Part shown: in pieces, positions 1 to 64,000 of the stretch
How positions within the stretch are numbered: the first letter of the stretch is position 1
Layout: each line of letters begins with the position of its first letter
Origin: Methanosphaerula palustris E1-9c
GTDB lineage: Archaea; Halobacteriota; Methanomicrobia; Methanomicrobiales; Methanospirillaceae
Assembly (NCBI RefSeq): GCF_000021965.1
Contig: NC_011832.1
Location: forward strand, 1,178,001-1,242,000
Length of the DNA stretch: 64,000 nt
Direction: 5' to 3'
Notes under the pieces: generated by a model
Told to the model about the DNA's origin: nothing
The model's input: the letters and a program-made list of their open reading frames with translations, nothing else
Databases searched by the model: none
Position numbers and translations under genes: made by a program

Positions 1-301
1 ATATCGCAACGACGTCAGAGTTGTTGACATAGGGGTTTTCCTTTTCAAGGAACATTCCCAATGTCTCCCGTACGAACACACAGTTCTGGGTGGAGATATA
101 ATGGCCACCGAGTTCGACAAGTCGCTCATTTCCTCCAATACCAAGCCGGACTGGAATGAGATCGAGAGCATGAACAATCTCTTCAGGGATATAGCAACAG
201 AGATACCCCACGACCTTCGACCCATTTTTTCGTGCCTCTGCCAGTTCTGCCGGGCGTCTATTTACGGCATCCTGGATAGCCGTTATGGTTTCAAGCGTCA
301 T
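1..301 (-). CDS. 2-hydroxyacyl-CoA dehydratase D-component (HgdB/FldC-like), partial
   Basis: The 5' end of a minus-strand gene that runs off the left edge; about 100 residues are visible. The N-terminus (MTLETITAIQDAVNRRP) followed by a GYLCCYIPEEIVHALDLIPVR segment is typical of the HgdB/BcrB fold that binds an Fe-S cluster in 2-hydroxyacyl-CoA dehydratases, benzoyl-CoA reductases and related double-cubane proteins. It starts 18 nt after the stop of the upstream activator gene, so the two are probably co-transcribed. In methanogens the substrate of this pair is unknown. The family call rests on the N-terminal motif only. Confidence 0.75.
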   Translation of the reverse strand, partial: MTLETITAIQDAVNRRPAELAEARKNGSKVVGYLCCYIPEEIVHALDLIPVRLGIGGNERLVELGGHYISTQNCVFVRETLGMFLEKENPYVNNSDVVAI

Positions 302-319
302 TTGTCTCTTCGTTCCTTC

Positions 320-1126
320 TTATTTTTTACTTCCGTATTTCTGGGCTAAGATTGCAGCGCCGAGTGCCCCGGTCAACTGGGGGTCGTAGTCTGGGACAAA
401 GATCTTGGATTTAAGGACTTCTTCGAGAGCAGTTCTCATGCCGATATTCTTCGCCACCCCTCCGGAGAAGTAGACATCATTATGGATCCCGACACGCGAG
501 AAGAGGCCCGTAATCCGATATGCAATAGCATTATGAATACCCCGAATGATATTGGCGGGCTTCTCTCCCCGTGCGATCAGGGAGATGGTCTCTGACTCGG
601 CGAAGACCGTGCAGGTGCTGCTCATGGGGACTGCTTCCTCAGCAGTCAGCGAGAGGGGGCCGAGTTCTTCAAGAGGTACTTTGAATACATTGGCCATGAT
701 TTCAAGGAACCGTCCTGTACCTGCAGCACACTTGTCGTTCATGGCAAAGTCGAGAACATTTCCCTCTTCGTCAATACGAATGGCTTTGCAGTCCTGTCCT
801 CCCATGTCGATAATAGTCCGGGTTGTTGGGTGAAGGTGGTGTGCACCCTTGGCATGGCAGGTGATCTCTGTTACGGTCTTGTTTGCATAAGGAGCCGAGA
901 TTCTTCCATATCCAGTCGCAACGATATATTTCAGGTCGTCCTGAGAGAGATTTGAAGATGCCAGCGCCTCTTGTAAGGCAACACGTCCGCTCTCTTCGGT
1001 ATCGATCCTCGAGCGGATGAGGCTTGAACCTATGATCTTTCCGTCAGCAATGATGATTGATTTCGATGCAAGTGAGCCAACGTCCACACCTGCGAATGCT
1101 TGAATGCCATTCGATGTTGTTGTCAT
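320..1126 (-). CDS. Acyl-CoA dehydratase activase, HgdC/BadF-type ATPase
   Basis: 268 aa, the usual length for the ASKHA-fold activator that binds ATP and a [4Fe-4S] cluster at its dimer interface and pumps low-potential electrons into an HgdB-type partner. Visible motifs are the phosphate-1 loop GVDVGSLASKS (residues 13-23), the cluster cysteines C133 (in NDKCAAGTGRF) and C172 (in SSTCTVFAESE), and a C-terminal FSGGVAKN adenosine motif. An AGGAGA ribosome-binding site lies just upstream of the ATG. Its downstream partner is the HgdB-like gene truncated at the window edge. Such activator/reductase pairs occur in many methanogens without a defined role; a reductive activation or double-cubane reductase function is likely but unproven. 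Confidence 0.9.
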   Translation of the reverse strand: MTTTSNGIQAFAGVDVGSLASKSIIIADGKIIGSSLIRSRIDTEESGRVALQEALASSNLSQDDLKYIVATGYGRISAPYANKTVTEITCHAKGAHHLHPTTRTIIDMGGQDCKAIRIDEEGNVLDFAMNDKCAAGTGRFLEIMANVFKVPLEELGPLSLTAEEAVPMSSTCTVFAESETISLIARGEKPANIIRGIHNAIAYRITGLFSRVGIHNDVYFSGGVAKNIGMRTALEEVLKSKIFVPDYDPQLTGALGAAILAQKYGSKK

Positions 1127-1870
1127 GGTATCTCCTATTTCTTAACAACATTTCACGGCAGTCGATATTACCTTAGAGAAATCAGTAACTATTGCCCCAA
1201 TTTATCGTTTTTCAATCAATATCTTACAGTAATTCTGATTTTCTTTTGTTCTTTCTGATCATTTCTAATTAAAAATTTCTGAAGATCTTCAACGTCATTT
1301 TTACGTTCTTTTCGACAAACAACAGGTACTGACCAGATCTGAAGTCCATCTCTTTCTACCTCTTGATAGTTCAAGTGCCTTGTTTCACAGGTGAAAATAT
1401 GTTCAGTGCATAACCACCTGGGGGTTCTGAATAAGAACAGAGATGAATATGATGGTTTTTAGATCTCAGGATTGCAGGCCGATGTCCTGAGTGTGATTGG
1501 GTTGTATATCCGGTATGACGACTCGATCGAAAACTAGAATTGACCAGTCTTGTGAAACTGGCGGAGATTTCAGGTTATATGTCATATTCCCCATACCTGT
1601 TCTCTTGACCTCAGGTCTACCCCATTTTTCATTGGATCTGTCAGTTCTGTGAAGTGACGGATAATTTGCACCAGATGTATTCTTCGAACCTGGAATATAT
1701 ACTGTCCAGACGTTTTTCATTTCCCGATAGGATTTCTTTACCGGAGGGTTGAATTGCGTTCTGATGAAGGTTCAGTAGTTGAACATCGTTCTCGCGTGGG
1801 TTTTTTATCCGGACAATTTCTGCTAAATTACCGGATTCTGGACAATATTATCGGGTTCATCTGGTTTTAT
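1127..1870. other. Intergenic, no gene recognised
   Basis: About 740 bases of AT-rich sequence upstream of the activase gene. No reading frame has a convincing ribosome-binding site or familiar protein. An imperfect palindrome TTTCACAGGTGAAA lies at 1383-1396; it resembles the operator described elsewhere in this window but has a 2-nt instead of 4-nt centre. Confidence 0.5.
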
Positions 1871-2281
1871 TCACAGAGATTTCCAGACTTTCGCCAGTGA
1901 ATCGCCGAGAACCTGTATCCTGAACTCGTTGAGATACCCGAAGGGGGTCATGGTTGTATCCAGTCCCCGGCTTATGAGTTTCTCCTGAAGTGCCAGAAAA
2001 ATATCTTGGGCACCAGTACTTTCGGACTTGCTATCAGATAGGTGAGCGAACGAATGGAGAACAACTCTCTTTCGACCGGTCTTTTTTGCGAGCCAGGTGA
2101 TGTTATCTGTGGCTTTTTTGACAAGCCGTTCTTTTCTCTCTATATCGTTCTCTTCAATATGGATGAAGATGACAAGGGAATTTTCTACTGTTTTCTCTAT
2201 ATCCTCATCGTTATCCTCGTTCAGACTATTCTTGAATGTCCTGAACCAGAACTCGTGGGTATTGAACATTAGCAGTTTCAT
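1871..2281 (-). CDS. Stand-alone threonyl-tRNA synthetase editing domain protein
   Basis: 136 aa from the internal ATG at 2281, chosen because GAGGATC sits 8 nt upstream and the family starts with MKLLMFNTHEFWF. The sequence matches the archaeal ThrRS N-terminal editing domain (DTD-like fold): a short N-terminal strand, then KRVVLHSFAHLSDSKS in the middle and TPFGYLNEFRIQVLGDSLAK at the C-terminus, equivalent to the [12 protein letters not shown] and APFGWYKEF motifs of the paralog at 12639-13196. In archaea this domain hydrolyses Ser-tRNA(Thr). Here it has no synthetase core, so it would act in trans or has another deacylase role. The sequence is divergent from its paralog and shares no operon with it. 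Confidence 0.7.
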   Translation of the reverse strand: MKLLMFNTHEFWFRTFKNSLNEDNDEDIEKTVENSLVIFIHIEENDIERKERLVKKATDNITWLAKKTGRKRVVLHSFAHLSDSKSESTGAQDIFLALQEKLISRGLDTTMTPFGYLNEFRIQVLGDSLAKVWKSL

Positions 2282-2534
2282 GTGAATCCGATCCTCTGTA
2301 TATTCCGGGATCTTTGCCGGCATCTTCGAGAGATCAGGAGTGGAATTCCACATCCAATAAAAACGAATTTTTCGGCAAAAAACGCCGCGATAAATTTTAT
2401 TTTACATACTTTGGAGACTGGATTATTTCATAATGTCGATTTTTTCTATCTCTATCGCGGCATTGTTTGCCGAATTATATAGAATTATCATATGAACTGT
2501 CGAAATTAAAATCACATACTAAAAAACAGGGACT

Positions 2535-2825
2535 ATGAACGAAACTGGCAGAGAATTCAGAAATACCAAAGGGTACCGCATCTGGATTGATGAGACCGGG
2601 ACTGGCCATATCCGAATAGTTAAACGGGTCAACTTCAGCACGTTCATTTCGATCTGTCGGGAGACCTATCTTGAACTCGCGAGAACACCGGAGTTGTCGC
2701 CCCGTATCATCATTTACGTCCCCCGTTCTCTCAATGATGTAATGTCGGAAAATGTCAGAGAATTTATAACATTCTGCCAATCCTGCACAGATACGGAGTT
2801 CGAACTGAGTGTGATCGGTGAATGA
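2535..2825 (+). CDS. Small hypothetical protein, 96 aa
   Basis: An unrecognised 96-residue soluble protein, mildly acidic at the C-terminus, with no membrane segment or metal motif. A TATA-like TTATATAG at about 2473-2480 would place transcription start close to 2500-2505, just ahead of the ATG. Codon use looks coding. An overlapping frame on the other strand (2475-2780) has no family resemblance and is judged a shadow. No function can be given. Confidence 0.5.
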   Translation: MNETGREFRNTKGYRIWIDETGTGHIRIVKRVNFSTFISICRETYLELARTPELSPRIIIYVPRSLNDVMSENVREFITFCQSCTDTEFELSVIGE

Positions 2826-2983
2826 AAGTTTTTAGCACCTGGTTAGAAATGTTCGGATTTTCCGCATCCCCTTTAAAGCAATCCTGATCATTATCCCGAG
2901 AAAAAAGGATGGGTTTGATGGTGTACAAAACCCTGATGGTAGGGAGTCATCGGAACCTTGACCATCATCATATCCCGCAATAT

Positions 2984-3799
2984 TTATTCGTCTTCCCCAT
3001 TCAGTAATACTTCATCCATGCTCCCGGAGCGATAACCTTCGAGATCGAGCGTGACATAGGTAAATCCTATCGATTTAAAGGTCTTTACAAGACAATCCCG
3101 TATGCTCAGCAGTTCTGGGAGATCGTCGTTCGTGATTTCAAGGCGAGCGATGGATCCATGCATCCTGACCCGGCACTGAGAGAACCCGTTGAGGTGCAGG
3201 AATGCTTCGGCCTCCTCGATCATACTCAGTTTATGAGGAGTGATCTCATCCCCGTAGGGAATGCGGGATGAGAGACAGGCCGCTGACGGTTTATTCCAGA
3301 ATTGCAATCCAAAAGATTGTGCAATCTCGCGTATGTCTGCTTTAGTAATGCTGGCCTCTAAAAAGGGGTGGATGATCCCTTCTTCCGTACTTGCTACGAG
3401 CCCGGGCCGGTGTTCGCCTTTATCGGAGACATTGATGCCATCGGCAATGCAGGCGAAGTGCAGGATCTCTTTTTGCCATTTCAGCACCTCTGCTGAGTTT
3501 TTTTTGCACCAGTAACAACGCTCTGCAGGATTTTTTTTAAATCGTTCATCATCCATGACTGGAACTGGGATTATCTCCAGTGACAGATGATAATCCTGTG
3601 CGATCTGTTGTGCTTCTTCGATTGCAGCGCGTGGAACCACCTGACTGTCAAGCAGTATACACCGGGCATTGCTGCCCAGTACCTCGGTTGCGAGCACCGC
3701 AAGCAGGGCGCTGTCCACTCCACCAGAATAGGATACGAGCATGGACCCCTTTGATGCGATGATCTCTTTGAGCGTTTGCGTCTTTTCTTTGATATTCAT
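2984..3799 (-). CDS. larE: LarE-type ATP-dependent sulfur transferase
   Basis: 271 aa from the ATG at 3799, preceded by CAGGTG; a longer frame would overlap the upstream HTH gene. The N-type PP-loop SGGVDS is at 25-30. LarE inserts sulfur into the pyridinium bis-carboxylate precursor of the nickel-pincer nucleotide. The family exists as a single-cysteine sacrificial form and a three-cysteine form with a [4Fe-4S] cluster that can turn over catalytically. Here C95 and C98 (CYWCKK) and C175 (SAACLSSRIP) give the three-cysteine form. It lies 56 nt downstream of an HTH gene whose promoter carries the window's sulfur-operator palindrome. No larB or larC is in view, so it could serve another sulfur transfer reaction. 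Confidence 0.85.
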   Translation of the reverse strand: MNIKEKTQTLKEIIASKGSMLVSYSGGVDSALLAVLATEVLGSNARCILLDSQVVPRAAIEEAQQIAQDYHLSLEIIPVPVMDDERFKKNPAERCYWCKKNSAEVLKWQKEILHFACIADGINVSDKGEHRPGLVASTEEGIIHPFLEASITKADIREIAQSFGLQFWNKPSAACLSSRIPYGDEITPHKLSMIEEAEAFLHLNGFSQCRVRMHGSIARLEITNDDLPELLSIRDCLVKTFKSIGFTYVTLDLEGYRSGSMDEVLLNGEDE

Positions 3800-3855
3800 A
3801 AAGGCACCTGAATTCCATACCTGATCTGACGGGTGCGCACTGTCTCTCCCGAACC

Positions 3856-4182
3856 TTACTGTTTTGGGACTGGTTCGGCACATCCGCCCTCACCTTCGCG
3901 GAGCTGTCGACAGATAGCACAGATACGTTCGGTAACCTTGACCTGTTCTTTCTTGTCGATGAGATCCCGTGCCAGCGAGTTGATCGCCTTCTTTACATCG
4001 TCTTCGAATTCTATCCTGTACCCACGTTTACCGGAGAGGTACTGCGAGACTGCAGACGGTGCAATCCCGAGCATTCGAGCTGCTTCAACCTGGGAGACCT
4101 CACACTTGACGAGTTCAACGACGATTGCAGCCCGAATTGCCGGCAGCACATCCCAGACTATTCGCTGACAAGGTGCGTCCAT
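3856..4182 (-). CDS. XRE/COG2522-type HTH regulator with C-terminal Cys cluster
   Basis: 108 aa. An N-terminal helix-turn-helix spans about residues 28-55 (SQVEAARMLGIAPSAVSQYLSG), followed by a helical linker and a cysteine-bearing tail CAICRQLREGEGGC that could bind zinc or an Fe-S cluster. This is the layout of the archaeal COG2522 predicted regulators. It is the first gene of a two-gene unit with larE. The perfect palindrome ATTCACAATTGTGAAT lies 90 nt upstream of its ATG, which makes it the best candidate in the window for the protein that binds that palindrome and regulates itself. That assignment is inference. Confidence 0.8.
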   Translation of the reverse strand: MDAPCQRIVWDVLPAIRAAIVVELVKCEVSQVEAARMLGIAPSAVSQYLSGKRGYRIEFEDDVKKAINSLARDLIDKKEQVKVTERICAICRQLREGEGGCAEPVPKQ

Positions 4183-4271
4183 GGTATCACATCGTTTACA
4201 ATTTCGCAGAGGTTTCTCCAGGGCAGATAAAATGAACGAGTGTTCTGGAACGACCTCACAATTTTTTCAAG

Positions 4272-4287
4272 ATTCACAATTGTGAAT
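4272..4287. promoter_or_regulatory. Palindromic operator, site 1 (perfect)
   Basis: ATTCACAATTGTGAAT is a perfect 16-bp palindrome upstream of the HTH-larE unit. The same sequence or close variants occur at 17670, 17698, 19138, 19720, 26902 and 28689, always next to a promoter. Confidence 0.7.
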
Positions 4288-4440
4288 TGCGCTGGGAAAC
4301 AACAAAAAACTTTGTGTTCAGGATCCTGTCCGCGGTTTGAGATCGACGGAGTCCCTCTGGAGAGAAAAACCATCTGAAGGGAATCAAATAATTCATCATC
4401 TCCTCCATTTTGCATATTTCATCACCACCCCTGCTCCCTA

Positions 4441-5646
4441 TCAGATATCCAATGCTTCAAGGCGCCGGCAGGCCTCGGTCAGGGTCTCGTCTTTTTTTGA
4501 GAAGGTGAACCTGAGTTTTGTCTCTCCTCCCTCATGGTAGAAGGAGCTTCCCGGAACCGCTGCAACCCCACCTTTTTCCACGAGATGATGGGCCAGCTCT
4601 GTATCGGTCATGCTAAAATCGGATATATCCGCGAAGATATAGTATGCACCTTCAGGCAGCCGGCAGGTGAATCCAGCGTTTCTGAGCCCATCAAAGAGAA
4701 TCCGCCGCTTTCGATCATATTCCTGTGCCAGGTCATGGTAGTAGGATTCCGGCAACCAGAGCGCTGCGATACAGGCGTGCTGGAGGGGAGCCGGCGCACC
4801 CACCGTCAGGAAATCGTGAATCTTGCGGAGGCGTTCGGTGATCTCCCTGCCTGCCAGTGCATACCCGACACGCCATCCAGTGACACTGTACGTCTTGGAG
4901 AAACTCCCGATCGTGATGGTTCGGTCTCGCATACCGTCCAAAGATCCGATTGAGACATGTTTTCTGCCGTCATACAGGATATGTTCGTATATCTCGTCTG
5001 TGATTGCGATCACATCATGGTCGATACAGAGGTCAGCGATGAATGACAGTTCCTCTCTGGAGAGGACCTTGCCGGTCGGGTTGTTGGGGGAGTTTAAGAT
5101 GATGGCCCGGGTTTTTTTCGTGAACGCGGATTTCCATACCTCTTCGTCGATTGAGAGATCATCTTTGAATTGGACGTACTGCGGAACCGCGCCGGAGATC
5201 TGTGCGTCGGGTCCATAATTCTCGTAGAACGGCTCCGGGACGATCACTTCGTCTCCGGGCTGGATGAGGGCGAGCATCGATGTCATCATGGCTTCTGTCG
5301 AGCCGCAGGTGACCGTGATCTCTGTCTCCGGGTCGAAGGTCATGCCGTTGTAGTCTTTCACCCGGGTCGCCAGCGCTTCGCGGAGGTTCTGCTCTCCCCA
5401 TGTAATCGCATACTGATTGTAGTCATCGTTGATCGCCGAACAAGCCGCAGTCTTCAGTTCAACAGGGCAGGGAAAATCAGGAAAGCCCTGAGCAAGGTTG
5501 ATCGCATGGTGTTTTATGGAGAGCCGGGTCATCTCCCGGATGACTGATTCGGTGAAATGATCCGCCCGGGAGGGATGAGTGGAGAAAAAACGCGTCGGGG
5601 TCTCTTTCCGTGACGATTGAGGAATTCCAGGCATTTTGAGACTCAT
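4441..5646 (-). CDS. Class I/II pyridoxal-phosphate aminotransferase
   Basis: 401 aa, normal length for fold-type I aminotransferases. The PLP-binding lysine is in SIGS...GSFSKTYSVTGWRVGY near residue 250. NSPNNPTGK, the ITDEIYEHILYDG segment with the cofactor Asp and Tyr, and a C-terminal LRFTFSKK with the substrate-carboxylate Arg are all present. It is closest in pattern to the aspartate/methionine/aromatic aminotransferases (AspC/YbdL/KAT group); exact substrate specificity cannot be read from sequence. It stands alone, with a 250-nt gap to the regulator downstream. Given the sulfur genes nearby, a 2-oxo-4-methylthiobutyrate or aspartate role is plausible. Confidence 0.85.
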   Translation of the reverse strand: MSLKMPGIPQSSRKETPTRFFSTHPSRADHFTESVIREMTRLSIKHHAINLAQGFPDFPCPVELKTAACSAINDDYNQYAITWGEQNLREALATRVKDYNGMTFDPETEITVTCGSTEAMMTSMLALIQPGDEVIVPEPFYENYGPDAQISGAVPQYVQFKDDLSIDEEVWKSAFTKKTRAIILNSPNNPTGKVLSREELSFIADLCIDHDVIAITDEIYEHILYDGRKHVSIGSLDGMRDRTITIGSFSKTYSVTGWRVGYALAGREITERLRKIHDFLTVGAPAPLQHACIAALWLPESYYHDLAQEYDRKRRILFDGLRNAGFTCRLPEGAYYIFADISDFSMTDTELAHHLVEKGGVAAVPGSSFYHEGGETKLRFTFSKKDETLTEACRRLEALDI

Positions 5647-6127
5647 ATGGAATACGGTTGACGCAGGGGGACATAAGGTATCGGGTTTGCGGTAAGATCT
5701 GCCGGAAACCTCCGATAATTCAAAGGTAATTAGTTGGACGATCCTGATTGGCGTGATATACCTGATTGCCGCCAGCCGGCCAGGTTTGACATTGAAGTAT
5801 CTGTGATACGATTTTCACCAGAAGAAAGATAGCGGCAAAACCTGACGCATAATCAGGGTATATTACCCTCTCTGCGCTATACTGAGTGTCAACAACTATG
5901 AACCGGAGAACAGTCCGAAACGTCCTTGATGGGAATTTGACTGGACCTACAGTTCACCCGGATCTCGGAATGCCCCTGATCGTGCCGGGGAATATCGAGT
6001 GATGATGTATCCTGTGTCAGGGTCCGGTCAGTATCGGTCAGGGGACTCTACGCGTTCTGCTGGATCAACCACCTTCTTGGGATTAATCCGAGCATGGTGC
6101 AACTGATGGAAGAACAGATTTCACATC
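5647..6127. other. Intergenic region with duplicated promoter segment
   Basis: About 480 bases without a convincing gene. The stretch 5832-5915 is related to the promoter/operator region at 28676-28760 on the other strand. A 34-codon frame from the ATG at 5898 ends at 6002; it has no recognisable product. Confidence 0.5.
5832..5865 (+). repeat. Dispersed promoter repeat, copy 1
   Basis: 34 bp matching 28727-28760 in inverted orientation with one mismatch. It contains a TATA-like GGGTATATTA. Weaker similarity continues about 50 bp downstream to a degenerate version of the operator palindrome at 5887-5903. Confidence 0.75.
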
Positions 6128-6625
6128 GTGGATAGTATGCTCTCAAAGAGAATTTTCGAGACCGATTTCACCGCTGCGCTGAATGAGGAACTGGCGAAAA
6201 AAAATATGACGGTACGGGAACTCGCGGATCTCACGGGCATTCCTGTTTCCACGCTCTATAAAATTTCCCTGGGTGAACGCGATCCCCGCCTATCGACGAT
6301 CAAGAAGATCGTCGCGGTCCTGGAGCCGGTACGGAACCGGTTCATTGCGATCATCGCTGCAAAATTTCTGCTCGATAACCTTGCGATACATGAGTTTGAT
6401 CTCCAGGGAAAGAAGATCGGGATACGGGGATATTCAGCCAATTCACTTGAGGATTGTATTATTGCCGCAGTTCACGCAGAAAAAGAAGGGGCTTCCGGTA
6501 TTATCTGTGCACCTGTCCTCGCATCGATCGTCGAGAAGATTGTGGATATTCCGGTCGGGATGCTCCGCCCCGAGCAGTCCGTGGTCAGTGAAGCGATTAA
6601 GACAGTAGTGAAACGGGTCGAGTGA
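6128..6625 (+). CDS. XRE-family transcriptional regulator (COG1709-like)
   Basis: 165 aa. The N-terminal HTH at about residues 24-60 (MTVRELADLTGIPVSTLYKI) is of the Cro/C1 type. The C-terminal half resembles a small ligand-sensing domain with a conserved GIRGYSANSLEDCIIAAVHAE segment, as in the COG1709 archaeal regulators. The next gene starts 3 nt after its stop, so both are co-transcribed and probably share a ligand: the regulator may sense what the binding-protein-like partner binds. Ligand unknown. The first ATG is used; a second Met three codons later is also possible. Confidence 0.8.
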   Translation: MDSMLSKRIFETDFTAALNEELAKKNMTVRELADLTGIPVSTLYKISLGERDPRLSTIKKIVAVLEPVRNRFIAIIAAKFLLDNLAIHEFDLQGKKIGIRGYSANSLEDCIIAAVHAEKEGASGIICAPVLASIVEKIVDIPVGMLRPEQSVVSEAIKTVVKRVE

Positions 6626-6628
6626 ATC

Positions 6629-7570
6629 ATGTCTGCTCAACAATCTCTCAGAATCGGCCATCTTTCAACGATGTACCATACTGCATTCCTGCTGCGAGGC
6701 TCGCAGATTCTCGAAGATCGCGGCATTGAAGCGACCTGGAAACTATTTCCATCTGGCCCTGACATCATCAAGGCCATGCAGGCCGGGACCCTTGATCTTG
6801 GATATATCGGTCTCCCCCCAGTGATCATCGGGATCGATCACGGGCTGCCCCTTGCCTGCATCGCAGGCGGACATATTGAGGGTACGATCATCATCGCCGG
6901 TGAGGAGATCCTTCCTCTTACTGCGTTTTGCAGCATGTCCGAGTTTCTCGAACAGTTCTCCGGTAAAGCGATCGGCACCCCTCCACAGGGATCCATCCAC
7001 GATGTTATTGTTCGCGAGTTACTGCGGGAACACAGTATTGACGATGTTGCAGTGAAGAATTATCCCTGGGCAGACTTTCTTCCCGATGCTCTCGCTAAAG
7101 GGGAGATTGCTGCCGCTGCCGGTACCCCTGCCCTTGCTGTAACCGCACGGCGTTATGGGAGAGCGAATCTGATGGTTCCTCCGGATAAAATCTGGCCCTT
7201 CAATCCGAGCTATGGGATCGTGGTCATGCGGCGGATGCTTGAACAAAAGGATCTCCTCTTGCACTTCCTTTCTGCCCATGAAGACGCATGCGAACTGATC
7301 CGGCATGACCCGCGATCTGCAGCCGGCATTGTGGCGAGAACAACCGGCATGGTTGACTTGGAGTTTGTGATGGATACGTATGGCATATCCCCCAAGTACT
7401 GCGCCTCCCTCCCTCCAGAATACATCTCCTCCACCCTGAAGTTCATGCGCACCCTGTATGAACTGGGATATATCTCACAGCATGTGGGGGAAGATGCGAT
7501 CTTTGAACCATCCCTGATCCGTTCAATCCACCCCGGCCCCCATCACTACAATGATGGGATCCTTCACTGA
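6629..7570 (+). CDS. NMT1/TauA-like substrate-binding protein without signal peptide
   Basis: 313 aa with the bilobal periplasmic-binding-protein fold of the nitrate/sulfonate/taurine and NMT1/THI5 group: an N-terminal LRIGHLSTMYHTAFLLRG strand-loop, GTLDLGYIGLPPVIIG at about 60, and KAIGTPPQGSIHDVIVRELL at about 115. The protein starts directly at the mature fold, with no signal peptide or lipobox, and no permease or ATPase gene follows. It sits 3 nt behind an XRE regulator. A cytoplasmic sensor or scavenging role, or an enzyme of the same fold, is more likely than transport. Sulfonate, sulfur or a pyrimidine precursor are possible ligands; none can be chosen from sequence. Confidence 0.75.
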   Translation: MSAQQSLRIGHLSTMYHTAFLLRGSQILEDRGIEATWKLFPSGPDIIKAMQAGTLDLGYIGLPPVIIGIDHGLPLACIAGGHIEGTIIIAGEEILPLTAFCSMSEFLEQFSGKAIGTPPQGSIHDVIVRELLREHSIDDVAVKNYPWADFLPDALAKGEIAAAAGTPALAVTARRYGRANLMVPPDKIWPFNPSYGIVVMRRMLEQKDLLLHFLSAHEDACELIRHDPRSAAGIVARTTGMVDLEFVMDTYGISPKYCASLPPEYISSTLKFMRTLYELGYISQHVGEDAIFEPSLIRSIHPGPHHYNDGILH

Positions 7571-7941
7571 TACAGATTGGTAATCTGGTTCCTTTCACGT
7601 GCGTAGAATTGGTATGATCCTGATCCCCTCAGATCCGGTCCTGAAATTATCATCATGTAGGTGAATTTCTGGACGGATGGATGGTCACGCTGATCTGGCG
7701 ATACGATTTACGAGCCGGCTTTCGATACCGATCGTTATCCAGAACTCATGAGTCTTTGCTCACCGGTTGTTCTGGATTGAACGATCAGTGCAAAACGAAT
7801 GAAGGTGAATCACCATGCTATCACAAAAAGGAGGGGGTTCCCTGATTTTTTAATACAGCTCCGGCTGGAACCTCATGCACCTATTCATCCTCTGTCTGAT
7901 ATAATTGTTATGAGACACTTGGACTGAATTTTCTCTGGGAT
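7571..7941. other. Intergenic, nothing recognised
   Basis: About 370 bases between convergent genes. It contains a T-rich stretch at 7844-7852 (TGATTTTTTAA) that could end rightward transcription. No gene or repeat was found. Confidence 0.4.
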
Positions 7942-9102
7942 TCAGATGGATCCCAATGCCTGATCGAGATCTGCAATGAGATCTTCCACGTTTTCGATAC
8001 CTACGGAGATCCGAACCAGGGAATCGCTCACGCCCACTTTTTGGCGTTCTGCATATGGAATGGACGCATGGGTCATTGTTGCCGGGTGCTCGATCAGGGA
8101 CTCGACCCCACCAAGGCTCTCTCCGAGTGCGAATAACCGCAGGTTTCTGAGGAACGTCTTCGCCTCTGCCTCCCCGCCCTTCAGTTCGAAGGAGAGCATA
8201 CCTGAGAAGCCGGTCATCTGTTTTCGTGCCAGTGCATACTGGGGATGCGATGCAAGACCCGGATAATGGACTGCAACAACTTTTTTGTGCGTTGATAAGA
8301 ACTGCGCCACCAGAAGTGCATTCTTCTCATGCCGTTCCATCCGCAATGCCAGTGTCTTGATCCCCCGGGAGACGAGAAAACTGTCGAACGGAGAGAGAAT
8401 CGCCCCCGCCGCGTTCTGGTGAAACCGGAACTTTTTGTTCAGGTCTTCATCGGATGTTATCAGCGCCCCGCCCACCGAATCGCTGTGGCCATTGATGTAC
8501 TTGGTCGTGCTGTGCACCACGACGTCCGCCCCTCGTTCGATTGGATGCTGGAAATACGGGCTTGCAAATGTATTGTCCACGACGACGAGAGCCCCGGCTT
8601 CATGGGCGATTTTCGCGATCTCCTGAATATCACAGAGTCTCAGTAAAGGATTTGTCGGCGACTCCAGCCATATGAGACGGGTGTTTTTCCGGATCGCTGC
8701 CTTCACATTCTCCGGGTCCCGAGCGTCGACGAACGAGAATTCGATATCGAACTGTTCCTGAAACACCTGGCTAAAAAGGCGCCTCGTCCCTCCATAGAGA
8801 TCGTCAAAGGCGACCACATGATCGCCTCCCCTGAGCAGGCTCAGGCAGAGCGTGGTCTCGGCTGCCAGCCCTGAGGAGAATGCCAGGCCAAATCGTGCGT
8901 TCTCAATCGCAGCAAGTTTCTGTTCAAGTGCAAACCGCGTGGGGTTTCCGCTTCGGGAATATTCAAAGCCCCCGGTTGGCTCATCGACATCCCGGCGGGC
9001 AAATGTGGACGCCAGGTGAATCGGAACGACGACATCTCCGCTGGGATGTCCTGTAAGGTCCGGTTCTTCGCCGGCATGAATTGCTTTTGTATCAAACCCC
9101 AT
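7942..9102 (-). CDS. Cystathionine gamma-lyase/synthase family (Cys/Met PLP enzyme)
   Basis: 386 aa from the ATG at 9102, which starts 2 nt after the stop of the upstream cysteine/cystathionine synthase; GGATGTGA within that gene's end serves as ribosome-binding site. Motifs of the Cys/Met-metabolism PLP family are present: YSRSGNPTR near the start, the PLP lysine in HSTTKYINGHSD, and SLGGVESLIEHPATMTHAS. It could act as cystathionine gamma-lyase (cystathionine to cysteine) or gamma-synthase. The tight operon with a CBS-like enzyme favours the reverse transsulfuration direction, homocysteine to cysteine. Confidence 0.88.
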   Translation of the reverse strand: MGFDTKAIHAGEEPDLTGHPSGDVVVPIHLASTFARRDVDEPTGGFEYSRSGNPTRFALEQKLAAIENARFGLAFSSGLAAETTLCLSLLRGGDHVVAFDDLYGGTRRLFSQVFQEQFDIEFSFVDARDPENVKAAIRKNTRLIWLESPTNPLLRLCDIQEIAKIAHEAGALVVVDNTFASPYFQHPIERGADVVVHSTTKYINGHSDSVGGALITSDEDLNKKFRFHQNAAGAILSPFDSFLVSRGIKTLALRMERHEKNALLVAQFLSTHKKVVAVHYPGLASHPQYALARKQMTGFSGMLSFELKGGEAEAKTFLRNLRLFALGESLGGVESLIEHPATMTHASIPYAERQKVGVSDSLVRISVGIENVEDLIADLDQALGSI

Positions 9103-9104
9103 TC

Positions 9105-10091
9105 TTAAATCACATCCAAAAATCCATTCTCTCTCATCCAATCATCGTTGAAGATCGTAGTCATGTAATTGCGTCCGGTATCCGGGAGCAGCACCACCAG
9201 GAGATCATCTTCTGAAAGATTCTGTGCAACAGAAGCTGCCGCAACCATGGAAGCTCCGGCCGTCCCGCCGACCAGCAGCCCCTCCTCGCGAGCCAGCCTT
9301 CTGGTCATCTCAAATGCATCTTTATCCTCAACCACGATCACATCATCGATCACGGTCAGGTCCACGGTCTTCGGGATGAACTCCTCCCCGGTCCCTTCAA
9401 CTTTGTAGGGGTGGGATTCCGGCTCGGTCCCGTAAAAAACGTGATGGTAAATGGAGCCTTCGGGGTCGACCCCGATGATCTTTATATCCGGATTTTTCTC
9501 CTTGAGATAGCGCCCGATTCCAGATATGGTGCCTCCTGTCCCGATACCGGCTATAAAATGGGTGATACGCCCGTCGGTATCCTTCCAGATCTCAGGACCG
9601 GTTGTGGCATAATGCGCAGCAGGGTTGTTGATATTCTCAAACTGGTTTGGAAGGAACGATCCCGGTGTTTCACGCCCCACTCTCTCAGCAACCTTGTAAT
9701 AACTGCGTTCATCTTCAGGAGGCACGTTGGTCGGCGTCCTGATCACCTCGGCGCCGTACACCTGCAACAGAATCTCCTTGTCTTTGCTCATCTTATCTGG
9801 CAGGGTAAAGATCGCCCGGTACCCGCGTGAAGCAGCAGCAATCGCTAACCCCACCCCGGTATTTCCTGACGTGGGTTCGACGATCGTTCCCCCTGGATGG
9901 ATCTGCCCGGTTCGTTCCGCCTCAAAGACCATATTGGCGGCAATCCTGTCCTTGACACTCCCCCCGGGGTTGAGGCTCTCGACTTTTCCAAGCACCAGCG
10001 GACGTGTTCCTGCCGGCATCACATTCCTGATCCGAACAAGCGGCGTATTCCCGATCAATTCTAAAATATTGTCATAATATCTCATTCTCAT
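9105..10091 (-). CDS. Cysteine synthase / cystathionine beta-synthase family
   Basis: 328 aa fold-type II PLP enzyme. PLP lysine K47 is in NPGGSVKDRIA, the substrate loop PTSGNTG is at 73-79, and the phosphate loop GTGGT is near 188. The segment GVDPEGSIYHH, followed later by YKVEGTGEEFIPKT, resembles cystathionine beta-synthase more than plain CysK, though no C-terminal CBS domain is attached. Together with the gamma-lyase-like gene directly downstream it forms a two-gene transsulfuration unit. O-acetylserine sulfhydrylase activity remains possible. The start may be the first ATG (10091) or the third codon (10085); GGATG motifs suit either. Confidence 0.85.
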   Translation of the reverse strand: MRMRYYDNILELIGNTPLVRIRNVMPAGTRPLVLGKVESLNPGGSVKDRIAANMVFEAERTGQIHPGGTIVEPTSGNTGVGLAIAAASRGYRAIFTLPDKMSKDKEILLQVYGAEVIRTPTNVPPEDERSYYKVAERVGRETPGSFLPNQFENINNPAAHYATTGPEIWKDTDGRITHFIAGIGTGGTISGIGRYLKEKNPDIKIIGVDPEGSIYHHVFYGTEPESHPYKVEGTGEEFIPKTVDLTVIDDVIVVEDKDAFEMTRRLAREEGLLVGGTAGASMVAAASVAQNLSEDDLLVVLLPDTGRNYMTTIFNDDWMRENGFLDVI

Positions 10092-10701
10092 CCATCCATT
10101 CGTTCATGTTCTGGTCCTCTTTTCTGGTTCTCACGGATTCCTGTTTTTTAGAAAAATACTTGCACTCGGGATCACGTCATAATCCGGCTTTTGGTAAAAA
10201 TTCCGGAAAACGCAATCCTTACATTGGTGGTTATCCACAACAAGCAGGAATCGGGGAGAAAAATTGGAAGAAAGAAGGAGTAGCATGGTTACGTTGGGTG
10301 ATTGCCATAGACACGTGGTCGTACCTGAAACCTATTGTATTGGTGGGAATTCCATCCCGGGATTCTGGTTGATGGGGTATCGGTGTCATGTTCACGATCG
10401 TGATGATTGGTTACTACTTGTTTCTGTATGTGGTTATAAAAATATTGTTATTGGGGAAATTTCATCATCCCGCCCCAAGGGCCTGGCGAACGAATCCATC
10501 CTGTGTGAACTTGGATACACCTCCTGAAAAGGATCTTTGCCCATATCATCTGAAGAATGAACCTGTCTATATAAAAAAGAAACATTCCATCAAATACTGC
10601 CTAAACACGATGTTTAATTGCTAGAATGGTCCTACCTTTGTAGGTAAGTGGGATCAGCGGGATTCTTTCCGGAAATCTCATAGTGAAGATAAATTACTTA
10701 T
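10092..10701. other. Intergenic upstream of tRNA-Cys/cysS, no gene recognised
   Basis: About 610 bases. The short open frames here lack ribosome-binding sites and family resemblance. A small inverted repeat CCTACCTTTGTAGG at about 10631-10644 precedes the tRNA. The operator palindrome found near other cysteine genes is absent here. Confidence 0.45.
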
Positions 10702-10774
10702 GCCGGTGTGGCAGAACGGTTAATGCCTTCGTCTGCAAAGCGAATGTTCGGAGGTTCGACTCCTCCTGCCGGCG
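10702..10774 (+). tRNA. tRNA-Cys (GCA), divergent form next to cysS
   Basis: 73 nt folding as a standard cloverleaf: acceptor GCCGGTG/TGCCGGC, anticodon stem TTCGT/GCGAA, loop CTGCAAA giving anticodon GCA, T-arm GGAGG-TTCGACT-CCTCC. It differs from the other three tRNA-Cys genes in having A37 instead of G37, discriminator G73 instead of U73, and a different body. It ends 23 nt before the ATG of cysS, so a joint transcript is likely. Confidence 0.9.
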
Positions 10775-10797
10775 TTTTATTCTGGGAGCTTGATATC

Positions 10798-12057
10798 ATG
10801 GAATTATACAGTACGTTGTTGAGAACCGTAGAACCCCTCGTGACCCTCAATCCGAACAGGGTTTCGATGTTCGTCTGTGGTCCGACGGTGTATGACTACT
10901 CGCATCTGGGTCATGCCAGGACATATGTGGTCTTTGACGTACTGGCCAAATATCTTCGGTGGACTGGAAAGGAAGTCTTCTATCTTCAGAATATCACGGA
11001 TGTGGATGACAAGATTATCAACCGTGCGAATGCGGAGAACGTTTCCCAGCACGATCTCTCAAGAAGGTTTGAGATTGAATATCTGAGGGATATGCGTGCT
11101 CTGGGGGTCGACTCGGTCAGTTATTATGCCCGTGCTACCACCCATATTCCGGAGATCATCAACCAGGTGGAGCGTCTGATCTCTCGTGGTGCGGCTTATG
11201 TCACCGAGGGAGGTGTCTACTTCAATGTGGGGACATTCGAACACAACGGAGAACTGTCCCATCAGCACGGGACGGATCGTGTCAGTCGCATAACTGATGA
11301 AACAAAACAGAACTCCCTGGATTTTGCGCTCTGGAAACTCGGGGAGTTTGGGGAATATACCTGGGATTCTCCATGGGGACGGGGTCGACCTGGATGGCAT
11401 ATCGAGGATACGGCGATATCTGAAAAATACTTCGGGCAGCAGTATGATATCCACGGTGGAGGACTGGATCTAATTTTCCCCCATCACGAAGCAGAGATTG
11501 CGCAGATGGAATCGCTGGAAGGAAAGCATCCGATGGTCAGGTACTGGCTGCATACGGGATTTCTCACTGTGAAGGGCGAGAAGATGTCCAAATCTCTTGG
11601 GAACTTCATCACCATCCGGGATGCGCTCAAGACCTGGAATAAGGATGTATTGAGGTACTTCATCCTGCTCTCACATTACAGTTCTCCGCTCCAGGCGACT
11701 GATGAGGGACTTGATAATGCGGCACGGGCGCTCGAACATATCCGGGCAGTGGCACAGAAAGATACCGGGGAGAATCCAGAAGGAAGGAAAGCGTTTACCG
11801 ACGCCATGGAGTCGGATCTCAATACGCCGAATGCATTAGCAGCAATCCAGACCCTTGCCGCCAGCGGGGATATTCTGGCATTAAAAGAGTTTGGCGAGAT
11901 CCTCGGGATAAATTTCCTCCGGGAGACCAGCGCACCGTTAAGTATCCTTCAGGAGATCAGGGCTGAACTGCGTGCGAACAAACAGTTTGCGGTTGCAGAC
12001 ATGATCCGCGAACGTATGGTTGCCGCCGGGATCACCATAACCGATGCGCCCCTCTGA
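10798..12057 (+). CDS. cysS: Cysteinyl-tRNA synthetase
   Basis: 419 aa from the ATG at 10798 (GGGAG upstream); a longer frame would run through the tRNA. Class Ia synthetase: C27 in MFVCGPTVYD, the HIGH motif as SHLGH (35-39) and KMSKSLGNF. Of the usual zinc ligands (Cys, Cys, His, Glu), the second is changed: the common HIEC reads HIED here (GRPGWHIEDTA), while IHGGG and PHHEAE are intact. It attaches free cysteine to tRNA-Cys. The organism also encodes SepCysS nearby, so both the direct and the phosphoserine route to Cys-tRNA exist. The gene follows its own tRNA-Cys. Confidence 0.95.
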   Translation: MELYSTLLRTVEPLVTLNPNRVSMFVCGPTVYDYSHLGHARTYVVFDVLAKYLRWTGKEVFYLQNITDVDDKIINRANAENVSQHDLSRRFEIEYLRDMRALGVDSVSYYARATTHIPEIINQVERLISRGAAYVTEGGVYFNVGTFEHNGELSHQHGTDRVSRITDETKQNSLDFALWKLGEFGEYTWDSPWGRGRPGWHIEDTAISEKYFGQQYDIHGGGLDLIFPHHEAEIAQMESLEGKHPMVRYWLHTGFLTVKGEKMSKSLGNFITIRDALKTWNKDVLRYFILLSHYSSPLQATDEGLDNAARALEHIRAVAQKDTGENPEGRKAFTDAMESDLNTPNALAAIQTLAASGDILALKEFGEILGINFLRETSAPLSILQEIRAELRANKQFAVADMIRERMVAAGITITDAPL

Positions 12058-12156
12058 TCGGTCCCCTTCAGATGGCCTGTCGGAAGACATTCCTTCTTTC
12101 CTGAGAAAAACCTGGACTCATCACATTCGATACTGGTAGGGACTGACTTCCCTACT

Positions 12157-12642
12157 CTATGTGGGATGGTTCTCATCCCATCCGAACACCCTGTTGATCA
12201 TTGTCTTCAACTTCATCGGGTTGTGCACGGCCCTGTCGACAATGATCTCGCAGGGAAACTGTATCGCATCTGCGAGCGGCCCGGGATCTTTTCCAAAGAC
12301 AATCACGACCATTTTGCGTTCTGGCAACAGATAGCGCATCGTCGCCGCATACGTGATCGCTGCATCGTTGTGTGCAAAGACCACACAGAGATCGCAGTCC
12401 CGTTTATTCTCGATCACGTCACCGATGCACTGTTCGAGGGTCATCGTATTCGTGATGTAATGCTTCTCCGGATCCGAGACTTTCAAGAGATTGAGGACGG
12501 CAGGGTTGCCAGCAATGAGAACTTCAGCCCCCCTCTTTTTCAGGTTGTGCGCCACATGAAGTGCGAGCGCCTGTTGTGCTGAAGCCTCCGGGCACCCCAG
12601 AATAATGAGCCCTTTTTCCGATGTTACTGGGGGACCCGTCAT
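12157..12642 (-). CDS. DUF1890 family methanogen protein
   Basis: 161 aa. The pattern LIILGCPEASAQQ..., VLIAGNPAVLNLLKVSDPE, VFAHNDAA and DRAVHNPMKLKTMINR matches the DUF1890 family of methanogens, whose Methanothermobacter member has a Rossmann-like solved structure but no known function. Its ATG overlaps the stop of the editing-domain gene by 4 nt, so it is the last gene of the SepCysS-metY-metX array. A conserved Cys in the first loop (LGCPEA) suggests a sulfur or metal role, but this is speculation. Confidence 0.8.
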   Translation of the reverse strand: MTGPPVTSEKGLIILGCPEASAQQALALHVAHNLKKRGAEVLIAGNPAVLNLLKVSDPEKHYITNTMTLEQCIGDVIENKRDCDLCVVFAHNDAAITYAATMRYLLPERKMVVIVFGKDPGPLADAIQFPCEIIVDRAVHNPMKLKTMINRVFGWDENHPT

Positions 12643-13196
12643 CTCTTTTCTCCGATTTTTGCCTGTCGTTCAGAATAGATTCCTGCATGGTCGGCGGACT
12701 GCCGGCCGACCTCTTCCGCATCCGCTTCCTGAAAGGGGTGATGGCAGTACGGGCAGGTGAAATCACATTCGGTCCCTTCATAGGGGCAGATCGTCATCGA
12801 GAGATCGGCGAGCGGGTGTCCCTTGCCTCTGATCTCGAACTCCTTGTACCAGCCAAATGGTGCCCGTTTCACTTCTATCTGTTCACTCTGAAATATATCT
12901 TTGAGTCCTTTGAGAATCGAGAGCGCCACCTGGGGCGACCCGAGTGAACTCGTCAGGTGTGCATAGGGATAGATCAACACTTTCCTGACTTTGAGGTTGT
13001 CGAGTCGCTGGAGAATATTCTGATGCGCACTCATGATCACACGATCAGGGTTATTCTCATCGAGTTTCTCGATGCAACAGAAGAGGACGACACATTCCTC
13101 CATCCGGTCCTCGCGGACGATTATGGGCTCCGCTAGTTTTGTCTTTCTGGTTGCATGGTACCACATCGAAGACGCATGGATGGAGAGGATTCTCAT
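12639..13196 (-). CDS. Stand-alone ThrRS editing domain protein with Cys-rich tail
   Basis: 185 aa. Residues 1-140 match the archaeal threonyl-tRNA synthetase editing domain: [20 protein letters not shown] at the start, [19 protein letters not shown] and [21 protein letters not shown]. No catalytic synthetase domain follows. Instead there is a C-terminal extension with [19 protein letters not shown], a likely zinc-binding knuckle. The ATG overlaps the end of metX by 4 nt and its stop overlaps the DUF1890 gene by 4 nt, so translation is coupled. A trans-acting deacylase for mischarged tRNA fits; why it sits in a homocysteine operon is unknown. Confidence 0.85.
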
Positions 13197-14689
13197 CCGG
13201 TTCCCCTCCCAATGAGCATACTGATTGCATCACTGGTGATGAGGCCGATGAGATGCTGATCGGCATCGACAACGGGTAAGGCCGAGATGGAATGCTCTTC
13301 CATCTTCTTTGCAGCAGATTCGATTGGTTCATCTGGGGCAGTCGTGATGACATTCTTTGACATGATCTCATCCAGCCAGAGGAAATTCTTTGCCACAGCG
13401 TTTGCGATATCCCATGATGTGACGATCCCCACCAATCGATCGCTTCGAGATAATACGGGCAGGTGATTGACCTCCTTGTTGACCAATCGCCGTGCTGTCA
13501 CCGCAGTTGTCGCCCCTTCCTCGATGGTCGGGAAATCTCTTATCATGACATCCCCGACGACGGTTCTCGAGAGGAACTGGGAGATCAGGTAATTGATCTG
13601 GCCGGATTCCAGCAGGAAACCGTCATGGCCGAATTTCGAGTGGATCTCGCTGTACCTGACTTTGCGGTCGTTTGCCGTCAGTGCCGATACGATCTCCTGC
13701 GACTGGTATGGAGGGTAGAGCCAATCGGAGGAGACTGATATGACGAGGAATGAAGCGTGTATTCCTGCAAGCCCTTTTGCGAGAGAACCGTCATCTGTCA
13801 GGTCAAAGTAGTCGATCGCCTTGGTGATATAGAGGTACGAGTTGGCATCGAACCGATGGGTGAACGTATCACCCTGATGGTGGAGATAACTCTCAACGGC
13901 AAAATCCGTCGAGAAATCGAACCCGATCCGATCCTTCTCCTGAAGGGAGCGTCCGAACTTCGAAATCATCGACTCATCGGAGAGATAGGTGATATGGCCG
14001 ACCATTCGAGCGAGCGCGAGGCCCTTGACCGGACCCTGCGCTTCATCCGTTTTTGAATGGTAATAATTTCCATTGTTCCATTCGGGGTCTGAGGTAATCG
14101 CCTTTCTTCCGACTTCGTTGAATGCGATCTGCTGGGGTGTGGATGAGCCTGTCGCTGCGATTACGATCGCCTTTTTCATCAGGTCCGGGAAGCTCACCGT
14201 CCACTGGAGTGCCTGCATACCCCCCATCGATCCACCTGCCACTGCATACAACTGTTTGATTCCGAGATGGTCGACGAGCAGTTTCTGGGCCTGAACCATA
14301 TCCCTGATGGTGATAACTGGAAACGTTGCTCCATAGGCTTTGTCGGTCACAGGATTGATCGAGGAAGGACCGGTCGATCCCTGACACCCGCCGATTACGT
14401 TCGAGCAGATCACATAATACCGGTCTGTATCGAAAGCTTTCCCTGGACCGACCATGGAATCCCACCATCCCGGCTTCTTATCGTTCTCATGGAATCCTGC
14501 GACATGAGCGTCACCCGAAAGGGCGTGGCAGATGAGAATTGCATTATTCTTGTCGCGATTAAGTTTGCCGTAGGTTTCGTAAGCAATGGTGAGAGAAGGG
14601 AGGGTCTCCCCACCCTCAAGTACGAGCGGTGAGGAATGATAATAATACTGTGTTGTTACAGATCCTGGGGACCCTCTGATCATCGACAC
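13193..14689 (-). CDS. metX: Homoserine O-acetyltransferase fused to a CBS-domain pair
   Basis: 498 aa. Residues 1-370 form the alpha/beta-hydrolase acyltransferase MetX: oxyanion region HALSGDAH, nucleophile S154 in GGSMGGMQ, D322 in SSDWLYPP and H355 in KFGHDGF. Residues about 375-498 are two CBS motifs ([12 protein letters not shown]... and [14 protein letters not shown]...), a regulatory pair that in other proteins binds adenosyl ligands; here AdoMet or ATP feedback is a reasonable guess. It makes O-acetylhomoserine for the MetY gene 58 nt upstream. A close paralog with the same architecture lies at the right edge of the window. Confidence 0.93.
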
Positions 14690-14747
14690 TTCCTCTGCTG
14701 TTCCAACGTACTATCTATAAAAATGTGGATCCGTGAGGGGTGTTGCC

Positions 14748-16166
14748 TCACGGTGTCGCTTCCAGTGCCTGCTTTAGATCGTCGATGATATCCTCGATAT
14801 CCTCAGTACCGATGGAGAGCCGAACAAAGTCCGGTGTGATACCGGTCTTTTTCTGTTCCTCGACGGTGAGCTGCAGGTGGGTGGTCGATGCCGGGTGGAT
14901 GACCAGGCTCTTGGAATCTCCGATGTTCGCGAGGTTGCTGAAGAGTTTCAGGTTGTCGATAAACTTCCTCGACGCCACTTCTCCTCCTTTGATCCCGACA
15001 CCGACAAGAGGCCCGAATCCTCCGGTGAGATATTTCTTCGTGAGTTCGTGGTTCGGGTCTTCGGGAAGCCCGGGGTATGTCACCCAGGCAACCTTTGGGT
15101 GGGTGCTCAGGAATTTTGCAACCGCGAAGGCATTCTCCGAGTGCCGGGGAACCCGCAGGTGCAGGGTCTCGAGGCCGATGAGGAAGAGCCACGCATTGAA
15201 CGGGCTGAGCACTGCCCCGGTATCTCTCATCAGTGAGACACGGATCTTGAATACAAAGGCAACATTCCCGAGGCCCGGGAAATTCCCGAATGTATCCCAG
15301 TACTTCAGACCATGGTAGCCGGGGTCGGGTTCGGTGAACTCAGGGAATTTACCATTGTTCCAGGCAAATTTGCCGGAGTCAACGATCACTCCACCGATGG
15401 AATTTCCGTGCCCGCCGATGTACTTGGTCGCCGAGTGTACAACGACATCCACACCGAAATCGATGGGACGAACCAGGCCTACACCGGTGGTGTTGTCGAC
15501 GATGAAGGGTATACCGTTGTCATGAGCGATCTTTGAGATAGCCTCTAAGTCCGGAGTATCCAGTTTTGGATTTCCAATGGTTTCGGCGTAGAGAGCTCGG
15601 GTATTTGGAGTAATCGCCTTTTTATACTCCTCTGGTTTCGTGGAGTCGACAAAGATGACATGTCGCCCGAACTTCGGGAGCGTGTAGTGGAAGAACTCGA
15701 ATGTCCCCCCATACAGATTATCGGCAGAGACGATATCGTCGCCAGGCCGGGTGATGTTCAGGATCGCATAGGTGATAGCTGCTGCTCCTGATGCTGTCGC
15801 AATCGCTCCGGTTCCTCCTTCAATGGCTGCAATACGTTTTTCGAACACGTCCGTGGTCGGGTTCATAAGTCGGGTGTAAATGTTCCCGAGTTCTTTTAAG
15901 CCGAACCGGTTTTCTGCCTGTTCCGTATCTTTGAATACATAGGAGGATGTCTGGTATAGCGGTACAACCCGGGATCCGGTAGTCGGATCGGGTACCTGCC
16001 CTGCATGGAGGGAGGTTGTTCCAAGGCGGAATTTCTTTTCTGTCATGATTTTTTCCTCAATTTTATCTGTAATTTTCGTAACTTTCGTTGGTGCTTCAGT
16101 CGGGGTGTCCTCCCTTGAACTGAAGGGATTGATTTTCGATAGGATGTTAACGATATTTGGGGTCAT
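14748..16166 (-). CDS. metY: O-acetylhomoserine sulfhydrylase (MetY-like)
   Basis: Cys/Met-metabolism PLP enzyme with TSLHAGQVPDPTTGSR, YTRLMNPTTD, the PLP lysine in HSATKYIGGHGNSIGG and PLVGVGIKGGE. The ~430-residue core is typical of O-acetylhomoserine aminocarboxypropyltransferase, which uses sulfide and O-acetylhomoserine to make homocysteine. Two starts are possible: the ATG at 16166 with a strong AGGTGA 8 nt upstream, giving a 40-residue Thr/Lys/Glu-rich N-terminal extension, and the ATG at 16046 with TTGAGG 9 nt upstream, giving the family length. The outer start lies 20 nt after SepCysS. Co-transcription with metX supports the assignment. Confidence 0.9.
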   Translation of the reverse strand: MTPNIVNILSKINPFSSREDTPTEAPTKVTKITDKIEEKIMTEKKFRLGTTSLHAGQVPDPTTGSRVVPLYQTSSYVFKDTEQAENRFGLKELGNIYTRLMNPTTDVFEKRIAAIEGGTGAIATASGAAAITYAILNITRPGDDIVSADNLYGGTFEFFHYTLPKFGRHVIFVDSTKPEEYKKAITPNTRALYAETIGNPKLDTPDLEAISKIAHDNGIPFIVDNTTGVGLVRPIDFGVDVVVHSATKYIGGHGNSIGGVIVDSGKFAWNNGKFPEFTEPDPGYHGLKYWDTFGNFPGLGNVAFVFKIRVSLMRDTGAVLSPFNAWLFLIGLETLHLRVPRHSENAFAVAKFLSTHPKVAWVTYPGLPEDPNHELTKKYLTGGFGPLVGVGIKGGEVASRKFIDNLKLFSNLANIGDSKSLVIHPASTTHLQLTVEEQKKTGITPDFVRLSIGTEDIEDIIDDLKQALEATP

Positions 16167-16186
16167 ACTGTGTATCACCTGTTGCG

Positions 16187-17575
16187 TTAAACCGGGTTCG
16201 GTTGAATTTTTTCCTTTTGAACGGGTAATTCATACTTCTCTGCGATCTCTGTGAACGCGTCTGCCAGGTAATGGACCTGGTTCCAGTTGAGACCGTAGGT
16301 GTTGAGTTTCCAGGTTCGTGTCGCCCCTGCAAACTCTCCGACGATTCCATGTGCGGTCAGTTCGTCACTGAAGAAGAAACCACGACGCTTATGGGTTTGA
16401 GCGACCGTATCATAACTTCCGGTTGTGTCGACCTTTGTGAGGGTATGTTTTCTCGGGTACTCGGACAGTACCTTGCTCCCTTCGACCCGGAGGAGTGCGT
16501 CGATGAAATAATTCGACTTCTTAACCTCCTCATCCCAGTGAAGCACACGTTCTTTGACTGTTGGGAACGATGCCATCATAGATAGCAGGGTCCCGCCCAT
16601 CAGCGTGCACCCGAGCAGTTCAACTTCTTTAATCCCGAACTTGCGCTTGGTCAGGTCACCGACCATGGCAGTGGTCCGGAGTGTTTTCGGGGCGAAATCA
16701 TCGTTTATTGCGAGAACCCCGGACGGCGCCACCGATGCCATACTCTTGTGTCCGGAGCCGACGACAAAGTCTGCTCCGATCTTCTTTCCGTCGACCGGCT
16801 GGACGCCGACGGTATATGCTCCGTTGTAGAGGAAGGGAATGTCATACTGGTGGGCGACTTTCCCAATAGCAGTGATCTCGTGTTCGTTGGCGAACTGGTA
16901 ATCGTAGTGGTCGATCATGACGAGCACTGGAAGTTTTCCGGTCTCGGTCTTGACCTCCTCGATCTTATCGGCTGTGGCCTCTGCGGTCACAATGTTTTTG
17001 TCATTGAGGGGAACTTCTTTGACAATCCCCCCTGCCCCCTCGACTGCGAGGAATTCGGTGTAGTGGGCAAGTGCTGACACAATGACGCTGTCTCCTTTAT
17101 TTACGAGCGTGGATGTGACTGCCTGGAATCCCCGGCGTGCACCGGGTACGACACGGGCCTGGTCCATGTTGAGCCACTTTGCGAGATCTTCATGGAAATC
17201 TGCGATGCTGGGCCGGGTGATCTTGTCAAGCCTGAACGGTTTTCGGCAGAAATCGCAGGTGGAATATCCATCACCATACGAGATGAGCGCTTTTCTTGCC
17301 TCATCGGTCAATCGCCCTGCTGCCTGGATCGGGTGGATATTGATGTACTGTTCCTCACGAGAACGGACATTCAGAGTTCCTGCAATCTTGGTTACTTTAG
17401 GCGTCCCGGTGCCAGCTTCAAGATCAGCAATAATTGCCTTGAGCTCAGTGATCTTTTTCTGGAGTGCCGCCTCCTCTTCGGCATTGAGCCCGGTGGGGAC
17501 TGCTTCTCTGAAGATTCCCCGGATCTCTTCAAGTTCGAAGAGTGCTTCGAATGTTTTTTGTATTTTGATACTCAT
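16187..17575 (-). CDS. pscS: O-phosphoseryl-tRNA:Cys-tRNA synthase with N-terminal extension
   Basis: 462 aa from the ATG at 17575, after the tRNA-Cys. SepCysS converts Sep-tRNA(Cys) to Cys-tRNA(Cys) using PLP and a sulfur donor. Catalytic features are present: C107 and C110 in GYSTCDFCRKPF, PLP lysine K277 in VGSGHKSMAS, and a third conserved Cys, C323, in LLGCTLMGGT. Typical family members are about 380-395 aa; here about 65 extra N-terminal residues include a helix (about 30-53, EEEAALQKKITELKAIIADL) and a linker. This could replace the separate SepCysE scaffold that joins SepRS and SepCysS. It is led by a tRNA-Cys and followed by metY and metX. Confidence 0.95.
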   Translation of the reverse strand: MSIKIQKTFEALFELEEIRGIFREAVPTGLNAEEEAALQKKITELKAIIADLEAGTGTPKVTKIAGTLNVRSREEQYINIHPIQAAGRLTDEARKALISYGDGYSTCDFCRKPFRLDKITRPSIADFHEDLAKWLNMDQARVVPGARRGFQAVTSTLVNKGDSVIVSALAHYTEFLAVEGAGGIVKEVPLNDKNIVTAEATADKIEEVKTETGKLPVLVMIDHYDYQFANEHEITAIGKVAHQYDIPFLYNGAYTVGVQPVDGKKIGADFVVGSGHKSMASVAPSGVLAINDDFAPKTLRTTAMVGDLTKRKFGIKEVELLGCTLMGGTLLSMMASFPTVKERVLHWDEEVKKSNYFIDALLRVEGSKVLSEYPRKHTLTKVDTTGSYDTVAQTHKRRGFFFSDELTAHGIVGEFAGATRTWKLNTYGLNWNQVHYLADAFTEIAEKYELPVQKEKIQPNPV

Positions 17576-17587
17576 GGGAAGACCCCA

Positions 17588-17658
17588 AGCCAGAGCCCGG
17601 AATCGAACCGGGATACGCTGATCTGCAATCAGCCGCGTAGCCACTCCGCCACTCTGGC
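17588..17658 (-). tRNA. tRNA-Cys (GCA) leading the SepCysS operon
   Basis: 71 nt. Acceptor GCCAGAG/CTCTGGC with U73, anticodon stem GCTGA/TCAGC and loop TTGCAGA giving GCA with G37. Its 3' end is 12 nt before the SepCysS ATG, so the mRNA and tRNA are likely one transcript. Two operator palindromes lie just upstream. Confidence 0.93.
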
Positions 17659-17669
17659 ATTATCATAGA

Positions 17670-17685
17670 ATTCACGATTGTGAAT
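17670..17685. promoter_or_regulatory. Palindromic operator, site 2
   Basis: ATTCACGATTGTGAAT, one mismatch to the perfect palindrome, 12 nt upstream of the tRNA-Cys/SepCysS transcript's tRNA 5' end. Confidence 0.65.
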
Positions 17686-17697
17686 CTGACTATATTA

Positions 17698-17713
17698 CAT
17701 AACAATTGTGAAC
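17698..17713. promoter_or_regulatory. Palindromic operator, site 3 (half-conserved)
   Basis: CATAACAATTGTGAAC has the conserved ACAATTGT core and the right arm. It lies 28 nt from site 2, centre to centre. The spacing would allow cooperative binding over the SepCysS promoter, whose TATA-like element lies between the two. Confidence 0.5.
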
Positions 17714-17993
17714 ATATTATAATTGTGGATACGGCGAATATTTCCTGAATCATTGGATACCTTCACGTTGTGACGCAAATTGTGCTGATCTTTTTATGGG
17801 GAGCATTGGAAGCGCTGCGCAGTACTGTGCAAAAATTCAATAATTTCCTGATATTTGCTTTGATTAAAGAATTAAGAGATATCAATCTCCTATGTAAAAA
17901 CTGGGAAACCAGACATGCTGACACCGGTCAGATCGCATCTGAGATCAGAGAACCCTTGTATAAAAAATGATCAACGTTCTCCTCATCGAACTT
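17714..17993. other. Intergenic, no gene recognised
   Basis: AT-rich sequence between divergently placed units. A 66-codon GTG frame at 17770-17970 has no ribosome-binding site or family. A TTCACGTTGTGA near-operator with a 3-nt centre is at 17767-17778. Confidence 0.4.
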
Positions 17994-18989
17994 TTACAGA
18001 TCCCGATGCGGGGTAAGATCACACCCAGTGCAGGGAAGGCACATCGTCTGGGCCTTCATCACATCGAGTCCGTGACGATCGAGTGCAGCCTTGTTGATCC
18101 CTGTCAACTTGAGTAACCTCTCTGGCGATGGACGTTCGACAACGATTTCGCCTTTCCTGAGTGGGTGAGGTGAGATTGGGCGCAGATTCGGGATCACTCC
18201 CATGCTGGCGAGTGTCTCAACACCCTCCAGAACACAGGCATCGCTCTCGCCAAGTCCGATAATAAAATTTGAAGATACATGATTTCTGCCAAAAATTTTG
18301 ACTGCGCCTTTCAGTGCGAGAAGAATCTTGTCAAGAGAAAGTTCCGGGCAGACTCTGTCGAAGATCGATGGATCCATCGTCTCGACATTATATTTAATCT
18401 CTGCAGCCCCTGCTGCATAGAGATCTTCAGTTGAGGTCGGTGTCGGATAGATGGATACGCCGATGGGAAGATCATATCTTTCTCGTAGGTGCCTGACGAT
18501 CTTTACCATATACTGTGCCTCCTTCTCTGGAGATTCAGAAACACCACTCGTAAGAGAGATTGCTTTTACAGTGCCCCGGGTCACCGCTGCGTCGACCAGC
18601 GCGGTTATCTCATCAATGGTTTTTATTCGTCCATCCAACAGGGGTACCGGGCAGAATTTACAGTTATAGATGCATCGCTCGCTTACGGTGATATATGCCT
18701 GCTCCGGGCAGTGACAGAGGGGCAACTCCAGTGTTCCATAGGCAATGATGTGCCCATCCCTCTCCACTCCAACACCTTCTCTCCATGGAATTACTTTTAA
18801 TGGGGATTCCTTCTTGAGCGAGAGGCGGACACGGTGAGTGCCGGATCTGATGAAGAATGACGTCCCGCCCGCACCAGGACCTGCAGTTGCAACAGTTTTT
18901 AAGTCTGCAGGCAGAAGTGTCGAGTCCATATCCGCGCTTCCGATGCTGATCAGGAGCGCCTTTGTTTCAGCAGTGAGTCCCTCTTCCAT
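17994..18989 (-). CDS. Radical SAM protein (COG2516-like, biotin synthase-related)
   Basis: 331 aa from the ATG at 18989. The radical-SAM cluster motif is CIYNCKFC (CX3CX2C) at about 108-115, followed by GVSIYPTP, NVETMDP and FIIGLGES barrel segments. A second cysteine group CLPCTGC lies close to the C-terminus and may bind an auxiliary cluster. The pattern fits the uncharacterised biotin synthase-related archaeal radical SAM group. It is led by a tRNA-Cys whose promoter carries the sulfur-operator palindrome, so it may insert sulfur or act in a cysteine-responsive process. Product unknown. Confidence 0.8.
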   Translation of the reverse strand: MEEGLTAETKALLISIGSADMDSTLLPADLKTVATAGPGAGGTSFFIRSGTHRVRLSLKKESPLKVIPWREGVGVERDGHIIAYGTLELPLCHCPEQAYITVSERCIYNCKFCPVPLLDGRIKTIDEITALVDAAVTRGTVKAISLTSGVSESPEKEAQYMVKIVRHLRERYDLPIGVSIYPTPTSTEDLYAAGAAEIKYNVETMDPSIFDRVCPELSLDKILLALKGAVKIFGRNHVSSNFIIGLGESDACVLEGVETLASMGVIPNLRPISPHPLRKGEIVVERPSPERLLKLTGINKAALDRHGLDVMKAQTMCLPCTGCDLTPHRDL

Positions 18990-19059
18990 TTGTATCAACT
19001 CTGATAAAAAATAAAAAACATTTCCGAGATTCAGGTTATCATCTTCCGGAATGAAAAAA

Positions 19060-19131
19060 AGCCAAGGTCCGGACTTGAACCGGAGTGTAGCTGATCTGCA
19101 ATCAGCCGCGTAGCCGCTCCGCCACCTTGGC
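19060..19131 (-). tRNA. tRNA-Cys (GCA) leading the radical SAM gene
   Basis: 72 nt, acceptor GCCAAGG/CCTTGGC, U73, loop TTGCAGA (GCA, G37). It differs from the rRNA-operon tRNA-Cys at 38077-38148 at two positions only. The 3' end is 70 nt from the radical SAM start. Confidence 0.93.
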
Positions 19132-19137
19132 ATCGAC

Positions 19138-19153
19138 ATTCACAATTGTGACT
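19138..19153. promoter_or_regulatory. Palindromic operator, site 4
   Basis: In the plus-strand reading, ATTCACAATTGTGACT, one mismatch. It lies 6 nt upstream of the tRNA-Cys 5' end and downstream of a TATA-like CTATAAATATT (about 19177-19187), so a bound protein would cover the transcription start. Confidence 0.65.
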
Positions 19154-19719
19154 TGGACATACTATCGTTATCCCGGGAAATATTTATAGATTAATTTACT
19201 GGCAATTTTGTCCTCATCTTTCAGATTGTATGACGCCTGTTCGTCAAAGAGTGGAATCGTATTCTGGGAATATGGGTGGATCTCCTGGATTGACACGGCC
19301 TGAGTAATGGATTCATTGCGTTCAAGGATTGCATTGTTGATCTCTCCTATGTGCAAAGAGGCCAATGCCTGGTTCCCTCCCATTCAGGAAATGTTTGAAG
19401 TGCTGGCGCATCTAACCTCAGGGATATCTTTTCCCAGTGGACAGCGGGGATTTTTCGGCAGCCAGTACCGGACTGGTGCTTCGTCGACTGTACTATGGGG
19501 TGAGTAAGACATTCCACCCATGTTAGATGTTCCAACAATGAAACCTGTAATGCGCGGAGGAGATTTAATTCTCAATTATTATCTCTTATGTGCATAACAA
19601 GAAATTTATCAAAATTGTGAAAATTCAATGAATTTCGAGTGAAATTAAAATATATAGCGAAATTTTCTTTTTTTTTACGTGAATCCACTGATCACGATCT
19701 GATCTGGGGAATCGAAATA
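19154..19719. other. Region with an interrupted minus-strand frame
   Basis: Two minus-strand open segments (19387-19575 from a TTG, and 19168-19383 from an ATG) lie in the same frame and are separated by a single TGA at 19384-19386. Neither half resembles a known family. The stretch could be a decayed gene. A weak operator-like TATCAAAATTGTGAAA is at 19607-19622. Confidence 0.35.
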
Positions 19720-19735
19720 GTTAACAATTGTGAAC
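19720..19735. promoter_or_regulatory. Palindromic operator, site 5
   Basis: GTTAACAATTGTGAAC, with the same ACAATTGT core and matching outer arms, upstream of the winged-helix gene and its putative 12-codon leader. Confidence 0.55.
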
Positions 19736-19760
19736 TCTAATGTTGGTATGGTGATCCACT

Positions 19761-19799
19761 ATGAGGGATCGTTTTTGTTGTAAATGCAAACGGGAATAA
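19761..19799 (+). CDS. Possible Cys-rich leader peptide (12 codons)
   Basis: A short frame MRDRFCCKCKRE with three cysteine codons starts 25 nt after operator site 5 and has GGTGAT 7 nt upstream of its ATG. It precedes the winged-helix gene in another frame. It could be a cysteine-sensing leader or the true N-terminus of that gene before a frameshift. Both ideas are inference from position and composition. Confidence 0.3.
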   Translation: MRDRFCCKCKRE

Positions 19800-19854
19800 C
19801 ACAACTATCGCACAGATCGGGCACCTGCCTCCATCGGCAAAGCTTGTATACAAA

Positions 19855-20046
19855 GTGCTGGAATCGGGTGGACAACTGACACAGAAGGATCTCATCCGCG
19901 AGACCTCCCTGCCATCCCGGACCGTGCGGTATGCATTGAACAGGTTAAAGGAAGAGCAATTCCTTGTCGAGCGTTATTATTTCATTGACGCCCGACAGAG
20001 CCTGTACAGCCTGAACCAATCACAGAGGGAGGTGGTTGCTGTATGA
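19855..20046 (+). CDS. Small winged-helix transcriptional regulator
   Basis: 63 aa from the GTG, but the family-like sequence extends upstream in frame (IGHLPPSAKLVYKVLES, from about 19816), where there is no ATG, GTG or TTG. The domain is a compact winged helix: LTQKDLIRETSLPSRTVRYA is the HTH and LKEEQFLVERYYFIDARQSL the wing. Similar tiny regulators are common in methanogens. Either a rare start codon is used or a frameshift joins it to the ATG frame at 19761. It lies under operator site 5 and could be another candidate regulator or target of the sulfur regulon. Confidence 0.65.
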   Translation: MLESGGQLTQKDLIRETSLPSRTVRYALNRLKEEQFLVERYYFIDARQSLYSLNQSQREVVAV

Positions 20047-20747
20047 TGCGGCCCCACATGTGTCCTACAAACGCGAAAAGCCATGTCTCCAGATGCGGTG
20101 TTGATGCCAGCACCATCGCCCCATCTCTCTTTTTTCAGGTAATTCCCAGATCTCTCTTTCAGCAATCCGGTATGCATCTCCCTTTGACTTGAATCGTGGG
20201 ATTGAAAAATAATTATCTCCAATTTTTGGAGATCCCGTTTCGCGGAAATTTAACCTGAGTAACAGTCTCCAAACACTGTGATTCTACCGATGAAGGTAAC
20301 CATGACGGGCAGATACAAGGACTATTTGGCGACATGGCCGTTGTTCCTGAAAGACTCTAGGGGTCTTTCGACAATAACACTGTCAGGGCTACGCTGGTTT
20401 TCAAGGTCTTTATCGATTCCTTGGTGTCTGGTTTGCATTACCAATCCTTGCGGAGTGGCATGTGGGGATGCGACTGGTTATTATTCAAGCGTCAAAATTC
20501 TCAAACCCATCAACTTTCCATGTATCCTGAATGTCTGGAAAAAATCTGCACACGTATCATCCACTCCAGACTTGACGTTAAGACCTCAATTATCCTGCAT
20601 CTGCAGAGTGTTCTTCCGCCAAAAGGCGTACAAAGCGAAATGATAATTGGCCAGAGAACGAATGGTTATAGATAAAGGACCGTCCTCAATCTCCAGAATT
20701 TCATCAGAACAATTGGAAAACGATTACCGCGCCGGGAAAGGAGAATA
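20047..20747. other. Intergenic, no gene recognised
   Basis: About 700 bases. Overlapping plus-strand frames at 20278-20675 have no ribosome-binding site or recognisable family; they may be a decayed gene. Nothing else is supported. Confidence 0.4.
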
Positions 20748-22382
20748 ATGATATCAGTACTCTATGTAGATGACGACCCGGCGCTGCTGGAGATCGGAAA
20801 GTTATTCCTTGAAAAGATGGGGAATTTTTCTGTTGAAACCTGTCTGTCGGCACTGGAAGCACTCGTTCGGCTGAAACAGAAATCCTACCATGCCGTGCTC
20901 TCGGATTTCGACATGCCGGAGATGAATGGCATCCAGTTTCTCAAACAGGTTCGGGCTGATTACCCGAAACTCCCATTCGTCATCTTTACCGGGAGGGGAC
21001 GGGAGGATGTCGTTGTTGAAGCCCTGAATAATGGTGTGGATTTCTACCTCCAGAAGGGTGGTGAAGCGAAGTCTCAGTTTGCTGAACTCTCCCACAAACT
21101 CCGTCTCGCAGTCCAGAGTCGACGATCTGAGGAACAGATCCAGCATCTCGCTCGATTGTATGCCGTCCTCTCCAAGACCAATGAGGCAGCGACTGGTCTT
21201 CGGGATCGAGATGCGCTGCTCGCAGAAGCATGTCGGATCGCTGTGCATGAGGGGGGTTTTGTGATGGTATGGGCAGGACTCAACGATCCCCAAACTCACA
21301 CGATTAATCCGATCGCCCATTACAGCATAACGGGGAATCCCCTGCTTCCCCCGGCCGAGCCAGGTGATGCCCTCCCGGTTGATGCCCCTCCAACGGATAT
21401 CGCATTTAGAAAAGGGCTTTATAATATTGCTGCTGACAACCGTGACGATCCACGGCTTCTGGACTGGAGAGATGCATTGCTCGCATATGGGTTTGGTTCA
21501 AGTGCTGCATTTCCCCTTCGTTCTGGAGAGCAGGTTATCGGAGCCATGACATTCCATGCCCATGAGCCGCGATTCTTCGATGAGGAGGAGGTGCAGTTGC
21601 TCATTGAACTCACGGATAACCTCTCTATCGCGCTTGAACTCATGGAGCGTGAGCAGGATATAACTGAACTCAAACAGATGAGTGACACCCTCTGGTCTGC
21701 CAATCGGAAACTGAATCTCCTCAATAATATCATTCGTCATGACATCCTCAATACTGTGGCCGGGCTTATTGGTCTTGAGGATATGGCGCTGGATATTATT
21801 CAGGAACGAGAAGTGGCAGGACTCCTGAAAGAGATCAGAGGCTCGACTCAGAAGATCCAGCAGCAGATAGATTTTACCCGGGAGTATCAGGATATCGGAG
21901 TCAAAGCCCCTCAATGGCAGAATGTAACTGATATTGCCTCCCGGGTTGGGGAAGCCCTTGACCAGAATGGCCTCCGGCTCGATGTCGAGTTCGGGGATGT
22001 GGAAGTTTACGCAGATCCTCTGTTGGAGAAAGTCTTCTTCAACCTCATGGACAATGTCATCAGGTATGGAGTGGGTGCAACTGTTATCAGGTTCCACTCC
22101 CACCAATCTGGAACGGATCTCATCCTTTCATGTGAAGATGACGGGGTTGGTGTGCCGGATGATGTGAAAGAACGGATCTTCGAACAGGGATATGGAAATA
22201 ATACCGGGCAGGGATTATTTCTGGTACGGGAGATCCTTGCCATAACCGGGATCTCGATCACAGAAACAGGGGTGTATGGACAGGGTGCCCGATTTGATAT
22301 ACGTGTTCCACAGGATGGATATGGGGTATTGAGGAGGAAAGAACCACACCAGAGTTCCTGCTCTTTATCTGTGCACGAGTGA
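20748..22382 (+). CDS. Hybrid receiver-GAF-histidine kinase
   Basis: 544 aa. Residues 1-115 are a response-regulator receiver (acidic DDD at 8-10, phosphoacceptor D53 in SDFDMPEMNG, K102 in YLQKGG). Residues about 140-305 form a GAF-type sensor domain. A dimerisation/phosphoacceptor helix follows (LLNNIIRHDILNTV, His near 335), then a HATPase with the N-box NLMDNVIRYG, DDGVGVP and GNNTGQGLFLVREI. There is no membrane segment, so it is a cytosolic sensor. The receiver-first layout suggests a phosphorelay role. The C-terminal kinase module closely resembles the two-CW kinase at 24685-25722. Confidence 0.92.
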   Translation: MISVLYVDDDPALLEIGKLFLEKMGNFSVETCLSALEALVRLKQKSYHAVLSDFDMPEMNGIQFLKQVRADYPKLPFVIFTGRGREDVVVEALNNGVDFYLQKGGEAKSQFAELSHKLRLAVQSRRSEEQIQHLARLYAVLSKTNEAATGLRDRDALLAEACRIAVHEGGFVMVWAGLNDPQTHTINPIAHYSITGNPLLPPAEPGDALPVDAPPTDIAFRKGLYNIAADNRDDPRLLDWRDALLAYGFGSSAAFPLRSGEQVIGAMTFHAHEPRFFDEEEVQLLIELTDNLSIALELMEREQDITELKQMSDTLWSANRKLNLLNNIIRHDILNTVAGLIGLEDMALDIIQEREVAGLLKEIRGSTQKIQQQIDFTREYQDIGVKAPQWQNVTDIASRVGEALDQNGLRLDVEFGDVEVYADPLLEKVFFNLMDNVIRYGVGATVIRFHSHQSGTDLILSCEDDGVGVPDDVKERIFEQGYGNNTGQGLFLVREILAITGISITETGVYGQGARFDIRVPQDGYGVLRRKEPHQSSCSLSVHE

Positions 22383-22723
22383 ACTTGTACGAAAATTCCT
22401 TCAATCTATCTGGAATAGGTGTCTGGCAGTCAGGATTAACGGTTGGGGTGTATGTGGGGTGAACGCACTTACTACACAATCTCTCCTGGCCCGCACCCGG
22501 TTTTCTCTCAGTTATAGTATGAGGGCATGATTTGTTTCCAATAAAACCATACCAGGATACTTCCTATAATTCTCTGTCTTCCTGGAAACAGATCTGGACA
22601 GAGAGTTGATCCGGTGGGCAGGATAATTTCATCCAAAAGATTTCAGGTAATTCCCGTCGATGATAAGGATCTCATGGCATCGATCAATAGTGCTGTCTGA
22701 GTCCCTGATAGTGACGTATTTTC
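22383..22723. other. Intergenic, nothing recognised
   Basis: About 340 bases after the kinase. Its right end (from about 22674) belongs to the unit that is duplicated at 23425-23792. Confidence 0.4.
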
Positions 22724-23044
22724 TCATGGTTCAGGTGGATATCCCTTGTTCAGACGCTCCAGTATCTTTGCTGATGTTTCAAACCGGGGTTTCTCCTCCC
22801 ACTGGACCTGCTGGTAAAATTCGCAGTTGAGACAGTTGCCGATCTTTGAGGCAAAGGTCCCCTGTACCTTCCCGCCACACATCGTACCACTGATCGCCCA
22901 GCAGGCCCGACCTCCGTTTTTTCCATGATTCACACCATCAGTTTGTATTTCAGTTGATGCAGGGCAGATCCCAAGATCCGATACATTCACTCCTCCAGGC
23001 TCACGCCCACATTTTTTGAACTCCCAGCAGTTTATATGAGTCAT
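22724..23044 (-). CDS. Two-CW domain protein, copy 1
   Basis: 106 aa from the ATG at 23044 (AGAAGGA upstream). Small cysteine-rich protein of the two-CW type: NCWEFKKCGREPGG at 4-17 and RACWAISGTMCGG at about 45-57, with NCLNCEFY further on. The conserved Cys residues suggest binding of a metal or Fe-S cluster. Function is unknown; the same domain is fused to a histidine kinase 1.7 kb away, so this may be a free sensory module or partner. It is nearly identical to copy 2 at 23472-23792. Confidence 0.8.
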   Translation of the reverse strand: MTHINCWEFKKCGREPGGVNVSDLGICPASTEIQTDGVNHGKNGGRACWAISGTMCGGKVQGTFASKIGNCLNCEFYQQVQWEEKPRFETSAKILERLNKGYPPEP

Positions 23045-23471
23045 CACAGTCCTTCTACTATGGGATATTGATTCAGATTTATCGATCAACAGAACTTTTG
23101 TACGATTGTTTTTCTATCAGATAGGACTATAGATTGCGGCGAAAATTGCTTCTTTTAAATGGCTGCATAAAAATGAACAGGTACTCTGGCATGAGGCCGA
23201 AAGGGCGGGTTCACCTCTGAATGCCTGCTCTTTACTGGCATACTGGTGGACCTGTCCGGTTATTATCCTTATGGATATCAACCAGTGAATATCGTTACGA
23301 AGGTCAATGGCATCTCAATCCTATATACCTGTCAACAGTGATTGATTGAGAGACGATCTCACTGACCGAATTTTACAACCCAACCGAAAACTGGATAAAA
23401 TTATCTGATGAGATGCATCTCGTGGCAGCGATTGATATTATTGCCTGATTCCCAGATGTCGACGTATTTTC
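23045..23471. other. Spacer between the duplicated two-CW genes
   Basis: About 430 bases with no gene. The first part is the promoter side of copy 1; from about 23425 it repeats the downstream flank of the other copy. Confidence 0.4.
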
Positions 23472-23792
23472 TTATGATTCTGGTGGGAATCCCTTGTTCA
23501 GACGCTCCAGTATCTTTGCTGATGTTTCAAACCTGGGTTTCTCCTCCCGCTGTACCCGCTGGTAAAATTCGCAGTTGAGACAGTTGCCGATCTTTGTGGC
23601 AAGGGTTCCCTGCACCTTTCCACCGCACATCGTACCGCTGATCGCCCAGCAGGCCCGGCCCCCATTCATTCCATGATTCACACCATCTGCTAATGTTTCA
23701 GTTGATGCAGGGCAGACCCCAAGTTCCGATACATTCACTCCTCCAGGCTCACGCCCACAATTTTTAAATTCCCAACAGTTTTCATGAGTCAT
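23472..23792 (-). CDS. Two-CW domain protein, copy 2
   Basis: 106 aa. Same architecture as copy 1 with a few substitutions (for example MTHENCWEF versus MTHINCWEF and ATKIGNC versus ASKIGNC). All cysteines are retained, so both copies look functional. Nucleotide similarity covers the coding region and about 50 bp downstream, which points to a recent tandem duplication. Confidence 0.8.
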   Translation of the reverse strand: MTHENCWEFKNCGREPGGVNVSELGVCPASTETLADGVNHGMNGGRACWAISGTMCGGKVQGTLATKIGNCLNCEFYQRVQREEKPRFETSAKILERLNKGFPPES

Positions 23793-24684
23793 AAAAATAC
23801 CCCCTGCAATGGGCTGATTCAGATTGATATCTGCAGGACAGGAACAATGTTGATTTTTCTATCAAAAAAAAGGGACTATTGTCGACTGTTTTACGCGGAC
23901 TTTCATTTGACTGAGAGAATGTACAGGTAACAACGCTGGAGAATTCTGACCTGGGGTCTTGAGTCATACCTTTCTGACGGAAGAAGACCAGTTGATGCAG
24001 TGTGTTCCCTCCACTATTTGCATGTTCATCAGCAACTTTTGCCTGTTTTGAAGTCCTTATCTTTTGGTATCCCTAATATAGAAAATACTAAATCCAGAAC
24101 AACGTACTTCATCTTTAATCCAAAATGGAGTATCCTGAAAGATGGTTTCGTAGTCATTGTTGGAATCTGCTTTCAGGAGAGAGGTGAGTTGTGTGGAACA
24201 GGTACATGAAAATCTAACTCATCTGGAGGTTCCATGGTGTGTCGTTATATGTGTACACAGTCCTTACCCAATAGATCGATGAAGAATATTTAGCAATTCG
24301 GGCAGAGAATACGCCCGGGAGGATCTCTTTATGACAACAATCGCATTATCAAAAAATATTCAATTGGAAATCTCAACATCATCCATTTCCGCTCGTAGGA
24401 GTGTGGATCTCCCATGTCCGATCGGGGCTCTTATGACACGGGCAGAGATTGAACGGAACGAATGGCTGGATAAATAAACCGGCCAGATCGCACATCTCCT
24501 GTATCCTTTCAAATCTCTGGCGGGTCAAAATGAAGGTCTTTTTCCCTGTGAATCTGAAGATGTCCCCAATCATTTTTTTCCATGTGGGTATATACTGAGT
24601 GGAGCCCGGATTCCCGATTAATCTGGGATGAAATTGGGGAATAAAGACTGAACATTGATCAATGTGGCGAATGTAGCCGGAACA
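23793..24684. other. Intergenic, no confident gene
   Basis: About 890 bases of AT-rich sequence. A minus-strand frame at 24379-24975 runs antisense into the kinase gene; its last 80 residues contain CDLAG...CPCHKSP but match nothing known. It is left uncalled. Confidence 0.4.
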
Positions 24685-25722
24685 ATGAGTGGTATGGTCG
24701 ATAAAAATTGTTGGGAGTTTAAGAGATGCGGAAGAGAACCTGGGGGCATCAGAGTTGAAGACCTCGGAGCCTGTCCTGCAGCAACTGAAACTCGCGCTGA
24801 TGGAGTAAATGGCGGGAAGAACGGAGGTCGGACCTGCTGGGCGATCTGCGGTACGATGTGCGAAGGAAGAGTCCAGGGGACCTATGCCGCAAAGATCGGG
24901 AATTGCCGTTCCTGTGAGTTCTATCTGAGTGTACAGCGGGATATTCAGACACGTGATCTTCCTCCATCTGAACACCCGTCAAAGGTACTGGATCTTGTCC
25001 TGGATCGGACTGCCGCTCTTGAACTGGAGATTGAACGGCGAATGCAGGTTGAGGCTACCCTCCGTCAGGTCAATTCAAAGTTAAACCTCCTTTCAAGCAT
25101 TACCTGCCATGATATGCTCAATAAAATACATACTCTTGGTCTTCTCACCGACCTCTTGAGTCAGACATATTATCAGGATCCTGTCCTTCTGGGATACCTG
25201 CAAACACTTGATCAGCAGATCCAAGATCTGACGGAGATGATCGTATTCACTCATGACTATCAGGATATCGGGGTCCAGGCACCAATCTGGCAGCAAATCC
25301 ACCAGGTGATCGCTGGAGTTCAGGAATTGGTTCATTCCGTTCCGATAGAGGTGGATCCTGGTCTTGGTTTGTATGAGATTTATGCGGATCCGCTCATTTC
25401 ACGAGTATTTTATAACCTTGTGGATAATGCAATCCGCCATGGTGGGCAGGTGCACCAGATCCAGGTTTGCGGCGTGGAACTGGCAGAGGGGCTGGTTGTT
25501 GTCTGGGAGGATGATGGCGTGGGGGTTCTCCAAACTGAGAAAGAGAAGATCTTCAAGAAAGGGCATGGGAAGAACACAGGGCTTGGGCTCTTCCTTGTCC
25601 GGGAGATCCTGTCTATCACCCGCATTGAGATCCAGGAAACCGGAACATTTGGGGCAGGGGCGAGATTTGAAATAACCGTACCGAAGGATTCATACCGGCT
25701 TGTCAATTCCGGATCAAATTGA
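24685..25722 (+). CDS. Two-CW domain fused to histidine kinase
   Basis: 345 aa from the ATG at 24685 (24694 is also possible). Residues 1-90 are a two-CW domain (NCWEFKRCGREPGG, TCWAICGTMCEG, NCRSCEFY). A coiled helix (about 105-130) links it to a histidine kinase: H-box LLSSITCHDMLNKI, N-box NLVDNAIRHGG, DDGVGV and GKNTGLGLFLVREI. There is no membrane segment. The cysteine-rich input suggests sensing of redox, metal or sulfur state. No cognate regulator is adjacent; the receiver-bearing kinase upstream is a possible partner. The two free two-CW proteins nearby share the sensor domain. Confidence 0.88.
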   Translation: MSGMVDKNCWEFKRCGREPGGIRVEDLGACPAATETRADGVNGGKNGGRTCWAICGTMCEGRVQGTYAAKIGNCRSCEFYLSVQRDIQTRDLPPSEHPSKVLDLVLDRTAALELEIERRMQVEATLRQVNSKLNLLSSITCHDMLNKIHTLGLLTDLLSQTYYQDPVLLGYLQTLDQQIQDLTEMIVFTHDYQDIGVQAPIWQQIHQVIAGVQELVHSVPIEVDPGLGLYEIYADPLISRVFYNLVDNAIRHGGQVHQIQVCGVELAEGLVVVWEDDGVGVLQTEKEKIFKKGHGKNTGLGLFLVREILSITRIEIQETGTFGAGARFEITVPKDSYRLVNSGSN

Positions 25723-25869
25723 ACTGAGCGAACTATAAGAACTGGAGCGCCCCTGCATTCTCCTGTGATCTGGTCATGGGATAGAGCAAAGAACTCTACA
25801 GAGTCCTTCGATGGAACTGAATATATCCTGCATGACAGGAATAGCATCTGTAGGATAGGTGGTATACCT

Positions 25870-26673
25870 TTAGCCCAGAATTTTCTGCTGAATCATCAAG
25901 AGTGCAATACTGATCAGGAGGATTCCAAACACTCTCTTGATATGATCTGCCTGGATTCGCGGAGCAAGAGATGCTCCAGCAAATGCACCGAGAACTGCAC
26001 CAGCTCCGTAAACTACCACGTAGGGTAGGGAGATATTTCCGAGAGCGATGTGGGTGGCAGCTCCTGTGATCGAGGTGGGGATGATCGTTAGAAGGGATGT
26101 CGCAACCGCCAAATGTATCGGGACTCCAAGGACGACGAGGGCCGGGACAAAAAGCGCCCCACCGCTGGTTCCAGTAATCCCGCTCACCAACCCCCCCATC
26201 GCTCCCCATATCACAAGGTGAATGCAGGGAACCCGGATCGGTTTGCTATGTTCACGAGAGACCGACGGGTTGATTGCGATGGATGGCCCCCATGTGATCG
26301 CCGGGACAAAGCAGAGGGAAGGAACAAGCATCTGCAGGGACATGAGGATCAGTACGAGTGCAAAAAGGATGACCAGGATCCTCGCGTCGAAATACACGGT
26401 GATGAGCGAACCGAGCATAGAAAATATCATTGCGGGCAGGGTCAGGAGTGCCGCAAGAGTAATCAGAATTTTTTTCTGTCTCCAGTATATGAGTGTAGCA
26501 GTACTCGATGAGAAGATCATCGCTGCAAGACTGGTTCCAACAGCTGTCTTCTGGTCCAAACCGAAGAGCAGTGTGAGCGTAGGGACATAGAGAAAACCTC
26601 CTCCCATTCCAATAATGGAAGCGATCAGGCCGATCCCCCCAGCAATGAAAAACGCAATACTGTAACCGAACAC
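25870..26673 (-). CDS. TauE/SafE family sulfite/sulfonate exporter
   Basis: 267 aa integral membrane protein with about eight hydrophobic segments and the paired motifs GGIGLIASIIGMGGGFLYVP at about 13-32 and GGLVSGITGTSGGALFVPAL at about 155-175, typical of the TauE/SafE (DUF81) permeases. It probably exports a small sulfur anion such as sulfite or sulfoacetate. The start is a GTG at 26673 with GAGGAAG upstream, which overlaps the end of a 59-codon ORF. The perfect operator palindrome lies upstream of that ORF, placing the exporter in the putative sulfur regulon. Confidence 0.88.
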   Translation of the reverse strand: MFGYSIAFFIAGGIGLIASIIGMGGGFLYVPTLTLLFGLDQKTAVGTSLAAMIFSSSTATLIYWRQKKILITLAALLTLPAMIFSMLGSLITVYFDARILVILFALVLILMSLQMLVPSLCFVPAITWGPSIAINPSVSREHSKPIRVPCIHLVIWGAMGGLVSGITGTSGGALFVPALVVLGVPIHLAVATSLLTIIPTSITGAATHIALGNISLPYVVVYGAGAVLGAFAGASLAPRIQADHIKRVFGILLISIALLMIQQKILG

Positions 26674-26678
26674 GATGG

Positions 26679-26858
26679 TTACTTCCTCTGGGCTATGGCC
26701 AGGTCATGTGCCTTGTGGTAAACGTCAGGAAAATCTGGTTGTGGAATGCTGAAATTTTCCTGTCTCTTCTTTCTATAATGCAGATTTCCGTCGAGATGTT
26801 GCTGGAATCGAAGTGGGTCTATCCTGAAAGATGGGCTGGTTGATGTTGTCGTCTGCAT
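26679..26858 (-). CDS. Small ORF ahead of tauE (59 aa)
   Basis: A 59-codon frame starting MQTTTSTSPSFRIDPLRF and ending AHDLAIAQRK, whose stop codon lies 5 nt before the exporter start, inside its ribosome-binding region. It is hydrophilic and rich in His, Gln and Arg, with no known motif. Position between the operator (44 nt upstream of its ATG) and tauE, and the tight junction, suggest a real co-transcribed gene. Its own ribosome-binding site is weak. Confidence 0.5.
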   Translation of the reverse strand: MQTTTSTSPSFRIDPLRFQQHLDGNLHYRKKRQENFSIPQPDFPDVYHKAHDLAIAQRK

Positions 26859-26901
26859 TGTTTTACCACGGGCTTCTATCTCTTGTGGACAGAGATCCTC
26901 A

Positions 26902-26917
26902 ATTCACAATTGTGAAT
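26902..26917. promoter_or_regulatory. Palindromic operator, site 6 (perfect)
   Basis: ATTCACAATTGTGAAT, identical to site 1. On the minus strand it follows a CACCCGCCCCAATAACA segment that resembles the sequence before site 7, a likely promoter element. Confidence 0.7.
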
Positions 26918-27116
26918 GTTATTGGGGCGGGTGCATTAAAAAACTTGTGAAGGGCACCATGTGGCATCTTCTGGAATATGTCGATTTCGTACAAACAGGG
27001 GGACTTGCCTATGTTCGAGGAATGATGGTACTGAAATTCTCCAAGCGGAAAAAAGAATATTTGAGAGAGTCTGAGAAGAATACAGGGCAGGAATTCTTCC
27101 TTGTTCTGGAGATGGT

Positions 27117-27668
27117 TTACTTCCCGCATCCATCGGATGATCGGGGAATGTGTATGTCCGCACAGCACTCCTTTTTCCTGGTTGGTGCGCAGCAGATTCC
27201 ACCGTTCCGGATATGCTCGTGTACGATCTGCTCTGCCACCTGGTATGCATATATGGATAACATCTCATCCGGCACTTCATCAACACCAAAGGGGAGCGGT
27301 TCATCATATTTTGTATCGGCCTGCACGACTGTGGGTGTGAGGTCTGGCAGCACGCCGGCCATCATCCGCGATGAACACGCGATAAAGCAGCTCTCAATCG
27401 CGATCACCTCTTCTGCCCGTCGAACGAGATTCCGTTGGCCAGTATCCTTCGTGAATGCACCGCCAAGACAGATCCGGACGGTCTCATCGCGGGAGAGGCG
27501 GTGGGCGATTATATTTGCAACCCGGCGGGGCACTTCACCCTTTGCACACGCCCCTTCGCATGCCATAACTGTAATCTTTGGTGGAGTTGTCGCATTCTTC
27601 TCTGCGTATTCTTCACAGGTCGGACATTTTCCGATCATTTTTGCAATCTTTACGATCTCGAATTCCAT
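27117..27668 (-). CDS. Putative zinc-binding DGC-like protein
   Basis: 183 aa from the ATG at 27668, preceded by AGAGGTGAG. The order of cysteine motifs (KCPTCEEY, MACEGACAKGE, ESCFIACSSRM and a C-terminal GGICCAPTRKKECC) matches the DGC/COG4273 family of predicted zinc-binding proteins of archaea and anaerobes, although the eponymous DGC triplet is altered. Function is unknown; such genes often sit near metal-resistance or ArsR regulators, and here a broken ArsR gene lies divergently 170 nt away. Confidence 0.7.
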   Translation of the reverse strand: MEFEIVKIAKMIGKCPTCEEYAEKNATTPPKITVMACEGACAKGEVPRRVANIIAHRLSRDETVRICLGGAFTKDTGQRNLVRRAEEVIAIESCFIACSSRMMAGVLPDLTPTVVQADTKYDEPLPFGVDEVPDEMLSIYAYQVAEQIVHEHIRNGGICCAPTRKKECCADIHIPRSSDGCGK

Positions 27669-27839
27669 GCATCTCACCTCTGAATTATCATGGGTGTGTG
27701 GTGCGCCGTATATATCCTGGAACCAGATATCAAAAATAATTGAAATTAAACGATCCTGGATTATCAGAATGTTTGGAATCTTTTGGATCTGATGGCCGGA
27801 TGCCTTAATTTTTTGCCTGATAAGAGCTTCTCGGTAGTA

Positions 27840-28201
27840 ATGGAAAAACGCGTACGATGCTGCCCTTCGGACTGTGCTGTCAGAAGCGACTGGGAGCAGG
27901 AACTCGGTCATGAAAAGGAACTCTTCGAGAGCGAGAACATTAAAAGAACGAGCGCAACACTCAAACTTATCAGTCTCCGATCCGGCTTAAAATAATTCTG
28001 ATGCTTCTCAACCGGGATCACTGCGTCTGTGAATTCTGGTATGTTTTTGCCGAACCTCAGAATCTTTTGTTATATACTCTGGGTGTGCTGAAGATGGGTG
28101 GCCTTGTTGAGTCGTATTACCGGTCGAAGCATAAGATGTACATATTGAATGAATCAGCAGCACCGTTCCTTCGACAAATTGGAATGGAGGTGGATATCTG
28201 A
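27840..28201 (+). pseudogene. ArsR-family regulator with a frameshift
   Basis: Two plus-strand pieces form one ArsR-type winged helix: MEKRVRCCPSDC... to TLKLIS in the first frame, then RLKIILMLLNRDHCVCEF, EPQNLLLYTLGVLKMGGLVE and YRSKHKMYILNESAAPF in the second. The shift falls near 27970-27980, where the expected ISHPxRL reads AGTCTCCG, consistent with loss of one base in a His codon. Metal-type cysteines (CCPSDC, DHCVCE) are kept, pointing to a metal or arsenic sensor. It is divergent to the DGC-like gene, its likely former target. Confidence 0.75.
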
Positions 28202-28445
28202 ATATAATCGGCTTTCATTTAATGGTGTTCGATCAGTTTTTCCATGATCCTTTTGGAGATCCGGTAAGAAAAAAGAGTATCCTACCGGGAGGAGCGAGAC
28301 ATCTCTTCCCGGATATCACAGCAGGTGTGTGCTGTGTGTTGCATGAGGAGATTTATTCTGGTATGTATATTGACTCTGACGGAGGAGTGTGAGCCCGAAT
28401 GGCACTTCCGGTAGAGTACGAGGACGTGAAATCAGGATATCTATT

Positions 28446-28673
28446 TCACGAACGCATACCACGGACAGCAGATCGCCCACACATCAGGTGTAGTGCAATC
28501 ACTGGTGAGTCTGTCCTTTTCAGTTCCATTGGGCGACAACGCTGCCCGAAGCTTCGGATATCGCTGAACTGTTTCACGGGCCGTTCCGACTTAATGCCGG
28601 GATAGGCACGGGCAGCAGAGCCGGATATGGCCGGGTTGACTGCGAGTCCATCGTTATTCGCATGGTATATGTT
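28446..28673 (-). CDS. Possible small protein under operator site 7 (75 aa)
   Basis: A 75-codon frame beginning MNIYHANNDGLAVNPAIS, with CAGGAAAG upstream of its ATG. It is preceded by the operator (16 nt away), a promoter-like stretch and a TATA-like element on the same strand. The promoter context is better evidence than the protein, which is unrecognised and could be a remnant. Confidence 0.35.
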   Translation of the reverse strand, partial: NIYHANNDGLAVNPAISGSAARAYPGIKSERPVKQFSDIRSFGQRCRPMELKRTDSPVIALHLMCGRSAVRGMRS

Positions 28674-28688
28674 CATAGACGCTTTCCT

Positions 28689-28704
28689 GTTCACTGTTGT
28701 GAAC
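28689..28704. promoter_or_regulatory. Palindromic operator, site 7
   Basis: GTTCACTGTTGTGAAC keeps both arms (GTTCAC/GTGAAC) with a changed 4-bp centre, showing that the arms rather than the AATT centre are conserved. Confidence 0.55.
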
Positions 28705-28726
28705 ACATTGTATTGGGCGGGGTGAG

Positions 28727-28760
28727 TAATATACCCTGATTTTGCGTCAGGTTTTGCCGC
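28727..28760 (-). repeat. Dispersed promoter repeat, copy 2
   Basis: Inverted copy of 5832-5865 (33 of 34 bases). On the minus strand it lies directly upstream of operator site 7 and supplies a TATA-like GGGTATATTA. Confidence 0.75.
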
Positions 28761-29034
28761 AATCTTCGTACTCTATCGCAAATTTTTATGATGAATCTTC
28801 CTTTCGTCTTCCTCGATTTTTCCCCTCATTCCGGAATCGATTGTAATGGCCATGGTCGATCGATCTCGCTGGGTTGGTTTGATGTCGCGACCACTATTCA
28901 TCGTCATGGGGGGTGAATTGAGATGTACGACCCAATATCTCCTAAATCTATATATAATCCAGAATCCATTCACCCATTAGTATTCGTGATTCATGAGTCC
29001 GCTTGTGTTTCAGATAATACTAAGGGATGCTATA

Positions 29035-29472
29035 ATGTCAACCGTAGAGGAAAATAAGCGTCTCATGCAGACGCTGGATGATGCCTGGAATTCGCAGGAT
29101 TGGGAAACATTTGATAAACGCCATGCATCACATGTCGATGTCTTCTGGCCAGGACAGGCAGATCCGACGCATGGCCGACTGTCCCATAGGGAAGAAGCAA
29201 TTGCATTTTTTAAGATCTTTCCCGATAACAGAGTTGGAAACCGGCCTTACAAAGTGCTGTTCGGTCAGGAAGACTGGACCTGTTCTGTCGCCGAGTTCAC
29301 AGGTACCTTCAAAGGTCCGATGACCACTCCCGATGGAAAGGTGATCGAACCAAACGGAAAGAAGTTCAGTGTGGAGTTCTGTACGGTTGCCCATTGGAAG
29401 GATGAGGAGATCATTGAGGAAAAACTCTTCTACGACAAGATCTCTCTGATGCAGCAGATCGGTCTGATGTGA
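29035..29472 (+). CDS. SnoaL-like ester cyclase family protein
   Basis: 145 aa from the ATG at 29035 (AAGGGATG upstream). The SnoaL/NTF2-like cone fold is suggested by an N-terminal helix (ENKRLMQTLDDAWNSQDW), HVDVFWPGQ, SVAEFTGTFKGPM and a C-terminal EEKLFYDKISLMQQIGL. Such proteins hydrolyse, cyclise or simply bind small hydrophobic molecules; the substrate is unknown. It heads a run of four short plus-strand genes (CDGSH protein, isochorismatase-like, FMN reductase), each with its own gap, so probably separate transcripts. Confidence 0.8.
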   Translation: MSTVEENKRLMQTLDDAWNSQDWETFDKRHASHVDVFWPGQADPTHGRLSHREEAIAFFKIFPDNRVGNRPYKVLFGQEDWTCSVAEFTGTFKGPMTTPDGKVIEPNGKKFSVEFCTVAHWKDEEIIEEKLFYDKISLMQQIGLM

Positions 29473-29606
29473 GAATATCTGGATAATCCCCCCTTTTTTA
29501 GGAGAGATAAAGAACATTTGAGTCGAGGACTTCGTGTGTTCTCCCTGAAAAATCAACAATCTGTATCACACAGATACCTGATCATATAAAAGGACTGAAT
29601 CTGACT

Positions 29607-30308
29607 ATGACAGAAGAAAATCCAAAATCATCGAAGATCAGAGACGATGCAATGAAGATCACCGTGAGCAGGGACGGCCCCTATATCGTAACTGGTGGGG
29701 TGCCTCTCACAAGCGAAGAGATCTGTAATGATGACGAGGGCTATTGCCGGACCTGGCGATTGGTGAAACGATATCCCCTGCAGGAGCAGTATGCCCTCTG
29801 TCGATGCGGCCACTCTAAGAACAAGCCTTTCTGCGACGGGACGCATGCCAAGATTCACTTTGATGGAACTGAAGCAGGGGACCATGAACCCTACCGTGAT
29901 GGTGCAGAGGTGATCGAGGGTCCTGCTCTCTCCCTGACCGATAACGAACACCTCTGTGTCCACGCCCGATTCTGTATGCGGGCCGGGGGGATCTGGAATC
30001 TTGTTCAGCAGTCTGGAGATCCAACTGCCCGGGATATCGCCATCGAGGAGGCCGGTAACTGTCCATCGGGCCGGCTCGTCGTCTATGACAATACGACCGG
30101 CGAAGCAATTGAGCCTGAACTTGAGAGATCGATTGTCGTTATCGAGTACCCACCCCGGGATGAGCATGGGCCACTCTGGGTTCGTGGCGGCATCCCGGTC
30201 ATATCTGCTGATGGCGATTCGTATGAGGTTCGGAATCGGGTTACCCTCTGTCGGTGCGGAAGATCGGGAAATAAACCGTTCTGTGATGGCAGCCATGTGG
30301 AACGATGA
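29607..30308 (+). CDS. Double-CDGSH iron-sulfur protein
   Basis: 233 aa. Two CDGSH [2Fe-2S] motifs of the CXCX...CDGXH type: CRCGHSKNKPFCDGTH at about 72-87 and CRCGRSGNKPFCDGSH near the C-terminus. Between them a divergent 4Fe-4S-like segment contains CVHARFC and GNCPSGRLVVYD. This layout is common in bacterial and archaeal CDGSH proteins that may act in electron or cluster transfer under redox stress. No membrane anchor. A partner cannot be named. Confidence 0.9.
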   Translation: MTEENPKSSKIRDDAMKITVSRDGPYIVTGGVPLTSEEICNDDEGYCRTWRLVKRYPLQEQYALCRCGHSKNKPFCDGTHAKIHFDGTEAGDHEPYRDGAEVIEGPALSLTDNEHLCVHARFCMRAGGIWNLVQQSGDPTARDIAIEEAGNCPSGRLVVYDNTTGEAIEPELERSIVVIEYPPRDEHGPLWVRGGIPVISADGDSYEVRNRVTLCRCGRSGNKPFCDGSHVER

Positions 30309-30415
30309 CGTAAATTTACATAGAAGGAATGTGAGTCTAAGAAAATGAGGCTGATGCATCGTACATCAGTTGAAGAATTCCTTATGATTCAGGAACCATT
30401 TATGGAGGTATGAAT

Positions 30416-31027
30416 ATGGCAAATTTAAACGATGAAAATCTTGCATTACTTACCAATCTGAACAGCGCGCTTGTCCTCGTGGACTTTCAGCCCAAGATGA
30501 TTGCAGGTGTTGCTTCTGGTGATAAGACAATCATACGAAACGCCGCATATTGCGCCGCAAAGGCGGCACGTATCCTGGGTATTCCAGCCGTGCTATCGTC
30601 AATTGGGCCGCAGAATAACGGAGAGTTCTTCGCGGAGATTACAGGTTTGTTCCCCGACCAGGAAGTGTTCGCCCGGACTATTCCCAGTTTCGATGCGTTC
30701 GAAGACGAAAAGACCTGGAATGCATTTAAAAAAACCGGCCGGAAGAAGATGGTTGTTTCAGGGCTGTGGACAAGTATGTGCTTTGCGTATACAGCTCTCC
30801 ATGGTTTAAGAGAAGGATACGAAGTCTACGGGCTGATGGATGCAGCCGGCGATTCTACGTCTGATGCCCACAAATTTGGTATTGAACGGATGATTCAGGC
30901 AGGGGTGGTTCCCATCACGGTGGAATCTCTGGTATCTGAATGGATGCATGACTGGGGTAACCCGAAGGCAGGTGAACTCGTTAAGGAAGTATATTCTAGG
31001 TACGGTGCCCTGATTGGGCTTCAATAA
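30416..31027 (+). CDS. Isochorismatase-family cysteine hydrolase
   Basis: 203 aa from the ATG at 30416; an in-frame ATG two codons earlier is equally possible, and TGGAGG lies just upstream. Cysteine-hydrolase fold with the catalytic Asp in LVLVDFQPKM, a Lys in KKTGRKKMVVSG and the nucleophile Cys in SGLWTSMCFAYTAL. It resembles the YcaC-like branch. Substrate unknown; nicotinamide, amides or hydroxamates are typical for the family. Confidence 0.85.
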   Translation: MANLNDENLALLTNLNSALVLVDFQPKMIAGVASGDKTIIRNAAYCAAKAARILGIPAVLSSIGPQNNGEFFAEITGLFPDQEVFARTIPSFDAFEDEKTWNAFKKTGRKKMVVSGLWTSMCFAYTALHGLREGYEVYGLMDAAGDSTSDAHKFGIERMIQAGVVPITVESLVSEWMHDWGNPKAGELVKEVYSRYGALIGLQ

Positions 31028-31139
31028 CCAAGCCCAATGTTGATTCATTTTTTGATTCGATGAAAGGGGAATCGAGTTGTTCCACTCATATGTGGAGTAC
31101 GAATGAGTGAAGTTATAACACCGAGAAGAGGTGAATATC

Positions 31140-31691
31140 ATGAGCAGATACCAGATTGCGGTTATTATTGGAAGTCTCCGTAAGGATTCATTCAACCGGA
31201 AGTTAGCAAACGCCATAGTTAAACTGGCACCCCCGGAATTTTCGTTCAAGCAGGTGCAAATCGGGGACTTGCCCCTTTATAATCAGGACGACGATGGAAA
31301 CCAGGCCGAATCAGTTAAACGCCTGAAGGATGAGATCTCTGCAGCTCAGGGACTTCTATTTGTTACGCCCGAGTATAACCGATCGATACCTGGCGTTCTC
31401 AAGAACGCAATCGACCATGCCTCGCGTCCTCACGGTCAGAATGTCTGGGCTGGCAAGCCGGCTGGTATTCTTGGCGCTTCGACTGGTGCTGTTGGGACGG
31501 CCCTGGTTCAGCAGCATTTACGCAATGTTCTTGCACATTTGGATGTGCCAACGCTTGGACAACCCGAAGCATTTATCCAGGTTCGGGATGGGTTGTTCGA
31601 CGAGGTCGGTAATATCGGTGAAGGAAGCAGACATTTCCTGCAGAACTGGATGGACCATTATGTCGCCTGGGTGAAAAAAATTGCTGCCTGA
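31140..31691 (+). CDS. NADPH-dependent FMN reductase
   Basis: 183 aa from the ATG at 31140, chosen because AGAGGTGA lies 6 nt upstream. Flavodoxin-like fold of the chromate/azo/quinone reductase family: IGSLRKDSFNRKLA for the FMN phosphate, FVTPEYNRSIPGVLKNAIDHASRP and GASTGAVGTALVQQHLR. Likely a soluble quinone or general flavin reductase for redox defence. Confidence 0.9.
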   Translation: MSRYQIAVIIGSLRKDSFNRKLANAIVKLAPPEFSFKQVQIGDLPLYNQDDDGNQAESVKRLKDEISAAQGLLFVTPEYNRSIPGVLKNAIDHASRPHGQNVWAGKPAGILGASTGAVGTALVQQHLRNVLAHLDVPTLGQPEAFIQVRDGLFDEVGNIGEGSRHFLQNWMDHYVAWVKKIAA

Positions 31692-31877
31692 TGCAGTGGT
31701 TCTGTCTGTGAATTTTGTATTATGAACGATCGACGGAATTTTTATCGTTGGTGCTCTCCACTCATCTTTTTTGAACAGGTGTCCGGCTTTGTCTGGGGGA
31801 TCTATATTCATCCTAATGCGGAATAAAATGGTATATTGAATTTATGAAGCAATTTATTGCAGAAACCCGCTCTTTTT

Positions 31878-32684
31878 TCAATCTGCTTCACTTGTTAGGA
31901 ACTGCATAACCTGTTCTATCACAATAGGATTTTTGGGTAGGTAAATGTGGCAGTACTGGTCTGGTGTCAGATGATCCACCTGTTCTAGGGGTGCTGAGAG
32001 GATATCGAGGGGTATGCCTGATAGGGCAGACTCCCTGTGCGCCACAATACCATCGCCGTTCAGTGTCTTCTGGTATTTCCCATCTTCAGCAATCTCCCAT
32101 GTTTTTCCTTCAAACCAGGGGAAAAATCCAGGGATATTATTTGGATTTGCGGTCACGATAATTCGGTAAATTATATCGGACCGTAAGCCGGCGGCACAAA
32201 GGCTGTGTATGAATGTACTTCTGGGACGTACGTCCTGTACGAACGGATCAACGGCTGGATCAAATTCCTGTGGAATAAAAACACCGGTGAGCTGTTCGAT
32301 TATTTTCTTACCAGATTGTGGATCGTTAAAGAGTTCCGCGAGTGCCGAGCCGTTGTTGGTTGGGCCTAGACATATCAACTGCCTGACTGTGTGTGCTCGC
32401 TCTGTCCCATCCATTACCTCAAGGAGGTAACGGACGATACAGGCTCCGAGCGAATGACATACTATGTCGATAGGTCCAGACCAGCCATTATCATCCTGTA
32501 CTTCTTGGAGGTAATGATGGAGTGATTCAGAGATCTCCGGCAATGTTGAACACTTCATTCCTGTATGATCAAATCTCCTGTATGGAATGCTGGCTTCATC
32601 TAGACGACTCACCAGTCTTTTCCAGATGCCTGGATGGCTGTTCCATCCATGCACCAGAATCACAGGGTATCGGTTATCACACAT
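31878..32684 (-). CDS. Alpha/beta hydrolase, lipase-like
   Basis: 268 aa. It begins with the oxyanion strand YPVILVHGWNSHPGIW, has the nucleophile elbow CHSLGA (GXSXG variant, Ser near 98), and a final His in EQVDHLTPDQYCH. No signal peptide, so cytosolic. Resembles triacylglycerol lipase/esterase class proteins; substrate not predictable. Confidence 0.82.
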   Translation of the reverse strand: MCDNRYPVILVHGWNSHPGIWKRLVSRLDEASIPYRRFDHTGMKCSTLPEISESLHHYLQEVQDDNGWSGPIDIVCHSLGACIVRYLLEVMDGTERAHTVRQLICLGPTNNGSALAELFNDPQSGKKIIEQLTGVFIPQEFDPAVDPFVQDVRPRSTFIHSLCAAGLRSDIIYRIIVTANPNNIPGFFPWFEGKTWEIAEDGKYQKTLNGDGIVAHRESALSGIPLDILSAPLEQVDHLTPDQYCHIYLPKNPIVIEQVMQFLTSEAD

Positions 32685-32860
32685 TGTAGTATTATTTGGT
32701 GCTGTGAAAGAAAATGTATGCGATCGGGTTGAACTCTCAATTCTGTACCTGGTGATCCTGTGAATGAAAATGATTTTTTGATATCATCGCGCGTAAGAAA
32801 TACCTCAAGATAGATGATGCTGGCCAATTCCTGCAATTCCGGTTCAGATCCTTGGAATTC
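32685..32860. other. Upstream flank of the rRNA promoter array
   Basis: Short gap between the divergently oriented hydrolase and the first rRNA promoter. Nothing else seen. Confidence 0.4.
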
Positions 32861-32865
32861 AGAAT

Positions 32866-33125
32866 AACTTATATAAGTATCAACATGCAACATAAGTATC
32901 TCGCGTTGCGAAGTCGACACGAGTGATTGTGAAGGGCGTCTTCAGACTCCGATTCGACGAATCGGGATTTGAAGTAAAGTATATATGTCCGAGCGTTCAA
33001 CATAAGTATCTCGCGTTGTAATGGAATGCGAGTGATTGTGAAGAGCGCATGTATCGTTTGCTTCAATGAATCGATTGATACTAAGGTATATATGGCTCAG
33101 CGTTCAACATAAGTATCTCGCGTTG
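32866..33125 (+). promoter_or_regulatory. Three tandem rRNA promoters
   Basis: Three repeats spaced 110 and 107 bp. Each has a TATA box (CTTATATAAG at 32868, GTATATATG at 32979, GGTATATATGG at 33085) followed about 18-20 nt later by the same 21-nt block containing CAACATAAGTATCTCGCG (32888, 32998 and 33105), where transcription would start. The units also share GAGTGATTGTGAAG. Confidence 0.8.
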
Positions 33126-33275
33126 TAACAAACAACGACCGCGAGCAAACGTCTGCATGAGAGTGCAGATAGTTTACGGTAATACCATAGAATATTACCC
33201 TCTGTGATGGAGAATCGAGTTCCCCGGCGTGTTTCGGGATCGGTTCTGACATTGATACTGGCAATGTGGAATTTT

Positions 33276-33290
33276 GTTTAGTAACTGCCA
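33276..33290 (+). other. 16S processing stem, 5' arm
   Basis: GTTTAGTAACTGCCA pairs, with G:U pairs, with TGGCAGTTGCTGAAC at 34813-34827, enclosing the 16S gene. This is the long processing helix cut by the archaeal splicing endonuclease. Confidence 0.65.
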
Positions 33291-33332
33291 ATTCCATAAA
33301 ATTTCAGATAGTATAGTGTGTATTTCAACTTA

Positions 33333-34799
<1,467 letters not shown>

Positions 34800-34861
34800 A
34801 ATGAATTTGGGATGGCAGTTGCTGAACAGAACACAAAATAGCCAGTGTCAATTAAAGCAGA

Positions 34862-34934
34862 GGGCTCATAGCTCAGTTGGAAGAGCGCCACCCTTGTGGG
34901 GTGGAGGCCATAGGTTCAAATCCTATTGAGTCCA
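34862..34934 (+). tRNA. Spacer tRNA: alanine-type body, anticodon reads UGU
   Basis: 73 nt in perfect standard numbering: acceptor GGGCTCA/TGAGTCC with G3:U70, A73, D-arm GCTC/GAGC, anticodon stem CCACC/GGTGG, loop CTTGTGG, T-arm ATAGG/CCTAT. The position between 16S and 23S and the G3:U70 plus A73 identity are those of tRNA-Ala, but bases 34-36 are TGT (Thr) instead of the expected TGC. G37 is unusual after U36. Confidence 0.85.
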
Positions 34935-35045
34935 CTTTCGATGCACCTGGAGATGTGAATCATCAGGGAAGGGCTGAAGGTTAATGACCTGACGATGCCG
35001 TGTAATGGTTTAGCACTCTGGACGTTAAATGGGTTCAACATCAAA

Positions 35046-37969
<2,924 letters not shown>

Positions 37970-38076
37970 GCAAACTTGAGTTGAACCCAGACGAAATCTG
38001 GAGTGCTAAATTATACGAAACCATTATGTTTATTGCTTATCTAAGCGATAACTGTATTGGTTTTCTTTACACGGCT

Positions 38077-38148
38077 GCCAAGGTGGCGGAGCGGCCACGC
38101 GGCTGATTGCAGATCAGCTACACTCCGGTTCAATTCCGGACCTTGGCT
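38077..38148 (+). tRNA. tRNA-Cys (GCA) in the rRNA operon
   Basis: 72 nt, acceptor GCCAAGG/CCTTGGC, U73, loop TTGCAGA (anticodon GCA, G37). Two differences from the copy at 19060-19131. Located between 23S and 5S. Confidence 0.93.
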
Positions 38149-38152
38149 TCGG

Positions 38153-38278
38153 GTAATAGCGGCCATAGCAGCTGGGACACACCTGGACCCATTCCGAACC
38201 CAGAAGTTAAGCCAGTTCACGTACTATATTGTACTGAGGTACGCGAGTCCTCGGGAACTATAATACGCTGCTATTACC
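38153..38278 (+). rRNA. 5S ribosomal RNA, copy 1
   Basis: Helix I formed by TAATAGCG... and CGCTGCTATTA ends; conserved CACCTGGACCCATTCCGAAC and AAGTTAAGCC. About 125 nt; ends approximate. Confidence 0.9.
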
Positions 38279-38392
38279 CTTCTTATGCATCGATAAAAAG
38301 TATGCTGTTTTTCGTAATTGTGATTCGTGAAGAGTTACAACGTTTCTGTTCATTCCACTATTCGTCTGATTCTCGAATGGATATTCTTACTG

Positions 38393-38425
<33 letters not shown>

Positions 38426-38428
38426 TTC

Positions 38429-38556
38429 GATACTGGCGGCCATAGCAATCGGGATACACCTGGACCCATGCCGAACCCAGTAGTTAAGCCGGTTTACGTC
38501 GTATGCTGTACTGAGGTACGCGAGTCCTCGGGAACCATACAACGCTGCCAGTATCG
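38429..38556 (+). rRNA. 5S ribosomal RNA, copy 2 (divergent)
   Basis: Complete 5S-type sequence with helix I CGATACTGGCG/CGCTGCCAGTATCG and CACCTGGACCCATGCCGAAC. It differs from copy 1 at many positions, including compensated helix I and III pairs, so it looks functional rather than decayed. Confidence 0.88.
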
Positions 38557-38696
38557 TTTCATACCAAATTGCTATTTTATCGAGTTTTTCGGGAAAGAGG
38601 ATTGGCATATGAGCCAGTCCCTGCCATTGTGATATCCACTCATTTGTAGAATAGGTTTTTTTAGAGGGGATATTTTTCATACCTAATAGTAATTCA

Positions 38697-39143
38697 TTAA
38701 GTTTCGGTGATTGGATTATTTTTTACCACAAGCACTTTACTGGTTGCCGATCGAATCACCGTTTCAGCTACACTTCCTAGGAGGAGTCGTTTGATACCGG
38801 TTTTTCCCTGTGTTCCTATTACGATAAGATCGATACTGTTCTCTGCTGCAAACTCCACGATCTCGGTTGCAGGTCTACCTTCAAGGATCTTAGTCTCTAA
38901 CGCAAGGTCTCCACCCAGTTTTCTTACTCGATCGAGAACCGTATTTGCTTCGTTCTGGAGCAGCAGGTATGTATCCCTCATCCCAACATCTGCTGGTAAT
39001 GACTCGAATGTCCGCATATCGATCACGTATACAACGTATACATTCGAACCACAGGCCTGAGCTATCTCAATTCCCGTTTCTACAGCTGTCTGGTTGTTCT
39101 CTGATCCATCAGTTGCTATCAGTATCTTTTTGAATAATGTCAT
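38697..39143 (-). CDS. Universal stress protein, UspA family
   Basis: 148 aa single Usp domain: KKILIATDGSENNQTAVE at the start and the ATP-binding motif GTQGKTGIKRLLLGSVAE near 118 (G-2x-G-9x-G-S), which marks the ATP-binding subclass. Monocistronic, convergent to the rRNA operon. Role in stress survival is generic for the family. Confidence 0.93.
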   Translation of the reverse strand: MTLFKKILIATDGSENNQTAVETGIEIAQACGSNVYVVYVIDMRTFESLPADVGMRDTYLLLQNEANTVLDRVRKLGGDLALETKILEGRPATEIVEFAAENSIDLIVIGTQGKTGIKRLLLGSVAETVIRSATSKVLVVKNNPITET

Positions 39144-39354
39144 GATCTCATCGCTGCCGAACGTTTGATATACTAATCAATCTGTCTGTTGACTACTTAT
39201 TTTCAATCAATTCTTATTGTTCCTCACTCTTGAGTTTTTCTATAGATCATCTTTGCTCAATATGATTATATCGAAAGGGTGGATGGTTTAAATTGGAACA
39301 TTGATGGTGGGATCCCACACAAATTCGTGAGGTTCTCGTATTTGTATTAATGAA

Positions 39355-40174
39355 TTACGACACCGTGCTCCATGCAGGATCTTGAATTGGTACCTGGATC
39401 TCAGTCAACAGTTCCTCTTCAGAGGCTGTTGCCGGATCGTTCAGATAGATTGCACGTCCCGGCTCGGCGGTGACGAAATTTTTTTCATCTGCATACGTGT
39501 AGATCCGTGTCCTGGCGTCATTGATTGCTGGGTAAGGTCCCTTGTAGATCAGAGAGAGGAATGTTCCGCCAGGCAGGTTCTTTATCTCAATTGAGGGATC
39601 ATTCACAACAACGCGTCCGGTAACAGGGATGGCACATTCAATATCAGCATCTTTCTCCCTGTAATCACCGTCATGGAACAGCGTCATCACCGGTCCGGTG
39701 ATCTTTACCCCTGCATTCTGGTTCTCCTGAGTGGATAACTGGGTATGGAGTCCGTTTATCAGATTTGAGATCGTTTCAGCGTAACTTCCTTTACGACCGG
39801 TTCAGACATTGACATATACATCATCTCCAGTGAAGCGTCTGTCTCTTCAAGGATCGCTTCAATTTGCTGCAACCTCTGGACTTCAGACCTGATCTCCCGC
39901 CGGCGTTCCTCAAAAAGAGTTTTGATCAGGGAGATATCATTTTGTTCCTTCGCTGAAAGAATCAGATCAATCTCATAAGTGGGAACCCGATCCCACAGAG
40001 GGTCTTGATCGAGACTCCCCGGATGATCTGGGCGCGGGTATAATATCGGTAACCCGTACAGTGATCCCGTGTCTCTGGAACGAGCAACCCCCGTTCGTCA
40101 TAGAGCCGAAGCGCTTTCTGTGAGAGTCTGGTGATCAGAGAGAACTTTCCGATGGTGATCTGGTCGAGAGCCAT
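39355..40174 (-). pseudogene. MerR-family regulator with GyrI-like domain, frameshifted
   Basis: Reading from 40174 the MerR HTH is clear (ITIGKFSLITRLSQKALRLYDERGLL, TGYRYYTRAQI), then stops at 39962. The next frame continues the coiled-coil linker (EIDLILSAKEQNDISLIKTL, RRREIRSEVQRLQQIEAIL), and a third frame gives the GyrI-like ligand domain (YAETISNLINGLHTQL, MMTLFHDGDYREKDAD). At least two shifts, near 39970 and 39785, break a gene of about 270 codons. It is divergent to the flavoprotein at 40346, probably its former target. Confidence 0.8.
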
Positions 40175-40345
40175 TGTTACAGTAATCTATGACGCAGGAA
40201 GCGATATAGGATGTTGGAGTCTGCCGTAGGGTAAGGTTGAGGGATTCCCCCTATCTTGAGAAACGGTTTTTATAGGTGTGTTGCCTACAGGAGCATCGGC
40301 TGATCACCCCCGTCGACCGGAGGGGAAGCCGTGGAGATGGGATCT

Positions 40346-41017
40346 ATGAAAATTATTGGAATAAATGGAAGCCCCAGGAAGGAAGCGAGTAACACCAGAA
40401 AACTGGTTAGATCAGTCCTTGACGGAGCAGCAGAGCAGGGAGCTGAGACCGAGCTGATCGATATCGCTGACCAGATGATTACCTTCTGTTCTGGGTGCCT
40501 GACCTGTTACACAACTGGCTCGTGTATATTTGATGATGATGCCCAGGAGATCTTCGCTCTGATGCAGGAGGCTGATGGAATCGTGCTCGGCTCGCCGGTG
40601 TACATCCTTTCGATCACCGGCCAGTTGAAGCAGTTGCTCGATCGGCTCACGGATGCGATCCACTGTCAGATGCTCAGTGGAAAGTATGGGTGCTCAGTGG
40701 TGACGACTGGGGGCAGTTCAGATCAGGAGGTGCTTGTATATCTGAATCGTACATTGAACCTATTCGGAGTTACAGTGGTCGGCGGTGAGCGGGTAGCGAT
40801 GGCATCGGGGCCTGAAGCCTTCCATGAAGCTATCACTGATTCTCGCATTCTCGGCAGAAACCTGGCCGAAGCGATCGCAACGAAGCGGCGCTACCCTGAA
40901 CAGGAAGCGGTTCTGACTTCATTACAGAAACTCTTCTCCCAGTATGCAGAGGTGGCAAAGGAGATCTACCCTCATCAGTATGACTTCTGGCAGGCGAAGG
41001 GTGAGACCCACAGGTGA
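40346..41017 (+). CDS. Iron-sulfur flavoprotein (Isf-like)
   Basis: 223 aa from the third in-frame start (MKIIGINGSPRKE; GTG 40331 and ATG 40337 are alternatives). FMN-binding flavodoxin-like fold with GSPRKEASNTRKL and the compact cluster motif CSGCLTCYTTGSC (CX2CX2CX5C) at about 49-61, the hallmark of archaeal Isf proteins that pass electrons from ferredoxin to oxidants such as O2 or peroxide. A TATA-like TTTTTATAGG lies about 70 nt upstream. Confidence 0.9.
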   Translation: MKIIGINGSPRKEASNTRKLVRSVLDGAAEQGAETELIDIADQMITFCSGCLTCYTTGSCIFDDDAQEIFALMQEADGIVLGSPVYILSITGQLKQLLDRLTDAIHCQMLSGKYGCSVVTTGGSSDQEVLVYLNRTLNLFGVTVVGGERVAMASGPEAFHEAITDSRILGRNLAEAIATKRRYPEQEAVLTSLQKLFSQYAEVAKEIYPHQYDFWQAKGETHR

Positions 41018-41063
41018 AAGAGCGCGGTCCCATAATATACTGTGAGTGAACTGGTCGATCCCT

Positions 41064-43037
41064 CTACAGAAGCAGGATCCCCTGTATCTTCTGTTCTGGT
41101 TTGATGGCCGGCAGCAGTTCGCTCCAGGCCTTTTCAAGAAGGCTGATATAGTAGGCATGATCCATCTCTCTAGCCTCCCAGACCGGATCTGCCAGACCTT
41201 TTTTTGCATCTCTGACCACATACTGAAGCGTCATTCCAGGTGCAACCTGGACGCCGGCCCGGCGATACCCGGCGACGGCCCCTGCTTCAGGGCACCGGCG
41301 TGAATAGGTGACGGTACTGATCCGTCGGGAGATGAGGAGATCGGCTATCTTCGTATGAGCTAGCCCGGAACGGTACTGTTCATACACCCCCTCAGCTTCC
41401 CCTGTGAGTGCCTGCAGGTCCAGAACAGACCTGGCTTTCTTCATTACGCCGAGCACGGCCTGCTGCATCTGTGCTACATACCGTGGACAGTCGCCGCGCC
41501 GCATCATAATTCCCCTGACCTTCACCGATCCATCGTCCAGTCTCCCATAATATCGGTTGTAGGCCCCCGAACCGTCCTTTTGCTGGAGAAAGACCAGCCA
41601 GTCGTACGTCTCCACCTCGGTCCGAAATCCGGTTTCCTCCTCGACAGCCAGCTTCAGAGCTCTGATCGGTTCGCCCTGCACCCAGAGGCAGTCGACGATT
41701 CCGTGCAGCACGGTGAATCCTAACTGTTCAGCGATCGCTTTGGTCTCGATCAATACCTCCCTGGATATCCCGGTGATCCGTTCATGGACATCGACCCTCC
41801 CGAATTTCGCATTTCTGTACCCCGTGTATCCAAAGCAGGTGACCAGCATCCACTTCAGCATTGCGTCGACCCCGGTCACCGTGGGATCGCACCTCTTCTG
41901 TTCTTTGGTTGCAATCCGCATTGAGAGGAGTGGATCCAGCACCGTGGCGAGAAAGCCCTGTAACTCTGGATGTTCAACCGTCTCCGGGGAGAGGTTGTGT
42001 TTGACGATGATCGCAGGGTACAGCGAGGTGAAGTCGATCTGATAGGTCCGTCCATAAACCCCCGGTTCCGGCTGAAACATCATTCCCCCCCGATCAACAG
42101 CTCGAAGTGACCCCATGGACTTCACCCGATCAGCATCGGTCTTCTGCCAGGGGACTGCGATTCCGCGGGTGAGGGCTTCGTAGACCTCATAGGTGGAGAT
42201 CAGCGTGCCGGGTGTACAGCGGGCCGTCCTGTTCGGCGGGAGGCCGGTGAGCCGGGCTGCGATCAATATCCCTTCGAGCCCGGCTTCTTTATAGATGAAC
42301 GACTGAGCGGTATCGATCAGTACCCGCCCTTCAGGGAGCATCGCTTTTGGCCTGTGGTACATCCTGCCGTACGACCAGTACGACCGGGAGTCAAGGGTTG
42401 CAAATCGTTCTGTTCGAGAGATCGTCTGCCTGATCCCATGCCTTCCAGCAGCGGCGATCACTCGCTCCATCCAGATGTCGGCATTTGGAAAGAGAAGCAG
42501 GTCCGGGTCGACGGCCTCGATCAGCCCGAAGAGATCGGCGAGCACGGTCTGCTCGTCCCCGCTGAACCGGGATCTCTGGTGATCGCAGATGACCGTGCAA
42601 TCGGTGATCGCCCTCTTTTGCAGGGGATCGCCTTTGATTGCGATCTCCATCGTCACCAGGTCCTGGTCGACAGTGGCTGAGAACCGGTCGATTCCTCTCC
42701 CTCTACAGGGAGAATGGCGGTGCTCGGCGAGGTACCGGAGATCCCGCCGGAGATCGACGTTGAAGAGACGGGCGGAATACTGTGTCTGTACTGCGATCAT
42801 CTCTGCTACAGATACGCCGGCATTGATCTGAAAACCTTTGAGGGGGCCGTAGATGGTCTGGATAGTCACCTCGCTGACAGGAAAGGTTTCGGTCAGCCCG
42901 TCAACCATCTCCCAGTGCGATGGCAGATCTGGCAGGTTAAAGAGGAATGATGAGGGTGCCCTGACTCGTTCGATCGCGCCACCAGGTCCCCAGAGGACCA
43001 CCTCGTCCTTTCGGAGACTGCTATCGAGGATCCACAT
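41064..43037 (-). CDS. Degenerate family B DNA polymerase (PolB2-like)
   Basis: 657 aa, shorter than replicative PolB (about 780). Motif A is intact (QIDFTSLYPAIIVKHN). Motif B keeps the Lys (LKWMLVTCFGYTGY), but the usual NSxYG is lost. Motif C, normally GDTDS, reads GIVDCLWV: the second Asp survives, the first is Ile. The exonuclease motifs are largely gone. This matches the inactivated-looking PolB2 group of archaea; members in Sulfolobales have been linked to damage tolerance. It is the last gene of a four-gene operon; its ATG shares one base with the TAA of the gene before (TAATG). Residual polymerase activity cannot be excluded because both main metal-binding Asp positions are still Asp. 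Confidence 0.85.
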   Translation of the reverse strand: MWILDSSLRKDEVVLWGPGGAIERVRAPSSFLFNLPDLPSHWEMVDGLTETFPVSEVTIQTIYGPLKGFQINAGVSVAEMIAVQTQYSARLFNVDLRRDLRYLAEHRHSPCRGRGIDRFSATVDQDLVTMEIAIKGDPLQKRAITDCTVICDHQRSRFSGDEQTVLADLFGLIEAVDPDLLLFPNADIWMERVIAAAGRHGIRQTISRTERFATLDSRSYWSYGRMYHRPKAMLPEGRVLIDTAQSFIYKEAGLEGILIAARLTGLPPNRTARCTPGTLISTYEVYEALTRGIAVPWQKTDADRVKSMGSLRAVDRGGMMFQPEPGVYGRTYQIDFTSLYPAIIVKHNLSPETVEHPELQGFLATVLDPLLSMRIATKEQKRCDPTVTGVDAMLKWMLVTCFGYTGYRNAKFGRVDVHERITGISREVLIETKAIAEQLGFTVLHGIVDCLWVQGEPIRALKLAVEEETGFRTEVETYDWLVFLQQKDGSGAYNRYYGRLDDGSVKVRGIMMRRGDCPRYVAQMQQAVLGVMKKARSVLDLQALTGEAEGVYEQYRSGLAHTKIADLLISRRISTVTYSRRCPEAGAVAGYRRAGVQVAPGMTLQYVVRDAKKGLADPVWEAREMDHAYYISLLEKAWSELLPAIKPEQKIQGILLL

Positions 43038-43264
43038 TATCTATCCAATTCAGTGTGAACCAGTCCGATCAGCGCCGATATCACCGCCGCCTCGAGTGGG
43101 TCGTCGAATGCGTAGAATCCTTCACTGGCGTACTGCTTCGCCATCTTTCCAAGGTAGTCTGCCGCAATCTGGTCCTGCTCCCGCATCAACACTCCGCACT
43201 GTTGCCAGTTCCTGGCGATCCGCTGCACTGCCATCCTCGGACTCAGAAAGACCCGGCCCATCAC
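43037..43264 (-). CDS. Small protein of the PolB2 operon, paralog A
   Basis: 75 aa helical protein. It shares FDDPLEAAVISALIGLVHTE at its C-terminus with paralog B (43784-43999), so the two small genes come from one family. The start overlaps the RecA-like gene's stop by 4 nt. Function unknown; likely a subunit or adaptor of the PolB2/RecA-like complex. Confidence 0.75.
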   Translation of the reverse strand: MMGRVFLSPRMAVQRIARNWQQCGVLMREQDQIAADYLGKMAKQYASEGFYAFDDPLEAAVISALIGLVHTELDR

Positions 43265-43794
43265 CAGCCCCCGGCCAGCGTCCGCTGGGCCTGCACCCGC
43301 TGCGGGCCAGGCTGTGCCCTACCCTGACCGGATTCTGCCTCGTCGGGCAGATCGGCGTAGACCACCACACAGTCCGCATAGCGTGCAATCGTGGTCATAA
43401 TTCTGTCGAAACGGAGGGTGGTGAGGGTCACCAGTGCGGATGAGCGTTCGGCCAGGTCATGGAGTGCCTGGCCGATCTCTTCGATCAACAGCCGCTGATC
43501 GTCGTCGAGTGCGGCGAACATCTCCTCATCATACTCGACCAGCACGACCGTGGCCGAGACCTCCCGGATCACCTGCAGTAACTGGTGGGCAGTACAACTG
43601 CTCTGCACCTCAACACCCCCTATACCCCGTGGAAGCCTGTACAGAATCCGGGAGGTCGTCCCGTACAGATAGAGGGTGAGGAACCGGGTGGATGCGGCCA
43701 TGATCAACAACTGCAGTTGGATCTGTGGTGGCCCTGCGATGATCGTGAACCGCCCTGATGCCAATTCGATCCCGGGTTGGAGATCAAGCCGCAT
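43261..43794 (-). CDS. RecA/RadA-like protein lacking the Walker A motif
   Basis: 177 aa. The fold pattern of RadB/KaiC-type ATPases is visible: GIELASGRFTIIAGPPQIQLQ in the place of Walker A, then a Walker-B-like VVLVEYDEE and a final VTLTTLRFDRIMTTIARYAD strand. The P-loop GxxGxGK(T/S) is missing (AGPPQIQLQ), so ATP hydrolysis is unlikely. A Gln/Arg-rich tail (QGRAQPGPQRVQAQR) follows. It overlaps both small genes and is co-translated with PolB2. The design recalls bacterial ImuA, an inactive RecA-like partner of an inactive polymerase; the parallel is inference. Confidence 0.7.
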   Translation of the reverse strand: MRLDLQPGIELASGRFTIIAGPPQIQLQLLIMAASTRFLTLYLYGTTSRILYRLPRGIGGVEVQSSCTAHQLLQVIREVSATVVLVEYDEEMFAALDDDQRLLIEEIGQALHDLAERSSALVTLTTLRFDRIMTTIARYADCVVVYADLPDEAESGQGRAQPGPQRVQAQRTLAGGW

Positions 43795-43999
43795 TCTTCT
43801 CCCCCTGCTTGATCAGGCAGATCAGGACGGCCACGAACGCTGCCTCAAGGGGATCGTCGAACGCCTGGAACGTGACCTGAGCATGCGTTTCGAGCATCTG
43901 GATCAACCGGTCCATCGCCGGCTGATCCTCTGCCTTCAGTGCCCGCTGCATCCGTCTCCATCGCTGTAGAAGTGCAGGGTACTCGGCACGTGCACTCAC
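43784..43999 (-). CDS. Small protein of the PolB2 operon, paralog B
   Basis: 71 aa helical protein, first gene of the operon, overlapping the RecA-like gene by 11 nt. The C-terminal FDDPLEAAFVAVLICLIKQGE matches paralog A. The N-terminal half is basic (LLQRWRRMQRALK). Confidence 0.7.
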   Translation of the reverse strand: MSARAEYPALLQRWRRMQRALKAEDQPAMDRLIQMLETHAQVTFQAFDDPLEAAFVAVLICLIKQGEKNAA

Positions 44000-44477
44000 G
44001 GTCCCATCTCCCTGTCTGCTGGCAAACCATTATCCTCATCAAAGGACGAGATATGTACGGATCCCTTCCGTATTCCGTTTCGAACCCGTGAATAGGCGGA
44101 GGGACCCCATTTCTTTCTCTGTTGCATACAACTCACTCCACGCAGATCACCTCGATCCCGAGGCAGAGGTGGTTCTTTAACGTATGGGCATCTCTCTATT
44201 TGAGGGGTCAACCATGCGGGGTGAAAGTGATATCCGGGCTTATTTTACCACACCCTGCTCTTATCGGAGAGAATCAAGATCTATAAAAATGATTATATAG
44301 TATCAGGCGCTGTAGAAGATATCAGCGTGTTCTGTGGGTTTTTTGGAAGACAAATCTCCCATTGACGTCGAAGTCACTGGCTGCATGGAGAACTGTTTGA
44401 TGCAACTCCATCTGGTGACACTCCTGAATGTTCAGTGTCATCTCTGGTTGATCCCGGTCACACGTGGAGGAATGGAA
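44000..44477. other. Intergenic before the PolB2 operon and the flavin reductase
   Basis: About 480 bases between divergent units; it must hold the promoter of the PolB2 operon. No palindrome or damage-box-like repeat was recognised by eye. A short minus frame at 43996-44211 is not supported. Confidence 0.4.
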
Positions 44478-45038
44478 ATGGGAAAGATATCGCTTGGTAC
44501 CAACATGTACCTGTACCCAATGTCGATCAATCTGATCGGTACTAAGATCGGAGAGAAAGTGAACTTCATGGCCGTTGGCTTTGTCTCTCGTCTTGATATG
44601 AGCCGGCCACTCATCGGGGTGAGTATTAATCGGGAGCATGAGACCTATCATACCATCATGAAGACACAGGAGTTCAGTATCAATGTACCTTCCGCTGATC
44701 TGGTTGAACGGGTCGACTACTGTGGCCTGGTCTCTGGGAAAGACGTCGATAAAACCCCAATATTCGATATCTTCTATGGTATATTACCAAATGCGCCGAT
44801 GATCCAGGACTGCCCTGTCTCATTTGAGTGCAAGGTAGTCAACACTCTGGATTTTGGTTTGAATACACTGGTGATTGGTGAGATCGTGGCTTCATATGCA
44901 GATGAGCAGTCACTGACCGATGGTCATCCTGACGTGACAAAGTTCAAACCTATCCTTCTGACCATGCCTGACAACCGCTACTGGACCATCGGTGAATCCC
45001 TGGGTGATGCCTGGAAGATCGGTAAAACAATGATCTGA
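44478..45038 (+). CDS. Flavin reductase-like protein (DIM6/NTAB family)
   Basis: 186 aa from the ATG at 44478, where GTGGAGGA lies 6 nt upstream; earlier ATGs give an unrelated N-terminus. FMN-binding split-barrel fold: YPMSINLIGTKIGEKVNFMAVGF, GVSINREHETYHTI and EFSINVPSADLVERVDYCG. Such proteins reduce or bind flavins. Monocistronic. Confidence 0.88.
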   Translation: MGKISLGTNMYLYPMSINLIGTKIGEKVNFMAVGFVSRLDMSRPLIGVSINREHETYHTIMKTQEFSINVPSADLVERVDYCGLVSGKDVDKTPIFDIFYGILPNAPMIQDCPVSFECKVVNTLDFGLNTLVIGEIVASYADEQSLTDGHPDVTKFKPILLTMPDNRYWTIGESLGDAWKIGKTMI

Positions 45039-45414
45039 ACTGTATCTAATTTTTGGAGGGTGATACAGACTGGTCGCTGGCCGGGCCTGTGCTGCTCGGT
45101 GTCAATTAGTGGTTCGTTTGTCGACGCGCTCGGGTACTTAACGGACCTTGCACCGTGCTGGGCTTCCGGATATTCGATGATATCAGGAGATGTTTCCCTG
45201 CTATCTATTGAATGCGTGAACATGGTTCAACTGGCATTCAGTTCCTGGTCCTTGTCAATTGATTTCAGAAATATTTACAAAGAAACTCGAAATCACTACA
45301 ACTATCTCTCGTTGGAGTGACAGCCTTTACTCCACACGGGCAGTGAAGTACGACCGCCGCTTCGAAACGAAGCAGCCATGAGGAATTAATGCACTTCATC
45401 TCATCAGATAGGGG
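45039..45414. other. Intergenic, nothing recognised
   Basis: About 375 bases. A plus-strand frame at 45060-45320 lacks a start signal and family and is not called. Confidence 0.4.
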
Positions 45415-46385
45415 GTGCTTGTGCACTCCTGTACTGGTGGCTACGTTGCTGCTCTGGCGCTTTGCCTGTTCACCGTCGGCGTACAGGCTATAACCGGCCC
45501 GTTGGACATGAACGAGATCGATCCCGGCTGGGGCTGCCGATCTTTCGATGCTCACGGACACGAACGTGACACAAGGGACGCCGACGCCCACCCAGGTCTC
45601 TTATGCAGATGCATACCCGAGGCCGAATTTCACCGCCGACAGGACGAACGGCACGGCGCCGTTGACCATTCGCTTCACCAATGAATCGTCGGAGTGGGCC
45701 TATAACTGGCGTTGGACCTTTGGGGACGGCGGGTCCTCACGCGAGCAGAACCCCGTTCACACGTTCCAAAATCCCGGCGCCTATCCAGTCATCCTCTCCA
45801 TCGACGAGCATGACCACTGGAGTGGCGGCACCTTCGTCCACTTCTGGAACTTACCCGATCACGAAGACGGTGCTGGTGATCGTTAACAGCACCGAACCAG
45901 TCGTCACGCATACGGTGCCCGGTCGGGATCGAGGCCGAGGACTACGACACGACAACGGTGGTGAAGGTGTCGCGTACCACGACACCACGCCGGGCAATAC
46001 TGGAGGTGCCTATCGGCAGGACGACGTTGACATCGAGACTGCTGGCGGCATCACGAATGTCGGATGGATCCGCAACGGTGAAAACCTGACCTACACGGTG
46101 AATGTCCAGTCAGCTGGTTATTACAACATGACGGCTCGGGTGGCGAGCCCTACCGGCGGACGGTTGGTCGAGCTCTCCATTGATATGCTCTCCATCGTGG
46201 ACTTTTCGTCGATGAGCGTGAATATCCCGGACACCGGGTCGTATACGATGGTGATCGCCTGACCACCTCTTCAGACTCCGCGGACGTCGTCTGGTATCCA
46301 TCAGTCGGAGAGGATCTCGCAAGGCGTCCTTTCCCTGTCCGCTGCAAACCTGGTGGAATTCTATCAAACGGGCACTCTCATCTAG
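45415..46385 (+). pseudogene. Decayed secreted PKD-CBM6 protein
   Basis: Pieces of one secreted protein in three frames: a signal peptide (VAALALCLFTVGVQA), a PKD domain (PRPNFTADRTNGTAPLTIRF, WRWTFGDGG, PVHTFQNPGAYPVIL) and a CBM6-like carbohydrate-binding domain (IEAEDYD, GGEGVAYHDTTPGN, DDVDIETAGGITNVGW, NLVEFYQTG). Frameshifts fall near 45500-45550, 45870-45960 and 46255. Once a cell-surface or secreted adhesin; broken now. Confidence 0.8.
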
Positions 46386-47253
46386 TCTCATGCCACAGGT
46401 GCTGGTATCCTCGCTTCTCCAGCACCTCGCCGTCGAGCAGCACTCCGGGCTGGTCGGTCACTGCTCCGATCACGGTGGCATCAACCCCGGCGATCGGGTA
46501 CCGGTCCTGCGCACAGGTGAAGAGGAGTTCAAAGTCGCCGCCACCAAAGAGAGCCAATTCGAGTCCTTCTGCCGGCGGTACACCCGCCGGCCGCCTGAGC
46601 AATCGGGAACGAATCGTATACCCGACCGACGGATTTGCAGTCTGCAGATCGTACAGCGAGAGAGCAAGGCCGTCGCTGACGTCCATCATCGCACTCGCCC
46701 CTGCTCTGCCGATCGCCTGCCCCTCGGCGACTCTTGGCTGCGGTTCGATCAGGGTGTACCAGTGCTGTTTGAAGCCATGCAGCCCGGCCTCTGCCTCCCC
46801 CGGCACTCCGGTCATGCAGATCAGATCCCCGGCCCTGGAGCCCTGTCGCCGCACGACACGGTCTGGCATCACCGCCCCGATCCCGGTGGTGACCACCGTT
46901 AACTCCTCATGATGGTCGGTGTCCCCGCCGACGAGCCGGCATCCAAACCGCTCGCAGCAGGCGTAGGCCCCTGCCGTGATCCCGGCGAGCCGTTCACCCC
47001 GGTCGAGGCCGGCAGCCAGCAGCAGCCAGCACGGGGTGGCTCCCATGGAGGCGATGTCACTGATTGTGACTGCTGCACTCATCCACCCGATCTGCCAGTC
47101 GGTCATTCCGGTCGGAAAGTCGGTGGACTCGTGGAGCATATCGGTGGTCAATACCAGGCAGCGGCTGTCACATCTCACCACTGCACAGTCGTCAAGGGTC
47201 TGTTCGCTCCCGATGATCGCAGCGACCCCGGCGAGGAGAGCCCGATCATCCAT
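46378..47253 (-). CDS. thiL: Thiamine-monophosphate kinase
   Basis: 291 aa from the ATG at 47253, with GGAGGTG 8 nt upstream; the longer frame lacks a signal. AIR-synthase/ThiL fold: DDCAVVR, LTTDMLHESTDF, ISDIASMGATPCWLL, GGDT and MMDVSDGLALSL, with GGGDFELLFT in the C-terminal domain. Makes thiamine diphosphate from thiamine phosphate. The ATG overlaps the end of the COG2433 gene by 8 nt. Confidence 0.88.
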   Translation of the reverse strand: MDDRALLAGVAAIIGSEQTLDDCAVVRCDSRCLVLTTDMLHESTDFPTGMTDWQIGWMSAAVTISDIASMGATPCWLLLAAGLDRGERLAGITAGAYACCERFGCRLVGGDTDHHEELTVVTTGIGAVMPDRVVRRQGSRAGDLICMTGVPGEAEAGLHGFKQHWYTLIEPQPRVAEGQAIGRAGASAMMDVSDGLALSLYDLQTANPSVGYTIRSRLLRRPAGVPPAEGLELALFGGGDFELLFTCAQDRYPIAGVDATVIGAVTDQPGVLLDGEVLEKRGYQHLWHETR

Positions 47254-49255
47254 GCCGCTGCACCTCCTTGCCGCGTTCACTCCTGTACTCCAGGAATATC
47301 CCCTCAAGCAGATCTTTCTTCTTCTCCCGCCGGTACTCCTCCTGCCCGGTCTCCCATATGAGCAGTGCCACATCGACCTTCACCCTCTCTGCGAGCACGA
47401 TTCCTCCTTTCATCACAGCCCCGGTCTCCTCACCCGTGAGGAGCGGGAGTGCGAGTTCCCTGCAGACCTGCACCAGTTGAGGATCCATCTTTTCGTCCCC
47501 TTTCCCGACGATCAGCCCCCGAACACCGAGATCCACCAGGTCCCTGACCGTCGTCCTCCCCCAGCCGTCGACCTGCCTGATGAAGACCAGATCCCCGGGC
47601 TTGACCCCGACTCCGGCGGTCAGGGTTCTGACTGCGTCCCTGGTGAACGCAGCGAGGATCTTCACAGGGACCTGTTCCTCTGATTCGTCCTGCTGGATCG
47701 TCTCGATCTCTTTCAGCCGTTCGACCCGTTTCTTCAGACTTCTGGAGGTCCGCTCCTCCTTTCGAAGCCGTTTCTTCAGACTCTGGATCTCGGCATCCTT
47801 CCGTGCGACCTCAGCATCGGCCCGGATCGCCCGTCCCTGCACAGACCGGTCCCGGCTGAGCCGGTTCTGCAGCCGGCGGATCTCACGATCCTTCCCGTCC
47901 AGTTCATTCTGCATCTCCACCAGGAACCCACGCATTCTTTTAACTACGCCGTCGAGGTGGCTGACCTTTTCATCCAGAAGAGCGACTGCCGCCCCAGCAG
48001 CCTCGGCCGAAAGTTCAGGGGCACGATGTGGTGGGGGCGGTGATGCGGGTACTGCAGGAACGGCACCCCGTGCTCGAAGCCCGCCGATCACCTGTTCGAG
48101 GGACTGGCCCCGGATGACCCCAGCCCTGACCTCGTCCAGATCGTAGCCCGCAGGCACCCGGCGGAGCAGACTCTGGAACTTGTTCTTATACTGCCGATAC
48201 GCGTCCAGGGCCGCAGAGAGCGAGTCACGTTCATGATCGTTCCTGTACGGATACGGGCGAGCCAGTTCCAGTTTGTTCTCCACGGAGAGGTCCTGCCTGG
48301 GCGAATACCCGACCGCGCTGAATGACCGTCTGATCTTCTCCACCGAGAAGGGCATCACCTCGACATCTGAGGCGATGACCAGTGGTCTGCCGGCCTTGCA
48401 GAGTTCTTCGACCAGGTCGGCGGATGTCATCTGGCGCGAACTGTTCAGTATAACCAGATTCCCGTCCAGGTCGAGGGCTGCGTACCCGATCGTGGTCCCG
48501 GGGTCGACCCCGACGATCAGATACTTCGGCTTGCCGGTCAGCGGTTCAAACCGGATCCGCTCCAGTTTTTTGCCGCTGATCCGGACCTGCACATCTGCAC
48601 CCCGATAGGTGCTGACCGGGATCCGGTCCCTGGAGGCAGCTACTTCAAAGGCTACCCGTGAGGCGCCGCCGAACGCCCGCATCTCCTTCTTCTGATACTT
48701 CAGCCCTGCATTGATCAGGGCCACCTCGACGTCCCGGCCCCAGCGCTGGACCCCGCCGTGTATCTTTCTGACATACCGGTTCTGGCTCCACCCCCCTTTC
48801 CCTGGGGAGCGATGCCTGGAGACCACGATCTCGGTGGCGTTCTCAAACGCGATCACCTGTGCCCCTGCCCCGAGCGAGGCGACCTGTCCGATCGTCCTGG
48901 CCTCGTCGAATGGCGAAAGTTTGTTAAATTTGATGTTGAACCGGCCTGCCACCTTGGCCAGACTCTCTGTCCGATCGCCGCCGGTCACCTGGACCAGCCT
49001 GGTCTGTGGTGGCAGGACCTGGAGCAGGGCATAGAGTTCACGCTGGTCAGCGGCCAGTTCCTGGATGCTGTCGACTGCCAGGATGTCGGGTCGTTCGGTA
49101 TTGAGCAACCGGAGCAGGCGGAACTGCGAGACCTCCTCCTCTGCTACGATCTCCCCGTCCACGAGCCGGACCAGTGCATACATCGGTCGCCTGGACCGGG
49201 AACGAACAGATCCTTTGATGATATCGGTTGCAAATATCGTCAGGTGATCACGCAT
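47246..49255 (-). CDS. COG2433/DUF460 RNase H-like nuclease
   Basis: 669 aa. Two RNase H-like halves are visible, the second starting YLIVGVDPGTTIGYAALDLDGN at about 248, with NDHERDSLSAALDAYRQYK near 350. A long coiled coil follows (about 430-540, with LRKEERTSRSLKKRVERLK), then a C-terminal small domain. This is the archaeal DUF460 protein, predicted to be a nuclease or RNA-binding factor. It lies in an overlapping operon Rio2 - COG2433 - thiL (16-nt and 8-nt overlaps). Confidence 0.9.
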   Translation of the reverse strand: MRDHLTIFATDIIKGSVRSRSRRPMYALVRLVDGEIVAEEEVSQFRLLRLLNTERPDILAVDSIQELAADQRELYALLQVLPPQTRLVQVTGGDRTESLAKVAGRFNIKFNKLSPFDEARTIGQVASLGAGAQVIAFENATEIVVSRHRSPGKGGWSQNRYVRKIHGGVQRWGRDVEVALINAGLKYQKKEMRAFGGASRVAFEVAASRDRIPVSTYRGADVQVRISGKKLERIRFEPLTGKPKYLIVGVDPGTTIGYAALDLDGNLVILNSSRQMTSADLVEELCKAGRPLVIASDVEVMPFSVEKIRRSFSAVGYSPRQDLSVENKLELARPYPYRNDHERDSLSAALDAYRQYKNKFQSLLRRVPAGYDLDEVRAGVIRGQSLEQVIGGLRARGAVPAVPASPPPPHRAPELSAEAAGAAVALLDEKVSHLDGVVKRMRGFLVEMQNELDGKDREIRRLQNRLSRDRSVQGRAIRADAEVARKDAEIQSLKKRLRKEERTSRSLKKRVERLKEIETIQQDESEEQVPVKILAAFTRDAVRTLTAGVGVKPGDLVFIRQVDGWGRTTVRDLVDLGVRGLIVGKGDEKMDPQLVQVCRELALPLLTGEETGAVMKGGIVLAERVKVDVALLIWETGQEEYRREKKKDLLEGIFLEYRSERGKEVQRHG

Positions 49256-50097
49256 TGCACGATCTCTTCCAGTGCATATGAGAGATTATACTTTCGTTTG
49301 AAGTAGGCGATCAGGTTGCCGAGATCGTTCTCCAGTATGGGGATCGCATTCGGATGTGCCGGCTCGATCCACTGCGGCCAATCGATCAGCGTGACCTCCC
49401 CGTCGCTGACCATGATATTGAACTCGCTCATGTCTGCATGGATCACTCCGCACAGGTAGGCAGCCCTGATGTTTCTGATGATCTCGTCGAAGACCTCCTC
49501 CGGAGCTTCGAGTGTGCACTTGTTCAGGTTCACACCCGGGATGAACGACATCACGATCACATGCCGGTTATGGTCGATCGGTAGCGGGACGTTGACCGAC
49601 TCGTGAAGTATCTTTAAGGCTGCGAACTCACGCTCTGCAGAGAGGCGGGAGGCGTAGAGCCATGAGCAGTGGGTCGACCCGGGCATGTACTCCCGGTTCA
49701 CCCTGGCCGACTGGAACGAGCGCTGTCCGACCCGATGGAACTTCAATGCAACCGGACCGAGCCCGAGCGCCTCGAAGACCCTGGACTCCTTTCCCTCTCC
49801 AATCAGGCAGCCGAGCGATGAGATCGTCTTTTTTTTGGCCAGGGCATGAAGGGCCATCGAATCGTACCCGTTGAAGATCAGCGAGTAGCCCTCGTACGGG
49901 ACCACGTCGTACCTGATCATGTCCCGGGCGATCAGCCTTCTCAGCCTGAAATCCAGTTCTGAATCGGAGAACTTGGTCGCCTTCTTAATAATTTCAAGCG
50001 GAACCCACTGGTAATGCTTCATCAACTGTTCGAGGGCGAGCAGGATCTTGACCTCATAGGGATGGAGAGTCCTGATGGTATCTGCTGAAAGTGGCAT
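49240..50097 (-). CDS. rio2: RIO2-type serine/threonine protein kinase
   Basis: 285 aa from the ATG at 50097 (GGGTG upstream). N-terminal winged helix (LHPYEVKILLALEQLMKHYQ and FRLRRLIARDMIR) followed by a RIO kinase domain: LIGEGKESRVFEA for ATP, VALKFHRVG with the Lys, VIHADMSEFNIMV catalytic loop and LIDWPQWIE with the metal Asp. RIO2 acts in small-subunit maturation. Confidence 0.95.
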   Translation of the reverse strand: MPLSADTIRTLHPYEVKILLALEQLMKHYQWVPLEIIKKATKFSDSELDFRLRRLIARDMIRYDVVPYEGYSLIFNGYDSMALHALAKKKTISSLGCLIGEGKESRVFEALGLGPVALKFHRVGQRSFQSARVNREYMPGSTHCSWLYASRLSAEREFAALKILHESVNVPLPIDHNRHVIVMSFIPGVNLNKCTLEAPEEVFDEIIRNIRAAYLCGVIHADMSEFNIMVSDGEVTLIDWPQWIEPAHPNAIPILENDLGNLIAYFKRKYNLSYALEEIVQCVIT

Positions 50098-50141
50098 GTA
50101 CTCTACACCCTTTATGTGGGAGGAGATAAAAGAGTGATTGC

Positions 50142-50921
50142 ATGCTCCCCATCCCCGGTACCACGTGCTCCCGGTGCAGGCGCCCGGCCGTGATCGTCCA
50201 GCAGTACTCCGGTCTCTCGCTCTGCGAGGAGCACCTCCGGCGTGATCTTGAGACCAAGGCCAAGCGGCTGATCCGGCAGCACCACTGGGTCCGGGCGGGT
50301 GGTTCCATCGCGGTCGCACTCAGCGGACGTATCGCGAGCAGTGCTCTCCTCCTCTTTCTCCAACAGCTCCTTGCCGACCGGCGGGATCTGACCCTGATTG
50401 CGTTCACACTCTATCAGGGGGATGCAGCCTCACCTGCCCTGCTGCAGGCGTCAGCCCTGGCCAGTGCGCTCGGGATCACCTGGCAGCCGATCCTGTGCAG
50501 ATGGCTGGCGTCAAATCCGGGAGATTTCGTTCAGCACTGTTGCTCTGCAGCGGCAGTTCTTGGGGCTGATGCGGTCGCTGTCGGGGAGACCCTTGATGAT
50601 CGGGCTGTAACGGTCCTCACTAAGGTCTGCAGCGGTGAGCAGCGCACCCTGGTCGGGGCCGGCCCTGACTGTGGAATAAGGGATCGTGTGTCGGTGATCA
50701 CTCCGTTTTCAGGGATCCCATTTGACGAGGTGGCGGTCTATGCGGGATCACTTCCGGTTGTTCCACTGCCGTCCCGGGTTCCTGACCCCGGAAGCCTTAG
50801 TGGAGCGGTCGATGCGATCGTTGCCGCGTATAGTGTCAACCATCCGAGCACCCGGTATGCCCTTCTCTCGGTATACGAGCAACTCGCGGTGCTGAATAAC
50901 CCTGGGGATGGGACGCCGTGA
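50142..50921 (+). CDS. Degenerate CTU1/TtuA-like tRNA-thiolation paralog
   Basis: 259 aa. The N-terminal zinc finger CSRCRRP...LCEEHL at 9-31 and the following helix are those of archaeal CTU1/TtuA 2-thiouridine synthases. The PP-loop SGGxDS, however, reads ALSGRIASSALLL, and the LCxxCG motif for the cluster is replaced by ILCRWLASN; only GETLDDRAVTV recalls the GHNLDD motif. It is probably inactive as an ATP pyrophosphatase and may be a regulatory or structural partner. The next gene, a potassium channel, overlaps its stop by 4 nt. It starts 44 nt from the divergent rio2. Confidence 0.7.
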   Translation: MLPIPGTTCSRCRRPAVIVQQYSGLSLCEEHLRRDLETKAKRLIRQHHWVRAGGSIAVALSGRIASSALLLFLQQLLADRRDLTLIAFTLYQGDAASPALLQASALASALGITWQPILCRWLASNPGDFVQHCCSAAAVLGADAVAVGETLDDRAVTVLTKVCSGEQRTLVGAGPDCGIRDRVSVITPFSGIPFDEVAVYAGSLPVVPLPSRVPDPGSLSGAVDAIVAAYSVNHPSTRYALLSVYEQLAVLNNPGDGTP

Positions 50922-52627
50922 TCGTCTCCACCCTCCGTTCCATCAGCCGCTGGATTACCCGCACCGCTTCGACGCAGCGGATCCGAATATATCTGGTCAT
51001 CTTTCTGGTTCAGATCACCGCATACACACTGATATTTCATGCCCTCTACCCGCTGACCGAGCAGAAGCCCATCTCCTGGGTGGGAGCCCTCTTCTTTGTC
51101 ATAGAGACCATGACCACGACCGGCTATGGGGACCTCCTCCCGTTTTATAACCAGATCACGCAGGCCTTCTCGATGGTGATGATCGTGACCGGGGTGGTGA
51201 TGATCTTCATGGTGATCCCGTTGCTGTTCACCCCGTACCTGACTCAACTGGTCAAGCCCACACCCCCGCGTCGCCCTCCTCACATCCTCCGGGATCACGT
51301 AGTGATCATGGGATACGACGATCAGGCCAGGTCTCTGATCGAGAGCCTGATGATCGAGGAGATCGACGTCGTGATCGTGGAGGCTGACGAGGAGACTGCG
51401 ATGAGGGCCACGATGCGATACCGAAGGCACGCATATGTGATCTGGGGGGAATACACCCACCCAGCCACCCATGCTCATGCCTGTGTCAGCACTGCACGTT
51501 ATGTGATCGTCAATGGGGACGAGCGTTCGACGGCCAACATCATCCTCGGGATTCGGGAGATCACAGATGCCCATATCATTGCGGTCGTGGATAATCTCTC
51601 GTTTGATCGGTATCTTCGGTATGCCGGTGCCGAGTACGTCTTCTCCCCGAAGAACTCGACCGGCAAGATCCTGGCTCGCCATGCGCTCGTGACCCCGGAC
51701 ATTGCGGCGGTCGTCGATGTTATTGGTTCGGATCTCCCGTTTTCACTCGCCAATCCGCAGAGTCAGTCGCTCTGGCTGATAAAGATCCCAATCCTTCCCG
51801 GGACACGGGTTGTGAACCGAACGATCCGAGAACTCGATCTCTTTCAGCGTTATAACGTCAATATCGTGATCCTCTGGCATGCCGGGGAATTCCTGCTCAC
51901 CCCTGATCCTGACAAGGTGATCGACACCCGGACAATGCTCTTTCTCATCGGGAAGGCGGAGGATATCGCCAGCGCGATAGAAGCACTCTTCCTGCCCCCC
52001 GATGGAGATAAAACCTTCGCCGTGATCGCCGGGTTTGGGGATGTCGGGGCAGCGGCCTATAAGGAACTGACCGGAAAGGGGATCGAGTGTGTGGTGGTCG
52101 ATCAGCACCCCCAGACAAGCCCGTCGGTGATCGGTAATGCAGAGGACGAAGAGGTCCTCAAGAAGACGCATCTTGAGAAGGCACAGATCTGCATCGTCGC
52201 TCTGAACGATGACAGTGTCAACATCTTTACGACCCTGATGGCACGAAATATCAACCCGGATCTGAAGATCTTTGCCCGTGCCAATCATGCAGGGTCTGTC
52301 GACAAACTTTACCGGGCAGGAGCCGACTTTGTCGCGCTTCAGCCGACGATCGGCGGGCAGACGATAGCAGGGATTGTCCTCGCAGATCATGTGAAGATCC
52401 TGCTCGATCTCCCTGGCGGGCAGAAAGTGGTGATGAAGCACTGGATGAAGAGCCATGCTCGGACGGTCAACTGGCTCGAGCGGAAGAGCGGCGTCCGGGT
52501 GCTCGGGGTCGAGGGCTCGAGCCGGTCCCTGGTCCGGCCGAACGGTGATGAAGTTCTGCTCGAAGGGGATAAGGTGATTCTGATGGGTGAGGTTAAGATG
52601 TTGAAACGGTGTATACAATTAATGTAG
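50918..52627 (+). CDS. Potassium channel with two RCK/TrkA domains
   Basis: 569 aa. Residues 1-110 have two transmembrane helices with a pore loop and the selectivity filter TTTGYGDLLPF, as in MthK-type channels. Two cytosolic RCK units follow: the first HVVIMGYDDQARSLIESL (degenerate dinucleotide motif) and a TrkA-C part (SLWLIKIPILPGTRVVNRTI), the second FAVIAGFGDVGAAAYKELTG with GNAEDEEVLKKTHLEKAQI. Both TrkA-C domains are present. Gating by Ca2+, NAD or ATP is typical for the family. Co-translated with the CTU1-like gene upstream and nadE downstream. Confidence 0.92.
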   Translation: MIVSTLRSISRWITRTASTQRIRIYLVIFLVQITAYTLIFHALYPLTEQKPISWVGALFFVIETMTTTGYGDLLPFYNQITQAFSMVMIVTGVVMIFMVIPLLFTPYLTQLVKPTPPRRPPHILRDHVVIMGYDDQARSLIESLMIEEIDVVIVEADEETAMRATMRYRRHAYVIWGEYTHPATHAHACVSTARYVIVNGDERSTANIILGIREITDAHIIAVVDNLSFDRYLRYAGAEYVFSPKNSTGKILARHALVTPDIAAVVDVIGSDLPFSLANPQSQSLWLIKIPILPGTRVVNRTIRELDLFQRYNVNIVILWHAGEFLLTPDPDKVIDTRTMLFLIGKAEDIASAIEALFLPPDGDKTFAVIAGFGDVGAAAYKELTGKGIECVVVDQHPQTSPSVIGNAEDEEVLKKTHLEKAQICIVALNDDSVNIFTTLMARNINPDLKIFARANHAGSVDKLYRAGADFVALQPTIGGQTIAGIVLADHVKILLDLPGGQKVVMKHWMKSHARTVNWLERKSGVRVLGVEGSSRSLVRPNGDEVLLEGDKVILMGEVKMLKRCIQLM

Positions 52628-52638
52628 GTGAAAGAGCA

Positions 52639-53400
52639 TTGGCAACAGAAGAACGCGGATGTGTACTTGGACGGATTGAGCAGATGATACGTCATACCAT
52701 CTGGTCCAGTGGATCAGAGGGGCTCGTGGTCGGACTCAGCGGCGGGATCGACTCGGCAGTGGCCGCGGCGCTCTGTTGCAGGGCTGTCGGACCTGAACAG
52801 GTGCTTGGCGTCAGCCTCCCGACCAGTGTCACGCCTCCTTCGGACATGGAGGATGCGGCCGACCTGGCCGCGGCGCTTGGGATCCAGCATCTCATCCAGC
52901 CGATCGATCCGATCCTGGCGGCCTATACCGGCCTGGAGGGATACCGGGAGACGCCGTACCTGAACGGGAACCTGATGGCCCGGACCCGGATGACAGTGCT
53001 GTATTACTATGCCAACCGGGACCACCGCCTGGTCTGTGGAACCTCGAACCGGACCGAGTACCTGCTCGGATACTGCACAAAATTCGGCGATAACGCAGCA
53101 GATCTGCAGCCTATCCTTCACCTCTACAAAGAGGATGTCTATACCCTGGCGGCAGATTTTCCGATTCCACCGGCGATCATCAGCAAACCTCCTTCGGCCG
53201 GCCTCTGGCACGGGCAGAGCGACGAGCAGGAGCTTGGTCTGACCTATCCTGAGATCGACGCAGCGCTCAGGTCCCTGCAGGCACATCAGTGGGTGGCCAG
53301 CGGACCGGTCGAGGAGCAGATCCTCGCCAAGGTCAAAAATTCAACGCATAAGAGGGTGGCCTGCCCTAACCTTTTAGCAGGTCACGAAGGGCCAGAGTAA
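52639..53400 (+). CDS. nadE: NH3-dependent NAD+ synthetase
   Basis: 253 aa from a TTG at 52639, because AGGTGA lies 8 nt upstream and only 11 nt separate it from the channel's stop; a GTG at 52609 overlaps the channel. N-type ATP pyrophosphatase: VGLSGGIDSAVAAALCC (about 33-49), CGTSNRTEYLLGYCTKFGDN and KPPSAGLWHGQSDEQELG. No glutaminase domain, so ammonia is used. Its 3' end overlaps the convergent pgi gene by 35 nt. Confidence 0.93.
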   Translation: MATEERGCVLGRIEQMIRHTIWSSGSEGLVVGLSGGIDSAVAAALCCRAVGPEQVLGVSLPTSVTPPSDMEDAADLAAALGIQHLIQPIDPILAAYTGLEGYRETPYLNGNLMARTRMTVLYYYANRDHRLVCGTSNRTEYLLGYCTKFGDNAADLQPILHLYKEDVYTLAADFPIPPAIISKPPSAGLWHGQSDEQELGLTYPEIDAALRSLQAHQWVASGPVEEQILAKVKNSTHKRVACPNLLAGHEGPE

Positions 53401-54076
53401 ATTTATCCGGGGCATTTAAGACTTCAAGGGCCTGGTAGTTTCCGATCAGGTCATAGAGTCGTCCGGTTGTCGGGATCTGGAGCGGTTCCAGCGAAGGGGG
53501 GGTGATCCGCCGGAGTGGCGGTATTGCAGGATAGTATGGGTTCTTCACAAACTCGCCCCCTTCCATCTCGTAGTAGGCCCCTCCTTTCAGTTCCTCGTAG
53601 ATTCCGTACTCGCTCTGAAACCTGGTCGAGACGAGGTTTGCCATCACCAGCGTCTCGTGGACCGGGTTGATCGTCACATGCCCGTACTCAGGTGGGATCA
53701 GCACCATATCCCCGGCAGCGGCGTCAACGACCACGATATCAGTGAGATCCTTGCGCTGGAGCAGGTAATGGGCCCGCCCCTCCAGCACCTGGTACATCTC
53801 GGGATAACTGACTCCAGCAGGGCCGGCCGGGTGGTAATGTCCCTTGGTCTTGGCGTACTCGATACCACAGGTGCCGGCCGGGATCACCGTGATGTCGTAC
53901 CTGAGGGTATGATCCTGTAACCAGGTGCGGTCTGTGTCTGATTCGGTCACATCCCGGTACATGGTATACAGTGGTCCGCTGATCGAGCAGTTGGGATCTG
54001 CCATCACCTCTCGCATCTCCTCACCTGTTCTGACCTGAGGTTCTGGTAAGTGCCCTCCCCGCCACGATATCATCAT
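53366..54076 (-). CDS. pgi: Cupin-type glucose-6-phosphate isomerase
   Basis: 236 aa. Archaeal cupin Pgi: the metal-binding motif GHYHPAGPAGVSYPEMYQV with a second cupin motif PPEYGHVTINPVHE, and the N-terminal TEYAKTKG lead. Isomerises glucose-6-P and fructose-6-P in sugar metabolism. Single gene. Confidence 0.93.
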   Translation of the reverse strand: MMISWRGGHLPEPQVRTGEEMREVMADPNCSISGPLYTMYRDVTESDTDRTWLQDHTLRYDITVIPAGTCGIEYAKTKGHYHPAGPAGVSYPEMYQVLEGRAHYLLQRKDLTDIVVVDAAAGDMVLIPPEYGHVTINPVHETLVMANLVSTRFQSEYGIYEELKGGAYYEMEGGEFVKNPYYPAIPPLRRITPPSLEPLQIPTTGRLYDLIGNYQALEVLNAPDKFTLALRDLLKG

Positions 54077-54175
54077 TTCCTGTTCATAGGCGTTCCTTAT
54101 TGATATAGGCTTCCGAAATTGAAGGATCCAGAACCAGATGAACGAAATACTATCCAGGTAGGTTTATGCCTTTGG

Positions 54176-55732
54176 ATGAATACAGTCATCGTGTACATGA
54201 ACGATCACCACGATGTCGACCTGAAGGGTATTGCATGGAATGCTATGGGGAAGTATGGTTTCTCCCCTGAGTTCCCTCATTCTGTCATCAGGGAGGTCAA
54301 CGCCATGGATGCGAGGCTATCCCAGAAGAGTCTGATGGATGTCAGGGATATGCGGTCCCTCCTCTGGTCGTCCATCGATAATAACGACTCGCTGGATCTC
54401 GATCAAATAGAGTACTGCGAACGCAGGCCGGATGACGAGATCCTGGTCTGGATTGCGATAGCGGATGTTGATCGGTATGTCCGGAGACAGTTGCAGACCG
54501 ATCTTCACGCCGCCCATAATGGGACCTCGGTCTATACCGGGATAGAGACCTTTCCGATGCTCCCGGACCGGCTCTCAAAGGGGATATCATCCCTTCTGCC
54601 CGGCCAGGACCGGATGGCGATCGTGATCGAATATACGGTTCTCCCGGACGGAAGCACCCGTCATGGCGAACCGTACCGGGCTCTGGTGACCAACAGGGCG
54701 AAACTCATCTACGAAGAGGTCGGCGACTGGCTGGAGGGGACTCGCGGTGTTCCCCAAACGGTCAGAGATATCCCCGGTCTGGATGATCAGATCCGCCTGC
54801 AGCACGAGGTAACCGTGCGGCTGCAGGGATACCGGAGAGAGCAGGGGGCACTGGTGCTGAACACCGTCGAGGCCCAGCCGGTTGTGAAGGGGGGCGTGGT
54901 CAGGGATCTGGTGATACAGAGACAGAACCAGGCGCGGTGCCTGATCGAGGAGTTCATGGTCGCAGCCAACGGAACCTTGGTGGATTATCTGGGGAGAGCC
55001 GGCGTACCCATGATCCAGCGGGTCGTCCGGGTACCAAAAAACTGGGATGGGATTGTGGTGACGGCTGCGCGGTACCATCAGTCCCTGCCCCGAAATCCGG
55101 ATGCAAAGGCTCTCTCAAAGTTCCTGATCCGGCAGAAAAAAGCAGACCCTGAACGTTTCCCCGACCTCTCGCTGACAATCGTGAAACTTCTCGGGGCTGG
55201 AGAGTACATGATGCTCGCACCGGGTAGTGAACCATTTGGTCACTTCTCGCTGGCCGTCACCGACTATACCCATGCTACAGCCCCAAACCGGCGGTATGTC
55301 GACATCATCAATCAGCGGCTCCTCAAGTCGGTCCTCGATAGAGAACCATGCCCATACACGGTGGACGAACTGGTCTCCCTCTCCACCTGGTTGACCGGTC
55401 GCGAGAAGGCATCCAAGAAGGTCGAACGGTTCATGCGAAAGGCTGTGGCCGCTGTGCTCCTGCATGACAGAATAGGTGAACACTTTGCGGCGCTGGTCAC
55501 CGGTGCCTCTGAGAAAGGTACCTACGTCAGGCTCATCTCACCTCCGGCCGAGGGGAGGGTACTATCCGGTGAAGGCAATCTCCTGGTCGGTCAGAAGATC
55601 ACGGTCCGGCTGGTGAGGGCCGATCCCTACAGCGGTTTCATCGACTTTGCATGCATCGGCAGAGAAGCGAGTCGAACTGGACCGCGGGCATTCTCCGGTC
55701 ACACAGTTGTCCCGCGCCGGCACACCCCCTGA
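54176..55732 (+). CDS. RNase II/R family exoribonuclease (RNB domain)
   Basis: 518 aa from the ATG at 54176 (ATG 54197 is an alternative; the outer TTG 54119 has no signal). Central RNB domain with NDSLDLDQIEYCERR (the metal-binding Asp cluster, usually D-x4-DDA), LPDRLSKGISSLLPG and TDYTHATAPNRRYVDII. A short C-terminal OB-like region ends the protein; the usual N-terminal cold-shock domains are missing, as in other archaeal RNB proteins. Likely 3'-5' RNA turnover. A TATA-like TTGATATAGG lies near 54092-54101. Confidence 0.9.
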   Translation: MNTVIVYMNDHHDVDLKGIAWNAMGKYGFSPEFPHSVIREVNAMDARLSQKSLMDVRDMRSLLWSSIDNNDSLDLDQIEYCERRPDDEILVWIAIADVDRYVRRQLQTDLHAAHNGTSVYTGIETFPMLPDRLSKGISSLLPGQDRMAIVIEYTVLPDGSTRHGEPYRALVTNRAKLIYEEVGDWLEGTRGVPQTVRDIPGLDDQIRLQHEVTVRLQGYRREQGALVLNTVEAQPVVKGGVVRDLVIQRQNQARCLIEEFMVAANGTLVDYLGRAGVPMIQRVVRVPKNWDGIVVTAARYHQSLPRNPDAKALSKFLIRQKKADPERFPDLSLTIVKLLGAGEYMMLAPGSEPFGHFSLAVTDYTHATAPNRRYVDIINQRLLKSVLDREPCPYTVDELVSLSTWLTGREKASKKVERFMRKAVAAVLLHDRIGEHFAALVTGASEKGTYVRLISPPAEGRVLSGEGNLLVGQKITVRLVRADPYSGFIDFACIGREASRTGPRAFSGHTVVPRRHTP

Positions 55733-55844
55733 CGTTTGTTAAGCACTGTCTGGCCAGTTCCACATCCTGTTCAGCCATGCCGGGTGTTAACCTGCTGTCT
55801 CTGAAATATTCAGGAGATCAATTAAAGGTGGTGAGGGGAATGAC

Positions 55845-56411
55845 TTATCGAATCCATTTCACCAGAGGGGCCTTCTTTTCCGGGGTCTCTGGTACATCCG
55901 CCGGGTACCCGAAGATGATGGTACCCACTGGTCCATAACCCTCTGAAATCTCGAACTCTGCCATGATCTCCTGGTTGTCAAAGGCAACATCTGTCGACCC
56001 AATCCAGCAGCTACCAATACCAAGGGCATGGGCGGCGATCATCATATTCTCAGCACAGAGTGCACAGTCGATCTCTTTGAACCTGTTGCTGATCGAACCG
56101 CAGATCATGATGACGGTCGGCGCATGGTAATAGATTGAATATCCTTCACTCTTTATCATGGAAAGGAAGGCCTCTGACATCCCGCCTTTTGCATGCTCCA
56201 TCCCTTTGATCATAATAGGTATACAATACTCAGAGATACGGTTCAGAACATCCTGGTTCTGTACAACAACAAACCCCCATGGCTGAAGTCCGAGTGCAGA
56301 TGGTGCATATCTGCCGACTGTGATAATTTTGTCCAGTATTTCATCAGGGATCTGTTTGTCCTGAAATTTTCTGACACTTCGGCGTGTCATCAGTGCATCC
56401 AATGTATCCAT
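55845..56411 (-). CDS. Nitroreductase family protein
   Basis: 188 aa FMN enzyme: MTRRSVRKFQDKQIPDEILD, YAPSALGLQPWGFVVVQ, SAENMMIAAHALGIGSCWIG-type segment and a C-terminal GYPADVPETPEKK. Reduces nitro groups, quinones or flavins; natural substrate unknown. Single gene. Confidence 0.92.
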   Translation of the reverse strand: MDTLDALMTRRSVRKFQDKQIPDEILDKIITVGRYAPSALGLQPWGFVVVQNQDVLNRISEYCIPIMIKGMEHAKGGMSEAFLSMIKSEGYSIYYHAPTVIMICGSISNRFKEIDCALCAENMMIAAHALGIGSCWIGSTDVAFDNQEIMAEFEISEGYGPVGTIIFGYPADVPETPEKKAPLVKWIR

Positions 56412-56470
56412 AGCCCTCTCTCCCCTTCCTGGGATGATAAAGGTTTACCTGAACAGCCACGCAGTTCGTG

Positions 56471-56484
56471 AAAAAGTAAAAAAA
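56471..56484 (-). terminator. T-rich terminator of the surface-protein gene
   Basis: On the minus strand CCC is followed by TTTTTTTACTTTTT beginning 4 nt after the stop codon, a typical archaeal oligo-T terminator. Confidence 0.55.
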
Positions 56485-56487
56485 GGG

Positions 56488-57786
56488 TTAGTTCTGTTTC
56501 TTCCTGGTGTAGAGGAAGTAGCCGACACCGATTATGATGGCCGCGATCACGGCAAGGATAATCGGGTTGCCGAGGATTGCACTGGTCCCTGTCTTGGCCA
56601 CGACGTTCACCGGGACCTTCATGGTATCCGAGATCTGGGAGTTGTCGAGTGCATCGCGGTACCGTATCTCAGAGTCGAGGCCGTACTGCTTGATGGTCGC
56701 GTCTGATGTGGTCGATACCTCGAAGTGTGCCATCACCGAGTCGCCGGGCTTTATATCCCCAAGGTAGGCCGTGTCATCGTTGGAGGTGAACGGGTCCACC
56801 GCTGAGAGTCGGGCCTGGGCGCTGTAGACGGTGGTCGCACCGACGTTGGTGTACTGGACATCGAGCACCTTCTTCTGGCCGGGGTTGATCGATGGTGCCT
56901 CAGAGCTGACCTTGAAGTCTATCTTGCCGCCGATCGGGACGCCGATCGTCTGGAGCCGGGAGGTCCTGTTAATCCCGTCATGGTCCTCATAGGCGACGAT
57001 GACGTCGACCGGGTAGGTCTGGGCGGCTGCCTCGGTGGAGACCGCGACCCGGTACCTGCAGTTCACGACGGCGCCCTTTGCAAAGTCACCGATGTAGACC
57101 GAGGAGTCGGTCGGGGTGATCGGGCTGGCACCGTTTCTGACGATCTTCACGATGGCATTCTTACCATTCTCGTTCCCGGTGTTCTGCAGGGTCAGGTTCA
57201 GATATCCCTCAGTGCCGACGTTCAACTGCTCTGCCGAGATCTTCTGGACGTCGACGATCACTTCGGACCTGATCGTGACGGTCAGGGGGATGATCAGGCT
57301 CTTGGTCACATAGTTATAGTTCAGCGAATCGGTCCCGACCTGTTCTGCAGACTCGAGATAGGTGTAATTCACTGAGACCGGCAGGGTGTAGGTGCCTGAT
57401 GGAGCATCGGCTTCGACCTTAACATTGAACTTGGACTGCCCGGAAGCACCTCCGAGGATATCCCCGATCATCTGCGGATCCGACTGGATCGTGACCGGTG
57501 CGCTACCGGAACCAAGCCCGACTGTCACCGTCTTGGCGGTGTTCGGTAGATCGGTCCGGTCGACCAGTCCGGTCTGGGAGAACTTGGAGTCGATCAGACC
57601 ACTGTTCTGGACCGTCACCTGCAATGGCACGGTCTGGCCGGAGATCAGTTCGTTGGTGCCGGTGACCGCCGCTGAGAGCGACGGGCCGCCGGAGAGATAC
57701 TTGGTACCGGCCATGGCTGGAGAGACCAGCACGCAGGCGATGAGTACGATTAGGAGTGGAATAATGAAAAACTTACGAAACTTCAA
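56488..57786 (-). CDS. Membrane-anchored COG1361-type surface protein
   Basis: 432 aa from a TTG at 57786 with GGTGAT upstream. A signal peptide (FFIIPLLIVLIACVLVSPAMA), three to four immunoglobulin-like repeats with S-layer/CARDB-type phrases (LTLQNTGNENGKNAIVKIV, DVQYTNVGATTVYSAQARL), a C-terminal transmembrane helix (ILAVIAAIIIGVGYFLY) and a short basic tail KKQN. It is exported and anchored in the membrane, and may be part of a transporter or cell-surface complex. It is divergent from, and likely controlled by, the TrmB-like gene. Confidence 0.85.
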   Translation of the reverse strand: MKFRKFFIIPLLIVLIACVLVSPAMAGTKYLSGGPSLSAAVTGTNELISGQTVPLQVTVQNSGLIDSKFSQTGLVDRTDLPNTAKTVTVGLGSGSAPVTIQSDPQMIGDILGGASGQSKFNVKVEADAPSGTYTLPVSVNYTYLESAEQVGTDSLNYNYVTKSLIIPLTVTIRSEVIVDVQKISAEQLNVGTEGYLNLTLQNTGNENGKNAIVKIVRNGASPITPTDSSVYIGDFAKGAVVNCRYRVAVSTEAAAQTYPVDVIVAYEDHDGINRTSRLQTIGVPIGGKIDFKVSSEAPSINPGQKKVLDVQYTNVGATTVYSAQARLSAVDPFTSNDDTAYLGDIKPGDSVMAHFEVSTTSDATIKQYGLDSEIRYRDALDNSQISDTMKVPVNVVAKTGTSAILGNPIILAVIAAIIIGVGYFLYTRKKQN

Positions 57787-57798
57787 CTGTCATCACCG

Positions 57799-57820
57799 TG
57801 TTGTTATTATTATAACAACA
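57799..57820. promoter_or_regulatory. Inverted repeat between surface protein and TrmB-like gene
   Basis: TGTTGTTAT-TATT-ATAACAACA, 9-bp arms with a 4-bp centre. It lies immediately downstream of the surface-protein TATA box (CTATAAATG, about 57819-57827) and beside the TATA of the divergent regulator, a good place for autoregulated repression. Confidence 0.7.
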
Positions 57821-57846
57821 TTTATAGCCGGGCAATATTTATAGAT

Positions 57847-58635
57847 ATGGTAATGAATGAGTCAGGAGATAGCGTGCAAAGCCCGGCTGAAGCACTCAAA
57901 TCACTCGGTCTCACCAAATATGAGGCTCTGGTTTACATTGGACTGCTGCGGGTGAATGAAGCGACAGCGACCGAGGTGCATGAGATTTCTGGGGTTCCCC
58001 GCGCATCGGTGTACCCGGTACTTGATCGTCTTGTTCAACGTGACATCGTCAGTGTCTCGCATACCTCGCCTCGTCGTTTCTGTGCGTTCCCTCCAGAGGA
58101 TGGGGTCAAACGGTTGATGCATCGGATTGAGGACCAGGCAGAGTATGTAACAGGAGCACTGCAGGAGATCTATACCGAGCGGAGTGAAGTCGACCGGGGC
58201 GCCCAGGATCTGATCTGGACGATCTATGGAACTGAAAATATCATGAGCCGGCTGGCCGAGGCCCTGACCCATGCTGAGGAAGAGGTCTGGATACTCTCCT
58301 GCTGGAAAATGATCGAAAAATCAATCCTCCCAATGTTGATGGAAGGGATCGAACGGAATGTCAGGATCGAGATCGCGACCGATCGGTGGGAGGGAGATGT
58401 GCCTCCTGGACTGGTGGTACGTATTAAAAAACCGCCGAAGGGGCATGATCGGTTCGGCAGGGATGCAGGTGGCGGGCTCTTTCTGATCGATCAGCATAAG
58501 GTGATGGCGATTGTCAATGCCATGGGGGAGAAACCGACCGCCCTGTACTCCGAGTCAGATGGTTTCCTCAAACTCTTCATGCAGTTTTGGAATATCATCG
58601 AGCGGGTAGAGGACAAAAAAGACAAATATCAGTAA
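57847..58635 (+). CDS. TrmB-family transcriptional regulator
   Basis: 262 aa. The N-terminal winged helix (ALKSLGLTKYEALVYIGLLR, EISGVPRASVYPVLDRLVQR) is the TrmB/sugar-specific type, followed by a coiled linker and a phospholipase D-like sensor domain (VWILSCWKMIEKSILPML). The ATG is about 23 nt from its TATA box TTTATAG, so the mRNA is probably leaderless. It sits back to back with the surface protein across the inverted repeat. Ligand unknown. Confidence 0.9.
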   Translation: MVMNESGDSVQSPAEALKSLGLTKYEALVYIGLLRVNEATATEVHEISGVPRASVYPVLDRLVQRDIVSVSHTSPRRFCAFPPEDGVKRLMHRIEDQAEYVTGALQEIYTERSEVDRGAQDLIWTIYGTENIMSRLAEALTHAEEEVWILSCWKMIEKSILPMLMEGIERNVRIEIATDRWEGDVPPGLVVRIKKPPKGHDRFGRDAGGGLFLIDQHKVMAIVNAMGEKPTALYSESDGFLKLFMQFWNIIERVEDKKDKYQ

Positions 58636-59381
58636 CTGCTGGTGCTAATCTCCTCCATTTCGCTGACATCAAGCAGCCCTTTCATAGCCCGGGTGATCAC
58701 AGGGTATCCGGCCTCTTTAACCGCAGCGATCGGATTCGTGCCGCCGACTGCGACCATCCCGATGTACTGCGGTGAGATCTGTACCCCGAGCAATGGAGAG
58801 TTGGGCATCCCCACCTCAAGCACCCCGGTGAATCTGCTATCTGCGAGGTCGTCGAGCAGTTCGGCTACCAGTGGTTCAGCTTCCATATGACATTCCCTGA
58901 TGTTTGCAAGGATTGTTCCGTTTCCTGTGCTGATCACTCTGGATATCGAGGTGATGTCCTGCGAGGCCAGCACCTGGAGTGGGTCGATGGTGGTGTCCTC
59001 ATACCTGATGATCTGGGTGAATCGCCGTGGAATCCTGTCGACGATCTCGATAACCCCACCGCCGATAGGGTTCAGCGGCACCCCTCTCTTGAGCAGCAGT
59101 CCGTCGAGTGTGATCGAGCAGACTGTGCAGATCCCGGTCGAACCGGGTGGGATCTTATATCCATCGAGGCTCTCTCCTTCGGGGATGAACTTTACCAGAT
59201 CGCTGACACAGACTCCTGACCTGCAGGCGCCTCTGATGATCTCAACAGCAGGAGCAACATCGCAGGTCCGGAACACGGAGAGGTTGTATACAACCTGCCC
59301 GGTTCCTTCTGTCGGATTGTAGGTGACCTGTATGGCAAAATCCTCGATACTGTGGTTGATGAACTTTAGGAGCCTGGGCAT
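58629..59381 (-). CDS. NrpR/DUF128 domain protein without HTH
   Basis: 250 aa from the ATG at 59381. A single NrpR regulatory domain: IPPGSTGICTVCSITLDGLLL, VPLNPIGGGVIEIVDRIPRRF and GMVAVGGTNPIAAVKEAG. The N-terminal winged helix of NrpR is absent. In Methanosarcina a two-protein system exists in which one member carries the HTH and the other only this domain; this protein fits the latter. Nitrogen control via 2-oxoglutarate is expected. Overlaps the end of the TrmB-like gene by 7 nt (convergent). Confidence 0.85.
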   Translation of the reverse strand: MPRLLKFINHSIEDFAIQVTYNPTEGTGQVVYNLSVFRTCDVAPAVEIIRGACRSGVCVSDLVKFIPEGESLDGYKIPPGSTGICTVCSITLDGLLLKRGVPLNPIGGGVIEIVDRIPRRFTQIIRYEDTTIDPLQVLASQDITSISRVISTGNGTILANIRECHMEAEPLVAELLDDLADSRFTGVLEVGMPNSPLLGVQISPQYIGMVAVGGTNPIAAVKEAGYPVITRAMKGLLDVSEMEEISTSSY

Positions 59382-59446
59382 CAAGGATAATCGTCCATAA
59401 AAATAGAAAAATTGTTCTATCCTGCAGTGGCACATGTTTACTTACG

Positions 59447-60373
59447 ATGGATAACCAGACACGGGTCAGGGCCCGGAATGAGATCAGACAGATCCTTGAG
59501 GCGGCCTCGTATGACGTTGAGGTGATGGAGGAGCCACTCGATCTCTCCGCGATCCGGGATGGGGAGTGCATTCTGGTTCTCTGTTCCGATGATCCTGTTG
59601 AGATAACTCAGTTCGATCAGACGGCCTTCAAGGTACAGGCAGGCGAAGAGATTATAATCTGTAAGAAATTGCTCTTCTCGCTAAACGAACAGGTTGAGTT
59701 GACGGATTGTCTCTGGTGGGGGGCTGCAGCGTTCATCGATTTTGCTGGCAAGGCTGCCTTTGCACGGGTGCTCAACCGTGTGATGAAACTCGATCCGGAG
59801 CATATCACCGATGTGGTTCAGCGCAAGGACCGATGTGAAGGGGGAATTCTTCATCTCCCTGTGCAGATCACAGAACAGAACGCACGGATTCTGGCAGGGA
59901 CTGAAGGGGTCGCGACACTCAGGTTCATTCCGCACTGGCTGATCCATTACCGCTGCGAGGGCGGACTGACCTATAGAGATGCACGGATCTCATTTGATGC
60001 AGATGGCTGGGCCGGCATCAATGCGATCAATGGTACCTGGGTTGAAATCGAGGATAACTGTGTGGATGATGGCGCACTCCCACAGGAGAGCGAAGTGCTC
60101 CAGGCCCAGATCTCTAAAGAGCAGGCCGAGGAGCAGATGGTCGATCTGCTGGTCAAACAACTGACGAAGAAGGTGCGGATCAAACAGGAGAAACGTGATG
60201 CGATCTTCTATGAGGATAAGGCGTTTCGTCCGGATCGATCTGCAATCAAACTTGATATCCGACGGATCTTTGTTCCGATCTGGCAGATCCGGGGAAAGCG
60301 AATTGTTGAGATCAATGCATTCAGCGGTGAGCCCCTCTCGACACCGATGGATGACGGTGTCGAGATCCTGTGA
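59447..60373 (+). CDS. Conserved archaeal hypothetical protein
   Basis: 308 aa soluble protein, unrecognised. The N-terminal half looks alpha/beta (EIRQILEAASYDVEVMEEPL, CILVLCSDDP), compatible with a restriction-endonuclease-like or receptor-like fold. The middle has LRFIPHWLIHYRCEGGLTYR and the end is charged. It overlaps by 4 nt the frame of the flavin oxidoreductase, so the two are co-transcribed; functional link unknown. Confidence 0.7.
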   Translation: MDNQTRVRARNEIRQILEAASYDVEVMEEPLDLSAIRDGECILVLCSDDPVEITQFDQTAFKVQAGEEIIICKKLLFSLNEQVELTDCLWWGAAAFIDFAGKAAFARVLNRVMKLDPEHITDVVQRKDRCEGGILHLPVQITEQNARILAGTEGVATLRFIPHWLIHYRCEGGLTYRDARISFDADGWAGINAINGTWVEIEDNCVDDGALPQESEVLQAQISKEQAEEQMVDLLVKQLTKKVRIKQEKRDAIFYEDKAFRPDRSAIKLDIRRIFVPIWQIRGKRIVEINAFSGEPLSTPMDDGVEIL

Positions 60374-60384
60374 GGATGAAGGCC

Positions 60385-61713
60385 ATGATCACAGTTGTCG
60401 GCGGTGGACCTGCCGGGCGGATCGCAGCGATGCACCTCGCCTCTGCAGGGGAGGAGGTCCGGCTGATCGAGCGAGACCAACTTGGCGGGCAGTGTCTCCA
60501 CTCCGGGTGCATGCTGGTCTGTGCCCTGAACGATGTGGCTCGAATTATCCGATCTGCGAAGGGTCTTGAGGAGATGGGGGTGATCATGAACGCCCCACGG
60601 GTGCAGATTCCCGGGATCTTTGAAGGGGTAGTACAGGTCCAGCGGACGATCGAGCAGGTACTGGATAATGAGACTGCAACTGCAGGGGTCACAGTGTTGA
60701 AGGGGGAGGTGACGGCGATCGATGGTCTGCAGGTCACCCTTGAGGGCACGGTGCTCGACTCCGATGCGGTGATCATCGCGACTGGTTCGCGCCCCCTAAT
60801 CCCGGATATCGAAGGGATCACGACCCCTGGTGTCTACACGCCGCAGACGCTGGTGCAGATGGAGACGGTGCCAGAAAAACTGGTGATCCTCGGCGGAGGA
60901 ATATCTTCAGTGGAGATGGCGTATATCTTCGCTGCATTTGGGTCAGAGGTGCATCTCTGCGCACGTTCTACCCTGCTCAAGACGCTTCATCCACATCTGG
61001 TAGCAGAGGCGCGAAAGGAACTTGCCGGTGTTCATATCCATGAGCAGACTGCGGTCATCTCGGTGAACGGAGGTGACCGGGTCAGGTCAGTGACGGTGAA
61101 GGCCGGCTCGGATGAATACGACATCGCGGCCGATGCGGTGCTGATCACGGCGGGACTGGTACCGAACACCGGGATGGTGACCGGTGTGTTGAAGCGGGCT
61201 GATGGTGCGATCATCGTCGACGATCATATGCGAACCAGCAATCCGTCTGTCTATGCCTGTGGGGATGTGAACGGGAGGTTGAACCTCACCCCGGTGGCCA
61301 GGCGAGAGGGGATCGTGGCAGCCGAAAATATCCTCGGAAAGGATACTACAATGGATTATCGCACTATTCCACACTCCCTGGCGCTTGGGTATGAACTGGC
61401 ATGGGTCGGAGAGCCGGAGGAGGGGCAGCAGCGGTTCCGGATCCCCGGTCCGGCAGGACCTGGTTCGTTCTGGTCGGTACCCCGACAGGGAGCGACCGGT
61501 TTTGCCGAGGTGCAGGTCAGACCTGATGATGGGGCGATCACGGGTATCTGGACTGCAGCCCCTTCAGGCGCTGCAATCGCCGCCTACAGTGCTCAGTTGA
61601 TCCGGGACGGGCAGAAGGTCGCTGACTTCGAACAGTTCATCGAGGTCCACCCGGTCGCTGACGGAGTGTACGGGCTGCTGAAGTACGCGGCCGTTCAGCG
61701 GTCCCGCCGCTGA
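60385..61713 (+). CDS. Lpd-like flavin disulfide oxidoreductase
   Basis: 442 aa from the ATG at 60385, with GAGGATG upstream (GTG 60370 and ATG 60376 are alternatives). FAD motif VVGGGPAGRIAA, redox pair CLHSGC in GGQCLHSGCMLV, NAD motif LVILGGGISSVEMAYIFAAFG and the second FAD motif VYACGDVNG. The C-terminal His-Glu pair of dihydrolipoamide dehydrogenase is only partly kept (EVHPVADGVYGLL). No 2-oxoacid dehydrogenase genes are near, so the substrate may be another disulfide or thiol. Confidence 0.88.
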   Translation: MITVVGGGPAGRIAAMHLASAGEEVRLIERDQLGGQCLHSGCMLVCALNDVARIIRSAKGLEEMGVIMNAPRVQIPGIFEGVVQVQRTIEQVLDNETATAGVTVLKGEVTAIDGLQVTLEGTVLDSDAVIIATGSRPLIPDIEGITTPGVYTPQTLVQMETVPEKLVILGGGISSVEMAYIFAAFGSEVHLCARSTLLKTLHPHLVAEARKELAGVHIHEQTAVISVNGGDRVRSVTVKAGSDEYDIAADAVLITAGLVPNTGMVTGVLKRADGAIIVDDHMRTSNPSVYACGDVNGRLNLTPVARREGIVAAENILGKDTTMDYRTIPHSLALGYELAWVGEPEEGQQRFRIPGPAGPGSFWSVPRQGATGFAEVQVRPDDGAITGIWTAAPSGAAIAAYSAQLIRDGQKVADFEQFIEVHPVADGVYGLLKYAAVQRSRR

Positions 61714-61738
61714 ACAACGAGGCTCCTATTTCGATTCT

Positions 61739-61745
61739 AAAAAAA
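61739..61745 (-). terminator. Oligo-T terminator after thiI
   Basis: Seven T on the minus strand, 18 nt past the thiI stop. Confidence 0.45.
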
Positions 61746-61763
61746 GAGAGAGATCAGGTCAGA

Positions 61764-62849
61764 TCAGATCCCGATCTCTTCCTCGATCTCTTGTACCAGT
61801 TCAAGTTTTGCCTTGGTGCAGGGCATCTTCGGGACTGCTCCACATCCTCCGGCCTTTGCAATCGAATCCTCAAATGTCCCGATCTTTCGGGCGATGCTGA
61901 TGATCTCGGTCTTGTCAAGTCCGATCAGTGGTCGATAGATCGGCATTGTCGTGGCATTCGTCAGCACGGTCATATTATCTAGGGTCTGCGAGGCGACCTG
62001 TCCGAGTGACTCCCCGGTTACGATACCGATCGCTCCAACCTCCTCTGCAAATTTGGTGGCCAGTCTGTACATCCTTCGCTTGCAGAAAACACAGGTATAT
62101 TTTTCGAGTTTTCTGGCAACGAGTGCCTCTTTGGCCTTGATCAGATAATCATCTGAGATCACATGCAGTGCTATATCCGGTTGGTACTGACGGAGGCATT
62201 CGATCACCTGCTCAGCCCGTGCAATGTGTTTCTCAGTCAGAAATGAGTCCAGTGCGACATAGATCGGGATGATCTTGCACCCGCGCTTCATCATCATGTA
62301 TGAGGCGACCGGTGAGTCGATCCCGCCTGAAAACAGCGCGACCAGCGTTCCCTCGACACCGGCCGGCAGACCGCCTGGTCCCTCTTCGACGGTTGTGAAC
62401 AGGTAGCACCGGTCCTGTCTGATCTCTATGGAGACCTCCAGTTCGGCGTGGTCAAGGTCGATCTTGAGGTTCGGGTACGGTTCTAAAACCAGATTTGCAA
62501 GTTCAATCTCCTTTTCACGAGAGTTGAACGGATGGTTGCCGACTCGCTTGACCCGGAATGCAAAGGACTTCGCGTCCTTTATTCCATGTTCCTCAAGGTA
62601 GTTCGGGAGCACCTCGGCAAGGGTGTCGAGCGTACATTCGGTCACCTCAGAGAATGAGACGATCCCAAAGATTCTGCGCAGACACTCGGGCTTGACATCT
62701 CCCTCAACCCAGACTCTGCCTCGCTCAACACTGACGGTGACATCGGGCATCCTGGAATAGATATCATGCACCAGCACGCCCTGCCAGATCCGTTTCACCG
62801 GTTCTGATTTTAAGAAAATTTCAGAGTACCGAACTAGATATAATGTCAT
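61764..62849 (-). CDS. thiI: tRNA 4-thiouridine synthase / thiazole sulfur carrier
   Basis: 361 aa. NFLD plus THUMP domain (residues 1-165, VRYSEIFLKSEPVKR at the start), then the PP-loop domain with LFSGGIDSPVASYMMMKRGC (about 175) and CVFCKRRMYRLA. The rhodanese domain of bacterial ThiI is absent, as in most archaea; the CXXC pair may bind an Fe-S cluster. Makes s4U8 in tRNA. It lies 25 nt downstream of the second metX on the same strand, so they may be co-transcribed. Confidence 0.93.
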   Translation of the reverse strand: MTLYLVRYSEIFLKSEPVKRIWQGVLVHDIYSRMPDVTVSVERGRVWVEGDVKPECLRRIFGIVSFSEVTECTLDTLAEVLPNYLEEHGIKDAKSFAFRVKRVGNHPFNSREKEIELANLVLEPYPNLKIDLDHAELEVSIEIRQDRCYLFTTVEEGPGGLPAGVEGTLVALFSGGIDSPVASYMMMKRGCKIIPIYVALDSFLTEKHIARAEQVIECLRQYQPDIALHVISDDYLIKAKEALVARKLEKYTCVFCKRRMYRLATKFAEEVGAIGIVTGESLGQVASQTLDNMTVLTNATTMPIYRPLIGLDKTEIISIARKIGTFEDSIAKAGGCGAVPKMPCTKAKLELVQEIEEEIGI

Positions 62850-62874
62850 AATTTCACCAACTAATTTTTGAATG

Positions 62875-64000
62875 TTATGGACCCCTACCGATCAACTTGC
62901 TGAGTCCATCGCTTGAGATTAGTCCGATCACATGCTGTGCCTGGTCGATCACCGGGAGGGCTGATATCCGATGCTGCTCCATACGGGATGCGGCCACCTC
63001 GATCGTCTCGTCTCCTGTTGTTGTGATCACCTGTGAGGACATGATCTGATCGAGGCTGGTATATCCGCAGGCTACCGCGTTTGCGATATCCCATGAGGTC
63101 ACAATCCCAACTAGACTCTGATCCGGGGCGAGAACCGGGAGGTGGTTCACTCCCTGTGTGATCATCATCCGGGCAGCGACAGCGATCGTCGACTGCTCGC
63201 TGATCACCGGCACCTGTGTGTTCATCACATCCCTGACCAGGGTGTGGTCGAGGAATCTACTGATACTGTAGTTGAGTTGCCCGGTCTCAATCAGGAACGC
63301 ATCATGCCCGAACTGGGAGCGGAGTTCGCAGTAATGAACATCGCATTCGTTGGCCGAGAGGGCCGATACGATCTCCTGTGACTGATACGGTGGGTACAGC
63401 CAGTCCGAGGTGACCGATATGATCAGCACCGTCGCTTTCGTTGGAGCGAACCCGCTGATCAACGAGTCGTCGACGGAGAGATCGAAGTAGTCGACAGCCT
63501 TGGTCAGATACAGGTATGAGTTCGCATCGAACCGTTTGGTGAAAGAGGTGCCCTGGTGGTGCAGATAACTCTCGACCTGAAATTCGGTGTCGAAGTCGAA
63601 CCCTCTGAACTCCCGGTCCTGCAGGGCCCGTCCGAACTTGGTGTGCATTGAAGCATCGCTCAGGTAGGTGATATGGGCGACCATCCGTGCGAGCGAAAGC
63701 CCCTTCACCGGGTGCTCCTTTCCATAGTAGTCACCACCACACCATGCAGGGTCGGCAGTGATCGCCTTCCTTCCTACTTCGTTGAACGCGATCTGCTGTG
63801 GGGTTGAAGACCCTGTTGCCGCTATGGCGATCGCCTTCCTGACCATCGATGGATAGGAGACCATCCACTGCAGCACCTGCATGCCTCCCATCGATCCGCC
63901 GGCGACTGCAAAGAGCTGGCTGATGCCCAGGTGATCGATCAGTGCCTTCTGTACGTTCACCATGTCCCGAATCGTCACTACCGGGAATGAGGTGCCGTAG
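62875..64000 (-). CDS. metX: Homoserine O-acetyltransferase with CBS pair, second copy (partial)
   Basis: At least 375 residues, cut by the right edge; the visible part starts inside YGTSFPVVTIRDMV. It mirrors the metX at 13193-14689 throughout: [12 protein letters not shown] nucleophile, [23 protein letters not shown] and two CBS motifs (DVMNTQVPVISEQ and QIMSSQVITTTGDE). The two proteins are clearly paralogs of the same architecture. Whether both acetylate homoserine, or one has another acyl acceptor such as serine, is open. Confidence 0.92.
   Translation of the reverse strand, partial: YGTSFPVVTIRDMVNVQKALIDHLGISQLFAVAGGSMGGMQVLQWMVSYPSMVRKAIAIAATGSSTPQQIAFNEVGRKAITADPAWCGGDYYGKEHPVKGLSLARMVAHITYLSDASMHTKFGRALQDREFRGFDFDTEFQVESYLHHQGTSFTKRFDANSYLYLTKAVDYFDLSVDDSLISGFAPTKATVLIISVTSDWLYPPYQSQEIVSALSANECDVHYCELRSQFGHDAFLIETGQLNYSISRFLDHTLVRDVMNTQVPVISEQSTIAVAARMMITQGVNHLPVLAPDQSLVGIVTSWDIANAVACGYTSLDQIMSSQVITTTGDETIEVAASRMEQHRISALPVIDQAQHVIGLISSDGLSKLIGRGP

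Follow-up and report, generated by a model that had tools for sequence, protein, structure and literature searches.

The locus studied here raises the question whether a polymerase with altered active-site motifs, encoded next to a RecA-like protein without a Walker A motif, can still be part of a working complex and, if so, of which one. The window, that is the whole stretch of 64,000 nucleotides of Methanosphaerula palustris E1-9c that was analysed, belongs to a genome consisting of a single contig of 2,922,917 bases. A first-pass annotation had described four overlapping genes at 41064-43999 as an operon of inactive-looking PolB and RecA-like proteins with two small paralogs. The ORF list revealed these four genes, all in the same direction on the minus strand and transcribed in the order PPB2', iRadA, PPB2 and PolB2 (Table 1). 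The results given below indicate that the operon very probably encodes the PolB2 mutasome, a multisubunit extender polymerase of translesion synthesis. Makarova et al. 2014 (PMC4104785) were the first to report the operon of this complex, and Timinskas et al. 2025 (PMC11791011) modelled the complex. The interpretation offered by the first-pass annotation was partly supported.

Table 1. Features of the operon and its surroundings in the window
Feature	Coordinates	Strand	Basis
PolB2, B-family polymerase, 657 aa	41064..43037	-	NF004416, alignments, AlphaFold model and fold search
PPB2, arm-bearing small helical protein	43037..43264	-	Family alignment, tree
iRadA, RadA/Rad51-fold protein without Walker A	43261..43794	-	AlphaFold model, fold search, alignment, tail statistics
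PPB2', armless PPB2 paralog without MGR N-terminus	43784..43999	-	Family alignment, tree
Micro-ORF, 43 aa (MQQRKKWGPSAYSR...)	43996..44127	-	Read from ORFs
Cis-element CACTTTCACCCCGC (consensus TTCACTTTCACMCCGCRC), candidate operator	44216..44229	-	Upstream-region comparison
Flavodoxin-like gene, convergent neighbour	40331-41017		Named by reading the sequence
Flavin-reductase-like gene, divergent neighbour	44334-45038		Named by reading the sequence

The four genes are intact and translationally coupled. For the 75-aa ORF of PPB2 the true start is more likely the ATG at 43261 (MGRVFLSPRM), which gives stop/start overlaps of TGATG and TAATG. The micro-ORF is the first ORF of the transcript; it is located between the cis-element and PPB2' and overlaps the start of the latter by four bases. 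It may possibly encode a leader peptide, although this assignment is uncertain. At the corresponding position several relatives have the peptide GPSTxPRYQRGGRTG (L093:2895, L094:472, L106:4645, L239:7707 and the minus strand of L241 and L234), whose resemblance to the 43-aa ORF of the window is weak. Elsewhere in the window, a low-complexity tract at 38327-38680 has a run of His or Asp codons (CAT/GAT repeats) in overlapping ORFs.

The polymerase was matched to the NCBIfam family NF004416 with 1050 bits against a cut-off of 516, and to Pfam DNA_pol_B. Its AlphaFold model (pLDDT 91.9) matched archaeal B-family polymerases in the fold search with E values of about 1e-33. The alignment with PolB3 of the same genome indicated which catalytic motifs were altered. 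Motif C reads GIVDC, as had been noticed in the first-pass annotation, against GDTDS in PolB3; only the first Asp is replaced and the second (Asp449) is kept. In motif A, DLKSLYP is paired with DFTSLYP, and motif B retains its Lys with NS changed to TC. The exonuclease motifs had been reported as missing and this was borne out: LDIE of exo I in PolB3 corresponds to MEIA in PolB2, the FD pair of exo II is lost and the exo III region of the alignment is gapped. As judged from this alignment, the exonuclease active site of PolB2 is lost. Asp335 (motif A), Tyr340, Lys395 (motif B) and Asp449 were found to be invariant in the PolB2 of 32 relatives, which agrees with the earlier remark that both metal-binding Asp positions remain and some activity may persist.

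Sulfolobus islandicus Dpo2 belongs to the same polymerase group and, as here, is without exonuclease and has Ile where the first Asp of motif C would be. This enzyme was shown to be robust, distributive and proofreading-free and to extend mismatches (PMC8764526). It is required for damage-induced mutagenesis in Sulfolobus, where the PolB2 genes are damage-specific (PMC8764526, PMC7390963). Dpo2 was characterised in a thermophilic crenarchaeon, whereas the activity of PolB2 in this methanogen is predicted from sequence. Since Asp335, Lys395 and Asp449 are invariant and Dpo2 is active with the same change, PolB2 is probably catalytically active rather than inactive. The term inactive-looking fits the protein as a description but is probably wrong as to its function, and the tie to archaeal PolB2 proteins and damage tolerance drawn in the same annotation was right, as Dpo2 with the same motif C change is an active extender (PMC8764526).

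The RecA-like protein required a fold search, as the sequence-profile search of solved structures gave chance matches only and nothing credible. By Foldseek, the AlphaFold model of iRadA (pLDDT 87.9) was assigned to the fold of RAD51 paralogs as well as of RAD51 and RecA (probability 1.00, E value 4e-6, TM score about 0.6). In this model the strand 16-20 is followed by the helix 23-34 with only two residues in between, which leaves no space for the Walker A loop. The P-loop reported as missing is thus absent from the model while the fold is that of Rad51/RecA, and iRadA as modelled is a RadA/Rad51 homolog without an ATPase site. The C-terminal pattern Q-x-x-[LIMF] was found in 113 of 118 iRadA homologs, where shuffling of the tails gave 18.9; of 117 PolB2 proteins only 16 have it. 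The tail of iRadA in the window (QRTLAGGW) is PIP-like and degenerate. The clamp-binding motifs of the PolB2 mutasome were placed mostly in iRadA (PMC11791011), and the enrichment seen in the iRadA tails agrees with this placement.

The FDDPLEAA signature that had been noted in the two small proteins proved in the family alignment to be the signature of the PPB2 family across the order; the link to the published PPB2 was made by motif, length, place and partners. The PPB2 adjoining PolB2 carries the arm MGRV and the PPB2' encoded by the first gene is without an arm; 90 of the 108 PPB2 homologs begin with xGR. Timinskas et al. reported that duplicated PPB2 copies always differ in this way, with the arm on one copy only, and their best models contain one arm-bearing PPB2 in the trimer (PMC11791011). 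In the tree, PPB2' of the window grouped with the armless copies of its relatives in a clade of 11 sequences (support 0.94), apart from a clade of 12 arm-bearing sequences (support 0.94). This separation suggests that the PPB2 duplication is older than the split of these lineages, with trees of such short proteins being indicative only. Two Methanoregula-like genomes have extra armless PPB2 copies which branch beside the armless clade.

The first-pass annotation had named an operon restricted to close relatives, or signs of relaxed selection, as observations that would refute it, and neither was borne out. The operon is present throughout the order and also outside it, most commonly in the gene order iRadA-PPB2-PolB2. 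Substantial PolB2 matches were obtained in roughly 40% of 150 Methanomicrobiales genomes, including nearly all of the family of the window; the weaker matches in the remaining genomes are PolB3. The family extends to Methanothrix, Archaeoglobales and other MAGs and, counting weaker members, is present in many other families of the phylum. The dN/dS values were 0.07-0.32 for PolB2, similar for its partners and mostly 0.05-0.3 overall. For PPB2 and PPB2' most of them were far below 1, with more noise in pairs of paralogs from one genome and in very close pairs. These values show that the PolB2, iRadA and PPB2 families are under purifying selection, as estimated from the sequences compared. Decay was local and confined to few relatives: in G113 one PolB2 has internal stops (L035) with an intact copy elsewhere in the genome, and in G064 (L085) PolB2 is frameshifted and its PPB2 is without the N-terminus.

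The upstream regions of the operons were compared and a common sequence CACTTTC[AG]CMCC was revealed, with the consensus TTCACTTTCACMCCGCRC. After dropping identical regions, 101 upstream regions remained, of which 71 contained CACTTTC where shuffling predicted 1.9. The sequence usually lies 67-73 nt ahead of the point at which the iRadA match begins. An AT-rich box lies about 25-30 nt downstream of the element, which places the latter in an activator-like position. The element is also found before genes that have been split off from the operon, namely the armless PPB2 of L055 and L062 and the second iRadA of L088 and L089, as well as before each half of the L138 locus, which is divided, and before the L232, L247 and L249 cassettes. 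It is missing from many other stand-alone cassettes. Neither this element nor the presence of the MGR arm in one of the two small proteins had been noted in the first-pass annotation.

The element was also analysed at other repair genes. The radA, rpa and exonuclease tests were prompted by genome-wide pattern matches in one to three genomes each, and the remaining genomes are independent checks, though mutually related. Of 30 genomes compared at radA (L301-L330), 24 have CACTTTC[AG] upstream of the gene, also in families with little or no PolB2. The corresponding counts were 15 of 27 for an RNase_H_2 exonuclease that resembles PolB-exo (L361-L387) and 10 of 30 for an rpa-type gene (L331-L360). 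The background was 0.022 per window of that size, which is an overestimate as it includes the positives. Perfect 15-mers numbered 17 in four genomes with 0 for the reversed control. Among them were sites at two orc1/cdc6 paralogs (positions -54 and -57; L397 and L408, in two relatives from two families) and before a radical-SAM protein resembling rSAM_link_UDG with a score below its cut-off; some others had no obvious gene. In the window's genome the element scores (maximum 18) were 16 for the operon, 15 for the exonuclease, 15 for rpa (core ATTTTC) and 14 for radA; the next-best scores were 10-11 and only 0.56% of 260-nt windows reach 14. An orc1/cdc6 gene with the element was not found in this genome by the exact pattern.

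In Sulfolobus, Orc1-2 binds ANTTTC at its own promoter and activates Dpo2, and several damage-response promoters contain the same hexamer (PMC9738581). In the window's genome ACTTTC or ATTTTC is present at the promoters of the operon, radA, rpa and the exonuclease, which fits this pattern, and the same was seen in relatives. The match of the element core to ANTTTC is weak alone, because the core is short with six bases and one free position; the weight for an Orc1-2-like regulator would be carried by the gene set and the orc1/cdc6 paralogs. The two systems share the ANTTTC core and the presence of the element at the PolB2 genes, and may also share its presence at an orc1/cdc6 gene, as seen in the two relatives. 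They differ in that the methanogen element (TTCACTTTCACMCCGCRC) is longer and more constrained and its gene set includes radA, rpa and an exonuclease, and the methanogen regulator is putative. The operon may thus be a damage-induced translesion extender within a candidate methanogen damage regulon, both induction and regulator being proposed from sequence. With some reservation, we lean towards an SOS-like regulon of Methanomicrobiales in which an Orc1/Cdc6 paralog acting through TTCACTTTCACMCCGCRC would switch on RadA, RPA, the RNase_H_2 exonuclease and the PolB2 mutasome. Its likeness to the Orc1-2/ANTTTC response of Sulfolobus would be one of logic and perhaps of descent, and in the Methanosphaerula-related clade the accessory subunits would have multiplied into stand-alone cassettes, some under the same element. 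No description of the element or of a methanogen damage regulon was found in the literature search. Through the element such a regulon can be tested directly. The element also points to a possible extension of the Orc1/Cdc6-ANTTTC damage response outside the Sulfolobales.

The element could instead be an operator of cell-cycle or replication genes with the operon expressed along with S-phase genes, and radA, rpa and orc1/cdc6 are indeed linked to replication too. This reading is possible but rather unlikely, as the element is strongest at the PolB2 genes, which are damage-specific in Sulfolobus, also precedes the exonuclease and the repair-type radical-SAM protein, and has a core fitting the damage element of Orc1-2. 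The 17 perfect sites are also too few for a general promoter element, a reading which was rejected on account of this rarity. The orc1/cdc6 genes bear on the function of the operon itself, which was proposed in 2014, from their linkage to PolB2 in many euryarchaea, to serve alternative initiation of replication or the control of origins (PMC4104785). The two orc1/cdc6 paralogs carrying the element are in line with that proposal, but an Orc1-2-type damage regulator explains the link equally and Dpo2 extends mismatches and is required for damage-induced mutagenesis; such a role has only a slim chance of being correct.

The catalytic alterations bring in a further alternative, namely that PolB2 and iRadA form a dead scaffold which merely recruits or positions another polymerase. 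The loss of the first motif C Asp, the TC in motif B and the missing P-loop of iRadA would fit such a scaffold; however, the invariance of Asp335, Lys395 and Asp449 in 32 relatives is unexpected for a dead polymerase and Dpo2 is robustly active with Ile at the same place, which makes the scaffold improbable. The broken PolB2 genes of G113 and G064 could be taken as signs that the operon is a decaying remnant of an ancient polymerase cassette with no present function. This is extremely improbable: the operon is intact in nearly all genomes of the family and in the window, and the low dN/dS of PolB2 and its partners led to the rejection of a pseudogene reading.

For the PolB2 mutasome the following mechanism is proposed. 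Damage would induce transcription of the operon via TTCACTTTCACMCCGCRC, probably by an Orc1/Cdc6-type regulator. PolB2, being without proofreading, would extend mispaired or lesion-terminated primers with Asp335 and Asp449 as metal ligands. iRadA would be seated on PolB2 as a dead RadA protomer and its C-terminal QxxL tail would tether the complex to PCNA. PPB2 would form a helical trimer in which the MGR arm of the arm-bearing copy enters the cleft between PolB2 and iRadA beside the DNA, and the armless PPB2' fills the remaining positions. One part of this scheme was observed here, namely which genes are present, their residues and folds, the purifying selection on them, and the conserved element that is also found at repair genes. 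The other part comes from published work, namely the extender activity, damage induction and mutagenesis reported for Sulfolobus and the architecture of AlphaFold models of relatives. That it holds in this organism, and the nature of the protein that binds the element, are proposed by analogy.

The operon corresponds to the published mutasome in its three components and their order, the loss of the exonuclease motifs and of the first motif C Asp, the RadA homolog without ATPase site and the PPB2 duplication with one arm; the clamp motif in iRadA may be a further likeness, its counterpart here being the degenerate PIP-like tail. The arm is MGRV here against MGRT, and nothing essential in the operon is different. 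It would thus be a known archaeal translesion complex in a methanogen, in which the one-arm trimer model could be tested with two PPB2 types that occur together naturally. The one-arm duplication was already described and the interest lies in the regulon reached from the operon; what appears new is how old the two PPB2 types are and how they are selected, together with the cis-element common to several genes and the multiplied accessory cassettes of close relatives. A parallel of PolB2-iRadA-PPB2 with E. coli Pol V (UmuD'2C-RecA) was also published (PMC11791011). Pol V and ImuA-ImuB likewise combine a translesion polymerase with a RecA-family partner, and Pol V has small subunits with an N-terminal arm. 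In contrast, their polymerase or polymerase-like protein is of the Y-family, the RecA-type partner is another one and the small subunits are unrelated, so that the operon belongs to neither group. The parallel with ImuA-ImuB drawn in the first-pass annotation stands as a loose analogy; membership in ImuA-ImuB (ImuABC) was rejected, as the polymerase is of the B-family and ImuB of the Y-family, and the PolB2 mutasome supersedes it.

The closest relatives (59-62% PolB2 identity) showed a reshuffled arrangement, with PolB2 accompanied by iRadA only, PPB2' only, PPB2 only or standing alone. As these relatives are MAGs, some linkage to PolB2 could be hidden by contig breaks. Each of their genomes has 1-8 matches to PPB2 and 1-6 to iRadA, and several PPB2'-iRadA-PPB2 cassettes, with or without a second iRadA, are distant from PolB2. 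Stand-alone cassettes of this type were seen at L232, L235, L236, L241, L244 and L249, some with a second divergent iRadA type. The operon of the window looks like such a cassette that has remained linked to PolB2. Further iRadA-PPB2 pairs had been noted earlier in haloarchaea, which gives the multiplied cassettes a precedent, and since PolB2 is often apart from iRadA and PPB2, the stoichiometry of the mutasome may differ in the closest relatives. The neighbouring ORFs gave no obvious mobile-element context for the extra cassettes, two of which lie near a kup-like gene. In G017 the PPB2 of the operon is armless (L068) and a separate arm-bearing PPB2 (L277) has the cis-element 235 nt upstream.

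Some of the pattern matches lay within coding sequence and were discarded as chance. An identical 24-mer, CCGAGGCACTTTCGCACCACAGGC, occurred in four genomes (L267, L268, L272 and L283) with no consistent downstream gene; it was set aside as a chance match to the element and is perhaps part of a structured RNA. Two protein families without a Pfam or NCBIfam match, one of 136-137 aa (L273 and L288) and one of 125-143 aa (L280 and L295), have the element 76-80 nt upstream in two genomes each and are candidates for new damage-response genes.
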